A stretch of DNA of 49,209 bases, taken from assembly GCA_015069495.1 (NCBI GenBank), contig SVIN01000013.1:1-49209 (forward strand), given 5' to 3'. Below, piece after piece: positions 1 through 49,209 of this stretch (its first letter is position 1; each line of letters starts with the position of its first letter). The notes beneath the pieces are model-generated. The model saw only the letters and a list, made by a program, of their open reading frames with translations, was not told the DNA's origin and did not search any database. This stretch comes from Clostridiales bacterium (GTDB taxonomy: Bacteria; Bacillota; Clostridia; Christensenellales; Borkfalkiaceae). The position numbers and the translations under genes were made by a program.

Positions 1-93
1 TGCTACATCCTCATAATTCCACCACGACAACCCACCGCCGTGTAGAAGAATAATTGTATCAAGACAATGCTTTCCATATTCTATATACTTCAT
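1..93 (-). CDS. alpha/beta hydrolase, N-terminal fragment (runs off window)
   Basis: Thirty-one codons are open from an ATG at 93 to the window edge. The peptide begins MKYIEYGKH and contains ILLHGGGLSWWNYEDV. The HGGG followed by an aromatic-rich stretch is the oxyanion-hole strand and loop of alpha/beta-hydrolase fold enzymes. The catalytic serine, acid and histidine would lie outside the window, so the substrate cannot be guessed. A good promoter lies just upstream (134-162). The match is short, so the family call rests on this one motif. Confidence 0.6.
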   Translation of the reverse strand, partial: MKYIEYGKHCLDTIILLHGGGLSWWNYEDVA

Positions 94-133
94 TTTTACA
101 CTCACTTGTAAATTCTTATTTATCGGTGAGTTT

Positions 134-162
134 ATTATATCACATAATCCATTGAAAATCAA
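134..162 (-). promoter_or_regulatory. sigma-A type promoter for the hydrolase
   Basis: On the minus strand TTGATT (157-162) is followed after exactly 17 nt by TATAAT (134-139). The expected start is near 127, giving a leader of about 35 nt before the ATG at 93. Confidence 0.65.
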
Positions 163-228
163 TAATTAAACGATACATCATAAATTGAACGAAAGTGGTA
201 TAAAGTGAACGATTTGTATTTTACGGCT

Positions 229-272
229 AAAAATAAAAAAGGCTCGCAAGGACAAAACTATCCTAGCAAGCC
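229..272 (-). terminator. rho-independent terminator
   Basis: A 12-bp stem with two mismatches (241-252 with 261-272) and an 8-nt loop is followed on the minus strand by a T-rich run (229-240). It is the second of two tandem terminators after the zinc-ribbon nuclease gene and would insulate it from the hydrolase. The rest of 94-443 shows no gene I can support. Confidence 0.6.
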
Positions 273-324
273 TAAATTTTTGCTGTAAAACCTATGAAAA
301 AGCGCAAAATAACCCTATTTGAGC

Positions 325-372
325 AATAAAAAAGCCATAATACCGATATTTTTTGTATCAATATTATGGTTT
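325..372 (-). terminator. rho-independent terminator of the zinc-ribbon nuclease gene
   Basis: AGCCATAATA (333-342) pairs with TATTATGGTT (362-371), with further inner pairing GATA/TATC. On the minus strand it runs into six T residues. It lies about 70 nt past the stop codon at 444. Confidence 0.65.
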
Positions 373-443
373 CTTTATGGACCGAGTGAACCTTTCTGAA
401 CCTTTACGGTTTCCAACTACTGACTTGAACCCAACGGGATTAT

Positions 444-2315
444 CTATCTCTTCTTTCGTTTTTCTTTTGCACACTGTGGACAACCACTTCCATTGCTACG
501 ATGGTCTATTCTTGACTGCCATTGGTGTCCTTTTTTACATTGCCACCACATTTTTCGCCCACTATGCATAGTAAAATCTGTCGGTTTTAAATCTCCATTT
601 AAATCATCGTTCCATTCTTTTGCTAATTCTGGATTAAGTGTTTGCAAATCATTATATCCAGTCAAAACTTTTTTTCCTGAACAATATGGACAACCGCCAC
701 CTGAATTTTTACTTGCGATTGTTGCCCGATATGACGGATGCCCTTCTCCACACCTCCACCACACCTTTTTATTGCTCTTCGGCAAAAAATCAGCAGGACT
801 TAATCCACTATTCTTTTCATAATCCCATTCTCTTGCCACGGTAGGATTAATTGTTTGCAAATCTGTTTTCCCTTTTAAAACTCTTCGACTTGAACAATAT
901 GGACAACCCTTTCCATAGCTTCTATTCGATAATGTTGCTTGATAAGACGGATGTCCATTGCTACATTTCCACCAGACCTTTTGATGTCCGTTAGAAAATA
1001 CTTGGGTAGGTTTAAGGTCTTTATTCAAATCATAATCCCATTCTTCCGCTAAATTTGGATTACGTGTCGCTAAATCATTATATCCTGGCAAAAGTTTTTG
1101 ACTTAAACAATATGGACAGCCACCAACTTTATTTCTATGGATAATTGTTGCTTGATAATCATGCCCATTAGCACATTTCCACCATACTTTGCGCCCACTA
1201 TTCGCAGTAAAATTTTCTGGTTTTAACTCCTTGTTTTTTTCATAATTCCATTCTTCCACAATTTTTGGGTTAATGCTTACTAAATCATTATATCCGCAAA
1301 GAACTTTTTGTCCCGCACAATACGGACAACCATTTCCATTTGCACGATTTGCAAGGGTTGCTTGATAAGAATGTCCTTTACATTTCCACCATACTTTTTT
1401 ACCGCTTTTAGAAGTGATTTTATCTGGGGTCAAATCCCCATTTTTTTCATAATCCCACTCCTTTGCCATTTCTGGATTACAAATCAAAAGTGAGTTCTTC
1501 TTTTCTGTATATATACGCAAATTCTCTATTGCAATACTATCTCTTTTCAAATCAATATCTATATTTATATTAGTTATATCATATAAAACTTGTTGAATAA
1601 TCTTCGACAAATCAGCTTTATTGCTTTGAATAATATAATCTATTGAGTAATCTTTCAAGGACGATAAACCTTCTCTTATTCTATACAGTTTAATCCCGTC
1701 TTTTTTACACTTTAAATTTTTTTCTAAATCTTTTTTTATTTTATTCTTATGCCAATACGTCCCATCGTATTCAATGGCTATTTTCATAGATGGAATATAG
1801 ATATCTAATTCATAACCTTTTGCTTTATAAGATTGTATTACATCCACTCCATATTTTTCAAGATAATATACAAGTGCATATTCAGGGAAAGACGTATGCC
1901 GTTCAGCATGACAACTAGGACACCCTGTCCCGTAATTTCTTTGAGCTACTGTCGCTTGCCATTCGTGACCTTTATCACACTTCCACCATACTTTTTTACC
2001 GCTATTCGGCATTATATCCATAGGGGTTAACCCATTATTTTTTTCATAGTTCCATTCTTTTGCTACATCTGGGTTAACAGTTTGTAAATCATTTTCCCCT
2101 TTAATTGCATATCGGTCTGAACAGTAAGGACACCCAATACCATTGTTTCTATGGTCTATTCTTGCTTCCCATTCATGACCTTTTCCGCATTTCCACCAAG
2201 CCTTTTTACCACTACCACAAGTGATTTTATCAGGATAAAAACCAAGTTCATTATTCTTTTCCCAATGCCATTCTTGCATTAAGTCTAAATTGTCTATAAT
2301 GTATTTTTTATCCAT
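444..2315 (-). CDS. PD-(D/E)XK-like nuclease with seven zinc-ribbon (DUF4379-type) repeats
   Basis: 623 aa. Seven repeats of about 70 residues each carry an EW-Y-N segment, WWKC-x2-GH and GCPYC, giving two paired C/H clusters per repeat. This is the layout of the probable zinc-ribbon family DUF4379. Repeats 1-2 cover residues about 1-140 and repeats 3-7 about 277-620. Between them lies a different domain (about 141-215) with E145, D171 in ELDI, E182-x-D184-G, H189 and a GIKLYRIRE strand. That is the arrangement of small PD-(D/E)XK endonucleases related to Vsr/DUF559. Repeat 3 has lost one residue between its C and GH. The gene stands alone with its own promoter and two terminators. Inference: a DNA-binding endonuclease, perhaps homing-like or defensive; the target is unknown. 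The ATG at 2315 follows AAAGG. Confidence 0.8.
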   Translation of the reverse strand: MDKKYIIDNLDLMQEWHWEKNNELGFYPDKITCGSGKKAWWKCGKGHEWEARIDHRNNGIGCPYCSDRYAIKGENDLQTVNPDVAKEWNYEKNNGLTPMDIMPNSGKKVWWKCDKGHEWQATVAQRNYGTGCPSCHAERHTSFPEYALVYYLEKYGVDVIQSYKAKGYELDIYIPSMKIAIEYDGTYWHKNKIKKDLEKNLKCKKDGIKLYRIREGLSSLKDYSIDYIIQSNKADLSKIIQQVLYDITNINIDIDLKRDSIAIENLRIYTEKKNSLLICNPEMAKEWDYEKNGDLTPDKITSKSGKKVWWKCKGHSYQATLANRANGNGCPYCAGQKVLCGYNDLVSINPKIVEEWNYEKNKELKPENFTANSGRKVWWKCANGHDYQATIIHRNKVGGCPYCLSQKLLPGYNDLATRNPNLAEEWDYDLNKDLKPTQVFSNGHQKVWWKCSNGHPSYQATLSNRSYGKGCPYCSSRRVLKGKTDLQTINPTVAREWDYEKNSGLSPADFLPKSNKKVWWRCGEGHPSYRATIASKNSGGGCPYCSGKKVLTGYNDLQTLNPELAKEWNDDLNGDLKPTDFTMHSGRKMWWQCKKGHQWQSRIDHRSNGSGCPQCAKEKRKKR

Positions 2316-2342
2316 AACAAGAAAACCTTTCTTTTTTCCTAT

Positions 2343-2371
2343 ATTATATCACTATTTTGGAATTTTGGCAA
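2343..2371 (-). promoter_or_regulatory. promoter of the zinc-ribbon nuclease gene
   Basis: TTGCCA (2366-2371) and TATAAT (2343-2348) are separated by 17 nt on the minus strand, about 28 nt before the start codon. Confidence 0.7.
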
Positions 2372-2403
2372 GACTTATTTTTATTTTGGCTCAAATTTAT
2401 ACG

Positions 2404-2542
2404 GCGGATGAATATTTTGGCTACGCCAAAGCGTCGTCGCACCGTCAGGCTCCGCCCTATCCCAAAACCTCGTATTCGGATGCTCCTCGCGTGAACCCAC
2501 AATACTTTGTGCGTTCACTAAACTATCCCTTCATCCGCACCA
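2404..2542. repeat. tRNA-end-matched inverted-repeat element A (beside tRNA-Leu)
   Basis: A 139-nt unit starts GCGGATGA (2404-2411) and ends TCATCCGC-ACCA (2531-2542). These ends equal the acceptor stem and encoded CCA tail of the adjacent tRNA-Leu, in facing orientation. The right end shares a perfect 22-bp inverted identity with the tRNA 3' end (2524-2545 versus 2573-2594). Inside are a small hairpin (TTGGC/GCCAA), the box AAAGCGTCGTC (2428-2438) and the box GCTCCTCGCGTGAACC (2482-2497). Both boxes recur with identical 54-nt spacing in element B near tRNA-Ser. There is no ORF worth calling. See findings. Confidence 0.7.
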
Positions 2543-2545
2543 CGC

Positions 2546-2571
2546 AAAAAGCGCACCCATAAGGGGTGCGC
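2546..2571 (-). terminator. terminator of tRNA-Leu
   Basis: GCGCACCC (2551-2558) pairs with GGGTGCGC (2564-2571). On the minus strand the stem is followed by five T residues. It sits at the centre of the larger inverted repeat made by the tRNA 3' end and element A. Confidence 0.8.
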
Positions 2572-2576
2572 CTGCG

Positions 2577-2661
2577 TGGTGCGGATGAAGGGATTTGAAC
2601 CCACACGGTGTTACCCACAGGAACCTGAAACCTGCGCGTCTGCCAATTTCGCCACATCCGC
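2577..2661 (-). tRNA. tRNA-Leu(CAG)
   Basis: 85 nt including an encoded CCA. The acceptor stem is GCGGATG/CATCCGC. A leucine-type D-arm, anticodon loop TTCAGGT (anticodon CAG), a long variable arm and a GTTCAAATC T-loop are all present. Two oddities: T-T at pair 31-39 of the anticodon stem, and a T-T plus G-T at the outer end of the T-stem. It begins 12 nt after the pepE stop codon, so it may be processed from the tsaC-pepE transcript. Confidence 0.92.
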
Positions 2662-2673
2662 TTTTTTACGAAA

Positions 2674-3384
2674 TCAAACCTCAATCGGCTTGATTTCCGT
2701 CTTTTGTATCGTTTTGTCCTTACAGTCTATAAACCAGGCTTTTCCGCCGCTCAATACACTGCCTAAAACTTTTCCGTCTTCTATCACCAACGCAGCGTTG
2801 TCTTCTATCCCGTAAGCACATTCGGCATTATAGCACACTATTTTGTCAAAGTCAAGCATTCTTGTGCCATAATGGGGAGAAATTTTCCCCTCAAGCCAAT
2901 TTAATCCTTTGTACATCAAGTACTTTTCTTCCCCTGCACCATTGACCATTTCCGAGTCCGTGTAAATATCCGAAAACCAACAAATCGCCCCCGCGGACAA
3001 CCCTGCAATCGGTACTCCGCGCGCGTATGCGTCTTCAATCAAGGGTAATAAACCGCTCTGTTTCCAATGCTCCATCATGAACACCGTATCACCGCCGCCC
3101 ACGTAAATCACGTCCGCCTTTTCAAACTTTGCGCGCATTTTTTCCATGTCCACTTCTTTATACACAGTCAAAGCAACGTCCGTCTTGATATTAAACACCC
3201 CCGTGTACACCTTATGAAACGTGTTGTAGTAGGGCATATAATCATGGCTCGCGGTAGGAATAAACAACGCATTGGGACGATTCTCCCCTGCGTGTTCTTT
3301 CGCCAGAGCTGCGATATATTCGTCTATTTTTAACGTGGTTCTTTCGCGGAGTTCTCCCCCGCCGATGGCTACGATTCTTTTCAT
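2674..3384 (-). CDS. pepE: peptidase E family serine peptidase (S51)
   Basis: 236 aa, the usual size for dipeptidase E-like proteins, which cleave Asp-X dipeptides (E. coli PepE) or related substrates. The sequence shows VGGGDT (96-100) for the oxyanion region, the nucleophile elbow GLSAGA with Ser130, and a conserved His171 in ISPHYG. No signal peptide, so cytoplasmic. It is the last protein gene of the tsaC-phosphatase-rpiB-pepE run, 11 nt after rpiB. Specificity within S51 (aspartyl dipeptidase or cyanophycinase-like) cannot be settled by eye. Confidence 0.88.
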   Translation of the reverse strand: MKRIVAIGGGELRERTTLKIDEYIAALAKEHAGENRPNALFIPTASHDYMPYYNTFHKVYTGVFNIKTDVALTVYKEVDMEKMRAKFEKADVIYVGGGDTVFMMEHWKQSGLLPLIEDAYARGVPIAGLSAGAICWFSDIYTDSEMVNGAGEEKYLMYKGLNWLEGKISPHYGTRMLDFDKIVCYNAECAYGIEDNAALVIEDGKVLGSVLSGGKAWFIDCKDKTIQKTEIKPIEV

Positions 3385-3395
3385 ATCTTTGCTCG

Positions 3396-3848
3396 TTATT
3401 TATTGTATTTTTCTTCAATCGCCTTAATCTTTGCAATACGGCGGTCGTGGCGTTCCCCGCCCTCGTATTCACAGGTCAAAAATGCATTGACCATTTCTTC
3501 CATCAAGCCAACGCCCACCACTTTTTCACCAAACGCAATCATGTTGGCGTCGTTGTGGTAACGAGTGTATTTCGCACAATACACGTCGTGACAATGTGCG
3601 CAACGAATACCAGGCACTTTGTTTGCCACAATCGATACGCCAATCCCCGACGAGCATACCAAAACTCCTCTTTCACAATCTCCGCTTGCCACCGCTTCCG
3701 CCGCAAGCACGGCAAAATCAGGGTAATCGCAAGATGCCGTAGAATCCGTACCGAAATCCACCACGCTGTGTCCGCATTTTTCCAAATACGCAATCACCGC
3801 TTTTTTTAAGTTCAAACCGCCATGGTCACATGCTACTGCAATTTTCAT
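3396..3848 (-). CDS. rpiB: ribose-5-phosphate isomerase B (RpiB/LacAB family)
   Basis: 150 aa. Interconverts ribose 5-phosphate and ribulose 5-phosphate in the non-oxidative pentose phosphate pathway. Visible family residues: D8-H9 near the N-terminus, GVLVCSSGIGVSI with Cys65 as the catalytic base, and RYHNDANM (His98-Asn99-Asp100). Start ATG 3848 lies 10 nt after the phosphatase stop. The order sua5, low-molecular-weight phosphatase, rpiB matches ywlC-ywlE-ywlF of Bacillus. LacA/LacB sugar-phosphate isomerases are the alternative reading, but the neighbourhood favours RpiB. Confidence 0.92.
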   Translation of the reverse strand: MKIAVACDHGGLNLKKAVIAYLEKCGHSVVDFGTDSTASCDYPDFAVLAAEAVASGDCERGVLVCSSGIGVSIVANKVPGIRCAHCHDVYCAKYTRYHNDANMIAFGEKVVGVGLMEEMVNAFLTCEYEGGERHDRRIAKIKAIEEKYNK

Positions 3849-3858
3849 ATTTCTCTCC

Positions 3859-4443
3859 TCAATAATTTATCTGTAGTTGCTCGACTGCAACTGCCTTTTT
3901 TGGTCTGCCGCGTTTGCCTGCAGAAGGCTTTTTCGGGGGTGCGGGAAGCGCGTAGTCGCGCAGGTGCAATTTTTCAATCAACGCATACATGCCCCCATCC
4001 AATAACTGATACACACGTCCGTATGCATCCAAATTTTGCCCATAGGGATCGGGGATAGAATACCCCGCCAACTGCTCGAAAGAATACACGTTGTTTTCAA
4101 TTTCTTCCGCGCCCGATTTACGCAAAACATCCCAACGCATATCCATGAGATAATCCGCATGCCGTTCCGTCATGCAAACGAAAACGAATGCTTCCTTTAA
4201 CAGCTTTTCATTGACGGGCGCAGAGGTAAATTTACCAATCGCCACACCGTTATCTTGTAAAATTTGCGCGGTCTTAGGGTTCATAAGGTCGCCTTTTTTC
4301 GCACCGACCCCTGCCGAACACACCTTGAACCCACGCAATTTCTCCTTTTTCAATACCTTCTTCAAAAGATATTCCGCCATGGGAGAACGGCAGGTATTAC
4401 CCGTACAAATAAAGACGATTTTTTTTAATTTCGTCGCGCTCAT
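3859..4443 (-). CDS. low-molecular-weight protein-arginine/tyrosine phosphatase with AT-hook-like tail
   Basis: 194 aa. The P-loop CTGNTCRS gives Cys13 and Arg19 of the C-x5-R catalytic motif, and IPDPYG supplies the general acid Asp131. In this gene neighbourhood the family member is usually YwlE-like (protein-arginine phosphatase). The threonine after the first P-loop glycine region also fits that branch, though I cannot prove it. The typical enzyme ends near residue 160. Here a basic, proline/alanine-rich extension follows, containing GKRGRPKK (175-182), which resembles an AT-hook. Located 26 nt after tsaC and 10 nt before rpiB. Confidence 0.87.
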   Translation of the reverse strand: MSATKLKKIVFICTGNTCRSPMAEYLLKKVLKKEKLRGFKVCSAGVGAKKGDLMNPKTAQILQDNGVAIGKFTSAPVNEKLLKEAFVFVCMTERHADYLMDMRWDVLRKSGAEEIENNVYSFEQLAGYSIPDPYGQNLDAYGRVYQLLDGGMYALIEKLHLRDYALPAPPKKPSAGKRGRPKKAVAVEQLQINY

Positions 4444-4469
4444 CTCATACCTGCCCCCTTCGTTTTATT

Positions 4470-5483
4470 CTAATGCTGAATATCCACCGACGTACAAGCC
4501 TTACGAAGTCGGTTTAAAACCCCGACCATCACGCCCTCTTTGGCACGCGGTTCAACCGTCACCAACACGTCGCAAATTTTTTCCGCTTCACGCAACAAAC
4601 TGTACAAGCGGTTTGCCATTTCCGTTTCCGTACCGCCCAAACGCAATACGGTAAAATCCGCAAAGCCGTCTGCTATACCGTCTTCGCACAGCACCGCAAC
4701 CGTTTTCCCTTTCGCTTGTTCTGCAATGCAATAGGACAATGCCTTGTCCCTTTCTTCCGTCGCAAACAACACTGTCGCGCAACGGGGAGAATAATGCTTG
4801 TATAAAACCCCTGGGCTTTTTACCCTTTCTTTCTTGGTAAAGTCGGGGGTATATTCTTTACAGTCACCAACTACCGCCGCGATTTGTTCGCGGGTAATCA
4901 AGCCAGGGCGCAACACCACGGGCACGTCACCCGTCACGTCGCAAACGGTGCTTTCAATTCCACCGATGCTTTCGCCGCCGTCCAAAATGAGTGGGATTTT
5001 CCCCTCAAAATCCTCAAACACATGCATTGCCGAAGTGGGACTGACGTGCTTGGAAAGGTTAGCACTCGGCGCGACGATGGGTAAGTCTACCTCTTTTAAA
5101 AACGCCTGCGCGCCCGCGTGCGCGGGAATCCGCACCGCTAACGTTTGCAAACCGCAGGATACGCGCGGACTGACTTTACCCGTAGACGGATATACCAAAG
5201 TCAACGGTCCAGGTAAAAAGGCTTCGCGCAATGCCTTGGCGTAGGGCGGATCATAATCGATAATCTTGGTTAAGTCATAACCGCTGTGTACGTGCGCGAT
5301 TAAAGGATTGTCACTCGGTCTGCCTTTGACCTCGAAGATACGTTTCACCGCCTCATCGTCCAAAGCATTTCCGCCCAATCCGTACACGGTTTCGGTAGGC
5401 ATTGCCACAACCCCGCCGTTTAATATAATTGTCTTCGCTTCCGATAAACTGTCGGAAGTGATGGGTTTAATCTCTGTTTTCAT
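4470..5483 (-). CDS. tsaC: L-threonylcarbamoyladenylate synthase (Sua5/YwlC type)
   Basis: 337 aa. Makes threonylcarbamoyl-AMP from threonine, bicarbonate and ATP for t6A37 modification of ANN-decoding tRNAs. The YrdC domain (about 10-200) shows MPTETVYGLGG, KGRPSDNPL (53-61) and SANLSKH. A C-terminal Sua5 domain (about 230-337) marks the long YwlC form. The ATG at 5483 has only a weak ribosome site (GGAT), and the conserved 60-nt RNA-like motif (5512-5571) sits just upstream. First gene of the tsaC-phosphatase-rpiB-pepE-tRNA run. Confidence 0.93.
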   Translation of the reverse strand: MKTEIKPITSDSLSEAKTIILNGGVVAMPTETVYGLGGNALDDEAVKRIFEVKGRPSDNPLIAHVHSGYDLTKIIDYDPPYAKALREAFLPGPLTLVYPSTGKVSPRVSCGLQTLAVRIPAHAGAQAFLKEVDLPIVAPSANLSKHVSPTSAMHVFEDFEGKIPLILDGGESIGGIESTVCDVTGDVPVVLRPGLITREQIAAVVGDCKEYTPDFTKKERVKSPGVLYKHYSPRCATVLFATEERDKALSYCIAEQAKGKTVAVLCEDGIADGFADFTVLRLGGTETEMANRLYSLLREAEKICDVLVTVEPRAKEGVMVGVLNRLRKACTSVDIQH

Positions 5484-5511
5484 TGTAACAAATCCAATTT
5501 TCTTGTGAATG

Positions 5512-5571
5512 CGCGAAACAACCTAAAAACACGTAAGATAAGACACCTTACTGGCTGCAAGATCATCTTGC
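5512..5571 (-). other. putative structured RNA motif, copy 1 (dnaB 3' / tsaC 5' region)
   Basis: On the minus strand a hairpin GCAAGA-TGA-TCTTGC starts directly after the dnaB stop codon. It is followed by AGTAAGGTGTCTTATC (5537-5552) and, 17 nt on, GTTTCGCG (5512-5519). The same three blocks in the same order and near-identical spacing occur at 8965-9023, with compensatory changes in the hairpin. Function unknown. Confidence 0.5.
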
Positions 5572-7080
5572 TTAATCAAAAGGTAAGTCGTCATCCTCAA
5601 TCGCCTTCATGCCACCGCTACGCATCGGCGGTTCGGGAGGCATGTAATCATCCTCAGGCGCTTCGTATTCCTCGTCTTCTTCCATATATTCCTGCGCGTG
5701 CGATCCGAACACAGGGGGTTCGTCTTCGCGGTTTTGATCGTCCACGTCCACGAATTTGGTGCATTCGCCGATGAACTTCAACGCAACGCGCCCCTGCTCA
5801 CCGCCTCTGTGCTTGGCGATAATCAACTCCGCCGCGCCTTTGACAATTTTACCCGACGCTAATTCTTCTTGCGTTGCGATAACCTCCGGACGGTTAATGA
5901 ACATAACGATGTCGGCGTCTTGTTCGATTGCCCCCGATTCACGAAGGTCGGAAAGCTGCGGTTCTTTCGATTGAATACGTTTCAACTGTGACAAAGCGAT
6001 AACGGGTACACCCAATTCCTTTGCCATAATCTTCAAGTCACGCGTAATCGACGCGATTTCCTGTTGTCTGTTTTCACTGCCCGCCATGGAGGAATCCCCG
6101 CCCGACATAAGCTGGATATAGTCGATCATGATCAAATCCAACCCATCGGAAGAGGTTTTCAAACGACGGCACTTGGACAAAATTTCCGCGGGCGTAATAC
6201 GGGGCGAATCATCGATGTGGATTTTACTCTTCTTCAACTGATCCCCTGCGAGCATCAATTTTTTCCATTCTTTCGCGCCCAACGCGCCATCCTGCGCCTT
6301 TTGCATGCTCACGTTCGCAAATGCACAAATCAAACGTTCGACAATTTCCGAACGGGGCATTTCGAGCGAAAATACGGCGCAGCATTTCCCTGCGCGCAAA
6401 GACGCATTTTCCACCAAGTTCATGGCAAGCGACGTCTTACCCATACCAGGACGCGCCGCAATGACAATCAACGCACCCGCTTTCAAACCGTGGGTCATCT
6501 TATCCAAACGCTTATAACCCGTCGGAACACCGCGGAAGGAGTTGGGATCCGATTGCAATAATTCGAACTTGTGCAATACTTCCCCAATGATATCCCCTTC
6601 GTCCATGCGCAAGAGTTCAGATCTTTCCGTTTGCTTGGAAATATCGTAAATACTCTTTTCCGCAAAGGCAATCGCGGTCTGTTCATCCGTACCTTTCATG
6701 GACGTTTCGATGATTTTTCTCGAAGCGCGGATGAGTTTACGGTTGATGCTGTCGCGGGAAATGATTTCGTAGTACGATTTATAATTCGCCGCCGACGGGG
6801 TAATTTCCGTCAGTTCGGTCAAGTACACGATACCGCCCGCCTTTTCCAAGGTATTTTCCCCTTCCAGTTCATCCGCAACGGTTACGAGGTCGATGGGCTT
6901 ACGGTTATTGAATACCCTATGCATAGCGCGCAGGATATATTTATGCGATTCTTGGTAAAAATCGTCCTCCGTCAGTTTTTCCACCAACTCGGCCGCGATT
7001 TCATTGTCGATAAGAAGACACCCCAACAGCGCCATTTCCGCATCGCGGTTATAGGGCATCGTATTGATTTCGTTTGCCAT
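5572..7080 (-). CDS. dnaB: replicative DNA helicase DnaB
   Basis: 502 aa hexameric 5'-3' helicase of the replisome (DnaC in Bacillus naming). The N-terminal DnaB domain (about 8-110) is followed by a linker and the RecA-type motor. The motor has Walker A ARPGMGKT (209-216), Walker B MIDYIQLM (Asp320), and the sensor/arginine region SQLKR and DLRESGAIEQDAD. A long acidic, proline-containing tail ends EDDDLPFD, closely resembling the C-terminal peptide of SSB (see findings). Start ATG 7080 follows GGAGAAA. It lies 42 nt after pepF. Confidence 0.96.
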   Translation of the reverse strand: MANEINTMPYNRDAEMALLGCLLIDNEIAAELVEKLTEDDFYQESHKYILRAMHRVFNNRKPIDLVTVADELEGENTLEKAGGIVYLTELTEITPSAANYKSYYEIISRDSINRKLIRASRKIIETSMKGTDEQTAIAFAEKSIYDISKQTERSELLRMDEGDIIGEVLHKFELLQSDPNSFRGVPTGYKRLDKMTHGLKAGALIVIAARPGMGKTSLAMNLVENASLRAGKCCAVFSLEMPRSEIVERLICAFANVSMQKAQDGALGAKEWKKLMLAGDQLKKSKIHIDDSPRITPAEILSKCRRLKTSSDGLDLIMIDYIQLMSGGDSSMAGSENRQQEIASITRDLKIMAKELGVPVIALSQLKRIQSKEPQLSDLRESGAIEQDADIVMFINRPEVIATQEELASGKIVKGAAELIIAKHRGGEQGRVALKFIGECTKFVDVDDQNREDEPPVFGSHAQEYMEEDEEYEAPEDDYMPPEPPMRSGGMKAIEDDDLPFD

Positions 7081-7122
7081 AGTATTTCTCCATGGGCGGG
7101 TGTTACCCCGCCCGATTATGCA

Positions 7123-8901
7123 TTATAAGAGGGACTTAAATTCTTCTAAGGTATTCTTGAATTCTTCCATCGCCGCTTGGAAAGGCGCATCCGTGGTCAA
7201 ATCCACCCCAGCCTGTTTCAAAATGCTGACGGGGTCGGTGCAACCGCCCGAAGACAAGAAACGGAAATAATCATCCACCGCAGGTTGTCCTTTGGTTAAA
7301 ATACGTTTTACAATCGAGATTGCCGAAATGATACCCGTCGCATATTTATACACGTAGAACGCATTGTAGAAATGAGGAATTCTCGCCCATTCGTACGCGA
7401 TTTCCTTGTCGTGCGCAACCCCTTCTCCGTAGTAATCCTTGTTCAACTGATAATATACTTCACAGAGATTTTCCTTGGTCAACGCTTCGCCCGCTTCCGC
7501 TTTCGCATGCGCAATCTGTTCAAATTCAGCAAACTGCGTTTGACGGAATAAGGTCGCGCGGATGGTGTCCATGTAGTAGTTTAACAAGTATTTCTTAAGG
7601 TTTTTATCTTCCGTGTTTTTATAGAGATGCTTTAACAACAACACTTCGTTGACGGTACTGGCGATTTCCGCAAGGAAAATGGTGTAATCCGCCTTTGCAT
7701 AGGGTTGGGTTTCTTGGGATTTATACGAGTGCAACGCATGTCCCATTTCGTGTGCAACGGTAAAGATATCGTTGGTGGTTTGTTGATAGTTCAACAACAC
7801 GTAAGGATGGGTATCGTATACCCCCGAAGAATACGCGCCGCTGCGCTTGCCTTCCGTTTCGCAAACGTCCATCCAGCCCTCGGTACGCGCCTTTCTCAAA
7901 AGGTTTTGATACCCTTCGCCAAGAGGAGCTAAACCTTCGATAACCAACTGATATGCTTCTTCAAAAGGCAATTTAATGTCTGCATTTTCCACCAAAGGCA
8001 GGTACATGTCATACATGTGCTGTTCGTCTAAACCAAGCACTTCCTTACGCAAAGCAACGTATTCGTGTACAATGGGCAACGCGCCGTGTACAGCCTTGAT
8101 AAGATTATCGTAAACCGCAGGTGAAACGTCTTCACCGTCCATTGCCATTGCGATACAGCTGTCATAATGACGAACGGTTTTATAGAACACGTTCTTCTTC
8201 ACGTTACTGTAATAGGTTTGCGCCAACGTATCAATCATCTTGATGAAGGAGCTGTAATATTTTTCAAACCATTCTTTGCGGACAGCAGAGTCTCTATCAC
8301 GCAATGCAACACCGTACAAGCCGTGGCTCATTTGCACTTCTTCCCCCTGCAAAGTTGCCGTGGGTAAGTTGAGGTTTGCGTTGTTAATCATGCCGAACAC
8401 GCTTTGGAAATCGCGCATAACGTCACTGCCGAGCGCAAGGATTTTTTCTTCCGCTTCGCTTAATACGTGCGCTTTTGCGCTGGCGATTTTGCGAAGTTTA
8501 TAATCGTATTCTGCAAAATCAGGGTCAGCGATGAACGAATCCAAAACCGCGCTGTCCAAAGCGGTCAATTCGGGTTCGACAAACGCAAACTCCGCAAAAA
8601 TTTTTGAAATCATCCCTGCCACTTGCGCATAGGACGAGGTGTATTTTGCAAGGCGCAAATCCTCATCGTGGCGCAAGTGCGCGTACAAATATACCACTTC
8701 AATTTTGCGGGAAATAGTGTCTAATAAGCGGAAGCAATCGAGTAAAGTTTGCTTATCGCCAAGTTTGCCTTTGAATACGCTGAAATCATAATTGCCGTAT
8801 TTTTCGGCAATTTCTTGAAATTCTTTTTCCCAAGCTTCATCCGAAGGGAAAATATCTTCTACCTTCCATTTTAAATTGGAAGCAACTTCTTGTCTTTCCA
8901 T
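7123..8901 (-). CDS. pepF: oligoendopeptidase F (M3B zinc peptidase)
   Basis: 592 aa, normal family length (about 600). Cytosolic metallopeptidase degrading medium-sized peptides. The zinc site is TVAHEMGHALHS with His384, Glu385 and His388; the third ligand region is FLAEIASTVNE with Glu412. The conserved GKRSGAYSSG segment precedes it. No signal peptide. Start ATG 8901 follows AAAGGAG at good spacing. It lies upstream of dnaB, probably in one transcript; the leader region carries the second copy of the conserved RNA-like motif. Confidence 0.95.
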   Translation of the reverse strand: MERQEVASNLKWKVEDIFPSDEAWEKEFQEIAEKYGNYDFSVFKGKLGDKQTLLDCFRLLDTISRKIEVVYLYAHLRHDEDLRLAKYTSSYAQVAGMISKIFAEFAFVEPELTALDSAVLDSFIADPDFAEYDYKLRKIASAKAHVLSEAEEKILALGSDVMRDFQSVFGMINNANLNLPTATLQGEEVQMSHGLYGVALRDRDSAVRKEWFEKYYSSFIKMIDTLAQTYYSNVKKNVFYKTVRHYDSCIAMAMDGEDVSPAVYDNLIKAVHGALPIVHEYVALRKEVLGLDEQHMYDMYLPLVENADIKLPFEEAYQLVIEGLAPLGEGYQNLLRKARTEGWMDVCETEGKRSGAYSSGVYDTHPYVLLNYQQTTNDIFTVAHEMGHALHSYKSQETQPYAKADYTIFLAEIASTVNEVLLLKHLYKNTEDKNLKKYLLNYYMDTIRATLFRQTQFAEFEQIAHAKAEAGEALTKENLCEVYYQLNKDYYGEGVAHDKEIAYEWARIPHFYNAFYVYKYATGIISAISIVKRILTKGQPAVDDYFRFLSSGGCTDPVSILKQAGVDLTTDAPFQAAMEEFKNTLEEFKSLL

Positions 8902-9231
8902 ATTGATTTATTCTCCTTTATTATACGTACAGCTTTGTCAGCTGTTCTAGGCTCGTCGAAAATACGCGAAACTGCATGCAAAGTGCGCGATAAGACACCT
9001 TACTGCGTGCAACGTCAGGTTGCCAAGGCGTGGCGAGTATGCCGATGGGAGCGCAGTGCACACCATATAACGCGCAAGCCCATGTAAACGATACAGTACG
9101 CATCTCGTCGTAAACGCAGAGATGCGAGCAGTTTAAGGCGCATTGAGTACCCCGACGGGAGTGTACATAAGCGTACACGAGCAAGGGGCACGGAAATGCA
9201 ACGCCGAAATGCGAAGTATATATGCGTTTAC
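8902..9231. other. 330-bp structured intergenic region before pepF
   Basis: No convincing gene. On the minus strand it holds, in order: a hairpin GTGTAC-GCTTAT-GTACAC flanked by CCCC/GGGG, an 8-bp stem CGCATCTC/GAGATGCG, a partly repeated block resembling the first, then the conserved motif at 8965-9023. A ribosome site for pepF follows. It is richer in short palindromes than other gaps in the window and may be a dispersed repeat. Confidence 0.5.
8965..9023 (-). other. putative structured RNA motif, copy 2 (pepF leader)
   Basis: Hairpin GCAAC-CTGAC-GTTGC (9009-9023) is followed on the minus strand by AGTAAGGTGTCTTATC (8989-9004) and, 16 nt on, GTTTCGCG (8965-8972). The 16-nt central block is identical to copy 1, while the hairpin arms differ in a compensatory way. 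Confidence 0.5.
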
Positions 9232-10587
9232 TTAGTTTTTGAAACTGTGGATGGGTGCGGGTATATTCCCCCCGCGCAATATCAGACGTGAGGAGTCGCA
9301 ATTATGCACGGGCATAATCGGCGCACGTCCTAACAATCCGCCAAAATTCACTTGATCGCCTACTTTTTTACCGATAGCGGGGATAATACGCACCGCCGTT
9401 GTCTTATTGTTAATCATACCGATGGCAGATTCGTCCGCAATCATCGCCGCAATCGTCGTTGCAGGGGTATCGCCAGGAATGGCAATCATGTCCAACCCCA
9501 CACTGCAAACACAGGTCATCGCTTCCAGCTTATCCAAGGTAATTTTCCCTGCTTCCGCCGCGCGAATCATACCGATATCTTCCGACACGGGGATAAATGC
9601 GCCCGACAAACCGCCCACGCGCGAGGACGCCATCACGCCCCCTTTCTTCACTGCATCGTTCAACATCGCAAGCGCCGCTGTCGTACCGTGACCGCCTACC
9701 GTTTCAATGCCCAATTCTTCCAAAATCTGCGCAACCGAGTCCCCCATAGCGGGTGTGGGTGCCAAGGATAAGTCCACAATACCGAACTGCGCGTTCAAAC
9801 GGCGCGCCGCTTCCTTTGCCACCAACTGCCCTGCGCGGGTAATTTTAAACGCGGTACGCTTAATCATTTCCGCCGCCTCTGTCAAATCCGCATCGGGGAT
9901 TTGTTCCAAGGCATGCTTGACAACCCCAGGCCCCGAAACGCCGACGTTGACCACCGTGTCCGCTTCACCGATACCGTGGAATGCCCCCGCCATAAACGGG
10001 TTATCTTCCACCGCATTACAGAACGCCACCAGCTTCGCCGCACCGATTCCGTCTTGGTCTTTCGTCAGTTCCGCCGCCTCTTTGAAGACCTCGCCAAGCA
10101 TTTTTACCGCTTCCATATTGATACCCGATTTGGTCGACCCCACGTTGACGGACGCGCAAAGGCGCTTGGTAGAAGCCAACACTTCAGGGATTGTGCGAAT
10201 GAACACGCGTTCATAATCCGCAGTCGCTTTATGCACCAACGCCGAATATCCGCCGAGGAAATCAATCCCCAAGGTTTCCGCCGCACGGTCAAGCGCCTGC
10301 CCCACGAGGGGGGCTTTTTCAGGGAACGCCGCCGTGATAATGCTGACGGGAGTTACCGAAACACGCTTATTGACAATAGGAATACCATATTCACCCGATA
10401 AATCAGATGCGGTTTTGACGATATTTTCCGCCTTTTTGCAGACCAAATCGTATACTTTTTGCGCCGTTTCTTCCGCGCTGTCGCGGATACAGCTCAACAA
10501 GGATATCCCCATTGTAATGGTACGGATATCCAAATGCTCTTTTTCCACCATTGCGATGGTTTCCAATACGTCCTTATGGCTAAACAT
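9232..10587 (-). CDS. DUF711 / UPF0210 family protein (PFL family)
   Basis: 451 aa. Member of the family of unknown reaction distantly related to glycyl-radical enzyme folds but lacking their radical chemistry. The sequence is rich in glycine/alanine segments ([49 protein letters not shown]). I use the ATG at 10587 (MFSHKD), preceded by GGGAGAAAG. An upstream in-frame extension would run through the ACT gene and is unlikely. It directly follows the small ACT-domain gene (16-nt gap), the conserved partner of this family in Firmicutes and archaea. Confidence 0.9.
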
Positions 10588-10603
10588 ATCTTTCTCCCAC
10601 CGC

Positions 10604-10873
10604 TTAAATACTATGCATAGCGTTGAAAATGTCTTCGTGTTGCATATAGATTGCCATACCAATCTGTTTGCCCATCTCAAAACATTCTTTTGCCAACGCG
10701 GACAATTCTTGTTTTGCCGCTGTCAAATCCACAATCATAATCATGGCGAAATATTCTCCCATAATCGTTTGGGAAATATCTTCAATGTTGGCGCCTTTTT
10801 CCGATAAAAACGCACTCACCTTTGCAATGATACCTTTGGTATCTTTGCCTGTTACGGTTACAACTGCTCTCAT
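10604..10873 (-). CDS. ACT domain-containing protein (UPF0237)
   Basis: 89 aa, a single ACT domain: [37 protein letters not shown] is the beta-alpha-beta half with the ligand-site glycine/asparagine. ACT domains bind amino acids or other small ligands and regulate partners. It is encoded immediately before the DUF711 protein and is probably its regulator or co-subunit, which is inference from conserved pairing. Start ATG follows AAAGGAG. Confidence 0.9.
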
Positions 10874-10900
10874 AAAACTTTCTCCTTTGCTTGTATGGGG

Positions 10901-11518
10901 TTACTGTACCGCTTCGCCCGAAGTTTCTTCGTCCGAGGGTACGTAATCATCCTCTTCCGCTTCGTATTCTTCCTCGTCTACTTCTTCAAATTCCAACGCG
11001 TGTTTTTCTAAAATTTCATACTGCACGATAAAATTGCTTTGTACGATATATTTCACGTAATCGCCGCTTTCCAACGCAGGTAAGGGTTTTTCGTTGTCCC
11101 AATATGCTTCGCGGTCCAGCCATTCTTGCCTTTTCTTACTCCACGTTTCAAACACACAGCCCCACACGTCGATGTTGTCCTTTTGCAAGGTCTTCTTTTC
11201 AAAAGTGTAGAAATAATTTTTTTCCTCGTTTTTCAAACCGTCGGACAAATACCCCATCAATTTGAAATACCGCTTAATACGGCTTCCCTTAATGGAAAGG
11301 TATACGTATGCAAAAATAACGTATAACACGCTTGACACAAATACGCATGCTTTGGGCAGTTTTTGCATAGGGTCCGCATAAGGTAAACCCATGTAGTAAA
11401 TCCACCACGCGATACAGAAAATCACGTAGACCGCCGTCACCGCCCAAAATATGCCGAATATCTTCTTTTTCTGTTTGTATACCGCCAAATAATCGGCGTC
11501 TGTGTATACCGAGGTCAT
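10901..11518 (-). CDS. hypothetical two-span membrane protein with acidic tail
   Basis: 205 aa. Not recognised. Two hydrophobic spans (about 20-42 and 57-76) with a basic segment between the N-terminus and span 1 (KQKKK). A soluble domain (about 80-170) rich in aromatic residues and lysine follows, then a very acidic C-terminus (EEVDEEEYEAEEDDYVPSDEETSGE). The soluble part is likely cytoplasmic. It lies between degV and the ACT gene with short gaps, so it is probably co-transcribed. No function proposed. Confidence 0.75.
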   Translation of the reverse strand: MTSVYTDADYLAVYKQKKKIFGIFWAVTAVYVIFCIAWWIYYMGLPYADPMQKLPKACVFVSSVLYVIFAYVYLSIKGSRIKRYFKLMGYLSDGLKNEEKNYFYTFEKKTLQKDNIDVWGCVFETWSKKRQEWLDREAYWDNEKPLPALESGDYVKYIVQSNFIVQYEILEKHALEFEEVDEEEYEAEEDDYVPSDEETSGEAVQ

Positions 11519-11536
11519 ATCCTCTCTCCTTGTTTT

Positions 11537-12382
11537 TTACTTATTGTAGATGAAAAGTACGCCCAAAGTACCTTGTCCGCAATGGCTGGTAATAATTGAA
11601 CCTGCAACCGTTTCGATGATTTCGTCAAATTGGAAGGTTTCCTTTACCTTTGCCTTTGCCGCTTCTACCAATTCAGCGTCTGCGCTGGAATGAGTAATGA
11701 AACAACGGCTGTGGTCGTAATCGGGATACATTTCCTTCAAATCGTCAATATACTGCTTAATCAACACGGACATTTTGCCCTTGTATTTTTTACCAGGTAC
11801 CAATTGACCGTCGTCCATCACGATTTGAGGGTGGATTTTGAACACGCCTGCTACCGTCTTAATCATACCCGATACACGCCCGCCTTTATGCAAATAATCC
11901 AAGCTGTCGGGTACGAACGAGGTGTTTACGCGATCACGCAATTCTTCCAAAGCCGACACGATTTCTTCCGCGGATTTGCCTTCGTCACGCATATCGCAAG
12001 CCTTCAAAACCAACAAGCCTTGACCAGAGGACAACGCTTTGCTGTCTACAACGAATACTTTACCGCCGAAAGATTCTGCCGCGGTCTTCGCAAAATTATG
12101 CGAACCGGAAGATTTGCTGGAAATATTGAGGTGAATCAATGCATCGTAACCTTCCAATTCCTTTGCAAAAAATTCTTCATATTCACCGATGCTGGGCGCA
12201 GCCGTCTTGGGCAACGTACCCGTTTCTGCAACGAAATCGAAAATTTTCTGCGGGGTGATATCCACGCCGTCGCGGAATGCTTCCGCACCAAGGTTTACCT
12301 GCAATGCTAAAATACCAATGTTTCTTTCCTCTACCAAGTGATTTAAATCACACGTGCTGTCAGATGTAATACGAATACTCAT
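11537..12382 (-). CDS. DegV family fatty acid-binding protein
   Basis: 281 aa, standard length. DegV/FakB proteins bind a fatty acid for phosphorylation by FakA or transfer in lipid metabolism. Seen: ITSDSTCDL at the start, TLPKTAAPSIGEY (the TSxPS-like loop), LIHLNISSKSSGSH (fatty-acid-binding serine segment) and the VVDSKALSSGQG segment. Cytoplasmic. Start ATG follows AAAGGAG. Bacilli and clostridia carry several DegV paralogues, so the specific lipid is unknown. Confidence 0.93.
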   Translation of the reverse strand: MSIRITSDSTCDLNHLVEERNIGILALQVNLGAEAFRDGVDITPQKIFDFVAETGTLPKTAAPSIGEYEEFFAKELEGYDALIHLNISSKSSGSHNFAKTAAESFGGKVFVVDSKALSSGQGLLVLKACDMRDEGKSAEEIVSALEELRDRVNTSFVPDSLDYLHKGGRVSGMIKTVAGVFKIHPQIVMDDGQLVPGKKYKGKMSVLIKQYIDDLKEMYPDYDHSRCFITHSSADAELVEAAKAKVKETFQFDEIIETVAGSIITSHCGQGTLGVLFIYNK

Positions 12383-12426
12383 AATGTTTTTCTCCTTTTT
12401 ATTGTTATAATTTTACAATGAGTGTA

Positions 12427-13113
12427 TTATTCTCTAAAAAATATTTTTTCAAATAAATCCTGATTTTTAATCGCCCAATCGGGCACGATGCCGTAAACGT
12501 CGGTCGCTTTGTACAAACCTTTCAAATGCGAACCGTTCATTTCCTTGTAACGGCTGTCCAAGCTGTTGTTTCTGTTGTCGCCGAGGAAGAAAATTTCACC
12601 CTCGCCCACTTCGTAAATTTGGTTTTCAAAATCATACGCCAATTTCCCCGCGTCATTGCGGTAATAGGCATACGGTTCGTCCAACAATTCAAATGGTAAA
12701 TCCGCCATCGCGGTGCCTTCGGTATACGTACCCGCATAGCATATAGAAATTTGTCCGTCCTGACATTTGACGATATCCCCTTCCACCGCAATCAAACGTT
12801 TGATAAGGTATTGGGTCGAGCCGAAATGATATTGGTTGTTGGGTTCGTTTGCATACGGCTGTACGTCCACCACGATGACGTCGCCCCGTTCTAACCCTTC
12901 GCCGTTCGTCACGTAACGCATCAACAGTTTATCCCCGTGTTGCAGGGTTTGATTCATGGACGCACCGTCCACTTCTACCCCGCTGAAATTATTCGTCCAC
13001 CAAGAGCGGAAACCGAACGCCAACAAAATCAAGCAAATCAAAAATACGTAAATTCCGTACCCGCCTCGTTCTTCTTCGTAAGGATTTCGCAATAATTTAT
13101 TTCGCATATTCAT
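12427..13113 (-). CDS. lepB: signal peptidase I (SipS/LepB, Gram-positive type)
   Basis: 228 aa, short single-span Gram-positive form. The N-terminal anchor spans about 20-37. The catalytic dyad is visible as GASMNQTL (Ser52) and YLIKRLIAVEGD (Lys105), with the family box GEIFFLGDNRNNSLDSR near the C-terminus. Cleaves Sec/Tat signal peptides on the outer membrane face. Two starts are possible. ATG 13113 is only 2 nt from GAGG, while ATG 13107 has 8-nt spacing and may be the real one. It follows the hydrolase-like gene by 6 nt. Confidence 0.93.
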   Translation of the reverse strand: MNMRNKLLRNPYEEERGGYGIYVFLICLILLAFGFRSWWTNNFSGVEVDGASMNQTLQHGDKLLMRYVTNGEGLERGDVIVVDVQPYANEPNNQYHFGSTQYLIKRLIAVEGDIVKCQDGQISICYAGTYTEGTAMADLPFELLDEPYAYYRNDAGKLAYDFENQIYEVGEGEIFFLGDNRNNSLDSRYKEMNGSHLKGLYKATDVYGIVPDWAIKNQDLFEKIFFRE

Positions 13114-13119
13114 ATCCTC

Positions 13120-14820
13120 TTATAACCAAAGTATATTGGTGATTGCGTATTCTTTCTCTTCGCCGCTACAGAGGAAAACAAGCGCGCTGCCTAAATGGAA
13201 ATTTGCCAACGGTCTGCCTCCCTTTTCGCCTTTGAAATCGGCAGGCCGTAACATCATGCGTTTCCACTTTCCGCCGCCTTTTACCTCAAACTCGCAAACG
13301 TAACGTTCGTCTTCAGTGTTGATTTCCGCTGTTTCTACATACACGTATAATTTCTGCGTTTCCTGACTGTATACGTCAAATTTTAACAGTGCGTTTTCAT
13401 CGGGAACGTATTTCGGGGAACTGATTTTATAGGTACGCACACCGCCAACCGAATACGCGCCTTGAATTCCGCCGTAACCCTTCGCTATCTTGGGCACCGC
13501 TTCCTTTTCCAAAAAAATACCGCCGATGGAATAATCGGTATATTCCGCCACGCTGAAACAATCCATTTCCTTGCCCGTAAACAGCTTACGGCTTTTCACC
13601 GCATTCGGATTTACAGCCGATAAGCGTTTGGACGTGATTTTCGACGTGACCTTGAAGCCGTTAAAGTACCTCGCGTACGCATACACGAAAACAGCCGTCG
13701 CCCCCTCGAAAGGATTTATATGGTAAGTAAAGCGCCCGTCTTTCACCAATCTGCCGGGGACTTTGTGAATACACCGCCATTCGCGGTAAGTCGAACGGGT
13801 TTTTACGTCCGCTTCTGCATAGAAGATACCCGCTTCTTCCAAGATACCTTCCTTATCGCAATCGACCTGAATATCCAACCCGCCGTTGCGTTCTTTGATA
13901 GAAACGTTAAGGGTATCGGGGAGATAAATTTCCCTGCCTTTGAGGTATTTTTCCAAAAATAAATCCATATCCACCAAAGCGTTCGGGTCGATACAAGCTC
14001 CGCTGTTAGGGGAGTATACCAACGCATTTCCGTCTTGGTTGCCGATGCGCGAATAGGTATCGTAGGCTCTGTCGCAATCAAACCCGCCGTCACGCAACGC
14101 GCAAAGCATTAACACAGGGCATTTGACGTAAGGAGCATACGATTGCGCTTCCACAGCCGCAATATAGCGGTGATGGTCGTCGCTTAAATTGTGCACAACG
14201 TTCGCACCGAATTTCGCTACGTTGAGGAAGGAATGCCAACCCGCCGCATTGATGGGCACGCCGCATTTCACCTCCGGGGCAAGCATGGTCTGCCATGCGA
14301 TTTCACCGCCGATCTTTACACCGACTACGCCAACTGAGCCAACGTCGGGGCGGTGTTTGAGGTATTTCAACGAGGTCAAGGCAACGTACGTCCATTCGAA
14401 CCACGCCGTCTTATCCGATTCTACCCCTTCCAAATTGTACAAGCCTTTCGCGCGCTCAAAGTTGGCATAATCCAAGGATGCAGGATAAATAGTACGCATT
14501 ACCCCCGCTTGGTCGGTAGACATTTTACCTGAATAATCGGGCATCAATACGGCATAGCCTTTGTCAATGAAATAATCCATCAATTCTTCATCCGCACTCT
14601 TTCCCGCATCGCCTAATAATAACACGACGGGGTAAAGCCCTTCTCGAGCAGGCTTACCAAAGCGCGCGTAAACACGGACGGTACCGTCTTCCACTTCATG
14701 CCCTGAATAGGTCACGTGGTAATATATTTTACCATCCCTGATTTCTTCGCCCCATATGCTTTCGCGCAAAGGAGCTTTTAAGTTGTATTTCTTCCATAAG
14801 GAGATTGCGCTGAGAATCAT
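13120..14820 (-). CDS. alpha/beta-hydrolase fold protein with replaced nucleophile
   Basis: 566 aa from ATG 14820 (AAGGAAAG upstream); the frame is open further but the upstream segment looks like leader. Residues about 20-310 resemble the alpha/beta hydrolase / acetyl-xylan-esterase-like fold: LYPVVLLLGDAG, an oxyanion-type strand; GYAVLMPDYSGK; VGVVGVKIGGEIAWQ, the nucleophile elbow; CPVLMLCALRDGGFD, the acid loop. The elbow reads G-V-K-I-G with Lys169 where Ser/Cys/Asp is expected, and the usual histidine loop reads NSGACID. A second, beta-rich half (about 320-566) resembles carbohydrate-binding folds. No signal peptide seen. Probably not a serine hydrolase; role unknown. Confidence 0.72.
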   Translation of the reverse strand: MILSAISLWKKYNLKAPLRESIWGEEIRDGKIYYHVTYSGHEVEDGTVRVYARFGKPAREGLYPVVLLLGDAGKSADEELMDYFIDKGYAVLMPDYSGKMSTDQAGVMRTIYPASLDYANFERAKGLYNLEGVESDKTAWFEWTYVALTSLKYLKHRPDVGSVGVVGVKIGGEIAWQTMLAPEVKCGVPINAAGWHSFLNVAKFGANVVHNLSDDHHRYIAAVEAQSYAPYVKCPVLMLCALRDGGFDCDRAYDTYSRIGNQDGNALVYSPNSGACIDPNALVDMDLFLEKYLKGREIYLPDTLNVSIKERNGGLDIQVDCDKEGILEEAGIFYAEADVKTRSTYREWRCIHKVPGRLVKDGRFTYHINPFEGATAVFVYAYARYFNGFKVTSKITSKRLSAVNPNAVKSRKLFTGKEMDCFSVAEYTDYSIGGIFLEKEAVPKIAKGYGGIQGAYSVGGVRTYKISSPKYVPDENALLKFDVYSQETQKLYVYVETAEINTEDERYVCEFEVKGGGKWKRMMLRPADFKGEKGGRPLANFHLGSALVFLCSGEEKEYAITNILWL

Positions 14821-14993
14821 ACTTTCCTTTTCAGACCTTTTTATTTTCTGATCTTGCAATTTGTTTCCAATGACTTTTTTTGCTTTTTTTCCAAAAAACA
14901 ATCCAAAACACCTTGCTTTTGTTCGGCGAAATAGGTATAATAGGCATACGCTCGCGATAAGGCGAGTGAGCAAAAAATTACCTATTCTATTGT

Positions 14994-15022
14994 ATTATAC
15001 ACTATTTCTTGAAAGAAAGCAA
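14994..15022 (-). promoter_or_regulatory. promoter of the hydrolase-like/lepB/degV run
   Basis: Minus-strand TTGCTT (15017-15022), 17-nt spacer, TATAAT (14994-14999). The leader to ATG 14820 would be about 165 nt and can form a stem-loop (AATAGG/CCTATT enclosing CTCGC/GCGAG). A weaker plus-strand promoter for the DnaD gene (TTGAAA 15009-15014, GATAAA 15033-15038) overlaps it. Confidence 0.6.
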
Positions 15023-15063
15023 GAAACTTTTTGATAAAAGCGTAAAATTTCGAGGAAAAACTT

Positions 15064-16803
15064 ATGGCATTTTGCACCTTTTCTAAAGATTTAGACAATG
15101 GTTATACCATTGTCGACAATAAATTCATCACCAAGTATCTGCCTGAAGCGGACGGTTTTGCTGTAAAAGTTTACTTTTACGGCTTATATTTATGCGAAAA
15201 CCGCGAAACGGATTTCAGCATTTTCTCCATGGCAGAAGTTTTGAAAACAACGGAAGAAAATATCCGCCAGGCTTTTGCTTTTTGGGAAGACTTCGACCTG
15301 GTAGAAATACTCGCGCAAGATCCGTTCACCGTACAGTATCTCCCCGTTCGTACCGCTGTAGGCAGACCAAAAAAGATTCGCTATGAACAATACGCTGATT
15401 TTAACAAGGAATTGCAACGCAAAATGCAAAAAGTGGGCAAATTTATTTCCTCCAATGATTACGTCAAATATATGCATTTTTTGGAAGAAAATACCCTGCA
15501 ACCGCAGGCGTTGTTGTTGATCGCGGAATACTGCATCAATAAACAAGGCGAAGCCGTTTCCCCCTCGTATATTTTCAATAAAGCGAAAAAGTTGATTCGG
15601 CTTGGTTTTACTACCTATGAACAAGTGGAGAAAGAACTTTCGAACTACAACGCAAACGAAGGTGAACTTCTGAAGATTTTCACCCTATTGGGCGGATATC
15701 AACGTACCCCCGACGAGGGCGATTACGATCTGTATAAGAAATGGACGGAATCGTTGGGCTTTACCAAAGACAGCGTACTAGCAACCGCGAAAAAGCTGAA
15801 GCGCGGTAATATGACGGGGTTGGATTTGACCTTGACCGAACTTGCCGAAAAGGGTAAAACGGACGCGCAGGAAATTGAAAACTATCTCACCGAACGAGAA
15901 AGCCTTGCCACCCTTGCTTTCCGTATCGGGCGCAAGCTTGGGGTCAAAGTGCAAAACCCCGCACCCTACGTGGATGAATACGTGGAAAAATGGTATACTT
16001 ACGGGTTTGAAGAAAGTTCCCTTTTGGATATTGCGCTGTTGTGTATGCGTACAGAGCGCGGGGATTTCAACTCTATGCACGACCTCGTAAAGAAATTGTT
16101 TACCGACGGCATTGTGTCTAAGGATGCGGTGAAGAATTTCCTCAAGGATAAGAACAATGATTTGAAGTTGTTTACCAAGCTTCGCGAACTCTGCGGAGCA
16201 ATCCGCAACAACACCGCCAATTTGTCGTTGATTACGACCTGGCGGGAATGGGGTTTTGGCGAAGAAATGATTCTTGAAGCGGCAAAACGCAGCGCCGCAA
16301 GCGCAAGCCCTATCCCCTACATGAACAAGATTTTATCCGACTGGAAACAGGCAAAAATTTACACGGTAAAAGATATCCCCGAGAATAAAACGACGGGGGC
16401 AGGTACGGGTTCAACCCCGATTTCACGCGGTTTTGTCAACCCGATTATCGAAGCAGTCAACGCCAAAGCCGACCGCGAAAGATACTATGCCGCGCTTCGT
16501 GAAAAAGCGCAATCCCGCGCGGATAAGTTCGTCGCAAAAGCAAACAAGAACGCACGCTTTAAAGTGTTGACCACCGAGCTTGCGAAGATGGAAATTGCGC
16601 TTGCGAAAGCAGAAGTTTTCGAGCCGAAAAACTTGCCTGCATTGACGGAAGAGAAAGCGGGATTGTTACGTGAACGGAGAGATTTATTGCAATCGATGGG
16701 CATTGAAGAAGAACAATTGTTACCTCAATTTACGTGTAAAAATTGTTCGGACACGGGATTTTTACCCAGCGGGGTCGCATGTAATTGTTATAAAACGAAT
16801 TGA
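15064..16803 (+). CDS. DnaD-like primosome protein fused to a helicase-loader N-terminal domain
   Basis: 579 aa. The N-terminus (1-110) looks like the winged-helix DnaD/DnaB-type domain, followed by several DnaB2/DnaD helical repeats (about 115-430) that bind DNA and remodel it for helicase loading. After a Gly/Thr/Ser linker (about 440-455) the rest (455-579) matches what precedes the AAA+ domain in DnaI/DnaC-type loaders. That stretch is a charged coiled helix pair, then a zinc ribbon C558-x2-C561-SDTGF...C573-x-C575. The AAA+ module is missing: a stop and a terminator follow. Start ATG 15064 has GAGG upstream. Confidence 0.82.
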   Translation: MAFCTFSKDLDNGYTIVDNKFITKYLPEADGFAVKVYFYGLYLCENRETDFSIFSMAEVLKTTEENIRQAFAFWEDFDLVEILAQDPFTVQYLPVRTAVGRPKKIRYEQYADFNKELQRKMQKVGKFISSNDYVKYMHFLEENTLQPQALLLIAEYCINKQGEAVSPSYIFNKAKKLIRLGFTTYEQVEKELSNYNANEGELLKIFTLLGGYQRTPDEGDYDLYKKWTESLGFTKDSVLATAKKLKRGNMTGLDLTLTELAEKGKTDAQEIENYLTERESLATLAFRIGRKLGVKVQNPAPYVDEYVEKWYTYGFEESSLLDIALLCMRTERGDFNSMHDLVKKLFTDGIVSKDAVKNFLKDKNNDLKLFTKLRELCGAIRNNTANLSLITTWREWGFGEEMILEAAKRSAASASPIPYMNKILSDWKQAKIYTVKDIPENKTTGAGTGSTPISRGFVNPIIEAVNAKADRERYYAALREKAQSRADKFVAKANKNARFKVLTTELAKMEIALAKAEVFEPKNLPALTEEKAGLLRERRDLLQSMGIEEEQLLPQFTCKNCSDTGFLPSGVACNCYKTN

Positions 16804-16811
16804 TTGTAAAA

Positions 16812-16848
16812 GCACGGCGAGCCGAAAATTCGGCTCGCCGTGCGTTAT
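16812..16848 (+). terminator. terminator after the DnaD/loader fusion
   Basis: Perfect 15-bp stem (16812-16826 with 16829-16843), 2-nt loop as drawn, then GTTATTATTA. It starts 8 nt after the stop codon, arguing against a missed downstream ATPase frame. The T-run is weak. Confidence 0.65.
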
Positions 16849-16891
16849 TATTAGATGGTAAGTTCATGCGCCATTGGACAATGAAATTTGA

Positions 16892-17182
16892 TTATTTGGA
16901 CTTTCCACCATTTCTTACGAAATAGTCAGTAAGTTCAGTATCTAAGATTGTAACATCAGTAATGAATTCACCGTCCTCTAAAAAATAATAATAATCTGTA
17001 TTGTCAATCTTAAGGATATTATTATCCGAATCATATTCAATGTTGTATGTATGAGTTTTATTGTTTAACTCGAAGCACAATGTTAATGTTTGATTCTCAA
17101 CGCGTTGTTCTTCTGAAGAACAAGCAACCAACCCAAAGGCAAAAAACAACACCAAACATATTGCAATTACTGCTCTTTTCAT
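16892..17182 (-). CDS. small hypothetical lipoprotein
   Basis: 96 aa. Signal peptide with basic start (MKRAV), hydrophobic core and lipobox LVAC-SS, so lipidation at Cys21 by Lgt and cleavage by LspA (both encoded in this window) are expected. The mature part is about 75 polar residues with tyrosines (TDYYYFLEDGE). No family recognised. Ribosome site AAAGGTG before ATG 17182, and a clear promoter at 17220-17249. Single-gene unit. Confidence 0.75.
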   Translation of the reverse strand: MKRAVIAICLVLFFAFGLVACSSEEQRVENQTLTLCFELNNKTHTYNIEYDSDNNILKIDNTDYYYFLEDGEFITDVTILDTELTDYFVRNGGKSK

Positions 17183-17219
17183 ATACTTACACCTTTTTGT
17201 CAGATTGTTATTTAGCTTT

Positions 17220-17249
17220 ATTATATCATGTTTTTATACACTTCGTCAA
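17220..17249 (-). promoter_or_regulatory. promoter of the lipoprotein gene
   Basis: Minus-strand TTGACG (17244-17249), 18-nt spacer, TATAAT (17220-17225). The -35 box abuts the outermost tRNA-Ser 3'-end remnant. Confidence 0.7.
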
Positions 17250-17295
17250 CTCTTTTCTGCGCCAAACGAAAAAACACACCCGCATTGGGTGTGTC
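17250..17295. repeat. tRNA-Ser 3'-end remnant with terminator hairpin
   Basis: CTCTTTTCTGCGCCAAAC (plus strand) is a one-mismatch copy of the tRNA-Ser 3' end with its CCA. It is followed by GAAAAA and a hairpin ACACACCC-GCATT-GGGTGTGT (17274-17294). The block CTGCGCCAAACGAAAAAACA recurs identically at the right edge of element B (17454 onward). The T-run of the hairpin is on the minus strand. Confidence 0.7.
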
Positions 17296-17318
17296 AATGT
17301 TTTATTATTAAAAAAATC

Positions 17319-17461
17319 GCAGAGAAGATATTTTGCCAACTCTGTTGGCAAAGCGTCGTCACTCGGTCGAGCAAACGGAAGCAACTTTTCTTCATACTGC
17401 CTCGCTCCTCGCGTGAACCTCCGAACACCTCGAACCCTTTCGCAATCTCTTCTCTGCGCCA
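17319..17461. repeat. tRNA-end-matched inverted-repeat element B
   Basis: 143 nt. Starts GCAGAGAAGA (17319-17328) and ends TCTTCTCTGC-GCCA (17448-17461), matching the acceptor stem, discriminator and CCA of the nearby tRNA-Ser. Next to the left end is a hairpin TTGCCAAC/GTTGGCAA. The box AAAGCGTCGTC (17350-17360) and the box GCTCCTCGCGTGAACC (17404-17419) are identical to those of element A, and the 54-nt offset between them is the same. Confidence 0.7.
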
Positions 17462-17506
17462 AACGAAAAAACACACCCGCATTGGGGCGTATCGTGAAGA
17501 ATCAAA

Positions 17507-17649
17507 AGAAGAGGATTTGCGCCTTTAGCGGCGCGCCCCGCTGGGCAATTATTAATTGCCCATTTTGCTTGACATGTATTCCTTTTCGTAAGTTCCGTAA
17601 AGCAAAACGCTCACTCTCGTTCGCGGCTCCCACCCTCAAATCCTCTTCT
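17507..17649. repeat. tRNA-end-matched inverted-repeat element D
   Basis: 143 nt, bounded by perfect 13-bp inverted repeats AGAAGAGGATTTG (17507-17519) and CAAATCCTCTTCT (17637-17649). These equal the T-arm/acceptor junction of tRNA-Ser. Internal palindromes: GCGCC/GGCGC and TGGGCAATTA/TAATTGCCCA. The core differs from A and B. The segment after it (17658-17683) continues as an inverted copy of the tRNA-Ser trailer up to the terminator loop. Confidence 0.6.
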
Positions 17650-17670
17650 ATTCATCCTGTATCCCAAACA

Positions 17671-17699
17671 AAAATGGGAAGGCGTTGCCTTCCCATTTT
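17671..17699 (-). terminator. terminator of tRNA-Ser
   Basis: 13-bp perfect stem AAAATGGGAAGGC/GCCTTCCCATTTT with a 3-nt loop and a T-run on the minus strand. Outside the stem the symmetry continues to CCAAAC/GTTTGG, so the palindrome reaches the tRNA CCA end. Confidence 0.85.
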
Positions 17700-17703
17700 T
17701 GTT

Positions 17704-17794
17704 TGGCGCAGAGAAGAGGATTTGAACCTCCGGTACGTTTCAGGCGTACACACGATTTCCAATCGTGCTCCTTAAACCACTCAGACATCTCTGC
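17704..17794 (-). tRNA. tRNA-Ser(GGA)
   Basis: 91 nt with encoded CCA. Acceptor stem GCAGAGA/TCTCTGC, discriminator G, anticodon stem CACGA/TCGTG enclosing TTGGAAA (anticodon GGA), class II variable arm GTACGCCTGAAACGTAC, T-loop GTTCAAATC. All stems pair well. Confidence 0.96.
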
Positions 17795-18166
17795 ATTTAT
17801 TTTGTCCGCGCTACAAAGCGCTTATATATATTACTGTATTTTTTATAAAAAATCAAGTGTTTTTGCTTTGATTTTTGAAAAAATATTGAAAAAAGTTATT
17901 TTCATCTCCTTTTTTCGCCCCATCCCTACTTCTTCACCCTTCCCTATTACTTCTTAATTGAAAAAGTCGTACCCTCAGTATACGGCAATGCGTATACCAA
18001 GGGTACGTCAAATTTTATTTTTTTAGGCTATGTCACAGAGAATGGTTGATTTTAGCTGTATTTTTTTTCAGCGACTTGACGAGAAAAATACAAGAAAGAC
18101 AAGTGTTTTGTGACAGAGCCTTTTTTATTTACGTAAAAAAATCCCTTAATTTTTACAACGCGAAAT
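17795..18166. other. intergenic region with palindrome and MITE-like element
   Basis: No gene seen. It holds a two-part palindrome (GTACCC 17969-17974 with GGGTAC 18001-18006, enclosing GTATACG/CGTATAC) followed by a T-rich run, and the MITE-like element at 18026-18120. AT-rich otherwise. Confidence 0.6.
18026..18120. mobile_element. 95-bp MITE-like element
   Basis: Terminal inverted repeats GGCTATGTCACAGA and, reading inward from the right end, GGCTCTGTCACAAA (12 of 14 identical) bound 95 bp without coding capacity. The flanks read TTTTTTA on both sides, a possible 7-8 bp target duplication. GGCTCTGTCACA-type ends resemble some ISL3/IS1182-like insertion sequences (from memory). An odd long terminator is the alternative. 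Confidence 0.5.
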
Positions 18167-18568
18167 TTACTTCTCCGTCGTTTCGTCCACGATTTCCGCA
18201 TCAACAGCATTGACGGATACGCTCTTTATCCCGTTCATAACGCCGCTCTTCGATTTATACCCCTCTTCGCACACCGCAATATTTTCACCGTTCGTTGCAA
18301 TCAAACGATAACGGTATAAACCCGCTTTGTCAAAGTAAATCTCAAATTTCGGACAAGTCTTTACCGTCGGAGTTTTCAAGGTCTGATCTTCTACCCGATC
18401 TTCTTCGATACATTTCACAGCGTTCTTACCGATGCTTTCCATACCCTTCTTGCACGCCGCTTTCGTCGAATACACCTGCGAAGATACAGCGATTTTTTCC
18501 ATGTTCGCTGCATACAAACTAAAATTAAACGCGCCCGTAGGCGTCTTCTTAATGACAAATTTCCCCAT
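18167..18568 (-). CDS. DUF1508 / YegP-type protein
   Basis: 133 aa from ATG 18568 (GAAGGTG upstream); the frame extends further 5' only through the promoter. Two repeats of about 55 residues begin FVIKKTPTGAFNFSLYAANMEKIAVSSQVYSTKAACKKGMESI and FEIYFDKAGLYRYRLIATNGENIAVCEEGYKSKSGVMNGI, the tandem DUF1508 fold. Function unknown; YegP homologues are small cytosolic proteins. Divergent from the radical-SAM repair gene. Confidence 0.88.
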   Translation of the reverse strand: MGKFVIKKTPTGAFNFSLYAANMEKIAVSSQVYSTKAACKKGMESIGKNAVKCIEEDRVEDQTLKTPTVKTCPKFEIYFDKAGLYRYRLIATNGENIAVCEEGYKSKSGVMNGIKSVSVNAVDAEIVDETTEK

Positions 18569-18600
18569 AATTTCACCTTCTTTATTTTTATAGTAGATAT

Positions 18601-18629
18601 AGTATAACAAATTCCTTTGCATTTGTAAA
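18601..18629 (-). promoter_or_regulatory. promoter of the DUF1508 gene
   Basis: Minus-strand TTTACA (18624-18629), 17 nt, TATACT (18601-18606). Confidence 0.65.
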
Positions 18630-18731
18630 GAAAAATCGCAAAATTTCTTAAAAAATAATCCATCGCCTCCCCCCCATGCCCCGTGGAAGATTTTTCTTGC
18701 AAATTTTTCGTGATTAAATACAAACAAATGT

Positions 18732-18760
18732 TTGACTTTTGAATTCCTTTATTGTATAAT
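18732..18760 (+). promoter_or_regulatory. promoter giving a leaderless radical-SAM mRNA
   Basis: TTGACT (18732-18737), 17-nt spacer, TATAAT (18755-18760). Only 6 nt separate the -10 box from ATG 18767, so transcription should begin at or within a base or two of the start codon. No ribosome-binding site is present. Confidence 0.75.
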
Positions 18761-18766
18761 ATATAC

Positions 18767-20038
18767 ATGATTACGGAAAAGAGATTACAAATTTTAACAG
18801 AAAGCGCGAAATACGACGTGTCTTGTTCCTCGTCGGGAAGCGGCCGAAAAAATGCAGGCGGTATCGGAAACGGATACGCGTCAGGCTGTTGCCACTCGTT
18901 TACCCCTGATGGGCGGTGCGTTTCTCTTTTAAAAATTTTACTAAGCAACGATTGTATTTATAATTGTAAATACTGCCCCAACCGCTTGGACGCAGACGTT
19001 CCGCGCGCCAGCGCAACCCCTGATGAAATTTGTCAATTGACCATTGATTTTTACAAGCGCAACTATATCGAGGGACTATTCCTTTCCTCTGCCGTTTGCA
19101 AAAATCCAGATTACACCATGGAACAATTGCTTTTGACGGTGAAAAAATTACGGACGGAATACAACTTCCACGGCTACGTACATCTAAAAGGCATCCCCAA
19201 AGCCGACCCGCGCTTGATGCAGGAAGCGGCGCGGTATGCCGACCGCATGAGTTATAACATCGAACTCCCTTCCGAGCAGAGCCTAAAACTGCTTGCCCCT
19301 CAAAAAAGCAAGGAGAGTTTATTGACCCCCATGCGCACCCTGACCGAGCAGGCAAACGCCTTTAAAGAAGACAAACGACGGGGGCAGGTACGAGGTCATT
19401 TCCTTCCCGCAGGGCAAACAACCCAGATGATTGTGGGGGCTTCCCCCGAAGCGGATGGGCAAATTTTACGCCTCACCCAAGCCCTTTATCGTAAGCATGA
19501 TTTGCGCAGAGTATATTATTCTTCCTACGTCCCCGTTGTGCAGGACAAGTTGTTGCCAACCATCGGCGCAGGGCAACTGCGCGAACATCGGTTGTATCAA
19601 GCGGATTGGCTGTTGCGTTTTTACGGATTTTCCGTGGAAGAAATCGTGGATGAGGGCGAGAACTTGTCCATGGATTACGACCCAAAATGCGCATGGGCGT
19701 TGCGGAATATGCATCTTTTCCCTGTAGAAATCAACCGCGCGCCTTTAGAGTTGCTATTGCGCGTACCAGGGATTGGCGCAAAGAATGCCTATAAGATTTT
19801 AGAGGCGAGAAAATTTGCCACTTTACGGTTTGAAGATTTAATCAAAATGCGGGTTGCCTTGAAACGCGCGAAACATTTTATCACCTGCAACGGTGCATTT
19901 TTCGGTGCAAAAAACGAGGGCGCAATACGCGGTTTACTTACCGCCGCCGAAACGCAGGAAAGCGCAGAACAATTGAACGTATTCGGCATGCTCTCCACAC
20001 CGCAAAACGCCTGGATCGCCCTCAGCGGTCAGCTTTAA
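18767..20038 (+). CDS. putative DNA modification/repair radical SAM protein
   Basis: 423 aa from ATG 18767, which matches the family start (MITEKRLQILTESAKYDVSCSSSGSGR); the 5-codon extension to a TTG would overlap the promoter -10 box. The radical SAM cluster motif is C63-x3-C67-x2-C70 (CIYNCKYC). The C-terminal part carries a helix-hairpin-helix (LLLRVPGIGAKNAYKIL) for DNA binding. This is the family paired with DUF4130 proteins and proposed, without proof of reaction, to repair or modify DNA. The next gene is that partner, 18 nt away. Confidence 0.93.
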   Translation: MITEKRLQILTESAKYDVSCSSSGSGRKNAGGIGNGYASGCCHSFTPDGRCVSLLKILLSNDCIYNCKYCPNRLDADVPRASATPDEICQLTIDFYKRNYIEGLFLSSAVCKNPDYTMEQLLLTVKKLRTEYNFHGYVHLKGIPKADPRLMQEAARYADRMSYNIELPSEQSLKLLAPQKSKESLLTPMRTLTEQANAFKEDKRRGQVRGHFLPAGQTTQMIVGASPEADGQILRLTQALYRKHDLRRVYYSSYVPVVQDKLLPTIGAGQLREHRLYQADWLLRFYGFSVEEIVDEGENLSMDYDPKCAWALRNMHLFPVEINRAPLELLLRVPGIGAKNAYKILEARKFATLRFEDLIKMRVALKRAKHFITCNGAFFGAKNEGAIRGLLTAAETQESAEQLNVFGMLSTPQNAWIALSGQL

Positions 20039-20056
20039 CTTATTAACGAGGTATTT

Positions 20057-20803
20057 ATGGTTTACATATTCGACGGCACTATGCAGGGGTTTTTAACCGC
20101 CTTTCCACGTGCTTATACAGACGAAAACGCCCTGCTGACTTCCAAGCAAGCGCAACTGCCTTTGGGCGAGGAAGTATGCACCGTCACGACAAACCCAACA
20201 CTTGCACAAAAAATTTCCGAGCGTTTGACAAGCTTCGACCGAGATGCAATGTCCGATTTAGATACGCTGTTGCGAAGCGGTATGCCTGACAACGAACAAA
20301 TCGCCTTTCGTTATTTTCACTTGCTGGCAACTGTGAAACGCCCTGTTGGAAAACGGTTGGCTACACCCGAGGTCTTTGCCGCGGTTACCTGCATGAAGCG
20401 GGTGGGGCTTGAAATTCACCGTTTGCATGGATTCGTTCGATTTATGGAAACGGCAAGCGGTGCATTATACGCCCCCATTACACCCGACAACGATATCTGC
20501 GATTTACTCCTTCCGCACTTCCGCGCAAGGCTGACAAACTACCCGTTTGTTTTACACGATATCCGACGTAAAAAAGCGGTGGTTTACGATGGTAAAAATG
20601 CATTCAACGCATACCTGCCCCATGCGGACGTGGTCATTTCCGCAGATGAACAAGCTTGGCAATGTCTTTGGAAAGAGTATTACCAATCGGTGAATATCCC
20701 CTCCCGCGAACGGTTAAAACAGATGCGTGCAGAACTCCCTGTACGCTACCGCACGCATTTACCTGAACTGCAAATACAGCCAATCGGGTTCTCTGATGAA
20801 TGA
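20057..20803 (+). CDS. DUF4130 protein, partner of the radical SAM DNA-repair enzyme
   Basis: 248 aa. Begins MVYIFDGTMQGFLTAFPRAY, contains RKKAVVYDGKNA-type strands and ends with the family C-terminal region (MRAELPVRYRTHLPEL). Almost always encoded next to the radical SAM partner, as here. Cytoplasmic. Ribosome site ACGAGGT before ATG 20057. Biochemical role unproven; co-function in DNA metabolism is inferred from pairing. Confidence 0.9.
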   Translation: MVYIFDGTMQGFLTAFPRAYTDENALLTSKQAQLPLGEEVCTVTTNPTLAQKISERLTSFDRDAMSDLDTLLRSGMPDNEQIAFRYFHLLATVKRPVGKRLATPEVFAAVTCMKRVGLEIHRLHGFVRFMETASGALYAPITPDNDICDLLLPHFRARLTNYPFVLHDIRRKKAVVYDGKNAFNAYLPHADVVISADEQAWQCLWKEYYQSVNIPSRERLKQMRAELPVRYRTHLPELQIQPIGFSDE

Positions 20804-20830
20804 TTTTTGTAAAATCCCCCGTTCAAAATG

Positions 20831-20860
20831 TTGACAAAACTCTATATAATAGAGTATAAT
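20831..20860 (+). promoter_or_regulatory. promoter of glnN
   Basis: TTGACA (20831-20836), 18 nt, TATAAT (20855-20860). A second TATAAT at 20845-20850 is too close to the -35 box. Expected start near 20867, just before a terminator-like hairpin. Confidence 0.7.
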
Positions 20861-20869
20861 ACCAACAAC

Positions 20870-20914
20870 GGCAAAGGTGCCAACACGGTTGCCTTTGCCT
20901 TTTTTCGTTTTTTT
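20870..20914 (+). terminator. terminator/attenuator hairpin in the glnN leader
   Basis: GGCAAAGG (20870-20877) pairs with CCTTTGCC (20892-20899), with inner CAAC/GTTG, followed by TTTTTTCGTTTTTTT. It can end transcripts from the DUF4130 gene. Since it lies downstream of the glnN promoter it could also attenuate glnN. Confidence 0.75.
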
Positions 20915-20943
20915 CACGAAAGAAGTTATCAGGGAGAAGTATT

Positions 20944-23034
20944 ATGAAACTCGTATCCGATTATTTTGGCTGTATGGTATTTGATGATACCGTTATGAAA
21001 TCCATGCTGTCCGAAGAGGTTTACAACACCTTAAAGCGCACGGTCAAAGACGGCAGAAGCTTGAAATTGTCCGTTGCAAACACCGTTGCGGCCGCCATGA
21101 AAGATTGGGCAATTTCCCTCGGTGCGACCCATTTTACCCATTGGTTCCAACCTATGACGGGTATTACCGCGGAAAAACATGACAGCTTCATTTCCCCCGC
21201 TGAAGACGGCAGAGTGATTATGGAATTTTCTGGTAAGGAATTGGTTCGCGGCGAAACGGACGCGTCCTCTTTCCCTTCGGGCGGACTTCGCGCCACCTTC
21301 GAAGCAAGAGGTTACACCGCTTGGGACGCGACTTCCTACGCCTTTATCAAGGACAAAGTGCTGTGTATCCCCACGGCATTTTGCTCATACAGCGGTGACG
21401 CGTTGGATAAGAAAACCCCGCTTTTGCGTTCGATGGAAGCCATCAACCGCCAAGCCATGCGCGTGTTACAATTGTTTGGCAACGAGGACGTAACCTCCAT
21501 CAAAACCACCGTCGGTCCCGAGCAGGAATACTTCCTCATCGACAAAGAAATGTTTACCAAGCGTAAGGACCTTGTATACACAGGCCGTACGTTGTTTGGC
21601 GCCGCGCCCCCGAAGAGTCAAGAATTGGAAGGGCATTACTACGGCGTCATCAAACCCCGCGTGCAAGCGTTCATGAATGATTTGAACGAGGAATTGTGGA
21701 AACTCGGTGTGTTGGCAAAGACCGAACACAACGAAGCCGCGCCCGCGCAACATGAACTTGCGCCCATCTTTGCAACCACCAATATCGCCGCCGATCACAA
21801 TCAGCTGACGATGGAAATCATGCAAAAAATCGCCAAGAAGCACGACATGGTATGTCTGTTGCACGAAAAACCTTTCAAGGGTGTCAACGGCAGCGGTAAG
21901 CACAACAACTGGTCCTTATCTACTAACACGGGCGTGAATCTGTTAGAACCAGGCGATACCCCCGCGGAAAACGCGCAATTCCTTTTGTTCCTTTGCGCCG
22001 TTATCAAAGCGGTGGACGATTATCAGGATTTGTTGCGCGTATCGGTTGCCACCGCAGGCAACGACCACCGTTTGGGCGCGCACGAAGCACCCCCTGCCGT
22101 TGTATCCATTTTCCTCGGTGACGAACTGACGGAGATTTTAGAAGCGATTGAAAAGGACGTACCTTACGACGTGAAGGAGAAAGAATTGCTCCGCGTAGGC
22201 GTTCATACCATGCCCAAATTTCCCAAGGATACCACCGACCGCAACCGCACTTCGCCGTTTGCATTCACGGGTAATAAGTTCGAGTTCCGTATGTTGGGCT
22301 CTTCCGCATCCGTATCCGACCCGAACATTATTTTGAATACCGCCGTTGCGGAAATTTTGAAACAGTTCGCGGATGAATTGGAAACCGCAACCGATTTCGA
22401 AAGCGCGTTGCATGATTTAATCAAACGCGTAATCACCAACCACAAACGTATCGTGTTCAACGGAAACGGTTACGATGATGCTTGGCTGGCAGAAGCGAAA
22501 CGACGCGGGTTGCTGAACCTCAAAAAGACCCCCGACGCTTTGCCCCATTTCGTGGACGAAAAGAATATTGCTCTGTTCACTTCGCACAAGGTTTACACCG
22601 AACGCGAAATGCACTCCCGCTTGGAAATTCTGTTGCAAAGTTACTGCAACCTCATCAATATCGAAGCAAAAACGATGGTAGAAATGGCGAAAAAGGAAAT
22701 TCTTCCCGCCGTCAGCCGTTACAGCAAACAGCTTTCCGACACCGTTTTATCGAAGAAATCCGTTTGCGAAAGTTTGGATTGTTCATACGAAACGGATATG
22801 CTAACGGAAATTTCCGCCTTGACCGCAAGCGCGTATACATACGTAAAATCTTTGGAAAAGGCTTTGGCTGGCGCGAAAAAAACAGACGGAGCAAAGAAGC
22901 TGTCCGTGTATTACCGCGATAAAATTTTACCCGTTATGGAAAAACTCCGTACAGATGCGGACGCCTTGGAATGCTTGGTTTCCAACGAGTTCTGGCCGAT
23001 GCCCACCTACGGAGATTTGCTGTTTGGAATTTGA
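20944..23034 (+). CDS. glnN: glutamine synthetase type III
   Basis: 696 aa, the length of the type III family (about 700; types I and II are 350-470). ATP-dependent condensation of glutamate and ammonia. Seen: the type III N-terminus with THWFQPMTGITAEKHDSF, FPSGGLRATFEARGYTAWD, TTVGPEQEYFLID (metal and substrate glutamates), KTEHNEAAPAQHELAP, GVNGSGKHNNWS and AGNDHRLGAHEAPPA. Cytosolic dodecamer in characterised members. Start ATG 20944 follows GGGAGAAG. It is followed 11 nt later by nadE, so ammonia assimilation and ammonia-dependent NAD synthesis may be co-expressed. Confidence 0.97.
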   Translation: MKLVSDYFGCMVFDDTVMKSMLSEEVYNTLKRTVKDGRSLKLSVANTVAAAMKDWAISLGATHFTHWFQPMTGITAEKHDSFISPAEDGRVIMEFSGKELVRGETDASSFPSGGLRATFEARGYTAWDATSYAFIKDKVLCIPTAFCSYSGDALDKKTPLLRSMEAINRQAMRVLQLFGNEDVTSIKTTVGPEQEYFLIDKEMFTKRKDLVYTGRTLFGAAPPKSQELEGHYYGVIKPRVQAFMNDLNEELWKLGVLAKTEHNEAAPAQHELAPIFATTNIAADHNQLTMEIMQKIAKKHDMVCLLHEKPFKGVNGSGKHNNWSLSTNTGVNLLEPGDTPAENAQFLLFLCAVIKAVDDYQDLLRVSVATAGNDHRLGAHEAPPAVVSIFLGDELTEILEAIEKDVPYDVKEKELLRVGVHTMPKFPKDTTDRNRTSPFAFTGNKFEFRMLGSSASVSDPNIILNTAVAEILKQFADELETATDFESALHDLIKRVITNHKRIVFNGNGYDDAWLAEAKRRGLLNLKKTPDALPHFVDEKNIALFTSHKVYTEREMHSRLEILLQSYCNLINIEAKTMVEMAKKEILPAVSRYSKQLSDTVLSKKSVCESLDCSYETDMLTEISALTASAYTYVKSLEKALAGAKKTDGAKKLSVYYRDKILPVMEKLRTDADALECLVSNEFWPMPTYGDLLFGI

Positions 23035-23045
23035 GGTATATAGAT

Positions 23046-23780
23046 ATGTTTAACGTTGAAAAAGTAACGCAGGATGCCGTACAATGGATTCGCGATTGGT
23101 TTGAAGAAAATGGCAAAGGCTGCAACGCGGTCATTGGGATTTCGGGCGGAAAGGATTCGAGCGTGGTCGCAGCACTTTGTGCAAAAGCGCTTGGGAAAGA
23201 ACGCGTTATCGGGGTATTGATGCCCAATGGCGAACAACCCGATTTCGACTGCTCTCAACAACTCGTCGCACACCTGGGTATCCCCTTTTATGTTTGCAAT
23301 ATCAAACAAGCCGTGGACGGTGTATTGCAATCGCTGACGGACAGCGGTGTGGAAATCACCCGCCAAACCCGCGTTAACTTGCCCCCGCGCATCCGCATGA
23401 GCACCCTTTACGCGCTGTCGCAATCGAACAACGGTCGGGTTGCCAACACCTGCAACTTATCTGAAGATTGGGTAGGATACTCCACTCGTTACGGCGATGC
23501 AGCAGGCGATTTTGCCCCCTTGGGGAAATTGACGGTACAAGAAGTAAAAGCCATCGGTTTCCATTTGGGTTTGCCACAAAATTTGGTGGAAAAAGTGCCG
23601 TCCGACGGTTTAACCGACCGAACGGATGAAGACAATTTGGGATTCACCTACGCCGCATTGGATAAATACATCCGCACGGGCGTATGCGAAGACGAAACTA
23701 CCAAGGCAAAAATTGACCGTTTGCATATTATGAACGAGTTCAAATTAAAACCTATCCCCTGCTTTGAATACGCTGAATAA
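23046..23780 (+). CDS. nadE: NAD(+) synthetase, ammonia-dependent
   Basis: 244 aa from ATG 23046 (GAGGT upstream); a longer frame begins inside glnN and is not credible. Adenylates nicotinate adenine dinucleotide and amidates it to NAD. The PP-loop is IGISGGKDSS (31-39). Other family segments: NTCNLSEDWVGYSTRYGDAAGDFAPLGKLTVQEV and PSDGLTDRTDEDNLGFTY. No N-terminal nitrilase/glutaminase domain, so free NH3 is the nitrogen donor. It pairs metabolically with pncB at 44448-45905. Confidence 0.95.
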   Translation: MFNVEKVTQDAVQWIRDWFEENGKGCNAVIGISGGKDSSVVAALCAKALGKERVIGVLMPNGEQPDFDCSQQLVAHLGIPFYVCNIKQAVDGVLQSLTDSGVEITRQTRVNLPPRIRMSTLYALSQSNNGRVANTCNLSEDWVGYSTRYGDAAGDFAPLGKLTVQEVKAIGFHLGLPQNLVEKVPSDGLTDRTDEDNLGFTYAALDKYIRTGVCEDETTKAKIDRLHIMNEFKLKPIPCFEYAE

Positions 23781-23809
23781 TGCGTGTTATCCTTAGAGGA
23801 GAACACGGC

Positions 23810-23985
23810 GCGATATAAATCCTCTCGGGATTTACGATATACGCTCTGCGCACGATATATCTTCGATACGATATACCCCTACGGGGCGTGAAGGATTTAT
23901 ATCATATCGTACCGAGTATCGCGAGGTATATCGTAACCTAATGAAACGAGGTTATATCGCATTCGCATAGCGAATATATCGCCTA
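23810..23985. repeat. array of micro-palindromes linked by ATATATCG-like spacers
   Basis: About 175 bp built of short hairpins (for example CCCC-TAC-GGGG, ATTCGCATAGCGAAT, an AATCC-type arm at each side) joined by repeated GATATATCG/CGATATA linkers. No ORF. It lies between nadE and the convergent fucosidase gene. Confidence 0.6.
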
Positions 23986-23995
23986 ACAAATAAAT

Positions 23996-24037
23996 AGAGG
24001 ACTTTTCGGTATCCCGATAAGTCCTCTATTTTTGTTT
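23996..24037 (+). terminator. bidirectional terminator between nadE and the fucosidase gene
   Basis: AGAGGACTT (23996-24004) with AAGTCCTCT (24019-24027), with inner CGG/CCG pairing, followed by ATTTTTGTTT on plus and T-rich sequence on minus. Confidence 0.8.
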
Positions 24038-24068
24038 AATTTTTCATTTCAACTCGTACATGGGTGGC

Positions 24069-25301
24069 TTATTCAGTAACAATCTTCGCCACGCGCACTA
24101 CCAAATGCGTACCGTATTTATACGCTTCGCTGCGCACAGAAATCGTACCGTCGCCGTTGTCGGTGTACTCCACTTCCTTATCAGGTGTATCCAACCAAGT
24201 GATGGATTTAATTTTCTTGTCAAACGGGAACGTATCCGTCAAATCCGCATCTTGCGCCAACTGCACGTCAATACTTGCCACCATAGGAAGCTTGTAACAG
24301 AATAAGTAATACGTGCCGTCCTTTTCCAAGACGAAATCCTGCGCCTTACTCGTCTGCGCAATACCGCACGGGCGGGGACAATACAACGCTTCTTCGTGTA
24401 TTTTTGCCCAACGTCCAAGTTCTTCCAACAACGCTTTATCCAACGGACGAAGCAAACCATTGCCCATAGGCCCTAAGTTCAAAAGGAAATTCGCCCCAAA
24501 ACGTCTGCATCCGCAGAAATCCTCAATCAAGGACGCCAAGGACTTATAGCAGAAGTCTTTAGACGCGTACCCCCAATGGTCATTCATCGTTTGGCACATT
24601 TCACTTGCCACGTATTTGGGCGCGCCTTCCATGTTGATTGCACCGGGCGCACCGCGTTCGAAGGTAACCGAATCCAACTCGATATGCCCCAGCGCACCGC
24701 GCGCACTCAAACCCGTGTTGTTGATAATCATGGCGTTGGGTTGATGGCTACGAATCATACCATACAAAGCGTCTTCTTCCCAATCCTCATTGGGTTTGCT
24801 CCACATACCGTCAAACCAAAGCCCGCCAATCTTGCCGTAATTCTTACACAAAATTTCCACGCTATCACGAAGATATTGCAGATACACTTTAAAATCGGTG
24901 TTGAATGCAGGATGCCACCAATCCAACAAGGTATGGTAGAAGAAAGGAATAATCCCCTGCGCGTTACATTCGTCCACAAACTCACGCACCACGTCGCGCC
25001 CGCAGGTATGTACCGCATCGTATTCATTCAACCCGCAGGTATCAAACAAGGAAAAACCATCATGGTGGCGAGTGGTCAACGTGATATATTTACACCCCGC
25101 TTTTTTTGCGGTAGAAACCAATTCCTTTGCCCATGCTTTATCGGGGTTAAACGCCTGTACGTAAGTTTTGTATTCCTCGTCGGGGATTTGGTGAATGGAT
25201 TTTACCCATTCCCCTTTCTCTATCAAGCTGTAAGCGCCAAAATGCACAAACATGCCAAACCCTAATTTTTCAAACTCTTTAATATATTCTTTAATAATCA
25301 T
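24069..25301 (-). CDS. alpha-L-fucosidase, GH29, cytosolic
   Basis: 410 aa from the second of two adjacent ATGs (25304 is equally possible; GAGGTG lies 4 nt before 25301 and 1 nt before 25304). Retaining exo-fucosidase. Seen: KLGFGMFVHFGAYS, TLTTRHHDGFSLFD, and GGLWFDGMW with Asp164 as nucleophile. A beta-sandwich C-terminal domain begins about residue 330. No signal peptide, so it acts on imported oligosaccharides, or its substrate may be another cytosolic fucoside. It follows mgsA by 8 nt in one operon. Metal or partner requirements not evident. Confidence 0.93.
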   Translation of the reverse strand: MIIKEYIKEFEKLGFGMFVHFGAYSLIEKGEWVKSIHQIPDEEYKTYVQAFNPDKAWAKELVSTAKKAGCKYITLTTRHHDGFSLFDTCGLNEYDAVHTCGRDVVREFVDECNAQGIIPFFYHTLLDWWHPAFNTDFKVYLQYLRDSVEILCKNYGKIGGLWFDGMWSKPNEDWEEDALYGMIRSHQPNAMIINNTGLSARGALGHIELDSVTFERGAPGAINMEGAPKYVASEMCQTMNDHWGYASKDFCYKSLASLIEDFCGCRRFGANFLLNLGPMGNGLLRPLDKALLEELGRWAKIHEEALYCPRPCGIAQTSKAQDFVLEKDGTYYLFCYKLPMVASIDVQLAQDADLTDTFPFDKKIKSITWLDTPDKEVEYTDNGDGTISVRSEAYKYGTHLVVRVAKIVTE

Positions 25302-25309
25302 CATACACC

Positions 25310-25699
25310 TCAATTTTCAATATAAGTAGAATGGATAACGTAATCCGCGGTTGCGCGGTTGGTTGCGATGGGGATATCGTATACGACGGCAATACGAAGC
25401 AACGCCTTTACGTCGGGATCGTGAGGTTGGGATTCCAGAGGGTCCCAGAAGAAAATCACGATATCGATTTTGCGTTCAGCGACTTTACCGCCGATCTGCA
25501 AATCCCCGCCCATCGGACCGGAAAGATAACGTTTCACTTTCAAATCGGTTGCTTCCGCAATCAATTTTGCAGTCGTACCCGTACCGCACAAGTCGTATTT
25601 TTCCAAGGTCGTTTTGTTTTTCAACGCCCAGTTCACGATTTCTGCCTTTTTATTGTCGTGCGCAATCAGCGCAATCGTTTGTTTTCTTTTTTGTTTCAT
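25310..25699 (-). CDS. mgsA: methylglyoxal synthase
   Basis: 129 aa. Converts dihydroxyacetone phosphate to methylglyoxal and phosphate, a bypass used when sugar phosphates accumulate. Seen: IALIAHDNKK, the phosphate loop GTGTTAKLI, SGPMGGDLQIGG with the catalytic aspartates, and FFWDPLESQPHDPDV. It is first in an operon with the fucosidase, whose product fucose is catabolised to DHAP, a plausible functional link (inference). GGAG-type ribosome site and a strong promoter upstream. Confidence 0.96.
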   Translation of the reverse strand: MKQKRKQTIALIAHDNKKAEIVNWALKNKTTLEKYDLCGTGTTAKLIAEATDLKVKRYLSGPMGGDLQIGGKVAERKIDIVIFFWDPLESQPHDPDVKALLRIAVVYDIPIATNRATADYVIHSTYIEN

Positions 25700-25734
25700 A
25701 AAAATATACTCCTCTTTTGTTTCAGTTCTTTTTT

Positions 25735-25763
25735 ATTATATCGAACAAAAAATAAAAAGTCAA
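25735..25763 (-). promoter_or_regulatory. promoter of mgsA-fucosidase
   Basis: Minus-strand TTGACT (25758-25763), 17 nt, TATAAT (25735-25740). Confidence 0.75.
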
Positions 25764-25854
25764 CACCCACAAGGAAAAAATTTTGAAAAAAGCAAAATTC
25801 CCCTGCGTTAGCGGATTTTTACAAGTAAAAATGCAAAATAATAGGAAAAAAGCG

Positions 25855-25883
25855 TTTACATTTGGCGCAAGTTTGTGTATAAT
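25855..25883 (+). promoter_or_regulatory. promoter of ssrA
   Basis: TTTACA (25855-25860), 17 nt, TATAAT (25878-25883), about 20 nt before the mature tmRNA 5' end. Confidence 0.75.
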
Positions 25884-25902
25884 AAATTAACAGCCCAAAT
25901 AT

Positions 25903-26269
25903 GGGGGTGCCCCGGATTCGATTGCCGGTGAGCGAAAGGATAAGCATACCGCAGACGGAGTGCCTGCGCAAAAACATTCCACTTAAATTTAAATGCAAAT
26001 TATAATGCAAACTACGCTTACGCAGCGTAACTTCGTTTATTAACGAATCGTCGCGCCCGATTTATCCGTCGGTTGGGGTCGCGGCGTCATCAAGACGGAG
26101 CCCTCTTGTAAAAATCGGAAAGTGTTTTTATAAGAGTATTTAGCTTTCTGCGACTTTCAAAGCGTGTTTACCCGCGTTGCAAGTGTAAGAAATAATAGAT
26201 AAACTAAGTATGTAGAAAGTTTTTTGGCAGCCGAGTAAGACGTCGGTTCAACTCCGACCACCTCCACCA
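25903..26269 (+). ncRNA. ssrA: transfer-messenger RNA (tmRNA)
   Basis: 367 nt. The 5' end GGGGGTGCCCCGGATTCGA and 3' end GTCGGTTCAACTCCGACCACCTCCACCA-type acceptor/T-arm close the tRNA-like domain. The resume frame reads A-N-Y-N-A-N-Y-A-Y-A-A then TAA (GCA at 25994 onward). The residue before the final AA is Tyr, where most tags have Leu or Val. Pseudoknot-like paired segments follow the tag. Rescues stalled ribosomes and marks products for ClpXP-type proteolysis. Confidence 0.96.
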
Positions 26270-26270
26270 C

Positions 26271-26310
26271 AAACAACCTAAGTTGAATCGTCAACTTAGG
26301 TTGTTTATTC
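26271..26310 (+). terminator. terminator of ssrA
   Basis: Perfect 16-bp stem AAACAACCTAAGTTGA/TCAACTTAGGTTGTTT with a 4-nt loop ATCG, immediately after the CCA end; weak T-run (TTTATTC). Confidence 0.8.
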
Positions 26311-26378
26311 AAACCGAAGGTTTGGCATGTAATCGCCGTTAGGCGTATGTAATCATTGCGTAGCAATGTATGTAATTA
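26311..26378. repeat. comb of three mini-hairpins with constant ATGTAATC linkers
   Basis: AAACC-GAA-GGTTT, CGCC-GTTA-GGCG and ATTGC-GTA-GCAAT follow each other, joined by ATGTAATC / TATGTAATC / TATGTAATT. It resembles dispersed extragenic palindromes of clostridial genomes (recollection, not searched). The rest of 26379-26568 has no gene I can support; it leads to the oxidoreductase. Confidence 0.6.
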
Positions 26379-26568
26379 TCCGCCTCGCCTTGATTCCATA
26401 CCGCTATCTCGGATGACCTACCCAACACTCGTTGTGATTTTTTATCAGGGAATCTTCTCCCCCACGTTTCATTTTACTTATTTCTCCCATATTTTCCTTT
26501 TAATATCTTACACATACGGCTGTTATACTCTTGTCAAAAGAAAACGCTATATCGTAAAGGAGTATATT

Positions 26569-27120
26569 ATGAATATTTTATTTATCAATGCATGTGTGCG
26601 CAAAGAATCAAGAACGCTGGTATTAGCGAAAGATATTTTAAGTAAAATGCAAGGCGAAATCACGGAGATTGATTTAACGAAAGAAAATCTCACGCCGCTG
26701 AACCGCGTATCCTTGGAAGAACGAGAACGTTTGCTGAAATCAGGAGAAACAGACGCCCCCATGCTTCAATACGCGAAACAGTTTGCACAAGCGGACGAAA
26801 TCGTCATTGCCGCGCCTTTTTGGGATTTGTCCTTCCCTTCCATTTTAAAAATCTATATGGAACAAATCACCGTGGCGGGTATCACGTTTGAATATAGAAA
26901 CGGCGTCCCCACAGGACTTTGCAAAGCAAAACGCTTGGTTTATATCACCACGGCAGGCGGTGAAATTTTCTGTGATTTCGGCTATGCTTACATCAAAGCG
27001 ATTGCAACAAATTTCTTCGGCATTCAAGACACCGTTTCCCATCGCGCAACCAACCTTGACGTACAAGGCATCTCTGCAGATGAACTCTTGCAACAAGCTA
27101 CGTTTTCTACCGTCAAATAA
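26569..27120 (+). CDS. flavodoxin-fold NAD(P)H-dependent oxidoreductase (azoreductase-like)
   Basis: 183 aa from ATG 26569 (AAAGGAG upstream); the in-frame sequence before it is intergenic. MNILFINACVRKESRTLVLAKDIL is the FMN phosphate-binding strand/loop of the flavodoxin-like NAD(P)H:quinone oxidoreductase / FMN-dependent azoreductase group. ADEIVIAAPFWDLSFPSILKIYMEQI is the conserved second segment, and ITTAGGEI the isoalloxazine-side loop. Slightly shorter than classical AzoR (about 200 aa). Physiological substrate unknown. Monocistronic. Confidence 0.88.
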   Translation: MNILFINACVRKESRTLVLAKDILSKMQGEITEIDLTKENLTPLNRVSLEERERLLKSGETDAPMLQYAKQFAQADEIVIAAPFWDLSFPSILKIYMEQITVAGITFEYRNGVPTGLCKAKRLVYITTAGGEIFCDFGYAYIKAIATNFFGIQDTVSHRATNLDVQGISADELLQQATFSTVK

Positions 27121-27217
27121 ATCACCTTTCGACACACGCCACCAACCTTTTGAACGCAGTGACGTGTTTTTATTTTTATTTTTTTTGTAAAAAGGCAGTA
27201 TTTTTTTTAATTCCCTA

Positions 27218-27246
27218 TTGAAATTCGATTATTTTTATGCTAAAAT
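27218..27246 (+). promoter_or_regulatory. promoter of the anchored protein/mscS unit
   Basis: TTGAAA (27218-27223), 17 nt, TAAAAT (27241-27246) with TGC before it (extended -10). A strong AAAGGAGGTG follows at 27275-27284. Confidence 0.65.
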
Positions 27247-27285
27247 ACCCCCAATAAATGCTCTATAAATAAGAAAAGGAGGTGT

Positions 27286-27505
27286 ATGCGCTATCAAAGA
27301 CGAATTTTATTATTCGAATGAATACAATTCCTCAACCGAATATAAATCTTTCCCCGCTGAAATATATCTTAAAAGCAAAGAAGTTAGTCACGCAGGGGAA
27401 GAATACACGCCTTCCGCGGCGGAGATTACTACGTCCTCTCCCCCACCCAAAAAGAAAAAACGCGAGAGCGATACACTTACCGGTAAAATTTTAAACTCGC
27501 TGAAA
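27286..27505 (+). other. in-frame coding extension of the next gene lacking a normal start (+1 frameshift or non-canonical start)
   Basis: From GCT 27290 to ATG 27506 there are 72 sense codons in the frame of the downstream gene. The peptide opens AIKDEFYYSNEYNSSTEY and ends PPPKKKKRESDTLTGKI before the membrane span. No ATG/GTG/TTG lies in this frame near the perfect ribosome site. ATG 27286 has short but workable spacing and is out of frame by one base: removing one C gives M-AIKDEF. Confidence 0.65.
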
Positions 27506-29095
27506 ATGGCAGCCACGACCACTACCGTAGCCGCTGTTGCCATAGCCGGCGTAACTATGTTACCTAACAAACCAACCGTTGAGCTGTTAAATTTCGCTGT
27601 TGGCGAAAATTACGTGGAATATGAAATATCCATCGAAGAAATGCAAGATGATTTACAATATTATCTTGTCATCAGCACCTCAAATGAAACAGACCGAACC
27701 ATTTTGGTAGAAGAGGACGGAATCTATCAAAATAAAGCGGAAGATTTAAAGTCCGAGTGGGAATATACCCTTGCCTTTATTTCTTACGACGATACTTGGG
27801 GAATCACAACCTATTTCGAAAAAAATTTCCAAACCGTCACGACAACGGACGAACTCCCCGACGATGAGGACACATCTTCTAGCGAAGAACCGCCCGCGCC
27901 TGATGACAACGAACCTATCCCCGATTATCAAGTGGGCATCAATGAAGTAACGGTGATAGGATTAAACAAAATCCGCATCGATTTTTGGTGTCAGAATTTA
28001 GACGAGAACGCCTCGTTGGGTTTAAGACTGAATGGTGACAACCAAAACACAAATTCCCCTATTATACTGACGCCAAAAGACCTTGAACGCGGATACGTAA
28101 CCGCCGTTGTTGATGAAAACTCTACCCTGCTTTCCATTCAGCCTATCGTTAGATACGGTATCGATGAAGAGGTTATTGAGTTCTCCCCCTACGAATACAC
28201 CCTGCCCACCGCTTTGGAAGCAGATATCAAGGTAAATCCGATTAGGGGAACAGTCGTCTTCTATTTGAAGGGCATAACGAAAGGTGCGACGCAGGTTTCC
28301 GTAACGGATACGGCTACCGCAACGGAACTTACAAAACAAGTATTATACGAAGATTATGTGGAAGTATATTACGAAGGCGAATCGCAATTCGAATACGCCG
28401 TTTCCCTGTTAAACGATGCGGACGAAAAAACAACGGATGATTTCCATGTAATCGTCAATACCGCAATCCAAGAAGTCGGTGAATATATTTTCAATTATAA
28501 AAACGCGAACAACGTGGGCATAACCTATAACGAAGACGGCACAATCAACGTTTATATTCAAACGGACTTTGAAACTGAAGACGAACGATTGTATTACCAA
28601 ATTCAATTAGGAACTATGCGTTTCCAATCCCGCGACCCCCTATTCACAGCGACAGATTTACCCAACGAACCTTACGGTTTGACCTATGAAGTATGCTATG
28701 AGGAGAACGGTGTGCAATATTGCGTTGAAAGTTTCACTGTTTCGGGTCAAGTAAACGAATTCTATTTTGATGGATTGGTCGATGCCGAATTGACGGAAAC
28801 GACCGCCATAGTGACCATCACCGAATTCCAAACAGAGTATATCGACATAAGCAATATCGTTGTGGTCACTTCAAGCGGTGAAGAAATCCAACTTTCCGCA
28901 GACGATTTCGTGTATAATGAAAACGAGTATACCTATACCGCAACCTGCGCTTTCGAAAACGATTTCGAATTTATCGCAATTTATTTAACGTGTACTCCTT
29001 TTGCAGACAACATGCAAGACATTGAAGAGTATGTCGGCAGTCTTTCCATTAGAGGAAGCTGTGTTATTTACAAAGATATCAATGAAGAGGTATGA
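27506..29095 (+). CDS. membrane-anchored extracytoplasmic protein, beta-rich, unknown function
   Basis: 529 aa from the first in-frame ATG, though the real product probably begins near 27286 with a cytoplasmic, lysine-rich N-terminus. Residues 1-19 form a single hydrophobic span (type II anchor). An acidic Ser/Pro linker (about 113-135) follows, then several beta-rich segments of roughly 90 residues resembling fibronectin/Ig-like domains. Few cysteines and no catalytic motif seen. Ends 4 nt before mscS. No family recognised. Confidence 0.7.
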   Translation: MAATTTTVAAVAIAGVTMLPNKPTVELLNFAVGENYVEYEISIEEMQDDLQYYLVISTSNETDRTILVEEDGIYQNKAEDLKSEWEYTLAFISYDDTWGITTYFEKNFQTVTTTDELPDDEDTSSSEEPPAPDDNEPIPDYQVGINEVTVIGLNKIRIDFWCQNLDENASLGLRLNGDNQNTNSPIILTPKDLERGYVTAVVDENSTLLSIQPIVRYGIDEEVIEFSPYEYTLPTALEADIKVNPIRGTVVFYLKGITKGATQVSVTDTATATELTKQVLYEDYVEVYYEGESQFEYAVSLLNDADEKTTDDFHVIVNTAIQEVGEYIFNYKNANNVGITYNEDGTINVYIQTDFETEDERLYYQIQLGTMRFQSRDPLFTATDLPNEPYGLTYEVCYEENGVQYCVESFTVSGQVNEFYFDGLVDAELTETTAIVTITEFQTEYIDISNIVVVTSSGEEIQLSADDFVYNENEYTYTATCAFENDFEFIAIYLTCTPFADNMQDIEEYVGSLSIRGSCVIYKDINEEV

Positions 29096-29099
29096 ACAA

Positions 29100-30143
29100 A
29101 TGAAGAATAATGAAAATGGCAAAAAAATATTTTCTATTGTGGAACTCCTAATTCTTGGGATATTCCTTCTTGCGCTGATTGCATGTTTTGCGATTCAATT
29201 GGCGGCGCCCCACTTAGCATTTTCCGCTTGGATCCGCGAAAACGTTTGGGACGTTGAAAAATCCCTCATCTCCTTAAAATCCCACGTACCGACTTTAATC
29301 AAAAGCATTATTTACATCGTAATCGTCTATGCCGTATGCCGTCTTTTAAGAGTATTTTTCAGTGTAAGAATGAAGAAAAACTACCGCGCGCAGACCACTT
29401 TTTATCTGTTAGACGGATTTGTGAAATACGCTTGCGCCATTGCGATTATCATCCTTGTATTAAAGGCTTGCGGAGTCAATACCGCAGCACTTGTTGCATC
29501 CATCGGTGTGTTGACGTTGGTTGTCGGGCTTGGCGCGCAACCGTTGATTGCCGATATCATTGCAGGTATATTCATTATTTTTGAAGACGAATACCACGTT
29601 GGTGAAATTGTCACCATCGGCGATTTCCGCGGTACGGTGATGGAAATTGGTATTCGTTCCACCAAGTTGCTTGACGCTGCAGGAAATATCAAAATCATCA
29701 ACAACAGCGCCATCGGGGACGTAATCAACTTATCGCGCGAACTTTCCCTTGCCGTCGTTGATTGTGATTTCCCTTATGACGTACCCGTTGAGGTTGTAGA
29801 AAATATCTTAAAGAATAACTTTGAACAAATTGCCTCCAACATTCCCGCCATTAAGGAAGGTCCTTATTATAAGGGCGTTTGTATGTTCAAGGATTCGAAC
29901 GTAACGATAAAAATCGTTGCAAAATGTTTGGAAGAGGACCGTTTCCAAGTAGAAAGAGATCTCAACCGCGAATACCGCAGACTCCTGACCGAAAACGGTA
30001 TCGATATTGCTTACCCGCAAGTGGTCATCAATTATCCAACGGAAAAGAATTTTCAAGTAAGCAAACAAGACAAAGCTTCTGCGGTAGAATTTACCCAGGA
30101 ACAGACCCAGCTTGCAAAAGATTTGGAAGAACAGCAAAATTAA
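29100..30143 (+). CDS. MscS-family mechanosensitive channel
   Basis: 347 aa from ATG 29100 (GAGG upstream); an alternative ATG at 29082 overlaps the previous gene. N-terminal spans about 10-33, 56-77 and 95-115 lead to the pore helix segment AALVASIGVLTLVVGLGAQPLIADIIAGIFIIFEDEYHVGEIV, the MscS signature, then the beta domain and a long C-terminal domain ending in a glutamine-rich stretch. Releases solutes on hypo-osmotic shock. The tight junction with the anchored protein suggests translational coupling. Confidence 0.92.
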   Translation: MKNNENGKKIFSIVELLILGIFLLALIACFAIQLAAPHLAFSAWIRENVWDVEKSLISLKSHVPTLIKSIIYIVIVYAVCRLLRVFFSVRMKKNYRAQTTFYLLDGFVKYACAIAIIILVLKACGVNTAALVASIGVLTLVVGLGAQPLIADIIAGIFIIFEDEYHVGEIVTIGDFRGTVMEIGIRSTKLLDAAGNIKIINNSAIGDVINLSRELSLAVVDCDFPYDVPVEVVENILKNNFEQIASNIPAIKEGPYYKGVCMFKDSNVTIKIVAKCLEEDRFQVERDLNREYRRLLTENGIDIAYPQVVINYPTEKNFQVSKQDKASAVEFTQEQTQLAKDLEEQQN

Positions 30144-30172
30144 TGTTTTTGTAGAATAAAACCATTAAAAAC

Positions 30173-30201
30173 TTGCTATTCTCAGAGCAGAGTGCTATAA
30201 T
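30173..30201 (+). promoter_or_regulatory. promoter of the YwaF-like gene
   Basis: TTGCTA (30173-30178), 17 nt, TATAAT (30196-30201) with an extended TGC. The leader contains the hairpin CCGCA-TTTCT-TGCGG (GCGCCCGCA/TTGCGGTCGC region). Confidence 0.7.
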
Positions 30202-30249
30202 ATATCCAAGCGCCCGCATTTCTTTGCGGTCGCCGTCTGGAGATATCAT

Positions 30250-30996
30250 ATGGTTTTCAAACTTTGGTCCATTGGACATTTCATTTACATAATTTCGCCT
30301 TTTCTCCTCTTTTTCGCGGTATATTTCTTGGTGAAAAACCGTTCGGAGAAAATTAAAAACATCGTGGGAATGGTATTAGGTTCCATCTCCGTTGCCATCA
30401 TAATTATTCGAAATACGGACATTTTCATCCGCAATGGATGGGATTTGGAAGTCATTCCCCTGCAAGTCTGCCATATCGGCAGTATCGTCGCGGGGCTTGC
30501 GTTACTGACCAAAAAGAAACCGCTGATTGTCACGGCGTTTTGCTTCAATTTAACCCCTGCCCTGCTTGCAATGGTATTTGCGGACGCTTTGGCAAATTAT
30601 GACACGCTGTTAAAGATTCGACCGCAGACGTATATTTGGGGACATATTTTCATCATCCTTTGCGCATTGTACGCAGTGGCTGTTTTCCAACCCGACTGCA
30701 ACCGCCGCGATCTTTTTAAATCCTTGGGTTTGATTAGCGGTTTAGCCGTCTCAGCGGTGATTTGCAACTCCCTTTTCCGCGAATGTTTCGCATGGGAACC
30801 TAACTACTTTTACCTGTTCAATTACGAAGGCACGCCTTTGAAATTCTTGTACAACGCTTTCCCCTCTTCCACATACGGTTGGTTTAGCATCAATTGGTTT
30901 TACACGCTTACGCTATTTACTGTATTCATCGGCGTATTCGTTGCTTTGTTCTTCCTTATGCGGTGGATTGTCAAAAAGCTTAGTGCAAAAAACTAA
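30250..30996 (+). CDS. YwaF / TMEM164-like integral membrane protein
   Basis: 248 aa, about seven hydrophobic spans. The segment WDLEVIPLQVCHIGSIVAGLALL, the NLTPALLAMVF region and FNYEGTPLKFLYNAFPSSTYGW resemble the TIGR02206/YwaF family of small membrane proteins. The remote eukaryotic relative TMEM164 is an acyltransferase, which hints at lipid chemistry but is not proof here. Monocistronic with its own promoter and terminator. Confidence 0.75.
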   Translation: MVFKLWSIGHFIYIISPFLLFFAVYFLVKNRSEKIKNIVGMVLGSISVAIIIIRNTDIFIRNGWDLEVIPLQVCHIGSIVAGLALLTKKKPLIVTAFCFNLTPALLAMVFADALANYDTLLKIRPQTYIWGHIFIILCALYAVAVFQPDCNRRDLFKSLGLISGLAVSAVICNSLFRECFAWEPNYFYLFNYEGTPLKFLYNAFPSSTYGWFSINWFYTLTLFTVFIGVFVALFFLMRWIVKKLSAKN

Positions 30997-31007
30997 ACAA
31001 TATCAAG

Positions 31008-31032
31008 CGCCCTTATTTCAGGGCGTTTTTTC
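31008..31032 (+). terminator. terminator of the YwaF-like gene
   Basis: CGCCCT (31008-31013) / AGGGCG (31020-31025) with a 6-nt loop and six T residues. Confidence 0.8.
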
Positions 31033-31087
31033 ATGGTAAATATTCCCCTTTATCATGCTGACTAAGGAAGCAAAGCGACCGCATAGA

Positions 31088-31135
31088 GCGTATCCCATGA
31101 GATAAGAGTACGCGCTTTTATAATACGGGATACGC
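31088..31135. repeat. inverted repeat GCGTATCCC/GGGATACGC
   Basis: A 9-bp perfect inverted repeat separated by 30 nt; the arm GAGCGTATCCCA recurs at about 36157 in the repeat cluster before trkH. Function unknown, probably part of a dispersed element. Confidence 0.45.
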
Positions 31136-31156
31136 ACGACTCTCCAATAAAAACGC

Positions 31157-31185
31157 TTGCAAAAATATAACACCTATGTTATAAT
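31157..31185 (+). promoter_or_regulatory. promoter of the ICMT-like gene
   Basis: TTGCAA (31157-31162), 17 nt, TATAAT (31180-31185) with extended TGT. Confidence 0.7.
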
Positions 31186-31217
31186 GAAACCAACTTGAAA
31201 TCACGGAGCATTTTACC

Positions 31218-31889
31218 ATGACCACAAAATTGTTTTTCCAAGCCCTTGCCAAATTCCTCTTAGGCGTAATCCTTGTCGGGGCAATTGTATTCCTCTCCGC
31301 GGGCACGTTTGCCTACCCCAACGGTTGGCTGTTTATGGGGGTGTTGTTCGTCCCTATGTTTCTTGCGGGCATTGTCATGATGGTAAAAAATCCCCAACTG
31401 CTTGCTTCGCGCTTGGATGCGAAAGAAAAACAAAAAGCACAAGGCATCGTCATCAAACTCAGCGGTTTAATGTTCATCGCGGGCTTTGTGTTGGCGGGGT
31501 TGGATTTCCGCTTCCAGTGGTTGCCTTTGCCCAAACTTGTCCCCTATATCTCGGCAATTGTTTTCCTTTTATCCTATATCATGTGGGCGGAAGTCCTGCG
31601 TGAAAACACCTACCTTTCCCGCACCATTAAGGTGGAAGAAGGGCAAACGGTGGTGGATACGGGGCTTTACGGCATCGTTAGACACCCCATGTATACGGCG
31701 ACCGTTTTTCTGTTTTTAGCCATGCCCTTGGTATTGGGTTCGCTGATTGCCTTTTTCGTTTTTCTGCTCTACCCCATCTTGATTGTCGTGCGAATTTTCT
31801 ACGAGGAAAAATTGTTGGAAACCGAGCTAAAAGGCTACCCCGAATACAAGAAAAAGGTAAAATATCGTTTGATACCCTTTATTTGGTAA
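31218..31889 (+). CDS. isoprenylcysteine carboxyl methyltransferase-family membrane protein
   Basis: 223 aa with about five spans. The C-terminal half has the ICMT/PEMT signature: VVDTGLYGIVRHPMYTATVFLFLAMPLVLGS and YEEKLLETELKGYPEYKKKVKYRLIPFIW, which bind S-adenosylmethionine at the membrane face. Bacteria lack prenylated CaaX proteins, so the true substrate is unknown (lipid or small molecule). GGAG-type ribosome site, own promoter; convergent with the phosphate cotransporter gene. Confidence 0.88.
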   Translation: MTTKLFFQALAKFLLGVILVGAIVFLSAGTFAYPNGWLFMGVLFVPMFLAGIVMMVKNPQLLASRLDAKEKQKAQGIVIKLSGLMFIAGFVLAGLDFRFQWLPLPKLVPYISAIVFLLSYIMWAEVLRENTYLSRTIKVEEGQTVVDTGLYGIVRHPMYTATVFLFLAMPLVLGSLIAFFVFLLYPILIVVRIFYEEKLLETELKGYPEYKKKVKYRLIPFIW

Positions 31890-31895
31890 AATTTT

Positions 31896-31923
31896 AACCG
31901 CCCCTCGAACGAGGGGCGGTTTC
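31896..31923 (+). terminator. bidirectional terminator between ICMT-like and Na/Pi cotransporter genes
   Basis: AACCGCCCCTC / GAGGGGCGGTT, 11-bp stem, loop GAAC, with TAAAATTTT to the left and TTTCC to the right. Confidence 0.8.
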
Positions 31924-31935
31924 CTATCTCTTATA

Positions 31936-33624
31936 TCAATTATTGGCTTCCGATTGCGAACCTGTGGGGTTCAAAATACTGTAACCGACGTTGACAATAT
32001 GGTCGGCAACACGTTCCAAGCCCGCCACCGTCGACGAATAGTACGGGCTGAGTTCCACGTGACACGCTCCTTCCGCCAAACGTGCGAAATGGTTTGCCGT
32101 CAATTGTTTCTTCATGTCGTCCACTTCGTTTTCCAAAGCGGTCAAATTGGGCAAGCCGTCCTTATGCAAAGTTTCAAAGGCATCCTTTGCAATCGCCAAC
32201 ATTTCCATGACTCGTTCGCGCATTTTTGCAATTTCCTCTTTTGCTACGTCAGAGAACTGCAAGCCCTTCGACGCCATTTCCACACCGATTTCATGGAAGT
32301 TTTCCGCATGGTCGCCGATACGTTCAAGGTCGTTCAATACGTGGAAATACGCACCGATGACCTTTTCATCTTTGGTATCTACTTCTGCCGAAAGCTTGAT
32401 TAAAAACTTAGTCAACGCACTGTTGGTAAAATCGATAATCCCTTCGTTTTCCGAAATCAACTCGCCATACTCATTCGAACCCGTCTCCATGGCTGTAAAC
32501 GAACGCACAGTGTTGATTTCCACAAGGCTGAGCATGTAATCCATTTCCTTTTTCACTTGCATCAATGCCACAGGAGGCATCGCCAACAAACGTTCGTCCA
32601 CGAAACGCAAACTTCTTGTTTCCGTTTCCTCTTTTTTATCCTTGATAACGAGGCGGGACAATTGCACCAAATGCTTAACAAAAGGCAACAAAAGCAAGGT
32701 TGTCGACACGTTGAATATAACGTGGAATGCGGATACGCGCATCTGCAAGGACATTGCGTCGTCGCCAGGGAACATAGAAACAAGAAGATTAACGGCAGGC
32801 TCTTTTAATATCCAAATAAGCACTGTGAATAATACAGTACCAATCACGTTGAAGGTAAAATGTATCAAAGCAATTCTTTTGGAATTAGCATTCGCACCGA
32901 CTGAAGCAAGCAATGCCGTTACGCAAGTACCAATGTTCGCGCCAAGGATGATGAACAACGCCAACTCCAAGGGCAAAACCCCCGTCCCTACCATGGTGAT
33001 AACAACACCCGTCGCGGCAGAAGAACTCTGTATTAACGCAGTGAAAATAACACCGACCAATATCAAGAGAAGCGGGAAATCAATCGTTTTGAATATGTTC
33101 GTAAACAAGGTCTCTACGAGTGAATTTCCAAATGCCTGTTCGCTGCTCATCACCTCAAGCCCTACGAATATAAGTCCAAGACCCGAGCAAAGCAAACCCG
33201 CGATTTTTATTTTCTCGCTCTTAAAAAATCCCATCATGACGCCCGCAAACGCAAGCAAATACATCGCCATGTTGAAATAATCGTTTTTCAACGCCACCAA
33301 AATACCCGTGATGGTCGTACCGATATTCGCGCCCATGATGATTGGCGTTGCTTGCAACAAGGACATAACCCCTGCGTTTACCAAACCGATTACCATGACC
33401 GAGGTCGCGGACGAACTTTGTATAATCGCCGTCACCGCCGCGCCGATACCGACACCCGAAAAGCGGTTATTGCTGATTTTGCCCAGCAATTTTTTCATTC
33501 CGCTACCCGCAGTTTTTTCCAATGCGTCGCCTAAGAAATTCATACCAACGATGAAAATCCCAACCCCCGCAAGCAACCAAATCATATTTTGTATGAGTTG
33601 CAGAATTTCTTCTCCAGTAAACAT
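31936..33624 (-). CDS. Na/Pi cotransporter family protein with PhoU-like domain
   Basis: 562 aa. The membrane half (about 10-310) carries the duplicated PNaS/NptA signature: TAIIQSSSATSVMVIGLVNAG (about 65-85) and TALIQSSSAATGVVITMVG (about 195-215), each followed by a GANIGT motif. The soluble C-terminal half (about 340-550) is helical, with LNDLERIGDHAENF and LERVADHIVNVGYS typical of PhoU metal-binding bundles. Likely sodium-coupled phosphate movement with intrinsic regulation. Monocistronic; start ATG 33624 after AAGGAG. Confidence 0.93.
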   Translation of the reverse strand: MFTGEEILQLIQNMIWLLAGVGIFIVGMNFLGDALEKTAGSGMKKLLGKISNNRFSGVGIGAAVTAIIQSSSATSVMVIGLVNAGVMSLLQATPIIMGANIGTTITGILVALKNDYFNMAMYLLAFAGVMMGFFKSEKIKIAGLLCSGLGLIFVGLEVMSSEQAFGNSLVETLFTNIFKTIDFPLLLILVGVIFTALIQSSSAATGVVITMVGTGVLPLELALFIILGANIGTCVTALLASVGANANSKRIALIHFTFNVIGTVLFTVLIWILKEPAVNLLVSMFPGDDAMSLQMRVSAFHVIFNVSTTLLLLPFVKHLVQLSRLVIKDKKEETETRSLRFVDERLLAMPPVALMQVKKEMDYMLSLVEINTVRSFTAMETGSNEYGELISENEGIIDFTNSALTKFLIKLSAEVDTKDEKVIGAYFHVLNDLERIGDHAENFHEIGVEMASKGLQFSDVAKEEIAKMRERVMEMLAIAKDAFETLHKDGLPNLTALENEVDDMKKQLTANHFARLAEGACHVELSPYYSSTVAGLERVADHIVNVGYSILNPTGSQSEANN

Positions 33625-33654
33625 ACAGTCTCTCCTTACTGAATTTCTAATTAT

Positions 33655-33683
33655 AGTATACCTTTTTTATAAAAAAAAGTCAA
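33655..33683 (-). promoter_or_regulatory. promoter of the Na/Pi cotransporter gene
   Basis: Minus-strand TTGACT (33678-33683), 17 nt, TATACT (33655-33660). Confidence 0.75.
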
Positions 33684-33749
33684 CCTTTCGAAGTAAAAAA
33701 ACAAAATTTATAAAAAATTGGCGCTTACCGACATTTTTCGCTCAATCGC

Positions 33750-33778
33750 TTGCCTTTTTTATCCCTTTGTGGTATGAT
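33750..33778 (+). promoter_or_regulatory. promoter of the MFS gene
   Basis: TTGCCT (33750-33755), 17 nt, TATGAT (33773-33778), with CAGGAG before the ATG. Confidence 0.65.
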
Positions 33779-33807
33779 ATCCACAGTAAAAATTCAGGAG
33801 CATTTGT

Positions 33808-35079
33808 ATGTCAGCCCCTTCCTTTAAACGGACTAAATTTGCGTGCTACACCGCGTACTTTACTATGTCGTCCATATTCTGCCTTCCCCCGTTGCTGTTC
33901 GTGACTTTGCACGAAAGTTACAACATTTCCTATACCTTGCTTGGCACGTTGATTTTGGTGAATTTCGTCACCCAGCTTATCGTCGATTTGCTTTTCACCG
34001 TATTTTCGAAAAAGTTCAATTTCCAAAAAATTGTCAAAATCACCCCTTTGATTACTTCAGCGGGGCTATTCACCTATGCTTTGATACCTATGTTTTTCAA
34101 AGATATCGCCTATTTTGGGTTGTTGCTTGGTACCATTTTGTTTTCAATATCATCAGGGTTCGCCGAGGTATTGTTAAGCCCCACCATCGCCGCAATCCCG
34201 TCCGACAATCCTCAACGGGATATGAGTTTACTGCACTCGCTGTACGCATTCGGAGTATTCACAGTCGCCATTATCACCACGGTATTTTTTAAAATTTTCG
34301 GCACGGACAAATGGACGTATTTGACGATGTTTTTCGCATTGTTGCCCGTGATTGCCGCCGTATTATTCATGATGTCCCCTATGCCCGACATGAGCCAATC
34401 TTCCGCCCCTGCAGGTGTGGAAGCCACCAAAAAACGTGCGTGGGCGTTTGCCTTGTGCGTGGCGTGTATCTTCTTTGGCAGCTGCGCGGAAAACGCCATG
34501 TCCAACTGGATCTCCAGTTACTTGGAAAAATCCCTCGAAATCAACAAAGCAGTCGGTGACCTTTTGGGGATGGCTGGTTTTGCTATTTTGCTCGGTTTGG
34601 CTCGTATCAGCTATGCAAAATGGGGTAAAAACGTCACCATAATCTTGCTTATCGGTATGATTGGAGCATCTGTATGCTACTTAGTGGTCGGCTTGTTACC
34701 TGGCGTAATCCCTGCCTTTATCGCGTGCGTCATGACGGGGATTTTCACCGCAATGCTGTGGCCGGGATCGTTGATTATGATGGAAGAAAATATCCCCTCG
34801 CCGGGCGTTGGCGCATATGCCTTGATGGCGGCAGGCGGGGATTTGGGCGCAGCGATTGCCCCGCAGTTGATGGGGATTGTCATTGACAAAGTTTCCGCCA
34901 GCCAACTTGCGGCAGATTTGAGTGCAACGCTCCACCTGACCACCGAACAAATCGGTTTGAAAGCGGGTATGTTGGTGACTTCGCTGTTCCCGATTATCGG
35001 GATTGCGGCAGTCTTATTTGCAATGCGCTATTTCAAAAAGAGCAAACAAAAAACTTTATCATTGGAAAAATCATTATAA
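33808..35079 (+). CDS. MFS transporter
   Basis: 423 aa with about twelve spans and a charged cytoplasmic loop near residues 190-215. The loop segment VDLLFTVFSKKFNFQKIVKI between spans 2 and 3 stands where the MFS A-motif lies, though it is degenerate. Segments LHSLYAFGVFTVAII and SCAENAMSNWISSYLEKSL resemble the FucP/YfkF-like sugar-transporter branch more than drug exporters. Substrate not determinable. Monocistronic. Confidence 0.87.
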   Translation: MSAPSFKRTKFACYTAYFTMSSIFCLPPLLFVTLHESYNISYTLLGTLILVNFVTQLIVDLLFTVFSKKFNFQKIVKITPLITSAGLFTYALIPMFFKDIAYFGLLLGTILFSISSGFAEVLLSPTIAAIPSDNPQRDMSLLHSLYAFGVFTVAIITTVFFKIFGTDKWTYLTMFFALLPVIAAVLFMMSPMPDMSQSSAPAGVEATKKRAWAFALCVACIFFGSCAENAMSNWISSYLEKSLEINKAVGDLLGMAGFAILLGLARISYAKWGKNVTIILLIGMIGASVCYLVVGLLPGVIPAFIACVMTGIFTAMLWPGSLIMMEENIPSPGVGAYALMAAGGDLGAAIAPQLMGIVIDKVSASQLAADLSATLHLTTEQIGLKAGMLVTSLFPIIGIAAVLFAMRYFKKSKQKTLSLEKSL

Positions 35080-35080
35080 A

Positions 35081-35108
35081 AAACGCCCCTCGCGGGCGTT
35101 TTATTTTT
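35081..35108 (+). terminator. terminator of the MFS gene
   Basis: AAACGCCC (35081-35088) / GGGCGTTT (35094-35101), then TATTTTTC. Confidence 0.8.
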
Positions 35109-35118
35109 CTGCGAAGTA

Positions 35119-35147
35119 TTGCATTTTCACAAAGAAAGTGATATAAT
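35119..35147 (+). promoter_or_regulatory. promoter of upp
   Basis: TTGCAT (35119-35124), 17 nt, TATAAT (35142-35147). The short leader shows no PyrR/attenuator structure. Confidence 0.7.
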
Positions 35148-35180
35148 AAAGGAAATCCACACCGATTGAGGTAATAAATC

Positions 35181-35822
35181 ATGAAACAATATGATAACGT
35201 AGTCATTTTCAACCACCCTTTGATTAACCATAAAATCGCGATTTTGCGCGATGAAAAAACTTCCATGAAGGAATTTCGCGAACTGATTGAAGAAATCACC
35301 ACGCTGATGACCTACGAAGCCTTGAAAGAGGGCGTTCCTACCGTAGAAAAAACGGTCACGACCCCCTTGGAGACCTGTCAACAGACCGTGGTTGCGGACA
35401 ACGCGATTGCCATCGTGCCCATTTTACGCGCAGGTTTGGGTATGGTGAACGGCATTCACGTGTTGTTCCCCAGCGCAAGAGTCGGTCATATCGGCATGTA
35501 CCGCGATGAAGAAACCTTAGAACCGAAAGAATATTACTGTAAACTCCCCGACGGCATTGAAAACAAATTGGTGCTGTTGGTTGACCCCATGTTGGCAACG
35601 GGCGGAAGCGCATGCGACGCGATAGATTTATTGAAAAAACGCGGTTGTAAGAATATTAAATTCATGGCGATAATCGGCGCGCCCGAGGGAATTTCCAAGG
35701 TAGCAGAATCCCACCCCGACGTAAATATTTACGTATCCACACAAGACAGACAGTTGAACGAAAACGGATACATTTTGCCGGGATTAGGCGACGCAGGCGA
35801 CCGCTTGTTCGGCACGAAATAA
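35181..35822 (+). CDS. upp: uracil phosphoribosyltransferase
   Basis: 213 aa. Converts uracil and PRPP to UMP (pyrimidine salvage). Seen: [11 protein letters not shown] (82-91), the PRPP loop [13 protein letters not shown] (132-144), and the uracil-binding C-terminus [26 protein letters not shown] ribosome site. Monocistronic, ended by a strong terminator. Confidence 0.97.
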
Positions 35823-35906
35823 GCAAGATAATCTTACAGATAGCCTTAGCACCTTTATTTTGATGTTGATAGAAAACATGTAAACCTATTTTAAACAAAA
35901 TATATA

Positions 35907-35945
35907 CCCGCCCCGAAAACCGATTGGTTTTCGGGGCGGGCTTTC
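35907..35945 (+). terminator. terminator of upp
   Basis: 15-bp perfect stem (35907-35921 with 35926-35940), loop GATT, then CTTTCTC. Confidence 0.8.
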
Positions 35946-36487
35946 TCTATCATCCGCAATTTGGCTTCTCTTGCGAGAAAAGCTGTCTTGAGTGTGAAAC
36001 GCAGTGAACCGAAAGACTGATGAGTAGCTCTCCCACATATCACCGCTATCTTAGTCGCCCCCTATTGTAGGGGGAGATGCCGAAGCATGAGGCAGAGGGG
36101 GTAAAAACTCTTTACTCCCCACTGTCATACCGACCAAGGGCGCGACAGCGCCCGCGCGGAGCGTATCCCACGTCACCTCAGCCTGCTCCCTATTGTAGGG
36201 GAAGGTGTCACGCAGTGACGGAAGGGGTAAAATATTACCATCCCACCAATCCCTCAGTCAACGATGTTGACAGCTCCCTTTGGAAAAAGGGAGCCTAATA
36301 TCTCTTCTTCCCCACAACGCCCGCAGAGCATAGGAGCTTCTCCCACTGGAGAAGTCATATCATGGTTTCACGGCGTTGCCGTTATAAAAAACACACCTTC
36401 CCACATCCACCGTCAGGTTGGGGTATGCGCGAAGCTACATACAAACATGTACGAAAAGACACTATACCGCCTGTAAACTCAGCTTGC
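35946..36487. repeat. 540-bp gap filled with dispersed clostridial-type repeats
   Basis: No gene. It holds two related copies of a CCCTATTGTAGGGG hairpin followed by a second small palindrome and a GGGGTAAAA tail (36057-36105 and 36185-36231). A CCCTCAGTCAACGATGTTGACAGCTCCC element closed by AGCTCCCTTT/AAAGGGAGCC is at 36251-36295, and a GAGCGTATCCCA block is shared with 31088. Such modules are recalled as common intergenic repeats in gut Firmicutes. Confidence 0.65.
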
Positions 36488-37978
36488 TCATTTTCTCCAA
36501 GTCGAAGGCGCCAACAATACCAACATCGGGAACAATTCCAACCGCCCCGCCAACATATCAAAGATAAGCACCAGCTTGGAAAGCGGGCTGTAGAACGCAA
36601 AACTCCCTACAGGTCCAACTGCATCCAAACCAGGCCCGATATTATTGATGGTCGCCGCTACGGCGGTAAAATTCGTCACAATTGCATTATTGCTTACCGC
36701 CGCCACCGCAGGGTCTAAAGACACCAACAGCAAAGACACAACGAACAACATGATAAATGCCACCAAATACGCATTGGTGTTGCGCACTACTTCATTTTCA
36801 ACAATATGCCCATCCATGGAAATTTTCTTCACCTGCTTCGGGTGTAAAACACGCTTCATCTCATGCGTCGCGCCTTTATACAATACAACAATACGCGATA
36901 CTTTTATACCGCCGCCTGTACTGCCTGCACACGCGCCCACAAACATAATCATCACCAGCACCGTCTTCGAAAACGCAGGCCAAAGGTCAAAATTCTCCGT
37001 CGCAAACCCAGTTGTCGAAATGACGGAAGCCACCGAAAACGCCGTATGTCGCACCGCTTCCCCGACCGTATAACTGTACAATTCGCACGCGGTCGTGTAT
37101 ACGTTGATGGTAATAATCACAATCGCCGTCAACACAATCCCCAAAAACACGCGCACTTCAAGGTTAAACGCATCCTTGACTTTCTTACACAAAATCAGGA
37201 AATAGGAATTAAAGTTGATGGAGAACAACAACATGAACACGATAACCACCCATTGCAGATAAGGCGAATACCCCGCAAAGCCGTCCGTTTTAATAGAAAA
37301 ACCGCCCGTGCCTGCGGTTGCAAATGCCGTGTTCAACGCATCGAATACGGGCATTTTCCCCACCAACAAAAACAAAAATTCTAACACGGTCAAAACAAAA
37401 TAAATCGCATACAAAATCTTTGCCGTCGTACGCACTTTGGGTACCAATTTACCAACGATAGGCCCAGGGCTTTCCGCTTTCATGATATGCATATTACGCG
37501 CCCCGCTTAAAGGTAAAAACGCCATGATGAACACCAAGACGCCCATACCGCCTACCCAGTGGGTAAAGCTACGCCACATCAAAAGGGATTTCGGCAATGC
37601 CAAATACCCATCCGCCGTACCTTCGCCCGTAAAAATCGTCGCGCCCGTCGTGGTAAAACCCGACACCGCTTCAAACAATGCGTCTATGTAGGACGGAATT
37701 TCCCGTGTGAGGAAAAAGGGCAACGCGCCAAACAAACTGAGCGCGACCCAACTGCTTGCCACAATAACCATACCTTCTTTGGCGTAAACAGCATCGTTTT
37801 TCACCTTTCCCATCAGGAAAAACGCCCCAACCAAAAAGCATGCACCCATGCTGGCAATAATCCCGCCAAGCGTTTGCCATTCCGCATACACGACCGCGGT
37901 CAACGTAGGGACTAACATAAATATCGCCTCGAAAATCAACAACCATCCGAGGGTTCTTTTTATAATGGAATAATTCAT
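36488..37978 (-). CDS. trkH: TrkH/KtrB-type potassium uptake channel subunit
   Basis: 496 aa. K+-translocating subunit with four M-P-M repeats. The pore loops are visible at FTTTGA (108-113), TAGTGGFS (221-228), STTGFA (321-326) and NNIGPG (445-450). GGMGVLVF follows P-loop 1, and AGSTGGGIKV (351-360) is the intramembrane gate segment. Partner of TrkA, which is encoded 3 nt upstream. Last gene of the long minus-strand train, followed by repeats. Confidence 0.95.
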   Translation of the reverse strand: MNYSIIKRTLGWLLIFEAIFMLVPTLTAVVYAEWQTLGGIIASMGACFLVGAFFLMGKVKNDAVYAKEGMVIVASSWVALSLFGALPFFLTREIPSYIDALFEAVSGFTTTGATIFTGEGTADGYLALPKSLLMWRSFTHWVGGMGVLVFIMAFLPLSGARNMHIMKAESPGPIVGKLVPKVRTTAKILYAIYFVLTVLEFLFLLVGKMPVFDALNTAFATAGTGGFSIKTDGFAGYSPYLQWVVIVFMLLFSINFNSYFLILCKKVKDAFNLEVRVFLGIVLTAIVIITINVYTTACELYSYTVGEAVRHTAFSVASVISTTGFATENFDLWPAFSKTVLVMIMFVGACAGSTGGGIKVSRIVVLYKGATHEMKRVLHPKQVKKISMDGHIVENEVVRNTNAYLVAFIMLFVVSLLLVSLDPAVAAVSNNAIVTNFTAVAATINNIGPGLDAVGPVGSFAFYSPLSKLVLIFDMLAGRLELFPMLVLLAPSTWRK

Positions 37979-37981
37979 AGA

Positions 37982-39337
37982 TTACCTTAAAATATCCGTT
38001 ACGTCTTCAAGTCCCAAGTGCTTGGACACGATAACCACCGCGTCGCCCACCATAATCATATCCTGCCCGCGCGGGATAATAATTTGCCCGTCACGGGAAA
38101 TCGAAGCAATCAACACGCCCTTTTTAAATTTCAGCTCGCTCAGCGGTTTCCCGACAATGGACGAGTTCTCTTTAATGATAAATTCCGCCGCCTCAACCGC
38201 ACCGGGAATCATGTTGTAAAGCGTTTCCACGTTGCTCCCCTTTGCATTACGGGTTGCGCGCACAAACCGCAAAATGTGATCCGCGGAAATACTGATGGGG
38301 CAAATCACCGTTTCCAAATCCAAACGGTTGATCACGCTGTCATAATCGTCGCGGTTGATTTTCGTAATCAATTTTCCGCTGTGAAATTCCTGTGCGAACA
38401 AAGACAGCAAAATATTTTCCTCGTCCACTTCCGACAGCGTAACAAATGCCCCCGCCTTCTGAATGCCTTCTTCCTGCAACAATTCTCTATCCGAAGGATT
38501 GCCGTGAATCACGTCCGCCTTTTGCCAACGAGTGCAAAGTTCCTCGCACACCTTCAAATCCTTTTCAATGACCTTGAGGGAAATCCCCGAATTTTCCAAA
38601 ATTTCACAAAGGTAATGGGTAATAACCCCGCCGCCAACCACCAAAGCGTTTTTGATGGTATTGCCTGCATAGTGAATTTTTTGGAAAAACTCATTCGCGT
38701 GTTTGGGCGTACCGATGATAGACACCACGTCCTTTTCTTCAAAGACAAAATCACCGCCTGCAATATACGCATCCTCGCCTCGTTCAACGGTACAAACCAA
38801 TATATCAGGACGATATTTCATCGCCATTTCCTTGACGGATATACCGACCAAGTGACTGGATTTGCCAAGCTTAAATTTAATCAATTCTACCTTGCCTTTG
38901 GCAAAAGGTTCGATTTTGCTTGCCGCGGGGAAACGCAACACACGCGCAATTTCTTCCGCAACGGCATATTCGGGGTTAATCACCATTGCAAGCCCCATTT
39001 GCTCTTTCAAATACGCAGTTTCCTTGCTGTATTCAGGATTTTTAACACGCGCAATCGTCTGGCATTTCCCCTCTTTTTTCGCGATAACGCAACAGAGCAA
39101 ATTCAGCTCGTCCGAATTTGTTACCGCAATCAAAAGGTCCGCCGAAGCCACGCCAGCTTCACGCTGTACGGTATGCGTCGCACCATTGCCCACAATCCCC
39201 ATAACGTCACAGCGGTTTGCAATCGCTTCCACCTTAGACGCCTGCATATCAATCATGGTCACCTTATTCCCGTCGGCATTCAATTTTTCCGCAAGACTCG
39301 CACCTACCCTGCCGCAACCGATAATAATGATTTTCAT
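37982..39337 (-). CDS. trkA: Trk potassium uptake regulatory protein TrkA
   Basis: 451 aa, two complete RCK units. Unit 1 starts MKIIIIGCGRVGASLAEKL (Rossmann GxGxxG, 7-12) and ends with a TrkA-C domain. Unit 2 starts near residue 235 (ALVVGGGVITHYLCEIL), with its own TrkA-C domain at the end. Binds NAD(H)/ATP-type ligands and gates TrkH at the inner membrane face. Ribosome site GAGGTTAGGAT before ATG 39337, 11 nt after plsY. A gpsA gene often follows der-plsY in clostridia but is absent here. Confidence 0.96.
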   Translation of the reverse strand: MKIIIIGCGRVGASLAEKLNADGNKVTMIDMQASKVEAIANRCDVMGIVGNGATHTVQREAGVASADLLIAVTNSDELNLLCCVIAKKEGKCQTIARVKNPEYSKETAYLKEQMGLAMVINPEYAVAEEIARVLRFPAASKIEPFAKGKVELIKFKLGKSSHLVGISVKEMAMKYRPDILVCTVERGEDAYIAGGDFVFEEKDVVSIIGTPKHANEFFQKIHYAGNTIKNALVVGGGVITHYLCEILENSGISLKVIEKDLKVCEELCTRWQKADVIHGNPSDRELLQEEGIQKAGAFVTLSEVDEENILLSLFAQEFHSGKLITKINRDDYDSVINRLDLETVICPISISADHILRFVRATRNAKGSNVETLYNMIPGAVEAAEFIIKENSSIVGKPLSELKFKKGVLIASISRDGQIIIPRGQDMIMVGDAVVIVSKHLGLEDVTDILR

Positions 39338-39348
39338 ATCCTAACCTC

Positions 39349-40065
39349 TTACTTCTTCTTTGCGAAAGTGCGATGCTCCTCCCCCGCAAACAACCGTTTT
39401 ACGTTTTTATGATGCGCGCCCCACGTCAATAAATCCAACGCCAAAATAAACATAAACACCCATACCATGTACGCGTTGAGTGTAAAATGGACCACGTTCA
39501 CGTAACGGTTGTAAAACAAAATCAATTGTATAATACTGCAACCCGACACACCGAGCAACGACCCAAGCGAACCCCAATGCGTCCACTTGATAAACCCGAT
39601 AATGATAGCGGCTACACCGAACCCGCCAAGTATCCACCAAGTATTTTCACACGCCAAACCGCACCAAAAAATCCCCAGTGTGGACGCAATCCCCTTCCCG
39701 CCCTTATAATGGGTCGACAAAGGAACAATATGCCCAAACACCACAAATACGGCGGTATAATAGCGGATAAAATCGGATACGTAAACTTGCGTACCCTCAA
39801 AACGATAATTGCGATAAAGGAAGAAACAGACCAACATAGGCGCTGCGCCTTTCAAGGCGTCGCCTAAAAAGGTCATCACCCCTGCCGCCACGCCTAACTC
39901 ACGCGTGACGTTCATCGTGCCTGGGTTTCCGCTGCCCATTTTCGTAATATCCTTGTGCATCATACGAGAAATCAACCATGCAAAATTGATGCTGCCAAGG
40001 ATATAGCACACAACCGCAATCAACACAAATTGCCACCAGTTTTCTCTTACCGAAAATTCTATCAT
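39349..40065 (-). CDS. plsY: glycerol-3-phosphate acyltransferase PlsY
   Basis: 238 aa from ATG 40065 (MIEFSVREN); the longer frame would run back through der. Acylates glycerol-3-phosphate from acyl-phosphate, the first step of phosphatidate synthesis. Conserved blocks: ILGSINFAWLISR, KMGSGNPGTMNVTR, GDALKGAAP, and GHIVPLSTHYKGGKGIASTLG. About six spans. A loop near residues 95-105 (RFEGTQVYVSDFIRYY) makes it slightly longer than the usual 200-215 aa. Starts 1 nt after the der stop, suggesting coupling. Confidence 0.94.
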   Translation of the reverse strand: MIEFSVRENWWQFVLIAVVCYILGSINFAWLISRMMHKDITKMGSGNPGTMNVTRELGVAAGVMTFLGDALKGAAPMLVCFFLYRNYRFEGTQVYVSDFIRYYTAVFVVFGHIVPLSTHYKGGKGIASTLGIFWCGLACENTWWILGGFGVAAIIIGFIKWTHWGSLGSLLGVSGCSIIQLILFYNRYVNVVHFTLNAYMVWVFMFILALDLLTWGAHHKNVKRLFAGEEHRTFAKKK

Positions 40066-40066
40066 A

Positions 40067-41380
40067 TCAATCTTCTTCTTTCTTTTCACGCACAGTGACT
40101 TTGATAGGCGTACCCGAAAAATCGTACGCACGGCGAATGGTGTTTTCCAAATATCTTTGGTAGGAGAAATGCAACAACCCTTCGTCATTCACGTGCAAAA
40201 CAAACACGGGCGGACAAACCGCAACCTGCGAGGAGAAGAACACGCGCATACGTCGGCCTTGATAAGAAGGGGGTTCCTGCAAACGCACTGCATCCCCGAT
40301 CAAATCGTTCAATTCACCCGTAGGCACACGGAAGTTTGCATGCGCAAACACTTCCTCTGCCGCTGACAAAATCTTTTCCACGCGTTGCCCAGTCTTCGCA
40401 GAAATGTAGATAGATTTGTAATAATCCATAAACTTCAAATCCTCTTTCAACTGCTCCTCAAAGCGGTTGACGGTGTGGGTATCCTTTTCAATCAAATCCC
40501 ACTTGTTCATGACGATGACCGACGGTTTCCCTTGCTCGTGCACGTAACCGATAATCTTCACGTCCTGCTCGGTCAAACCTTCCGCGCTGTCTACCACCAA
40601 AAGGCAAACGTCACTGCGTCTTACCGCGTCAAACGCACGCATATTGCTGTAATATTCCACGTCGTCGTCCACGTTTTTCTTCTTACGAATCCCCGCCGTG
40701 TCGATGATGGTATAAGCCTTTTCCCCGCGGAAAAACAAGGTATCGATCGCATCGCGGGTCGTACCTGCCATGGGGGTAACGATACTGCGTTCGCTTCCCA
40801 AAATTCTGTTGACCAAACTCGACTTGCCTGCGTTGGGTTTCCCGACCACGGCAATCTTCAGCGAAGGCACTTTTTCTTCCGTTTCATCGGGGAAATATAC
40901 CATCGCTTCATCCAGTACGTCCCCAATCCCTTGCGAATGTTCCGCAGAAATCGCAAACGGTTCGCCAAGCCCTAACGAATAGAACTCGAAAATTTTATCA
41001 GGTGAATAGTTATCGATTTTATTGACAACCAAAATCACGGGTTTTTTACTGCGGCGCAAAATATCCGCCACGTCATAATCAGACGGATGCAAACCATCCT
41101 TACCGTCCGTAAAAAACAAAATAACGTCCGCGGTATCAATCGCCACTTCCGCCTGCTTTGCAATTTCTTTCCACATGATATCTTCCGACTTTAACTCGAT
41201 ACCGCCCGTATCTACCATGGTGAAATGTTTCCCGCGCCACGTCGCGTCCGTGTAAAGACGGTCGCGCGTAACCCCAGGCCTGTCTTCCGTGATGGAAATC
41301 TTTCTGCCTGCTACTCTATTAAAAAACGTACTTTTCCCAACGTTCGGTCTGCCGACCAACGCCACCAAGGGATTTGCCAT
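40067..41380 (-). CDS. der: ribosome biogenesis GTPase Der (EngA)
   Basis: 437 aa. Tandem GTPase domains: G1 motifs GRPNVGKST (10-18) and GKPNAGKSS (180-188), NKID (120-123) and NKWD in the second domain, followed by a KH-like C-terminal domain ending KVTVREKKEED. Acts in 50S subunit assembly. Strong AGGAGG ribosome site. The 109-nt gap to the DUF512 gene holds nothing recognisable. Confidence 0.97.
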   Translation of the reverse strand: MANPLVALVGRPNVGKSTFFNRVAGRKISITEDRPGVTRDRLYTDATWRGKHFTMVDTGGIELKSEDIMWKEIAKQAEVAIDTADVILFFTDGKDGLHPSDYDVADILRRSKKPVILVVNKIDNYSPDKIFEFYSLGLGEPFAISAEHSQGIGDVLDEAMVYFPDETEEKVPSLKIAVVGKPNAGKSSLVNRILGSERSIVTPMAGTTRDAIDTLFFRGEKAYTIIDTAGIRKKKNVDDDVEYYSNMRAFDAVRRSDVCLLVVDSAEGLTEQDVKIIGYVHEQGKPSVIVMNKWDLIEKDTHTVNRFEEQLKEDLKFMDYYKSIYISAKTGQRVEKILSAAEEVFAHANFRVPTGELNDLIGDAVRLQEPPSYQGRRMRVFFSSQVAVCPPVFVLHVNDEGLLHFSYQRYLENTIRRAYDFSGTPIKVTVREKKEED

Positions 41381-41489
41381 ATTCTTTTACCTCCTAAAAC
41401 ATACTATCTTCAATCGCTCAATCAATGCGCGGTGGATAACCAAAGCAACGCAAAAGCCGTCTTTTAAACGCTTTTATGGCTTGCTGTCA

Positions 41490-42803
41490 TTATAATACAT
41501 TGGTTAAGATATCTACCAAACCGCAACCGCCCAAGCGATTGATACGAATATTGTCAAATTTCAATTTCTTCTTTAATTCCTTCAAGGTCATTCCGCAAAG
41601 GAACACATCCTCAAATTCTTTCAGCGTATTGCCGGGCAACACGATTTCGTCAAAATCGCCCCCTGCTTTGCGGTACGCTTCTACCGCTTTCAAAATATCC
41701 TGCCCAGTCAACAGGCCTGTACAAGTCACCGTCGCGCCGAAAAACTCGTTGACCACGGGCAATACGTCCGTTTCCAAATTACCAATCACCGCGCGCGCTT
41801 TGTTCAACACTTCACGGTTAATTTTCTCCGCGCTGACCCCGCTGATGATCAAACTTTTCTTTTTCTTCGTCAACGTTGTGCAATCGGGCAAATCGGCAAG
41901 CCCCGCATGGACTTCAGACAAAAATTTTGCCGTCATACCAATGCCGTTTTCTATTTGTTCAAAATCCCCGTAAAAATCCGCGGATTTCAACGTTCTGCCC
42001 GCTTTTACAAAATATTCATCCGCAGGCAAAAGGAAATTTACCCCGAACTCCTTGTTCAATTCATCTACCAAATCCAACAGCTTTTCACTGTATTCCTTGT
42101 CCACGTCCGCAATCGGGTACAATCCCTCGCGGTATTTCGTAATCCCCGTCGGCACGCACGCCAAATCACGGACAGCGGGGTAATAGGAAAAGAGTTTCCG
42201 CGCCGTATACGCCAATTCTTCTCCGTCGTTTTCATTGGGTACAAGCACCGCTTGGCAGTGAATCTCAATCCCGCCCTTTGCCAATCGGTCGATTTGCTCC
42301 ACGATTTTCCCTGCGAAACGGTTGCGGAGCAACTTCACTCGCAAATCGGGATTCATCGTATGCACGGACACGTACAAGGGGGAAAGTTTCAAACGGATAA
42401 TCCTTTCCAACCCCTCATCCGAAAGATTGGTCAAGGTCACGAAATTCCCGCAGGAAAAACTCATACCGTAATCATCGTCTTTCACGTATAGACTCTCGCG
42501 CAAGCCTTTGGGCATCTGGTCTACGAAGCAGAACACGCAATGGTTGTGGCAGGTACGAATGGCGGTATTTTTGGCAAATTCCACACCCAAATCTTCCCCC
42601 TCGTCCTTTTCCACCTCAACGACCGTTTCCCCTTGTCCGCGCTTGTCGCGTACGGTCATGGTGAAATGCGTTGCCTCGCAGTAGTACAAATAATCCAACT
42701 CGTCCTCGCAAGCAAAACCGTCGAAGGCGATGATTTCGTCCCCGACCTCTAACCCCAGCTCTTTGGCAAGGGAACCGCGTTTTACTTTCGTTATCTTTAA
42801 CAT
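41490..42803 (-). CDS. DUF512 protein: PDZ domain plus radical-SAM-like Fe-S domain
   Basis: 437 aa. N-terminal PDZ-like domain (1-70; ITKVKRGSLAKELGLEVGDEIIAFDG), then C85-x3-C89-x2-C92 (CHNHCVFCFVDQ) of a radical-SAM-like TIM barrel and the DUF512 C-terminal half (LPADEYFVKAGRTL, VSVHTMNPDLRVKLLRN, CTGLLTGQDI, FLCGMTL). Conserved neighbour of der in clostridia. Reaction unknown. Located 10 nt after rluD. Confidence 0.92.
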   Translation of the reverse strand: MLKITKVKRGSLAKELGLEVGDEIIAFDGFACEDELDYLYYCEATHFTMTVRDKRGQGETVVEVEKDEGEDLGVEFAKNTAIRTCHNHCVFCFVDQMPKGLRESLYVKDDDYGMSFSCGNFVTLTNLSDEGLERIIRLKLSPLYVSVHTMNPDLRVKLLRNRFAGKIVEQIDRLAKGGIEIHCQAVLVPNENDGEELAYTARKLFSYYPAVRDLACVPTGITKYREGLYPIADVDKEYSEKLLDLVDELNKEFGVNFLLPADEYFVKAGRTLKSADFYGDFEQIENGIGMTAKFLSEVHAGLADLPDCTTLTKKKKSLIISGVSAEKINREVLNKARAVIGNLETDVLPVVNEFFGATVTCTGLLTGQDILKAVEAYRKAGGDFDEIVLPGNTLKEFEDVFLCGMTLKELKKKLKFDNIRINRLGGCGLVDILTNVL

Positions 42804-42813
42804 ACTCTATCCT

Positions 42814-43755
42814 TTACAGCGTAATCCTTTCCACGCCGTACTGTTTACACAATTTATCCAAAATTTCCTGAAACGCGGGGGGCAGGGGTGCGTTGAACGA
42901 CATCCTTTCCCCCGTCGAAGGGTGAGTAAGTTGCAATTGCCAAGCGTGCAACAACTGTCCGTCCGCCTTGATTTTTTGCTTTTTATACCCATACACAGGA
43001 TCCCCTGCAACAGGATGTCCAAGGTGTTTGGCGTGCACGCGGATTTGGTGTGTTCTGCCCGTTTGCAAATCAAACTTACACAAGGTAAAATCCCCGCCGA
43101 AATGCGCCACCGTTTCAAAATCGGTGATGGCAATTTTCCCCTGTCCGTCGGGCAATACCGCCATCTTCAATCGGTCGGTCGGATGTCTGCCGATATCGGT
43201 GACCACCCGCCCGCGCTCCTCTTTGAGGTTGCCTTCCAATAAGGCGTAATAGGTACGTCGGCAAGTTTTTTCCGCAATCTGCCCCGCCAAAGAAACGTGC
43301 GCTTTATCATTTTTCGCCACCACCAACAAACCCGTGGTGTCCTTGTCAATGCGGTGTACAATCCCCGGGCGCAACACCCCGCCGACTCCGCTAAGCGAAT
43401 CCAGCGCATACAGCAACGCGTTGACCAACGTACCGCTTTCATTGCCGTTGCCTACGTGCACGGTCATACCCTGCGGTTTGTTCACCACCGCAAAATCCTT
43501 ATCTTCATACACGATATCAATGGGAATATTTTCGGGTTGTACGGCGTATGCTACCGCCTCAGGAATACACACGGTAACGCTGTCGCCCGTCTTGATTTCC
43601 GCGCCCGCCTTTTTCACCACCGAGCCATTGACGGATACCTGCCCGTCTTCAATCAGCTTTTTTAAGCGTGAACGTGTGAAATCTTCCGTCTGGTCGCTTA
43701 AAAACACGTCCAGCCGTTTGCAATTCTCTTCCGCCACGAACAATCGCTGATCCAT
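42814..43755 (-). CDS. rluD: RluD-family pseudouridine synthase
   Basis: 313 aa. S4 RNA-binding domain (about 12-65) and catalytic domain with PGIVHRIDKDTTGLLVVAKND, where Asp137 is the nucleophile; later LQTGRTHQIRVHAKHLGHPVAGDP. Isomerises uridines in 23S rRNA in RluD itself. Firmicutes have several paralogues (YlyB, YjbO, YhcT), and adjacency to lspA matches ylyB of Bacillus. Located 3 nt after lspA. Confidence 0.93.
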   Translation of the reverse strand: MDQRLFVAEENCKRLDVFLSDQTEDFTRSRLKKLIEDGQVSVNGSVVKKAGAEIKTGDSVTVCIPEAVAYAVQPENIPIDIVYEDKDFAVVNKPQGMTVHVGNGNESGTLVNALLYALDSLSGVGGVLRPGIVHRIDKDTTGLLVVAKNDKAHVSLAGQIAEKTCRRTYYALLEGNLKEERGRVVTDIGRHPTDRLKMAVLPDGQGKIAITDFETVAHFGGDFTLCKFDLQTGRTHQIRVHAKHLGHPVAGDPVYGYKKQKIKADGQLLHAWQLQLTHPSTGERMSFNAPLPPAFQEILDKLCKQYGVERITL

Positions 43756-43758
43756 ACC

Positions 43759-44448
43759 TTATTCTTCCTTTTCCTCTATTGACTTGGCTTCCATATTCCG
43801 CAAAGCCCTTTCCTGCTTTTTCGCCAATTTTTTCGCTTGTTTTTGTTCTTCTCTTTCTTCGTATTCTTTCGACAATGCTTTGTATTTCTTCGTCAAGGGG
43901 AACATTGCACCCGCGTCAAAAAACAATATTGCAGCCATCAAGGTAATCGCCCCGCCTACGATAAAGAAGTCCGCGAAATTACATACCCCGAAATCAAACA
44001 TGAAAATTTTCAAACGCACCATATCGCGCACACCGTCCCAAGTAGACGGATCCGTGGCAGAATAGGGTTCCCACACTTGATAATATACACGGTCAATGAG
44101 GTTACCCACACCGCCCGCGATGATAAGCACCAATGCAACGCGCACCCACCTACGGCGAGGGTCTATCTTCAGGTAATAAATCGTAAACACGACAAATACA
44201 ACAACCGTTGACCATACCAACGCCATTTTTGCGGGGGGTGTCATGTCTTTCATCATGCTAAACGCAACCCCGCGGTTGTACGCCAATCCCCATTCTAAAT
44301 ACCCAGGGATAATTTCAAAATACGGGTCGCCAACGTCAAAATACGCGTCCGCCAAAATCTTCGTGACCATGTCAATCAAAACGAGAACGGCAAACAACAG
44401 CGCCCCCCACAGCCACGAACCTTTTAAACTCTTTTTTCTTTCACTCAT
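43759..44448 (-). CDS. lspA: lipoprotein signal peptidase (signal peptidase II)
   Basis: 229 aa from ATG 44448, which shares one base with the pncB stop codon (TGATG). Four spans; catalytic aspartates D119 (GGVGNLIDRV) and D160 (NFADFF), plus GLAYNRGVAFSM. Cleaves the signal peptide of diacylglyceryl-prolipoproteins. A highly charged tail (about 185-229; EEREEQKQAKKLAKKQER) and an extended loop between the two aspartates make it longer than the usual 150-170 aa. Translationally coupled to pncB. Confidence 0.95.
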   Translation of the reverse strand: MSERKKSLKGSWLWGALLFAVLVLIDMVTKILADAYFDVGDPYFEIIPGYLEWGLAYNRGVAFSMMKDMTPPAKMALVWSTVVVFVVFTIYYLKIDPRRRWVRVALVLIIAGGVGNLIDRVYYQVWEPYSATDPSTWDGVRDMVRLKIFMFDFGVCNFADFFIVGGAITLMAAILFFDAGAMFPLTKKYKALSKEYEEREEQKQAKKLAKKQERALRNMEAKSIEEKEE

Positions 44449-45905
44449 CAATTTTTCGTTTCCTTTTTATTTTTCTGACGAATTTCGTCAATCATACCGC
44501 TCTTCAAAGCATGCAGTTTGGTCGAAAGGTCAACCTTGTAGAATTGGGGCAAATCCAATCGAAGATATTCTTCCCAGAATTTGGAAAGTTGATTCTTGGC
44601 GAATGCTTGCACCTCTTTGATATGCGGGAACTTATACACCAATTGACCGCCCTTGACGATGGTATGTTGTAAAGGTTCCGCATAGAAATTTTCAATTTCA
44701 TGCTGTTTCCACGTTTCCACAGGGTGGAAGATGGTCAATGGCTTGGTATCGTCGATTTCTTCCTCATACAAAGTAATCAAATCGGCAATCGCCATACCGT
44801 TTTCACGATCGTACAAACGATACAACTTCTTAAACCCAGGGTTGGTGATTTTTACATGATTATCCGACAGCTTAATTTTCGGGGTGGAATTGCCGTCTTT
44901 GTCAATGACCGAGGACAGCTTATAAACCCCGCCAAGCGAGGGTAAATCTTCCGAAGTAATCAACTTCGTACCAATCCCCCACGTATCAATTTTTGCGCCT
45001 TGGTGAAGCAGGGAAGTAATCAACCGTTCGTCCAAATCCCCCGACACGCAAATCAGAGCTTCAGAAAATCCCGCGTCGTCCAACATTTTACGCGCTTTCT
45101 TCGAAAGGTAAGCAAGGTCGCCGCTATCCAAACGGATTCCCTTAGGTTTATGCCCTTCCGCCTTCAATTCTTGGAAAACTTTAATGGCGTTGGGCACACC
45201 GCTGCGCAAAGTATCGTAGGTATCCACAAGCAACATACAATTGTCGGGATAAGCATTTGCATACGCGCGGAAAGCGTCGTATTCGGTGGGATAATCCATG
45301 ACAAAGCTGTGCGCCATCGTACCCGCAACGGGCACGTCGAACATTTTACCTGCAATCACGTTCGAGGTAGAAGAACATCCGCCGATGATTGCCGCACGTG
45401 CGCCGTAAATCCCAGCGTCGGGCCCTTGCGCTCTGCGCAAACCAAATTCCATCACCGCGCCCTTACCCGCCGTTGCTCGGCAGATTTTTGCCGATTTCGT
45501 CGCAATCAGGGTTTGGTGATTGATGATGTTGAGCAATGCGGTTTCTGCAAACTGCGCCTGAATTAAGGGCGCTTTTACCGTTAAAATGGGTTCACCGGGA
45601 AAGACTGGTTCCCCTTCCTTCACCGCGTACACGTCCCCCGTGAAACGCATGTCTTTCAAGTAAGCAAGAAAACCTTCGTCGAAAATATTCAACGAGCGGA
45701 GATACGCGATATCTTCGTCGTCAAAACGCCAATTCAACAGGTAATCCATCGCCTGTTCTAACCCCGCCGCAATCGAATAACTGATTAACTCTCTTCTTCT
45801 AAAAAATAAATCGAAAGTAACCGTTTCTTCATGTTTGCCGTTCTTGTAAAAACCATACCCCATTGTCAATTGATAAAGGTCGGTTAAGAGGGTTAAATTT
45901 CTCAT
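44448..45905 (-). CDS. pncB: nicotinate phosphoribosyltransferase
   Basis: 485 aa. Forms nicotinate mononucleotide from nicotinate and PRPP (Preiss-Handler NAD salvage). Seen: [58 protein letters not shown] (catalytic His region), [17 protein letters not shown], and WGIGTKLIT. Cytosolic. It sits between lgt and lspA with a 2-nt gap and a 1-nt overlap, so all three are almost surely one transcript. Confidence 0.96.
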
Positions 45906-45907
45906 GA

Positions 45908-46873
45908 TTATTCCTCCGTATTATCTTTAGGTTTCGTTGTCTTATCGTTTTCCTTCACCGTGTAACGTTCAGGATACACCTGACACATTTTATTGATTTT
46001 GCTGAAATACGCCACTTCATCGGGGGTATCTCCGATGAATTTGGAAATGCCGTACGGATCGCCGTTTGCCGAACCAAGCAACGACCCTTCCTGTTTTTTA
46101 TTGGTCAACAGCACGTACACCAACAGTGCCACACCGAACAAGCACAGCAACACCGAGAAAACAAGCGACCAAGGAATCGAACCTTTGTTGAGGATAAATT
46201 CTTGATAACGCAAAGGCTCCATCACCGTACGGGTCAATCCATAAATGATAAAGTAGCAAGCCGTGTTGATACCATTGGGTTTTTTCGGGTTAAACCACCC
46301 ATGTAAAAACAGTAAAATCGCCGCGGTCAAGGTCACCATGCTTTCATAGAAGAAGAAAGCATAATACCAACCGTCGGGCGCTACGAAAGAGTCGGTAATG
46401 TATACCGCAAACGGGAAGAATTGTAACGCTTCGTTGGTTACGGGGCGACCGAACACTTCTTGGTTCACAAAGTTCCCCCAACGCCCAATGGATTGCGCCA
46501 ACAATAAACCGACCACAATACAATCGCCCGCGCGGAAGAAGTTCACTTTTTTAAAATAGCAAACCCCAAGCACGCTAAACAATCCGCCGAGGATACCGCC
46601 CGTAATCGCCAAACCGCCGTCTTGAATACGCCACCAATCCTTAAACGGAATTCCGTCCGTGATACAGTAGAATATACGGGTGGTTGCAATTGCAATGGGC
46701 AAACAAATGACGAAAAAGGTCAAAAACAAGTCCGCCGACATATTTCTGCGCTGAAACAACAGCGAAATTACGAAAAATGCCGCCATCATACCGCATACGA
46801 TAATCACTGCGTACCAATGGATTTTTAACCCAAACACTGTGAAATATTTTGCCATGAGATTCGAAAGTACCAT
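45908..46873 (-). CDS. lgt: prolipoprotein diacylglyceryl transferase
   Basis: 321 aa, about seven spans. Attaches diacylglycerol to the lipobox cysteine, the step before LspA. Signature SIGRWGNFVNQEVFG (Arg/Asn of the Lgt motif), GGLAITGGILGG, LYESM-like YESMVTL, and GLTRTVMEPLR. A hydrophilic C-terminal extension of about 60 residues (from LLTNKKQEGS) is cytoplasmic and of unknown role. GAGGAG ribosome site; promoter 46920-46948. First gene of the lgt-pncB-lspA-rluD-DUF512-der-plsY-trkA-trkH train. Confidence 0.95.
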   Translation of the reverse strand: MVLSNLMAKYFTVFGLKIHWYAVIIVCGMMAAFFVISLLFQRRNMSADLFLTFFVICLPIAIATTRIFYCITDGIPFKDWWRIQDGGLAITGGILGGLFSVLGVCYFKKVNFFRAGDCIVVGLLLAQSIGRWGNFVNQEVFGRPVTNEALQFFPFAVYITDSFVAPDGWYYAFFFYESMVTLTAAILLFLHGWFNPKKPNGINTACYFIIYGLTRTVMEPLRYQEFILNKGSIPWSLVFSVLLCLFGVALLVYVLLTNKKQEGSLLGSANGDPYGISKFIGDTPDEVAYFSKINKMCQVYPERYTVKENDKTTKPKDNTEE

Positions 46874-46919
46874 ATTGTTTACTCCTCGCGGAAGATTTAC
46901 AACCGCTCATACAGATATT

Positions 46920-46948
46920 ATTATAACATAATAATAAAAAGCCGTCAA
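46920..46948 (-). promoter_or_regulatory. promoter of the lgt operon
   Basis: Minus-strand TTGACG (46943-46948), 17 nt, TATAAT (46920-46925). The -35 box forms part of the 3' arm of the upstream terminator. Confidence 0.8.
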
Positions 46949-46963
46949 CATCTCACTGACGAC
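46935..46963 (-). terminator. terminator of the ECF S-component gene, overlapping the lgt promoter
   Basis: GTCGTCA (46957-46963) pairs with TGACGGC (46941-46947, one G-T pair), then TTTTTA on the minus strand; also T-rich on the plus side. Confidence 0.7.
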
Positions 46964-46995
46964 TTTTTTTATTTTTTTATAAAAAAATAATATGA

Positions 46996-47595
46996 TTAGA
47001 GCTTTATTTTCAAAATTTTTACTTTTGCCAAGGCTGGCAGGATCAAAAATAACAGCACGTAATTCGCGATGCTATTCAAAATTTGCCCTTGTAAAAACAA
47101 GCGGTTCAGCAAAAACAACCACCAAGTTGAGAAGGTTTTTCGATACCATAAAAGATATAACGCAGTGGTATTGATTGCAACGGTGCAAATCAAAAAAGTC
47201 ACCAATGCGATTAGGCTCAATTTCACCACCCACGCGCGCTTGCCTTGCCAGTTCAAACCATTAAAAATCAGCCCGCCGAACAATGCCATCAACGCGGTCG
47301 CCAACCCCAACCACGGAGTCCAATTATTCGCACTGCCCGTACCGATGAAATACCCCAAAAAATCTCCGACCATGCAGGACGCAAAACCAAACAGCGGGCC
47401 AATCAATATTCCCGTCAGCACCGACATGAAAATTGTCAAGGAAAATTGCGTAACCCCCAAAGAAAAGGAAAAATACGCGTTTTCCACCACGTTCAATGCG
47501 GTGATAACGCCTAGGTAGGCAATGAGACGACTGCCCCTTTTATCAGACAGAATCCCCGAAAACCAAACGCCTTGTTGTTTTTTTACTTTTGACAT
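46996..47595 (-). CDS. folT: ECF transporter S component, folate type
   Basis: 199 aa, about six spans. The S-component signature region is FSLGVTQFSLTIFMSVLTGILIGPLFGFASCMVGDFLGYFIG followed by WTPWLGLATALMALFGGLIF, which resembles the folate-family (FolT) substrate-binding subunit of energy-coupling factor importers. It would work with EcfA/A'/T encoded elsewhere. The tetrahydrofolate riboswitch in its leader strongly supports a folate substrate. A basic N-terminus (MSKVKKQQG) precedes span 1. Confidence 0.88.
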   Translation of the reverse strand: MSKVKKQQGVWFSGILSDKRGSRLIAYLGVITALNVVENAYFSFSLGVTQFSLTIFMSVLTGILIGPLFGFASCMVGDFLGYFIGTGSANNWTPWLGLATALMALFGGLIFNGLNWQGKRAWVVKLSLIALVTFLICTVAINTTALYLLWYRKTFSTWWLFLLNRLFLQGQILNSIANYVLLFLILPALAKVKILKIKL

Positions 47596-47601
47596 AATAA
47601 A

Positions 47602-47620
47602 AACCTCCCGTTCGAGAGGT
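47602..47620 (-). terminator. riboswitch expression platform: terminator containing the ribosome site
   Basis: ACCTC / GAGGT-type stem (minus-strand ACCTCTCGAACGGGAGGT) followed by TTTTTTATT and ATG. The GGGAGG ribosome site of folT lies in its 3' arm, so formation of the hairpin can end transcription and also hide the ribosome site. Confidence 0.75.
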
Positions 47621-47670
47621 CCGCAAACGCACCGTTTTATACTTCAACGCATACATGGGTGCTTCATTTG

Positions 47671-47765
47671 TTAGCGGACGCGCTTTGACATCGCAGGAGA
47701 AACACCCCTTTCGTTCATCGACAACGTCCCGTTCGATGACACTTTACGCGCCAAAACTACTCTTA
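47671..47765 (-). promoter_or_regulatory. tetrahydrofolate (THF) riboswitch aptamer
   Basis: On the minus strand the conserved THF-aptamer blocks appear in order: AGAGTAG, GCGCGTAAAGTG, a stem TCATCGA/TCGATGA enclosing ACGGGACGTTG, ACGAAAGG, AAAGCGCGTCCGC. P1 would be GTAAG/CTAAC with one mismatch. Known members bind reduced folates and control folate transport or synthesis genes, consistent with folT downstream. Confidence 0.85.
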
Positions 47766-47778
47766 CTTTCTAAAATCT

Positions 47779-47807
47779 ATTATACCCCTTTCCTGTAAAA
47801 AAGGCAA
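47779..47807 (-). promoter_or_regulatory. promoter of the riboswitch-folT transcript
   Basis: Minus-strand TTGCCT (47802-47807), 17 nt, TATAAT (47779-47784), just upstream of the aptamer. Confidence 0.75.
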
Positions 47808-47860
47808 GCATTTGGATATTGCTTTTGCATATTTTTCCAACCATCACGCAAAATAGAAGT

Positions 47861-48547
47861 ATGGCACTTATTTTTATCCGTACGGCAATCATATTTATTA
47901 CCTTATTTATTGTTATGCGTTTGATGGGGAAACGGCAGATTGGGGAAATGCAACCTTACGAGCTGGTCATTACCCTTATCATCTCCGAACTTGCCTGCAT
48001 CCCCATGGCAGACCCGACCATTCCTTTGCTGTACGGCATTGTCGCCATCCTCACCGTGTATCTTTTACATCAAATCGTGTGCGTGCTGGATTTGAAAATC
48101 CGAGGAGCAAAAACGATATTGAGCGGTGAACCAAGCGTGGTGTTGAATAAAAACGGCATCGACGATACGCAATTGAAAAAGAACAATTTGAACGTGTCCG
48201 ACTTGATTGAGAGCCTGCGCGTCGAGGGGTATTTTTCCTTGGATGCAGTCGAGTATGCTCTCTACGAGGCAGAAGGAACTTTTTCCGCCTTGCCTAAAAA
48301 GGAGTACGCGGAATTGCAAACTTCCTTACCCGTCATCATCGTAGACGAAGGGAAATTTATCAAACATAACGTAGCATTGACGAAGCAGGACAATGATTAT
48401 TATTTAGAGGTTTTGCGGGGGCAGGGTTGCGATGAGTTAAAAAATATCCTCGTTTTAACCGTGGACGGCGACGGCAAAGCCTACCTGCAAGAACGGGGAA
48501 AATCATATAAAACTTTCCGTCTTGATTGGACGGAAAAATTGTGGTAA
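47861..48547 (+). CDS. DUF421 (YetF-type) membrane protein
   Basis: 228 aa from ATG 47861, matching the family start (MALIFIRTAIIFITLFIVMRLMGKRQIGEMQPYELVITLIISELACIPMADP). Three N-terminal spans, then a cytoplasmic two-part alpha/beta domain (SGEPSVVLNKNGIDDTQLKKNNLNVSDLIESLRVEGYFSLDAVEYALYEAEGTFS). Role in bacilli: spore or membrane related, not well defined. A TTG-started longer frame lacks a ribosome site. The next gene is the usual partner. Confidence 0.9.
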   Translation: MALIFIRTAIIFITLFIVMRLMGKRQIGEMQPYELVITLIISELACIPMADPTIPLLYGIVAILTVYLLHQIVCVLDLKIRGAKTILSGEPSVVLNKNGIDDTQLKKNNLNVSDLIESLRVEGYFSLDAVEYALYEAEGTFSALPKKEYAELQTSLPVIIVDEGKFIKHNVALTKQDNDYYLEVLRGQGCDELKNILVLTVDGDGKAYLQERGKSYKTFRLDWTEKLW

Positions 48548-48559
48548 AGGAGAGACAAA

Positions 48560-48937
48560 ATGATTCGCACCATCATCAGCGCGATTATTACCCTTGCGCT
48601 TATCATCGGGGTATCTATCTACGAACTGCATTTCGTACAAACAACCTTTGAGATTTTCCATGCGGAAGTCCGCATTTTGAAACAGAAGACAGAACTTGGC
48701 GAGGCAACTTATACGGATGGGCTTGCCATGCGCTCATACTGGGATACGCAAAAACGAGTTTTACACGTTTGGGTCCCCCACTCCGCTTTGGCAGAAATCG
48801 ATTACCAATTGGACGAAGCCATCGGGTGTTTGTACACACAAGACTACGCGTCTGCTTTACCGAAAATCGAGGTCATTTTGGGTTTATCGGAAAACGTACC
48901 GTACGGATATACACTGCGCCTTGGAAACATTTTTTAA
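48560..48937 (+). CDS. DUF4363 family protein
   Basis: 125 aa. One N-terminal membrane span (about 4-20), then a helical extracytoplasmic domain (QKRVLHVWVPHSALAEIDYQLDEAIGCLYTQDYASALPKIEVI). Proteins of this family typically follow a DUF421 gene, as here (12-nt gap, AAAGGAGAG ribosome site). Function unknown; likely a complex with the DUF421 protein (inference). Confidence 0.87.
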   Translation: MIRTIISAIITLALIIGVSIYELHFVQTTFEIFHAEVRILKQKTELGEATYTDGLAMRSYWDTQKRVLHVWVPHSALAEIDYQLDEAIGCLYTQDYASALPKIEVILGLSENVPYGYTLRLGNIF

Positions 48938-49029
48938 TTCTCTTCTTTTCAATATTTTCAACAATTTCTATTCCCATTCTATAGACTTTCCTCTCATAAA
49001 ATTACAACCTCGTGTTTACGCGCACCTAT

Positions 49030-49065
49030 ACTTGAACACTTGAACAATTGTTCAAGTGTTCAAGT
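49030..49065. repeat. 36-bp perfect palindrome
   Basis: ACTTGAACACTTGAACAA followed by its exact complement, centred on AATT. It consists of four TTGAACA-like half-sites. It is nested inside a wider pair ACAACCTC/GAGGTTGT (from about 49003 to 49080). It could be an operator, a terminator-like hairpin for DUF4363, or part of a mobile element. Confidence 0.75.
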
Positions 49066-49076
49066 GTTATTTGAGG

Positions 49077-49209
49077 TTGTATCCTTATGCTGAGAGTGGA
49101 GTAATCCACGAGGACAGCGACCACGTGCATTTTGTGGGCGGATTGTATTCTTATGCCGAGAGTGGAGTAAGCCACAAGGACAGCGACCACGTGCGTTTTG
49201 TGGGTGGGT
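49077..49209. repeat. 66-bp tandem repeat, two units, running off the window
   Basis: Units 49077-49142 and 49143-49208 differ at about 7 of 66 positions. Each has a stem GTGGA-GTAA-TCCAC (GTGGA-GTAA-GCCAC in unit 2) and CCACGTGC...TTTTGTGGG. No reading frame favoured. The array may continue beyond the edge. Confidence 0.75.

Follow-up and report, generated by a model that had tools for sequence, protein, structure and literature searches.

Small structured units with arms copied from the host tRNA lie behind tRNA genes in a family of Clostridia

The tRNA-Leu and tRNA-Ser loci of the window

The window, the whole stretch of 49,209 nucleotides analysed here, is contig C10 of assembly G000 (1.74 Mb; G, C and L numbers are our handles for genomes, contigs and loci). 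Rfam searches at gathering score return two tRNAs, a tmRNA and a THF riboswitch in the window. Element A lies behind tRNA-Leu(cag), and behind tRNA-Ser(gga) a unit of a second kind, class II, is followed by element B, which like element A belongs to class I (Table 1). Directly behind element A stands a gene for 623 aa in which DUF4379 treble-clef stretches occur seven times; it also has an REase_MTES_1575 match below cut-off and is possibly cargo.

A first-pass annotation had described element A as a unit facing tRNA-Leu, with ends copied from the acceptor stem and CCA of that tRNA, and element B as a relative with the same internal boxes and ends fitted to tRNA-Ser. The perfect 22-bp inverted identity it reported is present, with arms at 2525-2546 and 2573-2594 that are 100% complementary and 26 nt apart. 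The ends of element A pair as described, GCGGATGAA at 2404-2412 with TTCATCCGC further on; neither CCA nor a further terminator is recognisable at 2404-2412. Both boxes occur again beside tRNA-Ser(gga) at 17353-17416, in the same 64-base span as at 2431-2494, and the outer ends of element B match tRNA-Ser. Two points had to be amended. Element A adjoins tRNA-Leu but lies downstream of it on the tRNA strand (minus) and does not face it, and the description of its tRNA-derived ends, correct for acceptor and CCA, was incomplete, as the 5' half of the T-stem up to R57 is copied too. Element A folds far better than its dinucleotide shuffles on both strands, with z scores of -5.41 on the plus strand and -4.02 on the tRNA strand. 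The two-box pattern has five matches in the G000 genome and none for the reversed control. A BLAST match at window position 42008, 24 kb from the nearest tRNA, is chance-like.

Table 1. Features of the window (CM, covariance model)
Feature	Position	Strand	Basis or remark
tRNA-Leu(cag)	2577-2661	-	ARAGORN; Rfam tRNA 2580-2661; element A behind it
Terminator-like hairpin between tRNA-Leu CCA and element A	2542-2578	-	Sequence; partly inside the inverted-repeat arms
Element A, class I unit	2404-2546	-	Read on the tRNA-Leu strand
Element A, rcT3: inverted copy of tRNA 3' end, 22 bp including CCA	2525-2546	-	Inverted-repeat comparison
Element A, hairpin P2	2491-2518	-	CM match 2411-2522 in C10 of G000; fold
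Element A, T5b: copy of T-stem 5' half, TTC and R57	2492-2501	-	3' side of P2
Element A, hairpin P3: conserved GA-rich base, variable apical part	2431-2491	-	Pattern, CM, alignment A1
Element A, P3 boxes	2431-2440 and 2482-2491	-	
Element A, hairpin P4: TTTGGC-GTA-GCCAAA on minus strand	2416-2430	-	Folds
Element A, T3b: acceptor-side copy of tRNA 3' end	2404-2412	-	Sequence, folds
tRNA-Ser(gga)	17704-17794	-	ARAGORN; class II unit, then element B behind it
Class II unit directly behind tRNA-Ser(gga)	17507-17649	-	Pattern match, flanks (L206), structure
Class II unit, tailored stem arms	17507-17519 and 17638-17649	-	
Class II unit, conserved box	17520-17541	-	
Element B, class I unit	17319-17461	-	CM match 17327-17444; farther from tRNA-Ser(gga) than class II
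623-aa gene	444-2315	-	Directly behind element A
tmRNA	25903-26269		Tag ANYNANYAYAA
THF riboswitch	47670-47766		

Anatomy, distribution and tailoring of the units

Read on the tRNA strand, class I units follow one order: tRNA-CCA, a terminator-like hairpin, the inverted copy of the tRNA 3' end (rcT3), the hairpins P2, P3 and P4, and finally T3b, a copy of about A58 to CCA that is often followed by another terminator. The 3' side of P2 is T5b, which copies T-stem positions 49-53 with TTC56 and R57. A conserved folded core thereby splits the copy of the tRNA end near 57|58. In P3 a variable apical part sits on a conserved base where G-C pairs combine with tandem G-A appositions, and short forms have its inner stem swapped for other complements (GCAACG/CGTTGC, GCAAGC/GCTTGC or GGGGC/GCCCC). 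The distance from the tRNA end to the end of T3b is 135-198 nt at 53 loci, and in 61 of 68 first units the covariance-model match begins at a distance of 31-56 nt from the tRNA. The first-pass annotation also considered that the unit might be an RNA matured by the tRNA 3'-processing machinery; CCA is paired within the inverted repeat in at least one of 14 folds (L040) and free in others. Inspection of the printed sequences revealed no apparent protein-coding frame shared by the cores, and of the Rfam 15 families searched in 10 loci at E≤1 only tRNA scored above cut-off.

In alignment A1, 26 copies chosen by their boxes, the named structure leaves 69.4% of cells paired, compared with 61.8% in shuffles, with G-A appositions scored as unpaired. 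The covariation score is 0.273; shuffles give 0.143 ± 0.012, and sliding the partners by 1-3 columns gives no more than 0.098. On the tRNA strand G-U cells outnumber A-C cells by 144 to 46 in an alignment fitted to the model (A2; P2 46:14, GAA/TTC 31:15, P3 45:15, P4 22:2). Folding z scores of 53 elements average -1.87 on the tRNA strand and -2.30 on the opposite strand, the tRNA strand being the more negative in 18 of the 53. Strand evidence is mixed, the G-U excess backing the tRNA strand and folding z scores not, and it would suit single-stranded DNA as well as RNA.

Class II units use the same T-loop site with a folded core unrelated to that of class I. Their 22-nt box occurs, with up to two mismatches, in 43 of 57 genus genomes, compared with 4 of 57 for the reversed control. 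In the 32 loci inspected, 19 copies have an upstream tRNA on the same strand within 500 nt; the distance from this tRNA to the box is 155-162 nt for 18 of them and 272 nt for the remaining one. A further 12 copies lie in stretches where no such tRNA occurs, and two loci whose boxes are weaker escaped the count. The fold of 29 copies is an 11-pair stem, formed by a copy of the tRNA T-loop and T-stem with its inverse, that encloses several hairpins, a small one among them having GAGA or GGGA loops in most copies. When the RNAalifold structure is scored on the alignment that gave it, the cells comprise 1002 Watson-Crick, 50 G-U, 8 A-C and 36 other combinations.

BLAST searches of G000 returned tandem units behind tRNA-Ser(cga) (C49, unit of ~167 nt), three units 166 nt apart behind tRNA-Val (C45) and single units behind tRNA-Arg and tRNA-Pro; matches in C2, C23 and C40 were chance-like, with no tRNA in the fetched stretches. 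Rfam finds 22 tRNAs in G000, of which ARAGORN recovered 21 in fetched stretches, and the sequence behind them contains further class I copies as well as the second kind of core. By eye, class I copies behind tRNA-Ser(gct) (L025, C47 of G000) seem to hold a nested insert.

A covariance model built from A1, R1, has matches in 54 of 57 genus genomes at E≤0.01, with up to 20 copies each. Unit numbers range from 20 in G063 and 19 in both G027 and G031 through three in G079 and two in G080 to zero in G001 (96% complete), G002 and G010. Among 297 sampled genomes of the order, searched at E≤0.001 with stricter filters, nine match: two of the genus and seven of the 21 listed other family members, with none among the 274 genomes of other families. 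The exact pattern was found in named records in 22 stretches, all from MAGs of uncultured Clostridia or Clostridiales and many labelled sheep, goat or deer gut, and had no match in a viral contig collection. A 16-mer with one mismatch matched 22 of 61 genomes; its matches in G052, G054 and G057, of other families, were rejected, there being no tRNA in L048-L050 and G052 also matching the control. R1 run over 97 loci gave 163 matches at E≤0.05. Of the best 150, aligned as A2, 109 have an upstream tRNA on the same strand, 12 a downstream tRNA only and 29 neither, within fetched stretches many of which are short or at a contig edge. Chance similarity was rejected on the evidence of the two-box pattern against its reversed control, the genus-wide covariance-model matches and permutations of the T-arm comparison given below.

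Without their tRNA parts the cores are weakly alike, mean alignment scores being 0.12-0.19 in all categories (best 0.78, Pro). The nearest-neighbour core has the same tRNA in 16 of 65 cases against 7% expected (three of 68 cores, under 50 nt, excluded), which points in part to vertical descent per tRNA.

The idea that a conserved core has ends retailored to the local tRNA is supported at genus scale. The first-pass annotation had named copies with ends unlike the nearest tRNA as a refuting observation. This was checked in the 98 copies whose T5b is ungapped and whose upstream tRNA lies no more than 600 nt away: 83 agree with the local tRNA at 9/9 T5b positions, the other 15, Glu units among them, match less well, and the variable five bases are identical in 89; R1 includes T5b positions and so biases this set to GGTTC, not to particular variable bases. 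The mean match is 8.64 of 9, compared with 6.35 for tRNAs of other amino acids. For the 68 first-in-array loci summed matches reach 587, the maximum in 10,000 tRNA permutations being 487, and R57 is identical to the tRNA in 68/68 (49 G, 19 A). Class I units are carried by 18 tRNA types, and T5b tracks species variants within isoacceptors (Ser(gct) 10/10, Tyr 3/3). The variable five bases differ in 6/68 first units: Glu 4/4, one Arg and one Leu. T3b was placed at 59 of the 68 loci, nine being dropped by a demand for 10/16 matches that inflates its identity figures: 92-98% at acceptor positions, 90% at the discriminator, 86/78/76% at CCA and 59/68/73/95/95% at the T-stem positions. With three mismatches allowed, its identity extends to the 19th base from the end (A58) in 18/53, to the 20th in 1/53 and less far in 34/53, lengths that we read as a split near 57|58 followed by decay. 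The inverted copy is less constant (mean 8.12 of 12 versus 6.76). Simple tRNA duplication would give no T-loop split with a common core and was rejected. Nor do the units resemble a transposon-like MITE with fixed terminal inverted repeats independent of the target, as their ends follow the local tRNA.

That boxes are kept while the rest has diverged suggests selection and not recent copying. The same retention of helices and boxes would be expected if the units were non-coding RNA genes of the host that arose from tandem copies of a tRNA and are co-transcribed with it, and whose tRNA-matched arms sense or regulate their own tRNA in processing, stability or termination. The surplus of G-U cells that both classes show on the tRNA strand also favours such RNA genes, as do a unit between co-oriented tRNA-Phe and tRNA-Thr (L126, tRNA-Thr following 25 nt on) and tRNA-Val-like copies whose T-loop contains the core, found upstream of tRNA-Val in G000, G022 and G016, a place where covariance-model matches occur in G027, G062 and G064 as well. 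Against RNA genes stand the terminator-like hairpins that precede the units inspected, a copy number that varies from 0 to 20 within the genus, and orthologous or same-type tRNAs with different cores or none; we regard this explanation as unlikely. The tRNA-Val-like copies with the class I core lie directly upstream of tRNA-Val at L004:2088-2159 (-), L040:1694-1765 (-) and L081:1286-1352 (+), the last, in G016, appearing to have largely lost its anticodon arm. In the species looked at, tRNA-Val(gac) itself has, by eye, a mismatch in the fourth acceptor-stem pair (L010:1355-1431, L084:1397-1473).

Layered units and the genes between them

One clean pair with and without units was found, tRNA-Ala(cgc) in G000 and G031. 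Behind this tRNA G000 has no unit, and the 329 nt that follow align (335 columns, 79%) to G031 from position 343, the 342 extra nt of G031 being two class I units. The second of these ends in a 20-nt tRNA end, GAATCC...CCA, joined to the orthologous terminator. The target tRNA is thus whole and the displaced 3' end lies on the far side, a feature of integration at tRNA sites. The first-pass annotation had suggested recombination or gene conversion with the tRNA. Recombination is supported in one respect by this pair, the distal acceptor/CCA copy sitting where a displaced 3' end is expected; ongoing gene conversion is not needed for the distal copy and poorly explains the 9-10 nt T-arm copy.

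Comparison of species also reveals layers. A class II unit stands between the tRNA and a class I unit at Leu in G061, Ser(gga) in G000 and Arg in G028, and not in G000, G004 and G025, respectively. A class I unit precedes class II at Ser(gga) in G031, not in G032, and ~1 kb with a gene precedes class I at Pro in G023, not in G000. The tRNA-Ala pair and these five layered species pairs are consistent with units being gained (or lost) precisely at the T-loop while the tRNA end is preserved. We think it probable that these are insertion units at the tRNA T-loop, somewhat less so because the pairs do not tell gain from loss. Because the layers show class II units between tRNA and class I, element B, displaced by ~206 nt relative to its counterpart in G004 (L030 versus L052), appears to be the older unit and was probably pushed away by the class II unit beside tRNA-Ser(gga).

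At six of 23 loci drawn up, a small hand-picked set, the interval from the tRNA or a unit to the next unit holds an ORF of at least 120 aa. All these ORFs are on the tRNA strand and end 40-136 nt before the unit. L123 encodes an N6-methylase/type IIG-like protein and L100 an ADP-ribosylglycohydrolase with HTH as well as a PfkB kinase; the products are a UvrD-HRDC helicase in L137, an HTH protein in L138, a Sel1 protein in L184 and, in L043, a protein of 125 aa that matches nothing in Pfam. The ORFs of a seventh interval, in L164, are no longer than 97 and 88 aa and likewise have no Pfam match. A short GGTTCRA precedes the final tRNA-end bases before the next unit in L137, L138, L184 and L043. 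In L123 a direct duplication of ~110 bp of unit sequence flanks the gene, the 3' half of the second unit being absent, and in L100 the second unit lacks the Gln T-arm. Because of this anatomy of the second units and of GGTTCRA, the interval genes may have arrived by a separate route. By eye, an ~18-bp inverted repeat bounds the methylase-like gene of L123 (sense strand, ~900-920 and 3530-3550), and the right end of L100 is related to that of this repeat. Short hairpin-like repeat arrays are present behind tRNA terminators in L024, behind tRNA-Gln, and at ~900-1090 (sense) of L100.

The units could also be neutral by-products, generated by replication slippage and fold-back copying at tRNA terminators, with unequal crossing over then amplifying or removing copies. 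T-stem, acceptor and terminator sequences repeated in inverted form around hairpins, the near-identical tandem units of C45 and C49 and the direct duplication in L123 would all be accommodated in this way, and the species pairs do not tell gain from loss. Slippage leaves unexplained, however, why two unrelated cores each extend across dozens of genomes and why the T-loop split is common to the units, with R57 identical in every first unit. Already strained by the present data, it strikes us as very improbable.

A candidate insertion mechanism and its relation to known systems

Mobile DNA of bacteria often docks at tRNA genes. We propose that A and B are T-loop insertion units that use a folded attachment site in trans, a statement to which, taken as a whole, we give a little less than an even chance. 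Gene-less units of ~135-200 nt (with terminator) would insert into the T-loop of tRNA genes, near R57|A58. As each brings its own tRNA 3' end and terminator, the tRNA would stay whole. The old tRNA 3' end would be left at the far side, as seen in the one pair with and without units and as anatomy suggests elsewhere. Units next to the tRNA would be the newest and older ones pushed away, the direction, gain or loss, being presumed. The inverted tRNA end, P2, the T-arm copy, P3 and P4, which together form the conserved portion, most likely make up a folded attachment site: P3 and P4 extruded from a single strand would let the T-arm copy meet the A58-CCA copy, and the joined copies would restore the tRNA 3' end where exchange takes place. 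One trans-acting recombination activity, for which an enzyme must be postulated, could then treat tRNA gene and unit as equivalent sites. The unit would be a counterpart of the integron attC site with tRNA genes as its target. Counting against the proposal are the mixed strand evidence, the agreement of just 59-73% at the first three T-stem positions of the displaced end, the reach of its identity to A58 in only 19/53, the 15 of 98 T-arm copies that depart from the local tRNA, the incomplete or untailored second units of L123 and L100, and the outcome of the enzyme searches.

The enzyme searches covered PF00589, the integron integrase, IS110 and RVT_1. No dedicated enzyme that tracks the units is found among the PF00589, IS110 and RVT_1 proteins of 10-12 genomes. 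PF00589 counts in ten genomes do not follow unit number, with one protein each in G063, G027 and G079, five in G031, six in G001 and eight in G080. The single PF00589 proteins of G063 and G027 are Xer-like, with the best score for XerS and below every NCBIfam cut-off, and their gene adjoins a GTPase gene, presumably hflX. An integron integrase (IntI) is not found in these two genomes (52.6 and 57.1 bits against a cut-off of 265). An IS110 DEDD transposase occurs in three of 12 genomes, one each in G031, G064 and G080, with no match in G000, G063, G027, G062, G011, G013, G035, G001 and G079, and RVT_1 in two of 12 (G031 and G063), with none in G027, G062 and G000. IS110, reverse transcriptase and integron integrase were rejected as partners, their presence not being associated with units. 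An integrase gene within the unit is not found and is not expected, because 135-198 nt (53 loci) leave no room for one.

The enzymes could instead belong to other elements. T-loops are known integrase sites, and the units might be mini-satellites mobilised by phage or conjugative-element integrases that attack the same T-loops, tailoring then reflecting the specificity of each integrase. At L042, L046 and L051, stretches without a tRNA, a class I unit adjoins a tRNA-like 3' end that breaks off around the T-loop, where other DNA takes over; it looks as though a larger element had gone in at this position. A core common to 18 tRNA types is not what many different integrases would be expected to produce, the viral contig collection lacks the exact pattern, and two unit-rich genomes, G063 and G027, have only one PF00589 protein each. 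We therefore consider satellites of this kind distinctly unlikely.

Among known systems, integrative elements at tRNA sites (genomic islands, tycheposons) lie at a tRNA gene with the 3' end kept and a displaced copy on the far side. The proposed T-loop insertion units share all of this, but they are only 135-200 nt long, without genes or integrase, and they copy the tRNA end both in inverted form and in a form divided by a structured core. The E. coli tyrT/rtT repeats, direct copies at one tRNA, are likewise tandem units behind a tRNA gene that carry the tRNA 3' end; we know of no split T-arm or P3/P4 core in rtT, and the Rfam RtT family has no match in 10 loci at E≤1. IS110 bridge RNA is, like the unit, a structured sequence with segments matching both target halves, but the transposase was not found in the unit-rich G063, G027 and G062. 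The attC site (PMC2727003, PMC3053210) is a folded recombination site whose base is conserved and whose terminal part varies. Class I units resemble it as folded site-like sequences of the same build, their arrays adjoin a fixed anchor, and the ORF is on the same strand as, and upstream of, the unit in 6/6 intervals with an ORF of at least 120 aa, as in integron cassettes. In contrast to integrons, the anchor is a tRNA gene, no integron integrase was recognised, the arms copy the tRNA and most units are gene-less.

Because each known kind tested fails a defining feature, we rate the units as new in kind, working partly like tRNA-site integration and partly like integron cassettes. The titles and abstract beginnings of the literature searched contain no description of such units. 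In one bacterial family, 18 tRNA types carry very small structured units with arms that for the most part reproduce the host tRNA exactly, and these units point to a means, so far undescribed, by which DNA is placed at tRNA genes that stay intact. If the units recombine, they would be the smallest tRNA-targeting insertion units known to us, and copied target arms around an extruded core would be their principle of site choice. If they are RNAs, they would form two new RNA families tied to tRNA genes.

A wider reading, which we hold to be rather unlikely, is a gene-capture platform anchored on tRNA genes and made up of class I units, class II units and short-ended gene units. The tRNA-copy arms would address the T-loop of the particular tRNA whose T-arm and acceptor they copy, the core hairpins would sit at the exchange point and the arrays would store genes, through an integron-like activity with another enzyme or with RNA guidance. 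The genes stored in such a platform would be those for restriction-methylase-like, UvrD helicase, ADP-ribosylglycohydrolase and Sel1 proteins.
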